The notes below the pieces were generated by a model, which was not told the origin of the DNA, did not search any database, and saw nothing but the letters and a program-made list of their open reading frames with translations. Shown here in pieces: positions 1 to 33,479 of a DNA stretch of 33,479 bases (positions are counted from its first letter, which is position 1; every line of letters starts with the position of its first letter). Both the position numbers and the translations under genes were made by a program. Origin of the DNA: a virus; the IMG/VR virus record IMGVR_UViG_3300007540_000047, positions 1 through 33,479 of that record, one strand, 5' to 3'.

Positions 1-3000
1 ACTCCGCAGTATTGGCGGCGTTATTTATCTGAAACTGATCAGTCCGCACACGATAAGCTGTAGGAGAAGTTACTATCAAATCTCCTGTACCGTTGTCTGT
101 TATGTAACTATTTAACCCATCATGATAAATCTCTAGGTCGCTGTCAGCGCCGAAGATGGCTTTATCGTTATCACCAAAGTTAACGTCAGCAGAGGTAGTC
201 ATACCGTCTGTTGTGATAACACCTGTTACGTCGACGCCTGTGGCTGTGGTGGCTAGTTTGGCGGCATTGTCGTGGTAGAGAGTAACTGCGCCATTAGGCA
301 ACGCTGCAAACATTGTTTCGCTAAGTGACGCTTGCATAACAATGCCATTACCATTTGTGCTGATATACATGTTTCCTATACCAGCATCGACGATGTAGGA
401 ATGACTAGCATCATGATAAATCTGTAGGTCACTGCCAGCGCCGAAGACGACTTTACCATTGTCAGGAAAATAAGCATCATTATTGAATATGGCACTACCA
501 GCATCAGACATATCAAGGGTGAGGGCTGTTATTGGTGTACCGCCATCGTTGCCACCAAAGATAATATCATTATCTTGTATAGAAGATTTTATGTATAAAT
601 GATCAGGCGTGGAGCTTGTTATAAACTCTCCAAACTGAGTCCCCTCTTTCTTTAATATAATCTGCGTACCTGCCGCATCAAGGATGATGTCTCCAACTGC
701 ATCTACAGTATAATCACCAGGAGCAGCAATGGTATAATTAGCATCATCTGCTAATGTATGAGTAACCGTATCTGCCCCAGCACCATTCTTAAAGATAATG
801 TCATTGCCATCAGCGTCTAAGGTGATATCACCAGAAGCATCTACAGTATAATTGCCAGGTGCAGCAATGGTATAGTTAGCATCATCCGCTAATGTATGAG
901 TAACCGTATCTGCCCCAGCACCATTCTTAAAGATAATATCATTACCGTCTGCGTCTAAAGTAATGTCGCCAGAAGCATCTACGAGTACATTACCAGTAAC
1001 GGTTGTGGTAAAGTTGCCGCCAGATGTTTGATTAAATGTGCCTGTTGAAGTCGCAGCATAATTTGCATTAGTTACAAAGGTCATATCACCGGTCGACGAG
1101 TCTAGCATCGTTCCGCCAATATTAGTAGTTAAACTGCCGCCCACAGCAATATCAGTTGTGGCGCCGAGAGTATATATTACTCTAGAGCTACCAGCATCAG
1201 CAAAGATGATGTTATCACCAGCAGCATCTAACGTAATGTCGCCAGCCGCGTCTACAGTATAATTAGCAGGCGTAGTTAGTGTAAAAACAGCGTTATCCGC
1301 TAAAGTGTGAGTAACAGTATCTCCACCAGCACCATTCTTAAAGATAATGTCATTGCCATCGGCATCTAAAATAATATCTGTGACAGCATCAACAGTATAG
1401 TTATTAGGAGCAGTAATGGTATAGTTAGCGTCATCCGCTAATGTGTGAGTAACAGTATCGCCGCCTGCTCCATTCTTAAAAACAATATCGTTGCCATCAG
1501 CGTCTAAGGTGATATCACCAGAAGCATCTACGAGTACATTACCAGTAACTGTTGTAGTGAAGTTCCCTCCGGACACCTGATTAAAGGTTGTTCCAGAAGT
1601 TTGGGTAATTGTTCCTGTCGTTGCCGTATCAGATATATTAGTGCCAGCAACTCTTGTATAGGTGGTTCCAGCAGAATCTACAATAGAACCCCCAACGTTG
1701 GTGGTTAAATTGCCAGCTAAGGCAATATCAGTTGTAGCACCGAGAGTATATGTTACCCGAGTACTACCGGCATCTTTAAATACGATGTTATCGCCAGCAG
1801 CATCAAGAGTAATGTCACCAACAGTATCTACTGTATAATTGGCAGGGGATGTAATTGTGTAATCGCCAGTATCCGCTAATGTATGAGTAACCGTATCAGC
1901 ACCAGCTCCATTCTTAAAGATAATGTCATTGCCGTCTGCGTCTAAAGTAATATCTCCAGATATATCTAATATCAAATCACCTGTTCGGGATACAGTACCG
2001 TCTGTAGCGAATCTATAATCTTCTACTCCTCCATCCAGAATAACGACATCGCCACCATCTGCATCGAGATTAATATCTCCTGCCACATCGATTGTAAGAT
2101 CACCAGATGGTACATCGATCTCTTTATTGGTTCCAGCGATAAATTCGAACTGAGTAACAGCATTGTCTTTGAAGAACCAATTACCACCATCCGCGTCTAG
2201 GGTGATATCAGTTGAGACATCTAGGGTGTAATTATTAGGAGATGTAATCACATAGTTAGCATCATCCGCTAACGAATGAGTAACTTGGTCGCTTCCCGCT
2301 CCGTTCTTAAAGATAATGTCATTGCCATCAGCATCAAGAGTAATGTCACCAACAGTATCTACTGTATAATCCCCAGGAGCAGTAATGGTATAATTAGCGT
2401 CATCTGCTAATGTATGAGTAACAGTATCTCCACCAGATCCGTTCTTGAAGATGATGTCGTTACCATCAGCGTCCAGAGTAATGTCTGTAGTAACATCTAA
2501 AGTGTAGTTATTAGGAGCAGCAATGGTATAATTACCATCATCTGCTAATGTATGAGTAACCGTATCAGCACCAGCGCCATTCTTGAAGATAATATCATTA
2601 CCGTCTGCATCTAAAGTAATATCTCCAGAGACGTCTACCAGATATTCACCAGTAACATTAGTGGTAAAGTTGCCGCCAGAGGTTTGTGCGAAAGTAGATT
2701 CTGATGTTTGTGTGAAAGTAGATCCTGATGTTTGTGCGAAAGTAGATCCTGATGTTTGCGAAATACTAGTACCAGCAGAATCCGCAATCGAACCATCAAC
2801 GTTAGTGGTTAAACTACCGAGCATTGAAATGTCGGTTGTAGCGCCAAGAGTATATGTTACCCGAGTAGTGCCAGCGTCTTTAAAGAAGATGTTATCGCCA
2901 GCAGCATCTAACGTAATGTCGCCAACAACATCAACAGTATAATTGGCAGGTGCAGCAATGACAAAATTACCATCGTTTGCTAAAGTGTGAGTAACAGTAT

Positions 3001-3412
3001 CGCCACCAGAACCATTCTTAAAGATAATGTCATTGCCATCAGCGTCGAGAATAATATCGCCCAATGCATCAATAGTGAAATTACCTCTTGGAGCATTTAA
3101 TTGTAATGCACCAGCAGCACTATCATAAATGAATTCGCCATGAGTAGTGTTTGTTTTACCATTATGGAGGAATAAACTTCCACCATCAATTCTTAGGTAA
3201 AGATCGCTGTCTTGCTGATTAATTCTGTAATCAAGTTCAATTAAGACTCCTGCTATATCGCTATCTTTCTCAAAAGAAGTTCCTGGGTTAATAAGTAATG
3301 TTCTTTTATCACCTAGATCATCACTTATTTGATTAACTTTACGACGCATTTCGTTGAGGTTATCAACAAGGGCGACAACTGTGGGTCTTGGGTATCCGTA
3401 CGGGTCTGCCAT
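1..3412 (-). CDS. giant repetitive tail-fiber-like structural protein (C-terminus outside window)
   Basis: An open frame starts at the ATG at 3412 and runs off the left edge: at least 1137 codons with no stop. The start overlaps the upstream stop as TAATG. After about 110 non-repetitive residues the protein is built from roughly 15 copies of a motif of the type GDITLDADGNDIIFKNG, followed by DTVTHTLADDANYTI. Nearest the left edge are two copies of the FGAGSDLQIYHD type, which is common in fibers of marine T4-like and pelagic phages. The gene is last in the baseplate and tail block, downstream of the DUF4815 protein, as expected for a distal fiber or adhesin. The repeats probably form a long beta-structured shaft. 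The receptor-binding tip, and any intramolecular chaperone domain, would lie outside the window. Fiber-like identity is fairly secure; its exact place on the virion is inference. Confidence 0.85.
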   Translation of the reverse strand, partial: MADPYGYPRPTVVALVDNLNEMRRKVNQISDDLGDKRTLLINPGTSFEKDSDIAGVLIELDYRINQQDSDLYLRIDGGSLFLHNGKTNTTHGEFIYDSAAGALQLNAPRGNFTIDALGDIILDADGNDIIFKNGSGGDTVTHTLANDGNFVIAAPANYTVDVVGDITLDAAGDNIFFKDAGTTRVTYTLGATTDISMLGSLTTNVDGSIADSAGTSISQTSGSTFAQTSGSTFTQTSESTFAQTSGGNFTTNVTGEYLVDVSGDITLDADGNDIIFKNGAGADTVTHTLADDGNYTIAAPNNYTLDVTTDITLDADGNDIIFKNGSGGDTVTHTLADDANYTITAPGDYTVDTVGDITLDADGNDIIFKNGAGSDQVTHSLADDANYVITSPNNYTLDVSTDITLDADGGNWFFKDNAVTQFEFIAGTNKEIDVPSGDLTIDVAGDINLDADGGDVVILDGGVEDYRFATDGTVSRTGDLILDISGDITLDADGNDIIFKNGAGADTVTHTLADTGDYTITSPANYTVDTVGDITLDAAGDNIVFKDAGSTRVTYTLGATTDIALAGNLTTNVGGSIVDSAGTTYTRVAGTNISDTATTGTITQTSGTTFNQVSGGNFTTTVTGNVLVDASGDITLDADGNDIVFKNGAGGDTVTHTLADDANYTITAPNNYTVDAVTDIILDADGNDIIFKNGAGGDTVTHTLADNAVFTLTTPANYTVDAAGDITLDAAGDNIIFADAGSSRVIYTLGATTDIAVGGSLTTNIGGTMLDSSTGDMTFVTNANYAATSTGTFNQTSGGNFTTTVTGNVLVDASGDITLDADGNDIIFKNGAGADTVTHTLADDANYTIAAPGNYTVDASGDITLDADGNDIIFKNGAGADTVTHTLADDANYTIAAPGDYTVDAVGDIILDAAGTQIILKKEGTQFGEFITSSTPDHLYIKSSIQDNDIIFGGNDGGTPITALTLDMSDAGSAIFNNDAYFPDNGKVVFGAGSDLQIYHDASHSYIVDAGIGNMYISTNGNGIVMQASLSETMFAALPNGAVTLYHDNAAKLATTATGVDVTGVITTDGMTTSADVNFGDNDKAIFGADSDLEIYHDGLNSYITDNGTGDLIVTSPTAYRVRTDQFQINNAANTAE
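690..3080 (-). repeat. tandem 138-nt (46-aa) coding repeats in the fiber gene
   Basis: The same coding segment recurs exactly 138 nt apart in several runs. The block containing CCATTCTTAAAGATAAT (plus-strand reading) or close variants starts near 783 and 921, near 1332 and 1470, and near 2299, 2437 and 2575. Between these runs a longer variant unit (ITLDAAGDNI, then TRVTYTLGATTDI, then TSGGNFTT) occurs three times, around 1240-970, 1820-1530 and 2910-2620. This gives a higher-order pattern of short and long modules. Copies differ mainly at third codon positions, so selection acts on the protein. The repeats are coding, not CRISPR. Confidence 0.85.
2682..2760 (-). repeat. 24-nt (8-aa) microrepeat, three full copies plus a remnant
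   Basis: Three consecutive 24-nt units (2682-2705, 2706-2729 and 2730-2753) encode QTSGSTFA-like octapeptides, and a fragment follows at 2754. The other two long modules of the fiber have related but unexpanded TSGTTF-type segments. This looks like a recent local slippage expansion inside the shaft. Confidence 0.8.
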
Positions 3413-3636
3413 TATAGTTTCTCTAATATTTTAGTTAACATGACTTTAATATCAGAAACTTCGCTTTGGAGGGTATTGACCTGCTGCTCTAGCATTTCTT
3501 TTTTTGCCTTTGCCTCAAGTTTTTTCTTTTTCCTCTCACGGGCTGCTTCTGCTTCACGTTTATTTATATTAATTATCGCGCCCGATTGAGCGTCTCTGGC
3601 CAATCCAGCATGGCCATCCACCTTTAATAAATCCAT
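3412..3636 (-). CDS. small coiled-coil protein, conserved virion-associated type
   Basis: This 74-residue protein has two parts. An N-terminal segment (about 1-27) contains DGHAGLARDAQSGAIININ. It is followed by a strongly charged helix (about 28-74) rich in Arg, Lys and Glu, with heptad-like spacing ending in LQSEVSDIKVMLTKILEKL, which looks like a coiled coil. Both borders are TAATG overlaps: the start overlaps the stop of the 2016-aa protein and the stop overlaps the fiber start. It is therefore translated as part of the structural block. Small proteins of this pattern occur beside baseplate and fiber genes in marine T4-like phages. No function is established; a connector or assembly factor for the fiber is possible. 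Confidence 0.75.
   Translation of the reverse strand: MDLLKVDGHAGLARDAQSGAIININKREAEAARERKKKKLEAKAKKEMLEQQVNTLQSEVSDIKVMLTKILEKL
3561..3568 (-). promoter_or_regulatory. possible internal late promoter box for the fiber gene
   Basis: A perfect TATAAATA octamer on the minus strand lies inside the 74-aa gene, about 148 nt upstream of the fiber ATG. It encodes part of the Asn-Ile-Asn-Lys stretch, so it could be chance. The other boxes in the window lie 25-34 nt from a start codon, so this one is less certain. Confidence 0.3.
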
Positions 3637-6600
3637 TAATCCACCATCGCTATTGCTCGTAAATCTCTAATCTTAGGAACTGCCGAAGAGTTTACAGATC
3701 GGAAAACAATCTTCAATTGATATTCGCTAAACGAGTCAAGGGTTCCATCATCACCACCTATTAGATATGTATATTCTCTGAATATAGATGGATTGTCATC
3801 GCTGGGTAATGTGTTTTCAGGAGCATCCAAGATCCAAGATTTATCGATGATATTTTCACCTTCTGCTGCTGTTCTATAATAAAGGTCAAAGTTAGATCCA
3901 TTGGGGCGGTTGGCAGCAAGCAATACTTTGATACCAACTGCGTCTTCGGCAAGAGCTACAGGAACGGTAATGTGTTTTGCCAAATGAGTACCATTGTAAG
4001 GATCAGTTTCTGGAATATATTTAATTGGTACAATTTTACCATCTGCAGTACTAGCAGCGTCTTGGTCATCAATAATATTCTCGATCAACGTTAAAGAACA
4101 ACGTTGTAAATCAAGTAGCGGCGAAACAAAACCCGCGCTACTAGTAAAATCTATTTTTACTGTTGCTGATTTTGCGCCATTCAAATTTCCTGGTAAGATT
4201 TCGTTATAACGATTTGCAATAACTTTAGGATAATCAAAGGAATTATTTATTTTAGGTGTAATTCTAGAAAAAACTGTCGCCTTATCGTATGGCGTTATAG
4301 CACCTGCCGCCGGTCCTGCTATGGGTTTACCTGTCGTAAACTTATATGACGCAGAAACTGAAGTATAATTTGGCACAATTGTTTGTGCTTCAAGGTTTGC
4401 TATGTTAAAATGCACATTGCGATCAGAATAAACATCATCTCCGCCCGTAACAGCAGTAACAGTAGCATTGGTATCAGCATTGAATGTATAACCAGCACCA
4501 TCAACCTTAGTAACTGCCCTTCTACCCATTATCGCAGAACCTAAAATACCGCCATAACTAGAGCTGGGATTAAGTCCAGTAACACTTGCCATATCATTAA
4601 CGATCAATCCGCAGTCTTTATGTTCTACATAAATTTCTGCTGAACCAGATGTTGTGTAGATTGGGTTTTCTTTCAACAATTTCGCAGGAACTTCCGAATT
4701 ATTGAGAAGAGCAAACCCACTTCGTTTGAACGATACTCTATAAATTCGATACATCATATCGATTTGTTGATTTGGTTCCCATATTCTAGAGTTTTGCGAT
4801 TTGAAGAAAGATCCCAATGAAGGTTGTTTGAGAATTCTAACGTCGCTCGAACCCAAAACATACTTCTCCATTTCTGCTACGTAGACATTATATTTTACTG
4901 TATTTGGAGCAATCACACAAATAGCGTACCCAGTAAAGGGACTTAGAAAAACAGGTTCATCAAACTCAAAAATAGTTGGCAAACTATTGATCTGCGCCAT
5001 TGTTGGGGTAGCATAAGTTTCTGTCACAGCAGTTACTTGTGATGCTGCCAAAGTTTTACTTGTCATAGATTGAAATGCAGAAGGAGCACCGTTTACTTCT
5101 GGTCGAATCTCTACTCGAACAGGAATATCTGGGTCTTTAGTTGCAAAAAATATTGCAACCTTAGTCATGTAAATCCCATATTGATTGTCAACATAGAAAG
5201 TTTGCGCAACTGGATCTACATTCAATCCTCGCCGACCACCGCGACCACCCGGCCTGCCGGTTTTGGCAGTCGGCGTAGTCGCCGCATTGATTTGTTTCGC
5301 TGGTATGTTCCTTACTTCGGATCCATCACTAAGCAAACCACTGCCGCCTGGATTTACTTGCTCAACTTTAGCTACAACATTAGGCACAGGGTCAAATTTA
5401 TTTTCTGACTGCACAGCTGGGGTAAGCGCTACTGAATAATTTTCTTCAACAATCGGAGTACCGCTTACAGTTGAATTTATTAATGATATTAAATTTGGTG
5501 CTTCTGGAAGAGTAACTTCAGGTGCAATTGTTATAGTTTCTGCCATTACTGTTTGCTGTTCTGAAACATCGGTCGGGCCAGGATAATATATTCCTTGAGT
5601 CTGGGTCCCACCACCCCCACCACCCAAACTCCCAACGGATATATTAATTAATGGAACAGAATATCCATAAGCAAGCGTAAGGTTGGCGGATTCTACTACA
5701 GATCCACTGGTACTATTTCCCACTCCACCTTCATTAGAAAGTACATCGATCAGCGGACCATTCTCAACTTCTACCTGAACTTCGACGATCGGTGTGATTG
5801 CTACTGGTTCTGCCGGTAAATCTGTATTATCTGCCTCAGTATTTTCTTCTCCGGTTTCTTCTATAACAGGTACATAGATAATGATAGGGTCTTGCTCGAC
5901 ATATGTAATAACCTCAACCTGAACGATTTCTGGCGGTAAGGGTGCTGCCGGAACTTCTACTTCGATTTTTTCTACTACGACGACCTCAACACGTTCATGT
6001 ATGGTTGTGTCAGATTCCGTTTCAACCAGAGTATCTTCGGTATAGTTTACAGTTGTTACTTCACCAAGAACCCTTGTAGACAAAACAGTTTTTTGTTTGG
6101 TGTCTAGCGTTCCTGCTGCTGTATATACTGTAGACGCTTTACAAATTGCTGCGCCGTCATTATTTTTATTAACATCTAATAATTTAAATTCTAAAGAACC
6201 ACAACGGAATCTCCAAATATCATCCTGTGGATTATACCCGTTTGTTGTTAACGCAGGAGGTCTCATATTTGGTATAAAGAATGATCCAATAACAGTACCA
6301 GAAGCGTCAGTAGTCAACGCAGTAGAACCCTGTGGATGCGAAACCGTTGTACGACTGGTGTTGGCGTTTCCGTTATCTTCGGGTCGATCCGCCCATTGAA
6401 CATATGTAGATTCTTGACGACACCAATTGGCAACATTATACCCGTCGAAATAAGGAAATACGTTTGTATTTGGACGAAGACCTTCCGCCATGAACCAAAT
6501 TTTTCTAGATCTCATCCATGGAACTAAAGCAGTCTGAACAACCCTATCACCAATTACTTCTTGAATTGTCTCTGACGAAACAATTCTGCTTACAGTATGT

Positions 6601-9600
6601 GCTGTAGTTGTGGTGGTAGATGTGGTTGATGTGTCTGTTACGGAGGATGTTGTTCCATCGTCGCTAGTGGAAGAATTTGTTACCACATTCTTAGATGAAC
6701 CAACAATCTCAGATGTTTGGTTGGTAATTGACCCAACTTCCAAAGAATTTGGATCAGCACCTGCCCAGTTCCATTCGTGCTCGTTCCACAAATACGCTTG
6801 TACTTTATCAATTCTCTGTCCGCCGTCGACTACTTTGTTGGCAGCATATTCAACATCTTTCCACTCATCAGAAGCAGGAGAAAGTTTCATCGTTCCAGTA
6901 TAATTTGGAATTAAGAATGGGTTTACTGGTTCTGCTCCAGATGCAATGCTAACGCTCTGCCATTCTAGATCTTCATATTCAAGATAAACATTATCACCTT
7001 TTTTAACAACGCCTTTAGAACCAGCGACATCAAATACTAAACGAATATTATCAGCATCAAATATTGGTCGAACTACCTTACCGGACATATCGACAGATGC
7101 TCTGTAATCAGGTAATGATGTGGCAGAAAATACTTGATCAGCAAAGTTATCAGCAAAAAATCCAGACTTGGTTCTTAAATTACCATCAGCATCAAGAACG
7201 TTTAAATTCTTAGTGTCTAGTTCTAATAAACTCAAAGAGGTTACTTCTTCAAGGCGATCAACTTTCTGTTCAATTTTACCAATGTCTGCCATAGTATATC
7301 GACGCGCTTCAATATGCGTTGATTTGATGTCAGATGGATTTAAAGTATTGGCATTCATTAAGACCTTATACAGATCTAATGCACCTTCTGGAGTTTTTCG
7401 ATATTGTGGATTAGTAGAAGGAACGCCCTGCATATAAAGAAATTTACCTTCTTGCGTAAACATCAATTTGTCAGCGCGAGGCAAATAATAAGATACATCT
7501 GCAGTTATATTTAACGCTCTCTTAGGTACAAAGAAATCTCCTGTGCCATTAACAACATTACCAGACGCATCAAGATCAGGACGGAAATCTAAAACGTTGA
7601 ACAACCTAGTGGTTGCGTCGGATTTTGGTTGATAGGTTGGGATGTTATCGTATGTAGAAAGCAAACCATCACCAACGTTATCTAGATACGATTCAACAGA
7701 ATAAAAATTACCACCTGCTTGACGATCGTAATGATAGAATTTTGCATAAATTGGACCAGAATATGGATATCTTTTAATCAATCGGCTTTCTTCATAATGA
7801 GTATCTTTTTGCCCACCATCTAACGTAAAATATTGCGAGATATTTTCACCGGATGCACTATCTTTTACTTCAGACAATTGATACACGTCATGGACGCCCA
7901 GAGAAACCGCAGTATTTCCAGAAGTCGTAACAGATCCAGGTGTTTGCCCCAAATATCCAATAGTAGGATACTTACCCTTTTCAACAGCATTGGCCAACAC
8001 TTTATATCCAACCACCTCATAAGCGGTACTACTTTGCAATCCAGAAATATCTGCTTGAGTAGAATTGCCATTAAGAACGATCGATACTGCCACCTGCCCT
8101 TCACTTTCACTTGCAACTATCCAGCTAGAAGTATCTGTAAAATTAAATCCATCTGGAGTTGTTATTGACCGAGTCGTGCCCGTTCCTGTAATATTTTGTT
8201 CAAACTGATAAGTATAACTGATATCAGAAATTTCTTTTGGTCTCGGTCTTGGAAGTCGGAATAATAAATCTTTATGCCTTTCATCACCTTTAACAACTGC
8301 TCTGGCGGGATTTCCCTCAAGAACGATATTATAAAAGTCTGTCGCTCCTAAACCAATGCTTCGAGCAGTCCGGAATCCACCAGTAAAATTACTAGGGGAT
8401 TTTCCGATATACAACCTAGTTGTATTGCCAAAACCCCTTTCTATCGCTTGAATAGTAATAGTACCTATTATAGAACCACCAGCACCAGTGGCGTTATAAA
8501 CGTTTACCGGAGTGTTTAATTCGGGGAGACCTCTATGCGTTGTATTATCGGTATTGTCGACAATAATATATCTGTCAAAGATTACAGGTATTTGTTCGTT
8601 GTTTACTAGTTCGGCATAAGTAGGTTTGGGGATTACTAATCGTGTCGGCGCTGGAGCAACTGCTCGGTGACCATTAATGTATGCAATTCCCTTAGAAATA
8701 TTAAGATAAAGTTTATCGTTTACTGCAGAATCGATCTGCTCAAACTGAATCTTAAAAGGCTCAACCATATAGTTGCCTGATTCTTCGAAAGTTCTTTTTG
8801 CCAACACATCATTAATTTTATTGTATTGGTTTGATCCTGTACCTGCTTGTGTGACGACGCCTTCGGTAATTCTCGCCAAAAACACAAAGGTTTCTGTGCT
8901 TAATACAGTTTCTTCTTTTGATAATAGTAATCTAATTCTATATCGATCCGCGCCTGGAGAGGTTAGGTTTGGTATCCCCGATTGATTGTCGTATAAATCA
9001 ACAGTATCGCTACTAGTGAAAACGTCCTGTACAACCCTGAATCCAATATTTCCGGTATAGTTTGAGAAGTATTTTGATAAAATTAATGATTGGGGGTTTA
9101 TGTGTACAAAATGTCCCAACACAAAAAGATCGCCCCCAGCGACTGACGCTTTGCAACCAGTTCCTACCGGAGGAATACCAGCTGTGCTATATCCTGGAGA
9201 TTCTATCAATAAGTTACCAGCAGAACAGGTTAAAACTTCGCCTGGAGTAAACCTTACTGCTGTTCCTCCGCTGACTCCTGCCGAAGTATCTGTATAAGTT
9301 ACCCAAATCGTCGGAACATTCGTTGTGTCATTACTTGCAGATCCGGCGAGAACAGATTGAACAATTCTTCCAACAACGCCAGAAGTTTGACCTGTTATCG
9401 TTGTGCCTACGTGAGAATTTGACAACGCACCACCAGTAGCATTTAATCTCACATATTCATAACTATTATTGACGCTTACTCCGCCAGGATTAACGATTGC
9501 TCCACTTTTAAATAAATTATTACCAAGTCTTTGGATTTCAGCTTGGATAATCGATTGCATTTCATTCAGTTCTCTTGCTTGAAGAGCTCTTCCTCCGTTA

Positions 9601-9686
9601 AACAATACCTTATGGTATCCTTTACCTTCGGACCAATCGTCATTATAAGTTGAGGCAAATGTATTTTGAGTAAATGTGTTAGGCAT
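3636..9686 (-). CDS. DUF4815-family giant virion structural protein, baseplate periphery
   Basis: The 2016-residue protein opens with the DUF4815 signature (YHKVLFNGGRALQARELNEM, about residues 24-43). This family of large structural proteins occurs in cyanophages and other T4-like phages. The N-terminal third is beta-rich. A Ser/Thr-rich stretch near 1020-1045 precedes a conserved block around 1050-1090 (SRKIWFMAEGLRPNT, then FPYFDGYNV). A long Val/Glu/Pro-rich acidic stretch spans about 1235-1315, a Gly run lies near 1350, and a GRPGGRGGRRG linker lies near 1480. The last part begins with DPVAQTFYVDNQYG, a beta-sandwich motif seen in related structural proteins. The start has the Shine-Dalgarno sequence AAAGG. 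It lies directly after gp8, where T4 carries gp9-gp12, so it may connect baseplate and fibers. Family assignment is firm; the role is inferred from position. Confidence 0.85.
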   Translation of the reverse strand: MPNTFTQNTFASTYNDDWSEGKGYHKVLFNGGRALQARELNEMQSIIQAEIQRLGNNLFKSGAIVNPGGVSVNNSYEYVRLNATGGALSNSHVGTTITGQTSGVVGRIVQSVLAGSASNDTTNVPTIWVTYTDTSAGVSGGTAVRFTPGEVLTCSAGNLLIESPGYSTAGIPPVGTGCKASVAGGDLFVLGHFVHINPQSLILSKYFSNYTGNIGFRVVQDVFTSSDTVDLYDNQSGIPNLTSPGADRYRIRLLLSKEETVLSTETFVFLARITEGVVTQAGTGSNQYNKINDVLAKRTFEESGNYMVEPFKIQFEQIDSAVNDKLYLNISKGIAYINGHRAVAPAPTRLVIPKPTYAELVNNEQIPVIFDRYIIVDNTDNTTHRGLPELNTPVNVYNATGAGGSIIGTITIQAIERGFGNTTRLYIGKSPSNFTGGFRTARSIGLGATDFYNIVLEGNPARAVVKGDERHKDLLFRLPRPRPKEISDISYTYQFEQNITGTGTTRSITTPDGFNFTDTSSWIVASESEGQVAVSIVLNGNSTQADISGLQSSTAYEVVGYKVLANAVEKGKYPTIGYLGQTPGSVTTSGNTAVSLGVHDVYQLSEVKDSASGENISQYFTLDGGQKDTHYEESRLIKRYPYSGPIYAKFYHYDRQAGGNFYSVESYLDNVGDGLLSTYDNIPTYQPKSDATTRLFNVLDFRPDLDASGNVVNGTGDFFVPKRALNITADVSYYLPRADKLMFTQEGKFLYMQGVPSTNPQYRKTPEGALDLYKVLMNANTLNPSDIKSTHIEARRYTMADIGKIEQKVDRLEEVTSLSLLELDTKNLNVLDADGNLRTKSGFFADNFADQVFSATSLPDYRASVDMSGKVVRPIFDADNIRLVFDVAGSKGVVKKGDNVYLEYEDLEWQSVSIASGAEPVNPFLIPNYTGTMKLSPASDEWKDVEYAANKVVDGGQRIDKVQAYLWNEHEWNWAGADPNSLEVGSITNQTSEIVGSSKNVVTNSSTSDDGTTSSVTDTSTTSTTTTTAHTVSRIVSSETIQEVIGDRVVQTALVPWMRSRKIWFMAEGLRPNTNVFPYFDGYNVANWCRQESTYVQWADRPEDNGNANTSRTTVSHPQGSTALTTDASGTVIGSFFIPNMRPPALTTNGYNPQDDIWRFRCGSLEFKLLDVNKNNDGAAICKASTVYTAAGTLDTKQKTVLSTRVLGEVTTVNYTEDTLVETESDTTIHERVEVVVVEKIEVEVPAAPLPPEIVQVEVITYVEQDPIIIYVPVIEETGEENTEADNTDLPAEPVAITPIVEVQVEVENGPLIDVLSNEGGVGNSTSGSVVESANLTLAYGYSVPLINISVGSLGGGGGGTQTQGIYYPGPTDVSEQQTVMAETITIAPEVTLPEAPNLISLINSTVSGTPIVEENYSVALTPAVQSENKFDPVPNVVAKVEQVNPGGSGLLSDGSEVRNIPAKQINAATTPTAKTGRPGGRGGRRGLNVDPVAQTFYVDNQYGIYMTKVAIFFATKDPDIPVRVEIRPEVNGAPSAFQSMTSKTLAASQVTAVTETYATPTMAQINSLPTIFEFDEPVFLSPFTGYAICVIAPNTVKYNVYVAEMEKYVLGSSDVRILKQPSLGSFFKSQNSRIWEPNQQIDMMYRIYRVSFKRSGFALLNNSEVPAKLLKENPIYTTSGSAEIYVEHKDCGLIVNDMASVTGLNPSSSYGGILGSAIMGRRAVTKVDGAGYTFNADTNATVTAVTGGDDVYSDRNVHFNIANLEAQTIVPNYTSVSASYKFTTGKPIAGPAAGAITPYDKATVFSRITPKINNSFDYPKVIANRYNEILPGNLNGAKSATVKIDFTSSAGFVSPLLDLQRCSLTLIENIIDDQDAASTADGKIVPIKYIPETDPYNGTHLAKHITVPVALAEDAVGIKVLLAANRPNGSNFDLYYRTAAEGENIIDKSWILDAPENTLPSDDNPSIFREYTYLIGGDDGTLDSFSEYQLKIVFRSVNSSAVPKIRDLRAIAMVD

Positions 9687-9697
9687 TATTCTGACCT

Positions 9698-11080
9698 TTA
9701 ATATCTAATTACTATTTTCAAATCTTGCTGAGAAACGTTTTCTCTTGGGACTGCAGTTCGGTTATCTATGTAAATTAATTCGCCGCTAAATTTATCAATA
9801 TCTGGGTTGATTTCCCTATTGGAAGAAAGCGTTGTTCCGCTTGCACCGCTTTGACTTGTAATAAGCATATTTCCAACAAACGGAGTATATCCAGTTGAGT
9901 CGTTTTGATGATAAGTTAAAAATCCTATACCGGCGCTATCATAGTATTTATCCACTATCCCTTTGGGGGTTGGAATGCCAGTACCCGATATAACATCGTC
10001 ATTAAAAAACGTGCCTGTTAATCCAGACATTTTAAACCCATCAAGGAAAATACCGGTGTTTTCAGTATATGCAGAATCACCGATGTGGTTATAAACTAAA
10101 GGATTTTTCAATAACGACATTTGCCTAAAATCTTGTCCTCCAGCAATAATCGTTCCTGTTTCGTCGTTGACCAGACGAACATTGAACATATGCCTTGTCG
10201 CACGAAGATCTATTGTCGGGTCGCCGCCCAGACCCAACGGAGGTCCAAGGATCGGAACACATTCACCAGTTCCACTAACAATCGCCTCGGCATAATCATA
10301 ACCAGTTCCAAACAACCAACCACCAGAACCATTACTATCGACTTCAACTGAAATTAAATTACCACCAGCATCAATCGAAGCTCGTGCCTGAGCTTGAGTC
10401 CCATTTCCGACAACTGTAACCGTCGGAGGAGTAACATAAGAGGCAGCGCCATTATTTGTGACTTTATATCCAACTATTTGTTTGGGCGATGCTGCATTTT
10501 GAATACCCTTTTGTTCAATTATTGTTGCTTCGTCTTCGGGCCCAGCAGAATCGATATACCGCACAGGCAAGAATTTAGTTGTCACATATTTGTCAGTATC
10601 ACCAACGCTGATTGTGTACATGAATTTCCAGAAATATCCATCAGCAGTCTTAAACGGGTTTACTGACACGCCAGTTGGTTGAACGATTGATGGTATTATA
10701 TTACCAGCGCCATCAATACCCGACCTCAAACACATGTAAACTTGGTTTAGTTCAGTTACAACGTAATATTTTGTGTTGTCGGTAACATCAGTTATGGTAT
10801 CGTCGTAGGCTTGAAAAATTGTACCTGACTGCCAGTTATACCTCGGAATAACATAAGATAAATTGAATACTCGTTTGGCAGACTGCATGGAAAGCCTAGT
10901 TTGTCTACTAAAAGAAAGAGATTGCAAATTATCTTGCAGAGAAACTCCAGGAGGAACATCTGTATCATTCCATTGTTCTGATCTCCCAACGCAAATATAA
11001 TACGTGTCTCCAGAGTCGTACGTTTTTTGAAGATTACCAGACAGTTGTCTTTTGAAATCGTCTGTTATAGTTGCAGTCAT
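9698..11080 (-). CDS. gp8: baseplate wedge protein gp8
   Basis: The 460-residue protein matches T4 gp8 at diagnostic places. The N-terminal part has YYICVGRSEQWND, comparable with the T4 ITFGRSEPW segment. The middle has DGYFWKFMYTI, comparable with DGYVWEYLFEI. The C-terminal part has FRQMSLLKNPL and SGELIYIDNR, comparable with FRQISIITNPL and GEMIYMENR. gp8 is a dimeric part of each of the six baseplate wedges. This version is longer than T4 gp8 (334 aa). The extra length lies around residues 190-290 and includes a Gly-rich beta segment. The gene sits between a 339-aa structural gene and the DUF4815 gene, with gaps of only 11-13 nt, so the three are probably co-transcribed. Confidence 0.9.
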   Translation of the reverse strand: MTATITDDFKRQLSGNLQKTYDSGDTYYICVGRSEQWNDTDVPPGVSLQDNLQSLSFSRQTRLSMQSAKRVFNLSYVIPRYNWQSGTIFQAYDDTITDVTDNTKYYVVTELNQVYMCLRSGIDGAGNIIPSIVQPTGVSVNPFKTADGYFWKFMYTISVGDTDKYVTTKFLPVRYIDSAGPEDEATIIEQKGIQNAASPKQIVGYKVTNNGAASYVTPPTVTVVGNGTQAQARASIDAGGNLISVEVDSNGSGGWLFGTGYDYAEAIVSGTGECVPILGPPLGLGGDPTIDLRATRHMFNVRLVNDETGTIIAGGQDFRQMSLLKNPLVYNHIGDSAYTENTGIFLDGFKMSGLTGTFFNDDVISGTGIPTPKGIVDKYYDSAGIGFLTYHQNDSTGYTPFVGNMLITSQSGASGTTLSSNREINPDIDKFSGELIYIDNRTAVPRENVSQQDLKIVIRY

Positions 11081-11093
11081 GTTATCTAACCTT

Positions 11094-12113
11094 TTATCCT
11101 AATGTTACATCGCTTGTGTTTACAACAAACCAATTAGTACCATCCCATATAAGATGGGCGGTTCTATTTGATGCCAGTTCGAACCAAGTTCCTTGAGCAA
11201 AATTATCGGGCGTGACCCTTAACGTGTTTGATGCGATTCTACTTGTTATATATCTTACTTCTCCGATCACTGATCCGTCAGGAAGATCTTGAAAGACAGA
11301 TCCAACAGGATTGGCGTCATCTTGAATTATATACGGTTCCGTTGCACTATATGTGGAATTGTTTGATGTCTCGGCAACAGTCGCGTTTCCTTCGCCAAAT
11401 GCAACACGAAGAGACAACAGAGTTGCACCTGCACCTTTACCCCTCAACCGAAGATCTACCGCAGCGTCTGCACCAGATGGAATTAAGTCAATCGGGTTAC
11501 CAGTCAAAGAATTAGAAATTGACAATGAATTGACTGACGCAGATCCCGAAGTTCGGTCTTCCAAATTCAACATTGGAGCGCCACCATAAGTCTTTATGTC
11601 ACCTTCTATTCTTGGATTGATGAACTGATCAGAATCTAAAACCTTATTTGTTATTGTTTGCGGATGACTAGCAAAAATAAATTCATCGTCACCAGTCAGC
11701 AAAGGAAGCGTGATATTTCTATTGGCGATCAGTTCGCTGGGCACTATAGAATATTGATGCGTGTTTGTGGTGTCACCAAACTTTGGAGTAACCATCACAG
11801 GGGTTTCTAAAGTTTTATTTTTTAGAGTCTGTGTTGCCGAATCAACAACAAAATTGCCTGTATAATTGGGAACCTTAACAAAGTTATTTTGTGTTGGTAA
11901 AATAACTGAAATATTAGTTTTGAATGTCTGCGCTGGATTTGAAATATTGATGCTGGCGCTATCAAAATCAATTAATTCAGACAAAGTTAAATCTGAACCA
12001 AACTTTCCGTATAGTTCCGAGAAATTAGCGTTTAATTTAACACCAGCAGAACGAAGGGAATCTCCAGTTCCATCATTCGCCGTCGTTCCTGTGAAAATAG
12101 TTTGTCTTGCCAT
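11094..12113 (-). CDS. phage structural protein, tail-fiber-like N-terminal domain
   Basis: The 339-residue protein starts with a pattern typical of marine phage structural proteins (IFTGTTANDGTGDSLRSAG, then VKLNANFSELY, residues 5-35). It continues with repeated TxKNKTL / TITNKVLDS type segments (about 95-170), which appear in many fiber or baseplate-attached proteins. The C-terminal part is beta-rich and ends in HLIWDGTNWFVVNTSDVTLG. No catalytic motif is seen. It is located between the 374-aa gene and gp8 and has its own late promoter box 25 nt upstream. It is probably a virion component attached to the wedge; it has no clear T4 counterpart. Confidence 0.75.
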   Translation of the reverse strand: MARQTIFTGTTANDGTGDSLRSAGVKLNANFSELYGKFGSDLTLSELIDFDSASINISNPAQTFKTNISVILPTQNNFVKVPNYTGNFVVDSATQTLKNKTLETPVMVTPKFGDTTNTHQYSIVPSELIANRNITLPLLTGDDEFIFASHPQTITNKVLDSDQFINPRIEGDIKTYGGAPMLNLEDRTSGSASVNSLSISNSLTGNPIDLIPSGADAAVDLRLRGKGAGATLLSLRVAFGEGNATVAETSNNSTYSATEPYIIQDDANPVGSVFQDLPDGSVIGEVRYITSRIASNTLRVTPDNFAQGTWFELASNRTAHLIWDGTNWFVVNTSDVTLG

Positions 12114-12138
12114 TTTGAAATCCAGTTTAATCTATGGT

Positions 12139-12146
12139 TATTTATA
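12139..12146 (-). promoter_or_regulatory. T4-type late promoter box TATAAATA
   Basis: A perfect TATAAATA lies on the minus strand 25 nt upstream of the ATG at 12113, in the 36-nt gap after the 374-aa gene. T4 late promoters consist of this octamer and are used by RNA polymerase with gp55, gp33 and the clamp. A gp33 homologue is encoded in this window. Confidence 0.7.
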
Positions 12147-12149
12147 AGG

Positions 12150-13274
12150 TTATTGCCTATCCATCGTCGTTAATCCACCGCGGAATACATTAGTCGTTGG
12201 TGAAGAATCAGCAGAGAAGTCAATATCGTGACCAAGAACCTGATCAGAATCAGGAATGCCAGTAAGTGCATCAACATCAAAGGTTGGGTATGATGGTACG
12301 TATGCAGAAGCATAATCAACCCCAGGAATACCTCCAGGTTGATACGTAGGTTTAACACCATTAACAACAAAACCGCCGACTGTTCTGAGAAGTGAAGAAT
12401 TAAACCTAGAGATGTCTTGTATAGAAAGACTACTATCAAATTGATCTTGATGGAATCTATCTAGATCAGTCTTAACTTCTCCTATCCTTGTTCTATCGGA
12501 GTCAAAGACGTTAAATCCTGCTTCTGCCTGATCTTCACCTAATGAAAAAGATTGTGCAAAAGTTGACAATGTGGGTACGATTGGATCTAGCGGCCCAGCA
12601 CTATCCATAAGATCATATCCATCGAACACCAAAGGTATAGCATTACCCAATGCATCGTTTTGAGCATAAGACCCAAACCCAAGTTCACTTATGATCTGCA
12701 ATTCTCCGCCAAGGTAAAATCCTGCAGGATGTACAAAAAGTTTATATATTTCTTTCCAATCAGTGATTGGTATACCAACCTTGATTAGTATAGCATAAGT
12801 TTGATATAGTTTATCGTCGGTTATGTATCTGAAACTATCAGGACCAATTTTAGAATCGTTAAGTTTGAATATATTTTCTTTTGTATAAACAATTTCTGGA
12901 TCTTGTTGGTAGAATGTACGAAAAAATTGTTGGATAGAGAGTTTAGAACCCTTTGATTTGTACAACGAGCTCGATATTTTGGCAGCTGCTCTTTTATCTT
13001 TGAAACCCTGAAAATAACTTTCCCCCAAAAGAAGTTCATCTTCCATAAATCCCAAAAGAACTTCGTCCGTCTCAGTGATGTCTTTTGATTCGAATAGATG
13101 ATCGACCAATTCTGCTGGTGAATCTGTTGATTCTAAGTATTCATAGTAAGTCTCAAGAAATTGAATAAATTTGGGATATTCTAACGGAAAGTTGTCAGGA
13201 AGAATTTCTCGCACCCTTCTGTCATAAAGGGATATTTCTCTTCGGTTTTTTTCTGTATATCCTCGGTGTGACAT
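12150..13274 (-). CDS. conserved baseplate/virion structural protein in the gp7 position
   Basis: The 374-residue protein begins with a conserved region: REILPDNFPLEYPKFIQFLE, then TYYEYLES (about 23-50). This is typical of a family found next to gp6 in marine T4-like phages. A helical segment with SKGSKLSIQQFFRTFY lies near 108-123. The block VHPAGFYLGGEL lies near 187-198. The last 100 residues are polar and rich in Asp, Ser, Pro and Gly. It lies 2 nt downstream of gp6 and upstream of gp8, the place of gene 7 in T4. T4 gp7 is far longer (over 1000 aa), and I see no direct sequence match, so equivalence to gp7 is only positional. Confidence 0.7.
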   Translation of the reverse strand: MSHRGYTEKNRREISLYDRRVREILPDNFPLEYPKFIQFLETYYEYLESTDSPAELVDHLFESKDITETDEVLLGFMEDELLLGESYFQGFKDKRAAAKISSSLYKSKGSKLSIQQFFRTFYQQDPEIVYTKENIFKLNDSKIGPDSFRYITDDKLYQTYAILIKVGIPITDWKEIYKLFVHPAGFYLGGELQIISELGFGSYAQNDALGNAIPLVFDGYDLMDSAGPLDPIVPTLSTFAQSFSLGEDQAEAGFNVFDSDRTRIGEVKTDLDRFHQDQFDSSLSIQDISRFNSSLLRTVGGFVVNGVKPTYQPGGIPGVDYASAYVPSYPTFDVDALTGIPDSDQVLGHDIDFSADSSPTTNVFRGGLTTMDRQ

Positions 13275-13276
13275 TA

Positions 13277-15151
13277 TTAATTACTTTCAACGATTACTGG
13301 TCGAGTCAAAGAAAGATCAGTGTCATATTCTAATATATTGTTTCTTGCTGGAGATATTGCGCTCTGGTTCCCAGGAACAGCAGATATCTTAATATATGAT
13401 ACGTTATTAGTAATATTTTGCGGAGCAAATCCAACTAACCTTATTAAACCCGAAGAAGCGTCATAAGTTCCAATATTAGAAAGAAATGGTGCCGAGGTCG
13501 CTTGGTCAATTATTTGGATGACATTACTATTTAATTTGTTTCTCAAGTAACACGTTCTATTTGCATAAGTGAATAGAGAAGAAGTAATTATATACTCTTT
13601 ATCGTCGGGGGCAGCAATAGCAACAGGAAATCTCAAAAGATAATTCGTCGTAACTCCAAGCTTGCTTGTAACTGTCAATCCGTCTGCAGAAACTGTTTGT
13701 GGTATCAATCTTTGTTGCATTTTAATTTCAGATCTACTGGACAATACAGAAGGATCGACCTTATCAATTTCTGTTAGAAGGTTTGATCTTCTAAATGATT
13801 GAGAAAATTTGCCGATATTATTAGCAAAATATAAATCAATTGCAGATTGAACATTTGCTTTAACCGCATTAGAACCAAGAGTTGTGAATTTTGGATTATA
13901 TTGATAGAATACCCTCGCCTCAATATATGTAATTATCGGATCAGCAAACCGAAGATTGAAAGAAACGATAGAAAGATTATTCACATACTCTATGATTCTT
14001 ATTTTTAATGCAACAACTTCTGAAGCAGTCAATCCGTTAATGAAATTTATTGAAGTGAACACTGCTCCATATTCAGGAACATCAGCGTCTTCTCCTCCCC
14101 ATGACTGAATTTCTTCGATATATTGATTAAAGTTTCGGAAGATCAACGTTGAATAATCTGACGCAGTTACCATTCTATTTTGAGTAGTATATTGGAATGG
14201 TGCATTTTTTCGAATAGATTCGTTTGTTTCTTTTTCCGATCCACCAATAGAACTAAAGATGGTGGTATTGTCTATAACCGCTTGAATTACATCACCATTA
14301 GTTTTTGTGACAAGAAGTTGTTCTGTTGAAGTGAAAACTTTTGCACCATTAGCAATACTGCCGCTACAAGAAATATATTCAACTTCAACTTTGTTCCCGG
14401 CTGAAGGAGTGATACCTAATGTATTTCCGTTACCAAAAGATAGTTCATAAAAACCATTTGGAGTTTCCTTCAAAACATATATCTGCGAATCAGACGTAAT
14501 TTCTGTTGCCAGTTCTAGGTTGGTATATATGGTATAATCTACTGCCGAAGCGTTTTCAAAAACTTTAATTATTGCTGTGTTTAAATCTAAATTTTTATCG
14601 GGGATAACATACAATTCTGTTTCACTAACAGGTCCAACTATGAAAGTTTTTGTTTTTCGAGTGCCTTCATAAATTGCAATATTTTCTGGATTTTGTGAAT
14701 TTATTTTGAAAGTGTAATTCCCACCGCCATCATTGTTCGCTGTGATCTGATCGCGGGTTTGAAAGGTATATGTAATGTCATTAACAGAAGATGTAAATTT
14801 AAACCCTGGATCGATAGTTATTTTTTGCGGTAGATTTACACCGGTCAAGGTGGTTTTTATATTAACGTATGCAGTGGAAGAGCTCCTGGAACCTGGAACA
14901 TAACCAATTGCTTCTGATAGAGAGACAAGAGAACTTCTTAGTTGAGCAGTTCCCAAAAACGATTCATTTAAAGCATAGTTGGCAATCAAAGCATTATAAT
15001 GAGTATTATATGCAAGAACGTCCAAGAGATTAGACAACCCAGAGGCTTCAAATTCATAATCGGTAAATTCTTCTTTTGCAGCAAAGAAAGTCTTGAGATT
15101 GTTTTTAATTGTATCAAAATCAAGCGCTGTTGATTTAATTGTTGTTGCCAT
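13277..15151 (-). CDS. gp6: baseplate wedge protein gp6
   Basis: The 624-residue protein is close to T4 gp6 in length (660). The N-terminal region has the gp6/J-like hallmark of a short helix (FDTIKNNLKTFFAAKEEFTD) followed by GLSNLLDVLAYNTHYNALIA and NESFLGTAQLRSSLVSLSEA (about residues 13-85). The centre contains FGNGNTLGITP and the segment APFQYTTQNRMVTASDY (about 310-330), typical of J-like baseplate proteins. gp6 dimers form the continuous ring that links the wedges. The gene follows gp25 with 1 nt between stop and start. This conserved gp25-gp6 pair supports both calls. Confidence 0.92.
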   Translation of the reverse strand: MATTIKSTALDFDTIKNNLKTFFAAKEEFTDYEFEASGLSNLLDVLAYNTHYNALIANYALNESFLGTAQLRSSLVSLSEAIGYVPGSRSSSTAYVNIKTTLTGVNLPQKITIDPGFKFTSSVNDITYTFQTRDQITANNDGGGNYTFKINSQNPENIAIYEGTRKTKTFIVGPVSETELYVIPDKNLDLNTAIIKVFENASAVDYTIYTNLELATEITSDSQIYVLKETPNGFYELSFGNGNTLGITPSAGNKVEVEYISCSGSIANGAKVFTSTEQLLVTKTNGDVIQAVIDNTTIFSSIGGSEKETNESIRKNAPFQYTTQNRMVTASDYSTLIFRNFNQYIEEIQSWGGEDADVPEYGAVFTSINFINGLTASEVVALKIRIIEYVNNLSIVSFNLRFADPIITYIEARVFYQYNPKFTTLGSNAVKANVQSAIDLYFANNIGKFSQSFRRSNLLTEIDKVDPSVLSSRSEIKMQQRLIPQTVSADGLTVTSKLGVTTNYLLRFPVAIAAPDDKEYIITSSLFTYANRTCYLRNKLNSNVIQIIDQATSAPFLSNIGTYDASSGLIRLVGFAPQNITNNVSYIKISAVPGNQSAISPARNNILEYDTDLSLTRPVIVESN

Positions 15152-15152
15152 T

Positions 15153-15596
15153 TTATCTTAACCTCGAAACTGTAGTTTCAAACGAAACTGTTTGATCTGT
15201 ATTTCTAACCTGAAATTTTAATAATATTGTAAGCGAATTTTTGCTGATTTCAGATTTTACATCTATTTTTCTTATGATAGCTCTGGGTTCATATGCTTCA
15301 ATTGTACTTTTTATTCTTTCAATCAATTCGCCTGCAGTATTTTCGTCTGCCAACTCGAAAAGATAACTTCGAAGGTCAACTCCAAAGTCTGGATCAAAGG
15401 GTTTGTCGAATCTGTTGCTTGTCAATATGTTCTTGACTGCTTGTTTGACAGCAGCAGTTTCGGTTTTCTTAAAAACATTTCCAATATTGTTGGCGGTAAA
15501 TGATAAATCTATATCTTTGTATATTGTCTTTCGAGAACTAGTAATACTTATCTTACTAATATCTGCATCTTCTTGAGAAAATATCTTAGTTGCCAT
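15153..15596 (-). CDS. gp25: baseplate wedge protein gp25
   Basis: This 147-residue protein of the gp25 / lysozyme-like (GPW/gp25) family is close to T4 gp25 (132 aa) in size. Diagnostic segments are AAVKQAVKNILTSNRFDKPF (about 47-66), DPDFGVDLRSYLFE (about 68-81) and the helix ELIERIKSTIEAYEPRAIIR (about 90-109) followed by a C-terminal beta strand. It joins gp6 and gp53 in the wedge core next to the tube and sheath. A TATAAATA late promoter lies 28 nt upstream, so gp25 begins a new late transcription unit with gp6 and the genes below it. Confidence 0.92.
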   Translation of the reverse strand: MATKIFSQEDADISKISITSSRKTIYKDIDLSFTANNIGNVFKKTETAAVKQAVKNILTSNRFDKPFDPDFGVDLRSYLFELADENTAGELIERIKSTIEAYEPRAIIRKIDVKSEISKNSLTILLKFQVRNTDQTVSFETTVSRLR

Positions 15597-15624
15597 TATA
15601 ATATCTTATTGTGTGACTAGTTTT

Positions 15625-15632
15625 TATTTATA
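15625..15632 (-). promoter_or_regulatory. T4-type late promoter box TATAAATA before gp25
   Basis: A perfect TATAAATA on the minus strand overlaps the stop codon region of the upstream 194-aa gene and lies 28 nt before the gp25 ATG. Sequence and spacing match the boxes at 12139 and 23573. Confidence 0.72.
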
Positions 15633-16212
15633 ATGAAGGTAAGACTTCTAGCAACTCATTTTTTGATAAAAGTGCCCCGTTGTATGTTGTGCTCAAGGTT
15701 TTATCAAAAGAAATATTAAAAGTTTCGTTTGCTACAGGCATAATTAAGATTATCTGACAAGAGAGTTTTCCTGATGGATCAAACGTATCATAATCCAGAA
15801 TCATTTCCTGATATGGTTGATAATCTTTCCAGTATTCTGCAAGGTCGAACGACATCTCTAGATCGATCTCTCCGTTTTGACCAAACAATTGATACACTAT
15901 TGCTCGACCAGTCTGCTTATAATCATTGATTCCTGTAGGAACTTCACTTATTGCTGGCTTGTAAACGCCCTCAGCAACAATTAATCGGTTTTTTGAAAAC
16001 TGTTTGTTAGAAATCGCGGACCGCATTGCTTCTGCTTGTAGGTATAATTGTCGAGCAATAAGAGTTCTGTCTCCCGTAAGGTTTTCAAACTGAACCCGAG
16101 TTCCCCGCGCACCTAAAAATTTAGCAATTGTTATTCCTGGCGCAAGAGCGGTGGAAGAAGTAATTTCAGACCTAAAGTTCGGATTGTATAGCGGATCAAC
16201 CAAATATATCAT
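15628..16212 (-). CDS. conserved protein beside gp25; possible degenerate M15-like peptidase
   Basis: The 194-residue protein has conserved-looking segments: YLVDPLYNPNFRSE (3-16), FLGARGTRVQFENL (about 33-46), RLIVAEGVYKPA (about 76-87), YKQTGRAIVYQLFGQNGEID (about 98-117) and FDLAEYWKDYQ. The order of the last segments recalls an M15 D,D-peptidase core (H..G.A.D, then a second metal site). However, the positions that would carry the zinc-binding His and Asp are Tyr here, so no active site is visible. The start overlaps the spike stop by four bases (ATGA), which couples it to the hub and spike genes. It is probably a baseplate part or assembly factor. The peptidase resemblance is a weak inference. 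Confidence 0.6.
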   Translation of the reverse strand: MIYLVDPLYNPNFRSEITSSTALAPGITIAKFLGARGTRVQFENLTGDRTLIARQLYLQAEAMRSAISNKQFSKNRLIVAEGVYKPAISEVPTGINDYKQTGRAIVYQLFGQNGEIDLEMSFDLAEYWKDYQPYQEMILDYDTFDPSGKLSCQIILIMPVANETFNISFDKTLSTTYNGALLSKNELLEVLPSL

Positions 16213-17663
16213 GACGGAGTAAACCTCTTGCTTCTGTTTTCTGATGGGTTATTTCCAAGCAACGTTCTCCCAAATCTCAAAGAAGGTTTCTTGCTAGACG
16301 CTCTTCCCAATGCTGGTGGTCTTTGGTCTGCATAACTAGAAGACAATCTGCCCTCCCCTATCAATGCGCCAATAAATTTTTCATTATTAAAAATAGATGG
16401 ATCTCTCAACTTCGACCGTATCTCGTGAATGTTAGGTTCTCTTGTCATAAGATCGTCGTAATCGTCCGACTTCAAGATTTCCAGTTTTAATTCATCCCCT
16501 GGATCAACCTGTACATCTCGTATGCCATAATTACCTGAGGATAATATTGGAGTCATAATAGCGGTGGTTGGCATATCCGCTGTTCTTTGTATTTGTACGT
16601 ATGGCATTTCGGTTGGATAAGATTTCTTAGTCTTGGCAACAGCAGCACCAGTGGGAGCAGAACCAGCGGTTGTAGCGTAATCGGCGAAAGGCACATGCCC
16701 AGCTTCATCAGCAAAGATTGCTGTAATTGCTTCGGTCGCTTTACCGACAAGGGTTCCATAGTAAGTCGTACCTCCGATTCCAGCACCGTCTGGAGGTCCA
16801 GAGTAGGTTTTACCGTAATGGTCGATATAATGCCCACCGATTGTTCCTGTAACGCCCAAAACGCTTACAGTGTCTCCGTTAATGTTGGTGATTTGAGAAG
16901 AAGCAACCCATTCGTCAACCGCAGTAGTTATTAATTTTGTTCCTGCCGTAAATTCTACAGACTTCTCAACATAGTTTTTTTGATCACCTTTAACAAATAC
17001 ATTGCGGTCAGACAACAGAGTTTCTGTATTGACGTCAATAACTTTAAGATTGCGCGAACCTTTGACGGTATGATTCTGATTCTCGTCAACAGTCTTGGTG
17101 TGATTGCGGTGTATTTTTTCTGTCTTATTGCCAGCAGTCGTAATATTAATATTGCCTTCTACTTCTAAGTTATAATCTCCTGCAATTTTAACATTGACAT
17201 TACCTTTGTATACTAGATCTGCTTGACCCTCAACAATAACAACGTCATCACCACCAGTAATTGATACTTTTTTATTTACAGAAGAGAACAATACGCTTCC
17301 GTCAGCGCGCAACTCAACCCCAGCACCAGTTCGATGTTTTATTAGTATACGTTCTCCGCCTGGAGTATCATCAACATGTATGGCATGCCCTGCAGGGGTT
17401 TCTTGCACTTGGTTGTGTGGATATGTAGAAGGTTTTTGATCAAAGAATTTGACCGAAACACCGTAATCACCGCCGCCAGAAAATAATTCTTCGACGGTTT
17501 CGCCACGAGCAGATTTATTAATAGAAGAACCAAAATAGTATTCTCTATCTGGGTATTCTCCGGCAGCATCGCTAAATCCATCTCTGGGTATTCCAATAGA
17601 GTTTTCTCTACCTTCGCCCAACTCTAACGATCTAGATGTGAAGTTGTCCCTATTATTGGTCAT
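16209..17663 (-). CDS. baseplate central spike protein (C-terminal, gp5/VgrG-like beta-helix)
   Basis: The 484-residue protein carries the spike part of T4 gp5 without a lysozyme. Residues 28-55 (DGFSDAAGEYPDREYY and following) resemble the linker that follows the OB fold in T4 gp5 (GFSDPTGQYP). Residues 90-122 have the gp5/VgrG entry motif (HAIHVDDTPGGERILIKHRT, then GVELRADGSV). From about 125 to 275 there are short beta repeats with Val/Ile and Gly at regular steps (NVNVKIAGDYNLEVEGNINI), as in a triple-stranded beta-helix. The tail after 350 is polar and may hold a tip or a binding site for a PAAR-like tip. It starts by TAATG coupling to the amidase gene. A membrane-piercing trimeric spike is very likely. 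Confidence 0.8.
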   Translation of the reverse strand: MTNNRDNFTSRSLELGEGRENSIGIPRDGFSDAAGEYPDREYYFGSSINKSARGETVEELFSGGGDYGVSVKFFDQKPSTYPHNQVQETPAGHAIHVDDTPGGERILIKHRTGAGVELRADGSVLFSSVNKKVSITGGDDVVIVEGQADLVYKGNVNVKIAGDYNLEVEGNINITTAGNKTEKIHRNHTKTVDENQNHTVKGSRNLKVIDVNTETLLSDRNVFVKGDQKNYVEKSVEFTAGTKLITTAVDEWVASSQITNINGDTVSVLGVTGTIGGHYIDHYGKTYSGPPDGAGIGGTTYYGTLVGKATEAITAIFADEAGHVPFADYATTAGSAPTGAAVAKTKKSYPTEMPYVQIQRTADMPTTAIMTPILSSGNYGIRDVQVDPGDELKLEILKSDDYDDLMTREPNIHEIRSKLRDPSIFNNEKFIGALIGEGRLSSSYADQRPPALGRASSKKPSLRFGRTLLGNNPSENRSKRFTPS

Positions 17664-19417
17664 TATGTAATTCTCGTGTTGTTTATTTCAGCAGAGGTAA
17701 GGGGCGGCTGATTAAACGTGTTTGAGAATAGACTTTTTTTCCCGAACACATCATCAACATAATCCCTAACATCAAATCCTGGATCTTCTTCATTAATGTC
17801 TAGGTCGTTATGCCCCAGTATCTGCCCGCCTGGAAATGCTAGGTAGAAAGATCTACAGATTTCTTGGAAAGAAGACATTTGACTTCTCGTTAAAGACGCT
17901 GATGATCTATATTCTATGGGGTTTGGCGTTCCAGAAGCACAATTCAATCCACCCACAAATACAACGGCAAGACTTCTAGCATTATGTCCATTTATTTGAG
18001 CGTGTTCGCCTTCAATTCCAGAGGGTCTTCCACGTTGAACCGAACCATCTCTCCTAATGACATAATGATAACCAATACCATTATACCCCAATCCAACAAA
18101 CGCTCTGTTAATTTCCTCAGATCCAATGTTAGCGTTGGTATATGTATCGCTCCAATGAACAACCATTTCTGTAATTTCTCTGCTGACATTTTTAAATTCA
18201 GCTTCCAATTCTTCGACAGAAGATATGAATGAAAAAATATAGTCTTCCGCCCCAACTCCATTATTCCACCTAGAATTATCTTGCCCGACTCTAAATGGGT
18301 CTGCAAAAACGCTGTTGCTAGTGTCAACAATTACTGTACCCGCTACTGTAGTATCTAGATCTAACAAAAATTTATCAATTTGTTTTGTCGATTTACCGGT
18401 ACTTTTTCTTAAAATAGATAATGCCTCAACCCTTTCGCTGGGAGTTCCTTGTGCCAGCGCGGCAATTCGTTTTTGTTCTTTTGGTGGAACATCAACACCA
18501 GCATTTCGGAATATGTTTGCGACACTATTTGGGTCAACTTTTTGGACCAAATCTTGTGCAAAACCTAAATCTGATTTAGGAAAAATACGATCAACATCAC
18601 TTTGAAATTGATTTGTTTTATTGACAACACCAGCTCGAGTGTTCGAATAATCTCTCACTGATTCAAATAGATTTTTTGGATTAGTCGCTCCGGAAACAAG
18701 GTTCAACGTTTTTGATAAGTTAGAAACTGTTCCGCCATTGTTCATCATACTAGCAACGTCTGCTATAGCATTTGCACCCTCGGCGGAAACAGAATCGAGA
18801 GATAACTGTGAAGCAGTCGAACCATCAGTAATTGCGGTAGAAACCATTTGATCAACAACTGCTTGCGTTCTAGAGGAAATAGCATTGACGGCACTAGGAC
18901 TAGAGAACGCTCCGATCTTTCCAGGTAACGATCCTAAAGATTTTGTAATACCTTTTGCGTTAGCAGCAGAAATCATATTCTGCAAAAATCCTGGCGCTGC
19001 ACCAAGACCCGTCATTTTAGAGATTATAGTAGAGATATCAGTGGCAGGTCCAGGAGTTTTTATTATCTCATTTACATAACCGCTGTCTGAGTAACTAATA
19101 TTAATTGTAACTCCTGGGTTTATGTTGAGCGCACTAGTGTTAGTGTTTAATGCATTATTTATCATTCCAGGAGCAGCTTCCGAAGTTACTAATCCTTCGG
19201 TTGGATCTAAATTGATTGCACCAAGAACATCTGTTTTAGAACTAAGAGATTTAATTCCGCCAACCGTGTCACTTGTCTTTGCTCCCACTGCTGTCTGTTT
19301 TACAGCGGAAAACGTTTCTTTGGTTACGTCTGCAGCGGCATCAACAGAGCCATAAGATTTGATTACATTCTGAGGAAGTTTAACCGTTTCTTTTAATTTA
19401 TCTTTTGATATTGTCAT
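17663..19417 (-). CDS. hub-associated N-acetylmuramoyl-L-alanine amidase (Amidase_2 type)
   Basis: The 584-residue protein has a low-complexity Ser/Ala/Thr/Asn-rich N-terminal region (about 1-370) with no recognisable fold. An Amidase_2/T7-lysozyme/AmpD-like domain follows (about 385-565). Candidate zinc ligands are His421 (VVHWSDT), His536 (GHNDLD) and Asp545 (EDPGF), as in AmpD-type enzymes. The YHYVIRRDGSVQRGRP segment (about 450-465) and SLAVVFVGG (about 482-490) are the usual core strands. The basic residue expected before DPG is Glu here. It would cut the amide bond between muramic acid and the stem peptide, letting the tail tube through the wall. It lies between the OB-fold hub gene and the spike gene, coupled at both ends by TAATG, so it is probably the virion-borne wall hydrolase that replaces the gp5 lysozyme. 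Confidence 0.85.
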   Translation of the reverse strand: MTISKDKLKETVKLPQNVIKSYGSVDAAADVTKETFSAVKQTAVGAKTSDTVGGIKSLSSKTDVLGAINLDPTEGLVTSEAAPGMINNALNTNTSALNINPGVTINISYSDSGYVNEIIKTPGPATDISTIISKMTGLGAAPGFLQNMISAANAKGITKSLGSLPGKIGAFSSPSAVNAISSRTQAVVDQMVSTAITDGSTASQLSLDSVSAEGANAIADVASMMNNGGTVSNLSKTLNLVSGATNPKNLFESVRDYSNTRAGVVNKTNQFQSDVDRIFPKSDLGFAQDLVQKVDPNSVANIFRNAGVDVPPKEQKRIAALAQGTPSERVEALSILRKSTGKSTKQIDKFLLDLDTTVAGTVIVDTSNSVFADPFRVGQDNSRWNNGVGAEDYIFSFISSVEELEAEFKNVSREITEMVVHWSDTYTNANIGSEEINRAFVGLGYNGIGYHYVIRRDGSVQRGRPSGIEGEHAQINGHNARSLAVVFVGGLNCASGTPNPIEYRSSASLTRSQMSSFQEICRSFYLAFPGGQILGHNDLDINEEDPGFDVRDYVDDVFGKKSLFSNTFNQPPLTSAEINNTRIT

Positions 19418-20346
19418 TATCTACTCGTTGCCTGTTCATATGCAGTTGTGGCTAATTCAATCGCGAGGTTTTTTCCTCGATCAGTTGTTATCGAAGATTT
19501 AGTGATATTACCTCCAGCAATTGTGCGATCTTTCATATAATATCTACTTATCACATCTACAGAACCTCCATCTCCATCAATAACTTCGGTCTTTAATAAT
19601 TTAGAATTTGCTGGTGAAAACGTTGTCCTCAACTCATATAACACGAATTGAAGTTGAATCGAAAACCTAGTATTTAATTGTTTCTGAGAAAATTGTCCAG
19701 CAAATTGAAATAAAGCATTAAACCTACTTCCTCCACGAATCCATTTACCTATCCCGAAATATGGCGAATTTAAATTATCAGGATCATGCGTGACAAATTG
19801 TGAAATTGCCTCAATACAACCAGTTATTCCTGCTGCTTGTCTTGGCGTATAATTATTATCAATGAAGAACATCATACATTGACTTCTTCTTTTTGCAACA
19901 TTCACTTTAGGCAATTCATCGTCTTCGATGCTTTCTGTAACAGTATTAAGTTTTCTATCGGGATCATAGTTTGACTTGAACTGACTAAACGCTTTATCTT
20001 TTGAGGATTTTATCTGAACGTCTGTGGGAAATTCTAATTTGGTCATAGATCCCAACACTAAAGGTATTTGGGAAGACTTACCGTCCATGAATATTCCATA
20101 GACGAATGCTCCAGGAAGAACTTGCGGAATCCTTCCAATGCCCGAACTACCACCCTCAGTCAAAGGAAGCGCAACAGTCGCCCATGGCAAATCTGATTCG
20201 GGTACATTACCGCTATATGGATCATGTACGCCATGTATTCTTATTTTTATTCTTCCCTCTAGTCCAGGAGGAGGAGATGAATTGACGACGACTCCGATAA
20301 ACCAACGAGTTTCATCTCCATAATATTCGCTATTAACTGTCTTCAT
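19417..20346 (-). CDS. gp5-like hub OB-fold protein with a degraded tail-lysozyme domain
   Basis: Residues about 13-105 match the N-terminal OB fold of T4 gp5: RWFIGVVVNSSPPPGLEGRI, then GVHDPYSG, SDLPWATVALPL, GGSSGIG and GAFVYGIFMDG. Residues about 153-243 resemble the phage tail lysozyme family: MMFFIDNNYTPRQAAGITG, then a Gly-rich FGIGKWIRGG and QLQFVLYEL. In that family the catalytic Glu sits in a GNLxxES motif; here the segment reads GCIEAIS, so Ile181 replaces it and only Glu179 is nearby. The domain may be structural only. T4 gp5 (575 aa) combines OB fold, lysozyme and spike; here the OB part is a separate 309-residue protein. It is TAATG-coupled to the hub gene upstream and the amidase downstream. 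Confidence 0.8.
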   Translation of the reverse strand: MKTVNSEYYGDETRWFIGVVVNSSPPPGLEGRIKIRIHGVHDPYSGNVPESDLPWATVALPLTEGGSSGIGRIPQVLPGAFVYGIFMDGKSSQIPLVLGSMTKLEFPTDVQIKSSKDKAFSQFKSNYDPDRKLNTVTESIEDDELPKVNVAKRRSQCMMFFIDNNYTPRQAAGITGCIEAISQFVTHDPDNLNSPYFGIGKWIRGGSRFNALFQFAGQFSQKQLNTRFSIQLQFVLYELRTTFSPANSKLLKTEVIDGDGGSVDVISRYYMKDRTIAGGNITKSSITTDRGKNLAIELATTAYEQATSR

Positions 20347-21704
20347 TATTTACTGCTCGACAAATAGTCTTTGGTTAATTTAGTAATGTTCACAGAAGCA
20401 GAATGTTTGGTTCCTCTGAACATATGCCGAACCGCATAGATCAAATAATCGCCAGATTTTTGTCTATCCGTCAAACTTTCTGTGTCATTAACCTTTGCGT
20501 CGTCTACAGAAGATGCAAATTGGCAACGCATAATATCACCAACGCTAATTTTAGCATACATAAACGCCACGCCTGGAACAACAACATTCAACATGTTTCT
20601 ATATAATGCATTACGAATTGAGATGTTTTTTAATTTCAATGTGTGTTCACGAGAATCGGTAACGTCATGATATCCCTGAAACTTATCATATGTTCCCGAA
20701 GAAGTTATTTGATGATATACTTTTGAATCATATTGATCTGCGTATTTATTAATAAAGAACTGATTTTCATCAAAAACAGATTGAGAACTCTCAGGCGGTA
20801 TTAAATCTCGAGATTTCATCTCAGATAAAATGTCACGTATACTAAATCTATCTCTTGATGTTAATCCTGTTCCGATATCAGTATTGGTATATAAAGAACC
20901 CAAGGCACCTTTAGATACCATTTTCATAGAATCTTCAGAGGCACTCATCTTAAACCCCTCAATCAAAAAACTTCTTTGTTCTTCTGAAAGATCTTCTGAT
21001 TTCTGAGCCATTGCTGATGAATATATAAACGGTGTTCTACTATTGAAGGACGATTTTCCTAGCAATCCATCAAGAGATGCAATTCTTATATTATTATCAA
21101 AGACCGAAGAATAGGTGAAAAATGGTCCGCCAAGTTCGGTGGTTGCTCGATCCCGTATCCAATCAACAGCTTCGAGCGGATGCATATAGGGCACATTTAT
21201 TTTCCTCACGCCCTGCGCCGATTTTGTTAAATAAGACTGGTCTACGTTTTTATTTAACGAACCAACAAATATCTCGGTCATTATACCCTCGAGATATGCA
21301 GTATATGATTTACTGACTTTGATTAATTTGTCAAAGAAAAAATGTTCTTCGACAAGGGTTATCAGGTTCACTTCGGTTTTGTCATTGGTTCTTATGGTTT
21401 TTTCGATCTTTGTCATCAAAAAAGTTTTTTCTTTTCCTTCGGGACCACCAATTCTCGGTTCGTTAATATCAGCAACGCTGGAAATTTCAATTGTTATTTT
21501 CTCGGTTCCTCGAAAATTCAGTTTATCCATAATAGATTTATCATCTAACAGAAGAACAGTTCCCGTTAAGTATGGTTTCTCTAATGTTTCAAATAAATTT
21601 AATTCGCCGATCATCGCTCTTACGTCAATAGTCGCTGAACCCAAGCGTTCGGCAGAAATTTCTGCTTTAATAATTTTATATTGTTGCGAAATTTTTTGGG
21701 TCAT
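20346..21704 (-). CDS. baseplate central hub protein, gp27-like
   Basis: The 452-residue protein contains segments usual for gp27/gpD-type hub proteins. An N-terminal beta domain includes NLFETLEKPYLTGTVLLLDD (about 35-54) and later TEVNLITLVEEHFFFDKL (about 111-128). HPLEAVDWIRDRA (about 175-187) matches the conserved hub motif ahead of the second beta-barrel. The end has GDYLIYAVRHMF, typical of the last tube-domain strand. T4 gp27 (391 aa) forms the trimeric hub that holds gp5 and connects to the tube. Here the gene is directly upstream of the gp5-like OB gene (TAATG) and overlaps gp53 by four bases (ATGA). Assignment rests on motif style and position; I did not see strong residue identity to T4 gp27. 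Confidence 0.72.
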   Translation of the reverse strand: MTQKISQQYKIIKAEISAERLGSATIDVRAMIGELNLFETLEKPYLTGTVLLLDDKSIMDKLNFRGTEKITIEISSVADINEPRIGGPEGKEKTFLMTKIEKTIRTNDKTEVNLITLVEEHFFFDKLIKVSKSYTAYLEGIMTEIFVGSLNKNVDQSYLTKSAQGVRKINVPYMHPLEAVDWIRDRATTELGGPFFTYSSVFDNNIRIASLDGLLGKSSFNSRTPFIYSSAMAQKSEDLSEEQRSFLIEGFKMSASEDSMKMVSKGALGSLYTNTDIGTGLTSRDRFSIRDILSEMKSRDLIPPESSQSVFDENQFFINKYADQYDSKVYHQITSSGTYDKFQGYHDVTDSREHTLKLKNISIRNALYRNMLNVVVPGVAFMYAKISVGDIMRCQFASSVDDAKVNDTESLTDRQKSGDYLIYAVRHMFRGTKHSASVNITKLTKDYLSSSK

Positions 21705-22495
21705 GTTCTGAGCAACTTCTTAAACTCCCCGACCACAGAATCAGCAACTTCTGGTCTCAGAACAACTATTTCTTTGAGGTCTCTATTTTTCGCTTGAAAT
21801 CGATCTTTAACCGTAACCAACTTTTTACCAGAACGGTCCTGAGAATAAGGGTTAACGTCGACGTATTCTCCCTTAGAATCTTCGTAATGATGGGCAGCAT
21901 TATATTCTGCTTGTGACAACCAAACTGAAGCTACTTGGGTTATACTTCCGTCATCAAAAGATATTGAAGTTACTCCAGTAAAGTTATTTGGATATTCAGA
22001 AGGCGTTGCTCCAATTATTTGATAAGAATTTGCCTGACTGACATATACCTCTTTAAATCCATTAGGTTTTATGATTATCTGCCCCAGATCTAAATTTTTC
22101 TTTAAAACGGTGGCAAAATATCCAGTACTGGTTTTTACTTTGGTGCCTACTGGAAAACTAGTAGCAACGAAAGAGTCTGTGGTCATTGTATAATTTGGAT
22201 ATCTTTCGTACAGAACCTCATATTCTCTCTCAGAAGGCACCGGCCATCCAGACTCTCGCAATTTATCATTCATCAAAAAGAAAGTCCAGTAGTAATCGCT
22301 TGTGCCGTATAATTTATATGAAAGCGTATCGGGTCTTTCGTTGTCTAGGATAGTCTGTTTGGTATAAACAGAAATCTGTTCTTTCAATACATCAATTAAA
22401 TCAACTCCTGTTGAAATCTTTTGAAAATATACCAAAGGTTCATTATCACCAAAAGAATATTTTATTAATGGAAAATTTTTAAAAAAAGATGACAT
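21701..22495 (-). CDS. gp53: baseplate wedge protein gp53
   Basis: The 264-residue protein has the gp53 core: NERPDTLSYKLYGTSDYYWT (about 52-71), then FFLMNDKLRESGWPVPSERE (about 72-91). This lines up with T4 RPEELANAIYGNPQLYWVLL. T4 gp53 has 196 residues; the extra part here is a C-terminal extension (about 110-264), including a beta segment that may be an added domain. gp53 sits at the inner end of each wedge with gp25 and helps wedges close around the hub. The ATG overlaps the gp48 stop (TAATG), and its stop overlaps the hub start (ATGA). Confidence 0.88.
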   Translation of the reverse strand: MSSFFKNFPLIKYSFGDNEPLVYFQKISTGVDLIDVLKEQISVYTKQTILDNERPDTLSYKLYGTSDYYWTFFLMNDKLRESGWPVPSEREYEVLYERYPNYTMTTDSFVATSFPVGTKVKTSTGYFATVLKKNLDLGQIIIKPNGFKEVYVSQANSYQIIGATPSEYPNNFTGVTSISFDDGSITQVASVWLSQAEYNAAHHYEDSKGEYVDVNPYSQDRSGKKLVTVKDRFQAKNRDLKEIVVLRPEVADSVVGEFKKLLRT

Positions 22496-23538
22496 TAGTA
22501 TTTACCCTCGCTTATATCCGCTCTAGATAATGTTCTTGACTCTCTAAACGTCATAGAGATATCAACCTCTTGGAAATTTCCGTCTTTATGCATACCCATA
22601 GAAGTTGCATTGTATGTAGTAGAGAAATTTTCAAGGTAGCAAGGTAATAGTTTTGTTGCAACTGCTATATCATTATAAAACATTTTAATTAAAAATCTGC
22701 TAGGAAATCGATAACCAATGGGGATTGATCCAGAACCATCTTGTTCTTGACCCAAAAATAATTCTTCAGGATATAGTTCTGTTCGGAATAATTTAATAAT
22801 TTCTGTTATGTTACGCGCCTCTTTGGACGACTGCGGTATCATCTTAAAGGAGAATGAAAACGTTCGCATATTGACCGATTTAAATAATGCCCTTGTATTG
22901 GGATTTACAGTAATCCTTGTGGCGGATTTAACCCCAGCGGCAACTGCGTCCCCAGCCATACCACTAAGTTGCGTCGATACTAATTTGCCCACGCCATCAG
23001 AAGCGGGTCCAGTAAACTGATCAACCAATGAAGAAATCCCTTGCCCAACGCCTAGAGCGCGGCCGCCTTGTACAGCAGCTTCGGCAGCACCACCGCTCAT
23101 ACCAAGGTCTTGATTCTCATATTGAACCCCATCAGCAAATTGAATTGCTTGCGGTAAATATAGAGTAACTCTTCGTCCTGGTTGTACTTTGGGTTCTTTA
23201 AATGATCTTCTTCTTGGTTGCAACCCTTGCGTCTCTGCTTGTGCTCTTCTTTCTGCTTCCTCTTTCTGTTCTTGAGCTGTTTTCTTTATTAGATCTCCTC
23301 TCTCGTCTTTTTCATTATCTCTGGTGTTTTGGTCAACTTCTGAAGTAACGCCTGACAGTATTTCGCTAAAATTAGAAACGACTTCGTCGACTACAGAAAA
23401 AACAATTCTTCCTTTGTAATCAGAAACATCATCTACCGGAAAGGATAAATTAGTATCATCAGTTGGGTCTGAAGCAGTATAAGATCCGATGACTTTTTCT
23501 TGAGAAACATCAGAGTTTTGAGGTTGGGCGGTGGCCAT
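22495..23538 (-). CDS. gp48: baseplate tail tube protein gp48
   Basis: The 347-residue protein is close in size to T4 gp48 (364). The N-terminal 130 residues are polar and charged, with a KKTAQEQKEEAERRAQAE helix. A Gly/Ala-rich middle contains QGGRALGVGQGISSLVDQF. The C-terminal half carries the tube-like fold: RTFSFSFKMIPQSSKEARNI (about 225-244), then the end FQEVDISMTFRESRTLSRAD (about 322-341), matching T4 FTLEITMREIITLNRA. gp48 caps the hub and is the platform from which the tube polymerises. It is the first gene of the long minus-strand hub block and has a TATAAATA box 34 nt upstream. Confidence 0.85.
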   Translation of the reverse strand: MATAQPQNSDVSQEKVIGSYTASDPTDDTNLSFPVDDVSDYKGRIVFSVVDEVVSNFSEILSGVTSEVDQNTRDNEKDERGDLIKKTAQEQKEEAERRAQAETQGLQPRRRSFKEPKVQPGRRVTLYLPQAIQFADGVQYENQDLGMSGGAAEAAVQGGRALGVGQGISSLVDQFTGPASDGVGKLVSTQLSGMAGDAVAAGVKSATRITVNPNTRALFKSVNMRTFSFSFKMIPQSSKEARNITEIIKLFRTELYPEELFLGQEQDGSGSIPIGYRFPSRFLIKMFYNDIAVATKLLPCYLENFSTTYNATSMGMHKDGNFQEVDISMTFRESRTLSRADISEGKY

Positions 23539-23550
23539 TATAATGCACTC

Positions 23551-23558
23551 TATAAATA
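23551..23558 (+). promoter_or_regulatory. T4-type late promoter box TATAAATA for gp4 operon
   Basis: A perfect TATAAATA on the plus strand lies 30 nt before the gp4 ATG. It would start the rightward late block gp4 to tape measure. It faces the minus-strand box at 23573-23580 with 14 bp between them. Confidence 0.72.
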
Positions 23559-23572
23559 TTGGTGATTACGTT

Positions 23573-23580
23573 TATTTATA
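23573..23580 (-). promoter_or_regulatory. T4-type late promoter box TATAAATA for gp48 operon
   Basis: A perfect TATAAATA on the minus strand lies 34 nt before the gp48 ATG. Together with 23551-23558 it makes an inverted pair pointing at each other, so transcripts from the two promoters would start almost at the same base pair. Confidence 0.72.
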
Positions 23581-23588
23581 GTGAAAAA

Positions 23589-24080
23589 ATGGCATATTCT
23601 GGAAGATATAAACCCAAAAACCCAAGTAAGTATGCAGGTGACCCGACAATGGTTGTATATAGGTCAATGTGGGAAAAATATTGTATGATGCATTTTGATG
23701 GATCGTCTGATGTTAAATCATGGTCGAGCGAAGAAACCGTTATTCCTTATGTTTATGATGTGGATAAAAAGATGCATCGATACTATATGGATTTCAAAGT
23801 AACCTGGAGAGATGGTAGTGTCACATTGGTTGAAGTAAAACCAAACAAAGAAACCACACCGCCCAAAAAAGTTAATACTCGAAACAAGAAGTATCTGACC
23901 GAAGCACTCACCTATGTTAAGAATATGAACAAGTGGGAAGCAGCAAACGAATATGCAAAAGACCGTGGTTGGAGGTTTGAGATATGGACTGAGGTTGAGT
24001 TGAGAGAGAAGGGTATAATGAAGAAACCGCTCAAACCTCTGAAAAAACTGAAACCATATTCTAGAAAAAAGACTAAATAG
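23589..24080 (+). CDS. gp4: head completion protein gp4 (nuclease-like fold)
   Basis: The 163-residue protein matches T4 gp4 (150 aa) along its length: MAYSGRYKPKNPSKYAGDP at the start, then YRSMWEKYCM (about 24-33), VIPYVYD, RYYMDFKV and LVEVKPNKETTPP (about 81-93), and YVKNMNKWEAANEYAKDRGW. The pattern of Glu in the WEK helix, Asp in YMDFKV and ExK in VEVKP is that of a PD-(D/E)xK nuclease fold, as noted for the gp4/TnsA-like group. gp4 is needed for DNA-filled heads to join tails. I chose the ATG at 23589 because the protein then begins like T4 gp4 and follows the late promoter by 30 nt. An in-frame ATG at 23559 lies directly against the promoter box and is unlikely to be used. Confidence 0.93.
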   Translation: MAYSGRYKPKNPSKYAGDPTMVVYRSMWEKYCMMHFDGSSDVKSWSSEETVIPYVYDVDKKMHRYYMDFKVTWRDGSVTLVEVKPNKETTPPKKVNTRNKKYLTEALTYVKNMNKWEAANEYAKDRGWRFEIWTEVELREKGIMKKPLKPLKKLKPYSRKKTK

Positions 24081-24085
24081 TATTC

Positions 24086-24679
24086 ATGAGCAACTTATTT
24101 AAAACATTAGAACTGGCAGCGTTTAGGTCTGGGATCACCCCAAGGACAGCGCAGTCTCGCGATTGGTTTCGTAAAAAAGCACAAGCAATTCGTGGAGTTA
24201 ATCGCGAAGCGTTGATGAAAGAAGAAGAACTAAAGAAATCGAGTAGTGAAATCGCCGGACACATGTACATGTTCTTCTATGACCCCAAGACAAAGGATCA
24301 ACTTCCTTACTATGATAAATTCCCATTAGTGATTGTTGTTGGACCAGCACAGGGTGGTTTTTATGGATTAAACCTACACTATCTTCCCCAAACTTTGAGG
24401 GCGAAGTTCTTAGATGGGTTGTTGGATATAACAAATAATAAGAAATATGACGATTCGACCAAGTTTAAGTTGTCATACTCATTTTTAAAGAGATCATCAA
24501 AATTAAAGTATTTTGCCCCTTGCTTCAAACACTATTTAACTGATCACGTTAGAGGAAAGTTTGCAAAAGTAAGTGCTCCTGAATATGAAATTGCAGTATT
24601 TTTACCAACGGCAGATTGGGCTAAAGGTAATCCCAATAAAGTATACGCAGACTCAAGGAAAGTAATCAGTGGCATATAA
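24086..24679 (+). CDS. conserved T4-superfamily protein between gp4 and the tube gene
   Basis: The 197-residue protein has a basic N-terminal helical part (about 1-55) and then conserved-looking segments: MYMFFYDPKTKDQLPYYDKF (about 60-79), PLVIVV, GGFYGLNLHYLPQTLRAKFL (about 90-109), KFKLSYSFLKRSSKLKYFAP (about 126-145), KHYLTDHVRGKF and FLPTADW. This protein type occurs in many marine and other T4-like myoviruses, but I cannot name a proven function. In T4, gene 2 (DNA end protector) is next to gene 4, so a head or packaging role is possible from position only. It starts 5 nt after the gp4 stop and overlaps the next gene by 11 nt. Confidence 0.7.
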   Translation: MSNLFKTLELAAFRSGITPRTAQSRDWFRKKAQAIRGVNREALMKEEELKKSSSEIAGHMYMFFYDPKTKDQLPYYDKFPLVIVVGPAQGGFYGLNLHYLPQTLRAKFLDGLLDITNNKKYDDSTKFKLSYSFLKRSSKLKYFAPCFKHYLTDHVRGKFAKVSAPEYEIAVFLPTADWAKGNPNKVYADSRKVISGI

Positions 24680-25382
24680 TATAGAAGAAATGAAAAACCT
24701 AATATCTTCCGGTGGCGGAATTTCGAAGGCGAATCAGTACAGAATTGAACTGTCCGCAGAGAACAACGCAAAACGTTTAGATACGATGTGCCGTGCTGTT
24801 AATATGCCAGGAAGACAAATTCTTACCACAGAGCGTAGAATTGGCATAACCACGAAACTTATCCCTTATGGATATGCTAAAGAAAATGTTTCCATGACAT
24901 TCACTGTCCTTAACGATTCTTTTGTTAGGTATTATTTTGAGTCGTGGATGAACACGATTGTAAGTAACACTTCCTACGAAGTGGGTTATTATAACGATTT
25001 CACTCGACAAATCACTGTAAAGCAAATGGCCCCAAACCAAAACGTCGCAGAATTAAAAAAGAAAATAACACCGATCGGTAAAAATACTCAACAATCTAAC
25101 GACATTTCCGTTGGGCGATCAAATCAAGTAACTTCTCTTCCCGAACGAGTAATCTATACTTGCATTTTGGAAGAAGCATATCCCATATCAATAACAGGAA
25201 TAAATTATTCAGACAATTCTCAAGATATGCCTGTAGAGTTGACAGTGGAGTTTAGTTATAAAAATTGGAGAACAAATACTAGTGTCAATCAACAGGAGAG
25301 ATTACAACAATCTAATGCATTCAATAGAGGAAAATTAAAAATCTCAACACAAGCAGAAGCGGAGTTGGATAGGGGTATATAA
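24669..25382 (+). CDS. gp19-family tail tube-like protein, probably gp54 tube initiator
   Basis: The 237-residue protein is of the T4 gp19/gp54 tube family. It contains RLDTMCRAVNMPGRQILTTE (about 36-55), a strand pair IPYGYAKENVSMTFTVLNDS (about 65-84), FVRYYFESWMNTIV (about 85-98), a central YTCILEEAYPISITGINYSD (about 162-181) and a final strand MPVELTVEFSYKNWR (about 187-201), the usual tube beta-barrel signature. The start is GTG at 24669, preceded by the Shine-Dalgarno sequence AAGGAAA at a 7-nt distance, overlapping the upstream gene by 11 nt. An ATG eight codons in lacks a comparable site. Because it lies with hub genes and no sheath gene is near, gp54 (tube initiator) is more likely than the main tube gp19, but either is possible. 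Confidence 0.75.
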   Translation: MAYNIEEMKNLISSGGGISKANQYRIELSAENNAKRLDTMCRAVNMPGRQILTTERRIGITTKLIPYGYAKENVSMTFTVLNDSFVRYYFESWMNTIVSNTSYEVGYYNDFTRQITVKQMAPNQNVAELKKKITPIGKNTQQSNDISVGRSNQVTSLPERVIYTCILEEAYPISITGINYSDNSQDMPVELTVEFSYKNWRTNTSVNQQERLQQSNAFNRGKLKISTQAEAELDRGI

Positions 25383-25417
25383 TTTACAAAATGATTTTAT
25401 TATAAACGGAGAATGAA

Positions 25418-26128
25418 ATGGCGTTACCTAAGTTAAATGATAGTCCGAAGTTTGAGTTGACTGTCCCCTCTACGCAAAAGAGCGTGAGGTTTAGACCTTA
25501 TTTGGTCAAAGAAGAAAAAGTTTTATTGATGGCGTTTGAGTCAGGAGATGAGACAGCAACATTGGCAGCAGTATTGGACACTATAGTGTCTTGTGTGCAG
25601 GGCGATATTAATCCCTCTACGTTGACAACGTTTGATGTAGAATATATGTTCACTCAGATTAGAGCAAAATCTGTAGGGGAAAAAACCAAGGTTGGCGTAA
25701 CTTGTGGTGAATGTAATACTAAGAACGAGGTATCAATTAATTTAGAAGAAGTCAAAGTTAAGATACCAGATAACAAAGTATCAAATAAAATTGCTATTAG
25801 TGATGAGATTACAATAGAAATGGGATATCCTTCTTATAGTAATCTTACCGATGGATCTCATATGCTTAATGGGAATTCAGAAGGTGCCTTTGATTTAGTA
25901 GCGAGTTGTATGGTTGCCATTGAAACAGAAGAAGAACGAATTGCAACCAGAGACGAACCAAAAGATAGTATTAAAGAGTTTCTAGAATCAATGACATCAT
26001 CTCAGTTCCTTATGTTGGCAGAGTATTTAAAGGAAATGCCCAAGACAACGTATGAACTAGAGTTTACTTGTGAGCATTGCGGTGCTGAAAATAAAAGAAC
26101 AATAGAAGGAATGCAGAATTTTTTCTAA
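25418..26128 (+). CDS. gp26: baseplate hub assembly protein gp26 (zinc-binding type)
   Basis: The 236-residue protein is of the T4 baseplate (gp26) family; T4 gp26 has 208 aa. Features are FELTVPSTQKSVRFRPYLVK followed by EEKVLLMAFE (about 12-41), QGDINPSTLTTFDVEYMFTQ (about 61-80), a CGEC pair near 95-98 and a second pair CEHC near 220-223, which together could bind one zinc ion. The start has the Shine-Dalgarno sequence CGGAG. The last codons AAT TTT TTC TAA contain a slippery heptamer, so a share of ribosomes should continue into gp51. The position after a tube-type gene and before the tape measure suggests a tail-assembly chaperone role like lambda gpG. Confidence 0.9.
   Translation: MALPKLNDSPKFELTVPSTQKSVRFRPYLVKEEKVLLMAFESGDETATLAAVLDTIVSCVQGDINPSTLTTFDVEYMFTQIRAKSVGEKTKVGVTCGECNTKNEVSINLEEVKVKIPDNKVSNKIAISDEITIEMGYPSYSNLTDGSHMLNGNSEGAFDLVASCMVAIETEEERIATRDEPKDSIKEFLESMTSSQFLMLAEYLKEMPKTTYELEFTCEHCGAENKRTIEGMQNFF
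26104..26128 (+). promoter_or_regulatory. predicted programmed -1 ribosomal frameshift site (gp26 to gp51)
   Basis: The heptamer T TTT TTC (26119-26125) is in the phase required for -1 slippage relative to gp26 and is followed at once by the gp26 stop TAA (26126-26128). A Shine-Dalgarno-like AGAAGGA (26104-26110) ends 8 nt before the heptamer, similar to the stimulator of dnaX. Only weak hairpins are visible downstream. After slippage the next codon is CTA at 26125, in the gp51 frame. Confidence 0.72.
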
Positions 26129-26316
26129 TATGCCTCTCTCATGACAGTTTGGTAAATCATTATAAGTTGAATTTTCAGTTAATGCAGCACCACAAATATT
26201 CATTAACGGAATTGAACGAAATGTTACCTTGGGAGAGGGAAATTTATGTCATGATGTTAATTGAACACGTTAAAGAAGAGAACGAAAGGATTAAACAGCA
26301 AAATGGCGGACGATAA
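26125..26316 (+). CDS. gp51: gp51-like tail assembly domain, expressed as frameshift extension of gp26
   Basis: The -1 frame relative to gp26 stays open from within gp26 to TAA at 26314-26316. It encodes 63 residues after the slip site, including SLVNHYKLNFQLMQHHKYSL, then TELNEMLPWEREIYVMMLIE and HVKEENERIK. The pattern of a short helix, then LPWEREIY, then a helix fits the small gp51-like and lambda gpT-like assembly domains of tail chaperones. There is no ATG until 26182, which is already inside the conserved part, and the ATG at 26130 is in another frame and stops after four codons. Expression as a gp26-gp51 fusion (about 299 aa; join 25418-26125 and 26125-26316) is therefore the simplest reading. 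Initiation at TTG 26149 or ATG 26182 is the alternative. Confidence 0.75.
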   Translation, partial: LICLSHDSLVNHYKLNFQLMQHHKYSLTELNEMLPWEREIYVMMLIEHVKEENERIKQQNGGR

Positions 26317-28435
26317 AAATATTATTGAACCAATGGGTGGTGATTTTCTGCCAGCTTCTACTCAGCTGGCAGAAGTCACTAGAGCATTGCAGATTGCCAA
26401 CGAAAGTAGATTAACTATTTCGGAAAGGGAATCTGAGGAAGAGACTGACGCTCTTAAGATCTTCCAATCTATTGACAAGAATATTAAAAGTATCGCGGAA
26501 TCCATCAAGAATTTTTCCAAAGATTTGGTGCAAGAAGTTCAGATACTCAATGAATTCCAAATTGAACAAGCAAATAACAAATTGATAAAAGACCAACAGG
26601 ATGATAATAAAAAGAAAGAAGAAAATAGAGAGAAAGGACTAGTTTCGAGCGCCAAGGCAGATTTTGGTAAAGGAAAGGAAGACGCTGCAAAAGAGATCGG
26701 AGAAAAAGGTCTTCTCAAATACATTGCTGATATTACTGGATTTGGAGGAACTCTTTCTACAGTTATGAAAAGTCTTGGAACTTTTTCTGCTATAATAGGT
26801 ACTGTGTTAGGGCCAGCAATGACTTACATAGCAGGTACAACGCTTCCTGCTATAACCGGCGCTATAGCCTCTATGGGTGCTGCATTAACCTCTATGGGTG
26901 CTTTTATAATGTCAACAGTTGTTCCTGCTATAACGGCATTTGCAACAGCAGCAATGACGGTTCTTGCTCCGGTTGCTTTAGTTCTTGCCGGAGCATTGGC
27001 AGCAATCGAGTTTATCAAAGGGGTTGTTGATGGATTTACTGCTAACGCAGAAGATGGATTTGGCACAAAAATTCTAAGAGGTCTTACTCGGGGCATTGAA
27101 GAAGTTCTTGATATGTTTATCATGTGGCCGCTGGATCAAATAAAGAACCTTGTTTCTTGGGTCGCCGGAGCACTTGGGTTTGCTGATGTCGAGAAGGCAC
27201 TGGACAACTTTAGTTTTCAAGAATCGTTTGCCGAAATAATGGATAGTTTCGAAGAATGGATAACTTCTATACCCACTGCTATTTCTGAATTTTTCTCCGA
27301 CATGATCGACTCCCTCGGCATTGTACCGATCATAGAAACTATTGGGGAAAAACTATCTAATTTCTTCGAACCAGTCACATCAATGTTCTCCTTTATTGGT
27401 GATATCCTAGATGATGCCGGTAATGCGATCGCAGAGTTTGTTTCGGGCGATTTCTTTGACCTATCAAAAATCAAGAGCATGATGACCAACATGTTTGCTG
27501 AGATCGGCGTTCCAAGAATAGAGTTTGATGTTCCTGTTATTGGTAAGGTGGGGTTTGGTCCTTTCTATCCGTTTATGCCTGATCAAGTTGATATGGGCGG
27601 TGGGAAAACAGGTAGCAATGCCGTGATAAGTGCAAAAGAATCATCAGAAATAGAATCCACAACTACTATGGATTCTGCTGGAAATGTTGTGGAATCGGCC
27701 CAAGAGAGAAACGCATCGGCGATCGCTTCATTAGATTCTGGATCTGTTGGAAACCAATACTCAGAAGGTATGAGTTCGAGGATCTTACAGCAAGAAATGG
27801 TTACAGAGAATGGTGGTGGCGAGAAGTTCAAAGAATCGTTTGGTGATTTTGATTTTGAAAAAGGCGAGGGAACTATTAGTATATCTCAGACCGACCCTTC
27901 TAACGAATTGAACAACATGACAGAAGAATTTACTGGTCTTGGTCCGGTTGCATTTGGTCAGGCAAGGAGACTAGTTGCTTCTGGGGCGTCTATCGAAGAA
28001 GTAAGAACATTCTTGAAACAAAAAGAGAAGTCAGTATTCAAATTAGTGAGCGAGATGATTTTTGGTGCACCTGAATATAAAGAATCTGAATATCCCGTCA
28101 GCGAACGAGGTGGTCCAGGAGATGTGGGTGTTCCAGGAAGTCCAGGAGATGTGGGTGTTCCAGGAAATCCAGGAACTTTGGGCGTTCCAGGAAGTCCAGG
28201 AACTGTGAGTGTTTCGCCAACGCAAATAATGACCAAACCAGATCTCACCGTTAGAGCAGCATCTGCCGAAGCACTTACAAAAGAAACAAAAGAAAGAGAA
28301 GACGCAAAAGCATCCGCTAGTGCTGCCCCAGTAATAGTTAATGCGCCTTCAACCGTTAGCAACAACAGCGTTAGTAATCAGTCTATGATTATGGATACAC
28401 CAAGTGCACTTGACGGATTGTCTTTAGGATACTAA
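26303..28435 (+). CDS. tape-measure-like tail protein (gp29 position)
   Basis: The 710-residue protein has a charged helical N-terminus (about 1-140, rich in Lys, Glu and Asn). A long hydrophobic central region of membrane-like helices rich in Ala, Gly, Ile and Thr follows (about 145-245, for example VLAPVALVLAGALAAIEFIK). Amphipathic helices come next (about 250-400), then a polar C-terminal part with a collagen-like PGxxGVPGS repeat (about 603-640) and an Ala/Ser/Val-rich end. This layout fits a tail length-determining protein, held in the tube and ejected to form a membrane channel. The start chosen is ATG at 26303 (MADDKN), which overlaps gp51 by 14 nt. An in-frame ATG at 26261 lies within gp51 and has no Shine-Dalgarno sequence. 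Direct similarity to T4 gp29 is not visible; the call rests on architecture and position after gp26/gp51. Confidence 0.7.
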   Translation: MADDKNIIEPMGGDFLPASTQLAEVTRALQIANESRLTISERESEEETDALKIFQSIDKNIKSIAESIKNFSKDLVQEVQILNEFQIEQANNKLIKDQQDDNKKKEENREKGLVSSAKADFGKGKEDAAKEIGEKGLLKYIADITGFGGTLSTVMKSLGTFSAIIGTVLGPAMTYIAGTTLPAITGAIASMGAALTSMGAFIMSTVVPAITAFATAAMTVLAPVALVLAGALAAIEFIKGVVDGFTANAEDGFGTKILRGLTRGIEEVLDMFIMWPLDQIKNLVSWVAGALGFADVEKALDNFSFQESFAEIMDSFEEWITSIPTAISEFFSDMIDSLGIVPIIETIGEKLSNFFEPVTSMFSFIGDILDDAGNAIAEFVSGDFFDLSKIKSMMTNMFAEIGVPRIEFDVPVIGKVGFGPFYPFMPDQVDMGGGKTGSNAVISAKESSEIESTTTMDSAGNVVESAQERNASAIASLDSGSVGNQYSEGMSSRILQQEMVTENGGGEKFKESFGDFDFEKGEGTISISQTDPSNELNNMTEEFTGLGPVAFGQARRLVASGASIEEVRTFLKQKEKSVFKLVSEMIFGAPEYKESEYPVSERGGPGDVGVPGSPGDVGVPGNPGTLGVPGSPGTVSVSPTQIMTKPDLTVRAASAEALTKETKEREDAKASASAAPVIVNAPSTVSNNSVSNQSMIMDTPSALDGLSLGY
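28114..28212 (+). repeat. 27-nt coding repeat, four copies (collagen-like PGxxGVPGS)
   Basis: Units starting at 28114, 28141, 28168 and 28195 begin with TCCAGGA and encode PGDVGVPGS, PGDVGVPGN, PGTLGVPGS and PGTVSV. Every third or fourth residue is Gly-Pro rich, like a short collagen-type or flexible linker. Near-identity of the first two copies suggests recent duplication. Confidence 0.85.
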
Positions 28436-28460
28436 TAAAAAAGGCACCCGAAGGTGCCTT
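28436..28460 (-). terminator. Rho-independent terminator of the gp32 transcript
   Basis: On the minus strand AAGGCACC-TTCG-GGTGCCTT forms a perfect 8-bp stem with a UUCG tetraloop, directly followed by a T run (TTTT after the stem, counting into TTTTATTAG). On the plus strand the same stem has no T run after it, so it works mainly for leftward transcription from gp32, though it may also protect the 3' end of the tape-measure mRNA, which ends one base earlier. Confidence 0.88.
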
Positions 28461-28610
28461 AGTGATTGTTCTGGTGGTTTTAAGGAGAACACACTCCCGT
28501 CTTACATGTGTTCCAACGCGGGATACCCAAGGTCATCAACCAGCGTCAAGTTTACGGCAGATGAACAAAATGCATTATGCCTTTGTTCGCACGATTGCCT
28601 GACGAGCAAA
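28461..28610. other. non-coding, structured 150-bp segment between convergent genes
   Basis: There is no open frame. Several inverted repeats are present: GAACACA (28487-28493) with TGTGTTC (28507-28513); TCCCG in that loop (28495-28499) with CGGGA downstream (28519-28523), which would form a pseudoknot; and GAACAAA (28563-28569) with TTTGTTC (28582-28588), enclosed by GGCA (28556-28559) and TGCC (28596-28599). It would be transcribed as the 3' untranslated region of gp32 before the terminator. It could be a small RNA or a stability element; strand and function are not known. Confidence 0.5.
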
Positions 28611-29507
28611 TTAGTCTTCTTGTGCTAACTTAGCAAAGTAAGACATAGTATCATCTTCATCATCGTCAGAACTAGCAGAAGCGATCTCAGGCGCGGGTTT
28701 GACCTTCATAGGAGCAGGTTCAGAAACCTCTTCTATTGCACGAAACGCTTGAGTAGACGCTGACGATTCACCAAGAACTAATGCCAAACGCGAAGAAAGT
28801 TCTTCGTATGTCTTATAACTCGCTGGATCAGTAAACTCGTTCAGGTCATAAACCTTCCCGTAGATCTCTTCTAACTCATCATCGTCTTGCGATAATGCTT
28901 TGGGAGAACTGAATTCAGACTTATCATAGTTACGATAACCTTCGACGTTTCGGATCTTTAGTTTGAAAGACGCACCTTCCCAAAAGTCGAATGGGTTGAT
29001 AGGATCTTCATCCTGAAATTGTGGTTGCATTACATCCATGATCTTATCAAAGATTTTCTTACCAAAGACAAACAGTTTTACTTGTCCTTCGTTAGATGGA
29101 TTTGCAGCGTCTTGTTCAACCAAGACATTTGCGACATAATGCAAACGGCGCTTACGCTCACGAGCAACATCTTTGTCGCGGTCGTTACCAGAGTTCCACA
29201 ATTTGCTGTTAGATTCTGATACAGGATCTTGTTGACCAATCGAAGTCAAAGACTTCTCGATATACCACTGACCAGTTGGACCTTTAAATCCATGATCCCA
29301 GTAGCGTACCCATGGCAATTCGTTACCCTCTGCTGGAGGTAGAAAACGAAGAACTGCATAACCGTTACCTGCTTTATCAACAGTTGGTTTCCAGATTCTC
29401 TCGTCAACATAAGATTTCTTATCAGATGGACCGCTATCACCAGCGGCAGCAGATACGAGTTTAGAGATGGCACTTGCGCGATTGCGCTTTAGATTTTCAA
29501 AAGACAT
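28611..29507 (-). CDS. gp32: single-stranded DNA-binding protein gp32
   Basis: The 298-residue protein matches T4 gp32 (301 aa) in size and plan. A basic N-terminal self-association segment (NLKRNRASAISKL, 5-17) is followed by the OB-fold core with WKPTVDKAGNGYAVLRFLPP (about 39-58), WVRYWDHGFKGPTGQWYIEK (about 65-84), SLTSIGQQDPVSESNSKLWN and VLVEQDAANPSNEGQVKLFV, then an acidic C-terminal tail (SSDDDEDDTMSYFAKL). The protein contains no Cys, so the zinc-binding His/Cys set of T4 gp32 is absent, as in marine relatives. It coats ssDNA in replication, recombination and repair and recruits partners through the acidic tail. The start has a good AAGGAAA site, and a strong terminator follows. Confidence 0.93.
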   Translation of the reverse strand: MSFENLKRNRASAISKLVSAAAGDSGPSDKKSYVDERIWKPTVDKAGNGYAVLRFLPPAEGNELPWVRYWDHGFKGPTGQWYIEKSLTSIGQQDPVSESNSKLWNSGNDRDKDVARERKRRLHYVANVLVEQDAANPSNEGQVKLFVFGKKIFDKIMDVMQPQFQDEDPINPFDFWEGASFKLKIRNVEGYRNYDKSEFSSPKALSQDDDELEEIYGKVYDLNEFTDPASYKTYEELSSRLALVLGESSASTQAFRAIEEVSEPAPMKVKPAPEIASASSDDDEDDTMSYFAKLAQED

Positions 29508-29607
29508 ATGTATTTCCTTGTATTAACAGTGTATGGTACTTAGTTTATCCACGTTATTCATAATATAGACATATATATTACTTCTTTTTTTTATAAAAAA
29601 CAAGCAA
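29508..29607 (-). promoter_or_regulatory. AT-rich leader and probable promoter region of gp32
   Basis: This is a 100-bp gap with no gene. On the minus strand it holds a TATAAAAA near-match to the late box at 29595-29588 inside the palindrome TTTTTTATAAAAAA, an alternating TATATAT stretch, and an unstructured A/T-rich leader with AAGGAAA before the ATG. T4 gp32 represses its own mRNA by binding an unstructured A/T-rich leader; a similar control is plausible here but is inference. Confidence 0.4.
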
Positions 29608-29841
29608 TCATTCAAACGTCAGGGCATTACCCCTCGGCATGAAATTCAGGTTTTGGGCTTCGACTTCAATCTTACCCTTTATTGCAGGAGAGATGTACTT
29701 CTTAATCTCTTCTATTTCGATATTGTTTTTTTCACAGAGGTGAACCACAGCGTCCATATATGAAATACGTTTTTCCAATACAGTTGATTCAACCATCTTT
29801 GTAAATTTATTCTTTGTTAACATTAACCCATCAAGATTCAT
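29608..29841 (-). CDS. gp33: late-transcription co-activator gp33
   Basis: The 77-residue protein resembles the C-terminal two-thirds of T4 gp33: KNKFTKMVESTVLEKRISYM, then DAVVHLCEKNNIEIEEIKKY and ISPAIKGKIEVEAQ. The T4 counterpart is IIEKMVEEFGMSYLEATTAF, then LEENSIPETQFAKFIPSGII. gp33 binds the beta flap of host RNA polymerase and links it to the sliding clamp for late transcription. The start chosen is ATG at 29841, which has GGGAAG upstream and overlaps the previous gene by 11 nt. A longer frame from 29925 lies inside that gene. Position next to gp32 matches T4, where genes 33 and 32 are also close. The TATAAATA boxes in this window are its expected targets. Confidence 0.8.
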   Translation of the reverse strand: MNLDGLMLTKNKFTKMVESTVLEKRISYMDAVVHLCEKNNIEIEEIKKYISPAIKGKIEVEAQNLNFMPRGNALTFE

Positions 29842-30334
29842 CTTCTTCTTCCCTTCCATAAAAACCAACATCGGTATAGAAATGCCCTTTGGTTCTCTTA
29901 ATCTCACCATTAAACTCATAAGCATTCGCTATGACCTTCCAAACAATTTGGTGCTCTCTATTCTCTCCATACCAAAAATCGCACCATGTTCCCGTTGTCA
30001 AATAACTTTGCATGTTCTTAATGTAAGTTTCTGCTATCTGGTATTCTTGGCGTTGATTCTTGTCTTTAGAATCTTTCCAGTATTTCATCCCGCTGATCTT
30101 TGCTTTCCAAACCTTGATCCATTCCTTTACCTTATCGGGGTGTAAGTAATGGTCTTTGTCTAGGTTCCGGATATTCTCAGGAAGCGAAAGGTTCTTTGCT
30201 GGACCCCTCGCTTCTCTTGCCTTACGCAATCTCTCGCTCGCTGCAAGGCGTTGTTCCTCGGACATAGGTTTACGCTTGCGTTTAATTTTCGCCCTCTCTA
30301 TAGTCCCAGAGGGTTCTTCCCATTTAGTTGCCAT
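29831..30334 (-). CDS. conserved small basic phage protein upstream of gp33
   Basis: The 167-residue protein begins at ATG 30334, preceded by GAGGAG at a 7-nt distance, and overlaps the previous stop by 11 nt. A longer frame begins upstream inside the preceding gene and is not needed. The N-terminus is highly basic (AKIKRKRKPMSEEQRLAASE, then RLRKAREARG, about 15-44). The rest is helical with many Trp and Tyr residues (WIKVWKAKISGMKYWKDS, and TTGTWCDFWYGENREHQIVW near 113-132) and ends in EEEDES. Proteins of this style sit beside gp33 in marine T4-like phages. The function is unknown; a nucleic-acid-binding role is possible from the basic N-terminus. Confidence 0.7.
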   Translation of the reverse strand: MATKWEEPSGTIERAKIKRKRKPMSEEQRLAASERLRKAREARGPAKNLSLPENIRNLDKDHYLHPDKVKEWIKVWKAKISGMKYWKDSKDKNQRQEYQIAETYIKNMQSYLTTGTWCDFWYGENREHQIVWKVIANAYEFNGEIKRTKGHFYTDVGFYGREEEDES

Positions 30335-31157
30335 TACGATACTCCTCATTTGCATCTACGATTGCGTCTAGCAAAGGTGAATTTCTAGTGATATATCTTA
30401 AAGCCGACATATCTTTCGGCAAACAATGCCCACCGTATCCAAACTTACCGTCTGGTCCTGGCACCTGCGAATGAGATTTACCAATGCGAGGATCAAGTGC
30501 GATAGCATCAATCATACCATCAAACCCTTCAAACCCACACTCTTTATAGATGCTATACATCTCGTTAAAGAAAGTGACTCGAGTTGCTAAGAAACAATTC
30601 TCCACATACTTAGAGAACGCTGCTTGTTCTAATGACAAGTAACGAACTTCTTTCAGTTCAGGCAAAACTGGTTTAAACAACTCATCCCAGAACCGACAGT
30701 CATCGCCACCGTAGATAGCAAAAGTTTGCTTCATGAACTCTTCTTTGGTAGATCGGTGCATATTAGACGAACCAAGAAACTCGGGCGAGTATGTCAGGCG
30801 ATAATGTACATCAAGAACAGAATCCATCGTACCAGACGCGATTATAGCAGTCTCGTGAATATCACTCAACCACAAAGGATCAACCGCAGACTTGATTAGA
30901 AACTTAGTGTCTGGGTTACACGAGTAGTACTTGTCAAGGACTGCTGCAACGTTAGACGTATCGCACTGACCGTCAGGAAGAGCGGGTGTCGCAACGCAAA
31001 TCACAACAGCATCAGGCGGGTCGATCTGTTCATCTCGATAATAGTTGCAACCCTTTGCAGGATCGTCAATAAAAACATCCTGCTCACTAGGCAGTTGTTC
31101 TAGTGCATAGTGTACTGCTTGTCCAACGGGTCCATAACCCGCAACAACAATCTTCAT
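30324..31157 (-). CDS. short UDP-glucose/GDP-mannose dehydrogenase-like protein
   Basis: The 277-residue protein has the N-terminal and central parts of the nucleotide-sugar 6-dehydrogenase family. The Rossmann motif GYGPVG lies at 7-12. VVICVATPAL (51-60) and YSPEFLG (123-129) follow. The helix AAFSKYVENCFLATRVTFFN (179-198) carries the conserved Lys and Asn. The catalytic-Cys motif FGYGGHCLPKD lies at 239-249 with Cys245. Family enzymes have about 400-450 residues; the C-terminal UDP-binding domain is absent here. With the Cys kept, NAD-dependent oxidation of a sugar nucleotide or a related alcohol is possible, but the substrate cannot be read. It is likely a metabolic gene used during infection, perhaps to alter surface sugars. 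The gene overlaps its downstream neighbour by 11 nt. Confidence 0.82.
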   Translation of the reverse strand: MKIVVAGYGPVGQAVHYALEQLPSEQDVFIDDPAKGCNYYRDEQIDPPDAVVICVATPALPDGQCDTSNVAAVLDKYYSCNPDTKFLIKSAVDPLWLSDIHETAIIASGTMDSVLDVHYRLTYSPEFLGSSNMHRSTKEEFMKQTFAIYGGDDCRFWDELFKPVLPELKEVRYLSLEQAAFSKYVENCFLATRVTFFNEMYSIYKECGFEGFDGMIDAIALDPRIGKSHSQVPGPDGKFGYGGHCLPKDMSALRYITRNSPLLDAIVDANEEYRNGN

Positions 31158-31209
31158 TTTAAAATACCCTAAATAATGTTATTATTAAGTATACCAAAAG
31201 AGGTAACAA

Positions 31210-31473
31210 ATGTCAAGCGATATTTTCGATTTCGGTTTTACTGCCGTAGACGAACAGGAGTTAGAAGCTGTTCAACAAGCAGCACAAACGATTCAAGCAA
31301 CTTCTGCCGAGGCAAGTTCGTCACAACAGAGATTAGAGAAACTGTACAACGCTATCCAACCTCTCCTTTCAAACCTGAAGAAAAATCCAGAAAAAGATTA
31401 TATCTATTGGCCCAATCGATTGGACAAGGTAGAGCAATTTGAAGATTTAATTCAAACAATATATTCTTCCTAA
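31210..31473 (+). CDS. conserved small helical protein, lone plus-strand gene
   Basis: The 87-residue protein begins IFDFGFTAVDEQELEAVQQA and has a Gln/Ala/Ser-rich helical middle (about 18-45). It ends with LLSNLKKNPEKDYIYWPNRL followed by DKVEQFEDLIQTIY. The C-terminal block looks conserved in marine T4-like phages. The start has AGAGGTAA 7 nt upstream. It is the only rightward gene in the last 5 kb: it diverges from the dehydrogenase gene across 52 bp and converges on the 99-aa gene, with the two stops overlapping. The function is unknown; a coiled-coil assembly or adaptor protein is possible. Confidence 0.72.
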   Translation: MSSDIFDFGFTAVDEQELEAVQQAAQTIQATSAEASSSQQRLEKLYNAIQPLLSNLKKNPEKDYIYWPNRLDKVEQFEDLIQTIYSS

Positions 31474-31769
31474 GAAAGAACATAATTCTCCGCGCAATCT
31501 TCTGCCCACTGCAGTGAATGATTACTGCAGTCAACTGTTCGAATGAACCGTGATTGTTCATACAGATCTACCATGTAACCCTTTTGTGTTTTTAATACAA
31601 CGCCCTCTTTCTTGCCGTTGTCTGACCAATGGCGCGATATTTCTTCAGAGATCTGTACATTATGTTTGTGTTCTTTCATATTTTTATTCCTGAAAATATT
31701 ATCCCACTTACTATCAAACTCTTTCTTATCAACAGAGAGAGGTCTTGGTTTTGATCCTTTGCCTGCCAT
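31470..31769 (-). CDS. small conserved phage protein with MAGKGSKPRP N-terminus
   Basis: The 99-residue protein has two visible parts. MAGKGSKPRPLSVDKKEFDS, then KWDNIF, is an N-terminal pattern seen as a short stand-alone protein in many phages. A C-terminal beta segment, VVLKTQKGYMVDLYEQSRFI, is followed by CSNHSLQWAEDCAENYVL, a helix common in small marine phage proteins. It looks like a fusion of two such modules. The start has GGAGTAG, which also contains the stop of the preceding gene. The function is unknown. Confidence 0.7.
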   Translation of the reverse strand: MAGKGSKPRPLSVDKKEFDSKWDNIFRNKNMKEHKHNVQISEEISRHWSDNGKKEGVVLKTQKGYMVDLYEQSRFIRTVDCSNHSLQWAEDCAENYVLS

Positions 31770-31771
31770 TT

Positions 31772-32386
31772 CTACTCCAGAATTAATCCGTATTCTTGCC
31801 CTATAGTGCCCAATGTTTTTTCTTTCTCTTTAGTAGCAAATTCTTTCCACCACATTGGAGTTTCTCTATTTTTCCATTTGGCAAGAGTCTGTTTTGCTTC
31901 CCAATAGTAATTTCTATAAGAAGCGATGGAATTGTTTTCTACGATGCATTGCGGGTATGCACCCATCGCTGGAGTTGGTTGGGTGAAAGAGGTGTTCAAC
32001 AATTCGATAGGAGCAAACAGAAGAAGACCTTCTAGTTTTCTAACCGATTCATGAACCCTTCCATATCGATAGGTATATTCGTCACCTAACGCTATCCACA
32101 TATCGTACAACCACTGATAGTTTTGACGAGATTCTCTCACCCAGATATTAGAAGGATGATTGATATGCGACGCTTTATATAGAATAGAATTCATCTCGCC
32201 GTTTTCTAAGAAGTATCGTTTAATAGATCTTCCGTTCGCCGTTTTACCCAACCACATAGTGCCATCAACAATTCTATGTGCGGTAGACAACAACTGCGCA
32301 TACTCAATACACATCTTAACAACGTGCGAATCACAGTGTTGTTGTGCACATTTAATGGGGTCGTGATCTAAATAAAAGATGTTCAA
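31772..32386 (-). CDS. conserved phage protein of unknown function, TTG start
   Basis: The 204-residue protein begins NIFYLDHDPIKCAQQHCDSH, then VVKMCIEYAQLLSTAHRIVD, a recurrent phage protein family whose members start with a short IFxLDxDP strand and a CDxHVVKM motif. Further segments are ASHINHPSNIWVRESRQNYQ, WLYDMWIALGDEYTYRYGR and PAMGAYP. The Asp, His and Cys residues could form a metal or catalytic site, but I know no proven activity. I choose TTG at 32386 because GAGGAA lies 8 nt upstream, the TTG overlaps the thyX stop (TTGA), and the protein then begins at the family motif. An in-frame ATG at 32446 would add 20 basic residues inside thyX. Confidence 0.75.
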   Translation of the reverse strand: MNIFYLDHDPIKCAQQHCDSHVVKMCIEYAQLLSTAHRIVDGTMWLGKTANGRSIKRYFLENGEMNSILYKASHINHPSNIWVRESRQNYQWLYDMWIALGDEYTYRYGRVHESVRKLEGLLLFAPIELLNTSFTQPTPAMGAYPQCIVENNSIASYRNYYWEAKQTLAKWKNRETPMWWKEFATKEKEKTLGTIGQEYGLILE

Positions 32387-33060
32387 CTGTTCATTTCCTC
32401 GACTGCTGCGGTTACGTCTGGAAAATGTACGCTGAGAATTTCCCACGCAATCTTAGCGACATCCATATGCTCTTTCTGAGTACCATGACCCATTCGCAAC
32501 TCACAGTAATGAACCCACGAACGAAGAGTACCAGACATATACAATGTGGTCTCTGTCAATCCTTCGGGTAACAACGCGCGAGCTTGTTCTTTAGCGATAC
32601 CAGTGTTGAGTGCCATCTCATAGTAATCCTTAGCAACTTTGGACACCTCTGCTTGCATCTCACTAAAAACCTCCTGTGCCTTTCTCTGACGTTCTGTATC
32701 GTCATCTAAGGTACTTAGTTGCCTATTGGTGGGATGCTGTTTACGTGCTTCACGATTGGTGGTAAAGGACTCGCTGACAGCATATCGTTGAGAGAACTCT
32801 TGAAACGAGAAAGACCGATGTCGCAGAATCTGCCGAGAGATATCACGAGTCGTGGTAATTTCCATGGTAATTGATACCATTTCAAAAGGAGACCAATGAC
32901 CTTCTTTGATAAGATATCCTAGAAGTTTCTTGGCGGTTTTGGTGTTGTTCTGATTTGCGGGATTACTTACCCGCGCCGCGTAAGCGATCAACTCTGCCGC
33001 AGACTTGCATCCAGTACTCGCACTGGGCGTCGTCATACCTACTAAACTAACTTTTGTCAT
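32383..33060 (-). CDS. thyX: flavin-dependent thymidylate synthase ThyX
   Basis: The 225-residue protein carries the ThyX signature RHRSFSFQEFSQRY (about residues 78-91), the flavin- and dUMP-binding motif. The helix HWSPFEMVSITMEITTTRDI precedes it and RALLPEGLTETTLYMSGTLR follows (about 158-177), with SWVHYCELR after that. It converts dUMP to dTMP using methylene-tetrahydrofolate and reduced FAD, supplying phage DNA synthesis. The start is ATG 33060 or the adjacent ATG 33063; GGAAAG just upstream fits the former. A longer frame from 33105 lies inside the preceding gene. The order of a small gene, thyX, the 204-aa gene and the 99-aa gene, with overlaps, suggests one operon. Confidence 0.93.
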   Translation of the reverse strand: MTKVSLVGMTTPSASTGCKSAAELIAYAARVSNPANQNNTKTAKKLLGYLIKEGHWSPFEMVSITMEITTTRDISRQILRHRSFSFQEFSQRYAVSESFTTNREARKQHPTNRQLSTLDDDTERQRKAQEVFSEMQAEVSKVAKDYYEMALNTGIAKEQARALLPEGLTETTLYMSGTLRSWVHYCELRMGHGTQKEHMDVAKIAWEILSVHFPDVTAAVEEMNS

Positions 33061-33238
33061 CATACTTTCCATCCTCATATTCGCCAGGAACACTATAGTA
33101 TGCAATCACACGATGTAATGCATTTACTAAATTTGTATCTGGATATCGTGTATCTTCATTTATATCTAGATCTTCTTTAAGATGTTCAACTACAAATTGA
33201 TCAAGTGCTTCGTCTTTAATTATTTCTCTTAAACGCAT
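33047..33238 (-). CDS. small acidic protein of unknown function upstream of thyX
   Basis: The 63-residue protein begins MRLREIIKDEALDQFVVEHL at ATG 33238, with GAGG 9 nt upstream. A TTG six codons earlier overlaps that site and is unlikely. It is mostly helical and acidic and ends in GEYEDGKYDDKS, overlapping the thyX start by 14 nt. No family is recognised. It is the first gene of the thyX operon after the tRNA cluster. Confidence 0.6.
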   Translation of the reverse strand: MRLREIIKDEALDQFVVEHLKEDLDINEDTRYPDTNLVNALHRVIAYYSVPGEYEDGKYDDKS

Positions 33239-33275
33239 AATATTATTATACCTCAATTAAATATTTAAAACAAGT

Positions 33276-33359
33276 TGGTGGAGGGGGCTGGATTCGAACC
33301 AGCGTAGCTCTCGCGTCAGATTTACAGTCTGATGGTTTTAACCACTCACCCACCCCTCC
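33276..33359 (-). tRNA. tRNA-Tyr (anticodon GTA)
   Basis: An 84-nt class II tRNA. The acceptor arm GGAGGGG pairs with CCCCTCC, the anticodon stem CAGA/TCTG encloses TGTA with anticodon GTA, a long variable arm (about ACGCGAGAGCTACG) follows, and the T arm has GGTTCGAATCC. The 3' CCA is encoded. A long variable arm with GTA is the bacterial tRNA-Tyr type. Confidence 0.95.
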
Positions 33360-33363
33360 AAAT

Positions 33364-33439
33364 TGGCTCCCTGTCGTGGGCTCGAACCACGGACCCAATG
33401 ATTAACAGTCATTTGCTCTACCAACTGAGCTAACAGGGA
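33364..33439 (-). tRNA. tRNA-Asn (anticodon GTT)
   Basis: A 76-nt tRNA. The acceptor TCCCTGT pairs with ACAGGGA, the D arm is GCTCAGTTGGTAGAGC, the anticodon loop is CTGTTAA with anticodon GTT, and the T arm is CGTGGTTCGAGCCCACG. The discriminator base is G and the 3' CCA is encoded. It lies 4 nt upstream of tRNA-Tyr on the same strand, so both are cut from one transcript. Confidence 0.95.
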
Positions 33440-33446
33440 ATTAAAA

Positions 33447-33479
33447 TGGTGCCGCCACCAAGAGTCGAACTCGGGACCT
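33447..33479 (-). tRNA. partial tRNA, 3' part only (identity unknown)
   Basis: The minus strand shows a T arm CCGAGTTCGACTCTTGG, an acceptor strand TGGCGGC, an A discriminator and an encoded CCA. The D arm and anticodon lie beyond the right edge, so the amino acid cannot be read. It lies 7 nt from tRNA-Asn, so the cluster continues outside the window. Confidence 0.85.

Follow-up and report, generated by a model that had tools for sequence, protein, structure and literature searches.

The window analysed here comes from a marine T4-type phage and corresponds to one entire virus record (33,479 bases). On its plus strand it carries, in this order, a tail-tube-like gene (phrog_45), the gp26/gp51 pair (PF12322 and phrog_634) and a tape-measure-like gene (phrog_305), the overlapping reading frames of the pair being placed between the other two genes as in the lambda G/GT type (Table 1). 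The order is the one given in a preliminary description of this DNA and it stands, with a weak tape-measure assignment: the ORF at 26261-28435 matches phrog_305 (tail length tape measure) at E 3.1e-5, and its best match is phrog_27688, a family of unknown function. This gene overlaps the end of the gp51-type frame, its likely start at 26303 preceding the stop of that frame at 26316.

Table 1. Features of the gp26/gp51 locus and of the neighbouring genes.
Feature	Position	Strand	Basis and remarks
Tail-tube-like gene	24669..25382	+	upstream of gp26; phrog_45 tail tube, E 1.4e-25
TAC-N (gp26), 236 aa, zero-frame product, lambda gpG-like	25418..26128	+	PF12322, phrog_150, predicted fold
Shine-Dalgarno-like AGAAGGA, probable upstream stimulator	26104..26110	+	8 nt 5' of heptamer
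Slippery heptamer T_TTT_TTC, in phase with gp26	26119..26125	+	raw sequence; kept in relatives
Zero-frame stop TAA	26126..26128	+	raw sequence; abuts heptamer
-1 frame extension (TAC-C, gp51-type)	26119..26316	+	open frame; phrog_634, E 1.2e-28; phrog_150 columns 228-280
Stem 5' arm CCUCUCUCA	26133..26141	+	7 nt 3' of heptamer; codons of LSH; covariation
Stem 3' arm UGGGAGAGG	26230..26238	+	codons W-E-R of PWERE; covariation
Tape-measure-like gene	26303..28435	+	likely ATG 26303; ORF listed from TTG 26261

In the raw sequence gp26 ends AAT TTT TTC TAA. The preliminary description had placed an in-phase T_TTT_TTC against the stop codon and was correct to the base; its further statements, that AGAAGGA ends 8 nt before the heptamer and that the -1 frame is open from within gp26 to 26316 and encodes a gp51-type domain, were likewise confirmed, the frame being free of stops from 26095 to the stop codon at 26314-26316. 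The heptamer conforms to the X_XXY_YYZ pattern, and between 21692 and 29585 a run of six T (T6) is found on the plus strand only at 26119. The first start-like codons 3' of the heptamer in the -1 frame are TTG 26149, TTG 26167 and ATG 26182, the first and last of which had been listed earlier and the second overlooked. A one-base slip at the heptamer would yield a gp26-gp51 fusion of 299 amino acids (length derived by hand) with the junction NFF-LICL, for which the predicted junction peptide, also derived by hand, is TIEGMQNFFLICLSHDSLVNHYK.

Several other features of the window can be mentioned. Two minus-strand genes match phrog_430 (gp5-like hub/lysozyme), one in its first columns (19420-20346) and one in its later columns (16212-17663), and an amidase-like gene (17666-19417) separates the two; window positions 16212-20346 may thus encode a putative hub protein split around a lysis domain. 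The plus-strand head-closure (gp4-type) gene at 23559-24080 matches the TnsA-like endonuclease family PF08722 (E 1.7e-19) as well as phrog_218 (head closure). A terminator-like 8-bp hairpin with a T-rich tail, scored on the minus strand, is located at 28441-28460, just 3' of the tape-measure-like gene, and tRNA genes for Tyr (gta) and Asn (gtt) lie on the minus strand at 33276-33439. Promoter-like sites in 23400-28700 showed no excess over shuffled sequences (10 vs 14.3).

Both parts of the T4 gp26/gp51 family, the PF12322 domain and the gp51 C-terminal domain (phrog_634, labelled 'baseplate hub assembly catalyst'), are encoded at the locus. The gp26 product matches PF12322 at E 1.7e-58. It corresponds to columns 5-232 of phrog_150 (length 282) and the -1 product to columns 228-280, so that the phrog_150 profile spans both parts. 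A search of gp26 against the PDB by sequence gave zero matches up to E 1. The AlphaFold2 model of gp26 is confident (mean pLDDT 88.5, pTM 0.82), and a fold search over 838 aligned PDB chains ranked 3fgx_A first (Z 7.9, residues 5-96 of gp26) and the HK97 tail assembly chaperone 2ob9_A second (Z 7.2, residues 1-86), the next match having a Z of 4.1; values below 8 are modest. We take 3fgx to be a TAC relative. With Foldseek the chaperone rows had the highest probabilities shown (0.63, 0.54 and 0.44), their E-values being not significant (0.5-3.9) and unrelated rows coming first by E. On the basis of the model, the N-terminal domain of gp26 is predicted to resemble the fold of the HK97 tail assembly chaperone.

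Relatives of the locus were selected by similarity of the gp26 protein, independently of the slip site. The resulting 402 records (401 loci and the window) include 395 with a readable gp26 end, five lacking that end and two giving no plus-strand hit (L082 and L401), of which L082 is the T4 locus, where gp26 is on the other strand. Many loci are the same contigs fetched repeatedly, and the unique complete sequences number 211. T6 occurs in phase within the last gp26 codons of 392 of the 395 readable relatives, the exceptions being Vibrio phage D524, Salmonella phage Det7 and Citrobacter phage Moon (L090, L093 and L094). The seventh base of the heptamer is free among the unique sequences (C 96, T 74, A 38, G 3), and T6 is thus kept throughout while the second encoded residue is either Phe (170) or Leu (41). 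At other Phe-Phe pairs of the same genes T6 is found in 12 of 99 cases, and codon usage alone would predict it in 97 of the 211 sequences, which points to conservation of the slip site beyond chance. The frame relation is also kept: gp51 lies in the -1 frame in all 79 loci of the first set in which it was detected, and every one of the 156 unique complete sequences counted first has a -1 ORF that runs for 58-71 codons starting at the heptamer. When positions 25000-27000 were compared with phage genomes by blastn, all matches in the best 10 of 15 phage records fell within 26063-26310, over the slip site and TAC-C, with identities of 69% for C48C1, 73% for Pelagibacter phage Mosig and 68% for S-PM2, as expected from overlapping constraints.

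A Shine-Dalgarno-like tract 5' of the heptamer is usual among the relatives. Of the 211 sequences, 184 have a match of at least 4 nt to the anti-Shine-Dalgarno sequence 6-20 nt 5' of the heptamer, compared with 22.9% of control windows inside gp26, and 88 have a match of at least 5 nt, compared with 6.7% of control windows. The purine triplets mostly begin 10-15 nt 5' of the heptamer. In this Shine-Dalgarno-like tract the locus has a probable upstream frameshift stimulator of the bacterial type.

A further element, absent from the preliminary description, was recognized 3' of the heptamer. A repeat search showed that CCTCTCTCA (26133-26141) can pair with TGGGAGAGG (26230-26238) over 9 bp, and the minimum-energy fold of this stretch of the window forms that long-range stem. 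Its spacer of 7 nt is within the 5-9 nt range of downstream stimulatory structures. The fold of the window alone is unexceptional relative to dinucleotide shuffles (z -1.00; z +0.76 for 26090-26200). The stem covaries in the clade of the window, defined by the LSH motif and comprising 149 unique rows. Because both arms are coding (LSH and WER), it is mostly wobble positions that are free to vary. The central pair 26136-26235 is C-G in 59 rows, T-A in 58 and T-G in 4; it fails in 5 C-A rows and in 23 rows with CTA or CTG. Tree-aware tests were restricted to rows with C or T on one side and G or A on the other, that is, 126 of 149 for the central pair and 131 of 149 for the outer pair 26133-26238. 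On a tree of gp26 minus the stem region, the central pair had 9 supported independent contrasts, on average 7.6 in the same direction and 0.0 in the opposite one (median p 0.008), and the outer pair only 4 (3.4 and 0.0; p 0.25). Concordance of the central pair in 117 of 126 rows, against 63.0 (sd 9.8) when simulated along the tree, was reached in none of 50,000 runs. The outer pair, concordant in 122 of 131 rows, was also matched in none of 50,000 simulations (0.0012 with both sides simulated) and ranked third of the 308 pyrimidine-purine third-position pairs.

When covariation was ranked with no structure assumed, the two pairs came second and fourth among 20,301 column pairs for 106 LSH rows, and 8th and 12th for the pooled set of 149 rows, LSH and non-LSH together. 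The top covarying column pair overall, at offsets -40 and 7, is read as lineage signal. In 95 distinct LSH rows, 92.3% of the alignment cells of the stem are paired, against 43-67% for slid versions of the stem. An inner helix in the fold of the window was rejected, as it did not recur in the consensus of the clade, and Rfam 15 covariance models gave zero matches up to E 1 in 25900-26500.

One alternative concerns this stem alone: base composition or codon bias in two conserved protein motifs, LSH and PWERE, would make the arms covary, with no RNA stem behind it. Both arms do encode conserved residues; in the 95 rows five of the nine pairs are invariant and hence uninformative, and while three of five covariation measures beat all 500 shuffles, two do not (pairs with two-sided change, 2 vs 1.6; further pair types, 5 vs 5.2). 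Simulation along the tree, however, does not reproduce the covariation: the z of the central pair, 5.43, is the largest of the 308, and the other 307 pairs reach 2.44 at most. Moreover, the 117-nt stretch folds lower than synonymous shuffles that preserve the protein (mean z -2.71 over 115 sequences with CTC or CTT). We consider this alternative improbable and regard the long-range stem as very likely a real RNA structure; that it acts as a frameshift stimulator is probable.

The long-range stem is confined to the LSH group. Among 43 non-LSH rows the covariation is absent, the two pairs ranking 18,838 and 16,832, and the stem was rejected as a candidate for non-LSH sequences such as Syn19, P-SSM4 and others, in which the covarying pairs do not rank. 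Pooled RNAalifold of 48 non-LSH sequences was almost structureless, and individual groups possess different structures beginning at about the same place after the heptamer. The MAH group (15 sequences) has an 11-bp local hairpin (local z -4.54). A GATCC-GGATC hairpin in the MIH group (5 sequences), a hairpin in the LFE group (3 sequences) and a 14-bp local hairpin in the single sequence of S-PM2 serve as illustrations only. The LSH-CTR group (21 sequences) has weak local structure overall (mean z -0.98), and a CTATC-GATAG type hairpin with matching changes is clear in seven of its members (L213, L216, L218, L227, L233, L244 and L245). For LLH, the group consensus favours pairs other than the CTCCA-TGGAG hairpin of the local fold of Syn19. 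A third kind of stem was observed in the four-sequence consensus of the LAH group (L319, L320, L329), where the TGCCTC that follows the heptamer can form pairs with a GAGGCA some 50 nt further on, in place of the PWERE codons. The division between stem and hairpins does not follow the family name Kyanoviridae, since C48C1 and Pelagibacter phage Mosig, which are both assigned to it, form the long-range stem when folded. The long-range stem seems to have been exchanged in evolution, more than once, for local hairpins starting at the same place.

Among named T4-type phages with a single gene, the heptamer is present in 14 of the 18 examined: C48C1, Syn19, P-SSM4, BUCT-ZZ01, RHph_Y68, Mendera, IC12, phiWae14, nt-1, V07, Aeh1, 65, Pelagibacter phage Mosig and S-PM2. 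These include cyanophages, a Pelagibacter phage, Rhizobium and Stenotrophomonas phages and four Straboviridae (Aeh1, 65, nt-1 and V07). The preliminary description had proposed that gp26 and gp51 are the counterpart of G and GT and that this phage keeps the frameshift; the counterpart is well supported, and 'this phage' proves too narrow. The heptamer is lacking in four, the Ackermannviridae Det7, Ds23CZ and 3M and the Vibrio phage D524, all of which retain the -1 overlap and have TTTTCA in place of T6 (sites at L093 3304, L410 3307, L411 3262 and L090 3268, three Ackermannviridae and D524). Perhaps they join the frames by a single-tRNA slip from TTC to TTT. As for Citrobacter phage Moon (L094 1-1554), its gp27/gp28-like genes are annotated as 'tape measure chaperone', one of them as 'GT-like fusion protein', an annotation in conflict with gp26/gp51 as the chaperones.

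In T4 and its near kin, gp26 and a fused gp51 are two genes. Residues 1-201 of T4 gp51 (249 aa) match the family of gp26, PF12322 (E 3.9e-52), and the protein covers columns 13-280 of phrog_150 in one chain, while T4 gp26 matches only the first part of that profile; by this comparison, T4 gp51 has the architecture of a one-frame gp26+gp51 fusion (TAC-NC). An unrooted tree was built from 31 TAC domains, namely six gp26 and seven gp51 N-domains of the T-even type and 18 single-gene rows. The T-even-type gp26 and gp51 N-domains fall together on one side of a branch supported at 98/96, opposite the 18 single-gene rows. Support is 100/99 for the gp51 subgroup and 90/81 (not starred) for the gp26 subgroup, in which 44RR gp26 forms a long branch. 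Because the frameshift form is so widely spread, we infer that the T4 line probably replaced the frameshift by gene duplication, a direction read onto an unrooted tree.

These comparisons bear on a second alternative, that of a small, free gp51 for which ribosomes would reinitiate beyond the gp26 stop or begin internally at TTG 26149, TTG 26167 or ATG 26182. Public records, those of cyanophages among them, annotate a separate small gp51, and an ATG precedes codon 12 of the -1 frame in 49 of the 211 relatives. A start codon together with a Shine-Dalgarno match before codon 12 is found, however, in only 6 of 211, and the first possible starts are scattered over many different codons among relatives. 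The conservation of the -1 frame reaches back to the heptamer, and a free protein would not need T6 to be conserved, nor would it account for T4 gp51 being a fusion. The preliminary description had named as contrary evidence relatives in which the heptamer is lost and gp51 has its own Shine-Dalgarno sequence and ATG. The nearest case is Vibrio D524, in which a TAATG overlap is present at the gp26 stop, and a clear Shine-Dalgarno sequence was not seen by eye. The combination it had suggested looking for, a heptamer kept while gp51 lacks a start, is largely what the relatives display, and a free gp51 is very unlikely. Least likely of all is transcriptional slippage on the T-run as the source of the fusion, which could draw on the 8-T runs in 67 and 7-T runs in 7 of the 211 relatives, since the run is only 6 T long in 137, no sequence has a T before the heptamer, position and phase fit X_XXY_YYZ, and the ribosome is the expected target of both the upstream anti-Shine-Dalgarno tract and the stem downstream.

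A conserved slip site followed by a shifted second ORF without a start of its own is the arrangement of G/GT-type genes. The three parts of the signal point the same way as the relation of the frames, the predicted fold, the order of the genes and the fused gp51 of T4, and we consider it highly probable that a single gene here encodes a tail assembly chaperone of the lambda G/GT type, in which gp26 and gp51 are joined by -1 ribosomal frameshifting. From one message, two tail-building helper proteins would very probably be made through a backward slip of the ribosome by one base. Most ribosomes would translate gp26 (TAC-N) and terminate at 26126. A minority would pause on the heptamer at 26119-26125, held by the Shine-Dalgarno-like tract behind and by the long-range stem (26133-26141/26230-26238) ahead, slip back one base and read on to 26316, giving the 299-aa fusion (TAC-NC). 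Both forms may then coat the tape-measure protein, with the TAC-C extension recruiting tube subunits. In T4 and its near kin the single gene would have been duplicated, gp26 keeping the short form and gp51 becoming a one-frame long form. Against the frameshift stand the three Ackermannviridae and D524, with a -1 overlap and no T6, and the 49 of 211 relatives with an early ATG.

The covarying long-range stem predicts an RNA control of the chaperone ratio. More speculatively, and rather doubtfully, the stem might make the ratio of the two chaperones self-limiting: ribosomes stopping at 26126 would never reach the 3' arm at 26230-26238 and would leave the stem intact, and a shifted ribosome would translate through it and so open the stimulator for its followers. 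If true, the stem would hold back the synthesis of the GT-type form on each message.

The closest known systems are lambda and HK97. In lambda, two overlapping ORFs lie between the tube and tape-measure genes and are joined by a -1 slip where the first one ends, and the ratio of the chaperones is described as crucial for tail assembly in passages of a review that also presents G-T frameshifting as widely conserved 'except T4' (Atkins et al. 2016, PMC5009743). Gene order and overlapping ORFs are alike here, as is the predicted -1 slip, and the N-terminal fold predicted for gp26 is like that of 2ob9. The present gp26 differs in being longer (236 aa), with a fold match that covers only residues 1-96, and in giving no hit in the PDB by sequence up to E 1; the phage of the window has in addition the T6 heptamer and the long-range stem. 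T4 gp26 and gp51 belong to the same families as the genes described here (PF12322, phrog_150 and phrog_634); they differ as two divergently placed genes, with gp51 a one-frame fusion and T6 absent at the gp26 end.

The analogy with G and GT, proposed in the preliminary description, is not new and was preceded by the work of Vladimirov, Gautam and Davidson (2022, Virology 566:9), whose title, as listed in PMC10885494, concerns the tail assembly chaperones of T4-like phages. A later article credits them with poly-T slip sites in the TAC-N genes of T4-like phages (PMC12846349). From these two citing sources, both the chaperone identity and the poly-T slip sites were apparently already published in 2022. 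Their system very probably comprises the same genes, and the wording of the title argues for a mechanism other than frameshifting. The TAC locus of the Vandenendeviridae phage Adele is also alike, with a -1 frame open across 56 alleles and a poly-T site at the end of TAC-N; its site is GTTTTT, and the passages of PMC12846349 on this locus make no mention of a downstream structure. A full-text search of open-licence literature likewise returned, among the matches listed, no title describing a downstream stem.

The comparison also throws light on older gene inventories. Cyanophage gp51 was described as having about 20% of the usual length and lacking the first ~200 residues, and gp51 as missing only in Aeh1, in passages of Sullivan et al. 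(2010, PMC3037559). The -1 extension is nevertheless present in Aeh1, in a stretch of its locus (L403, between 3277 and 3444) without an annotated gene. The 'truncated' gp51 of cyanophages and vibriophages and the seeming absence of gp51 from Aeh1 can be explained because the missing part is gp26. The core idea being known, what is added here is the long-range stem with its covariation, the apparent switch from it to local hairpins, and this explanation of short gp51 proteins. Compared with the single-gene form, the two genes of T4 are best read as its replacement by duplicates, and would be a natural example of gene duplication taking the place of recoding.
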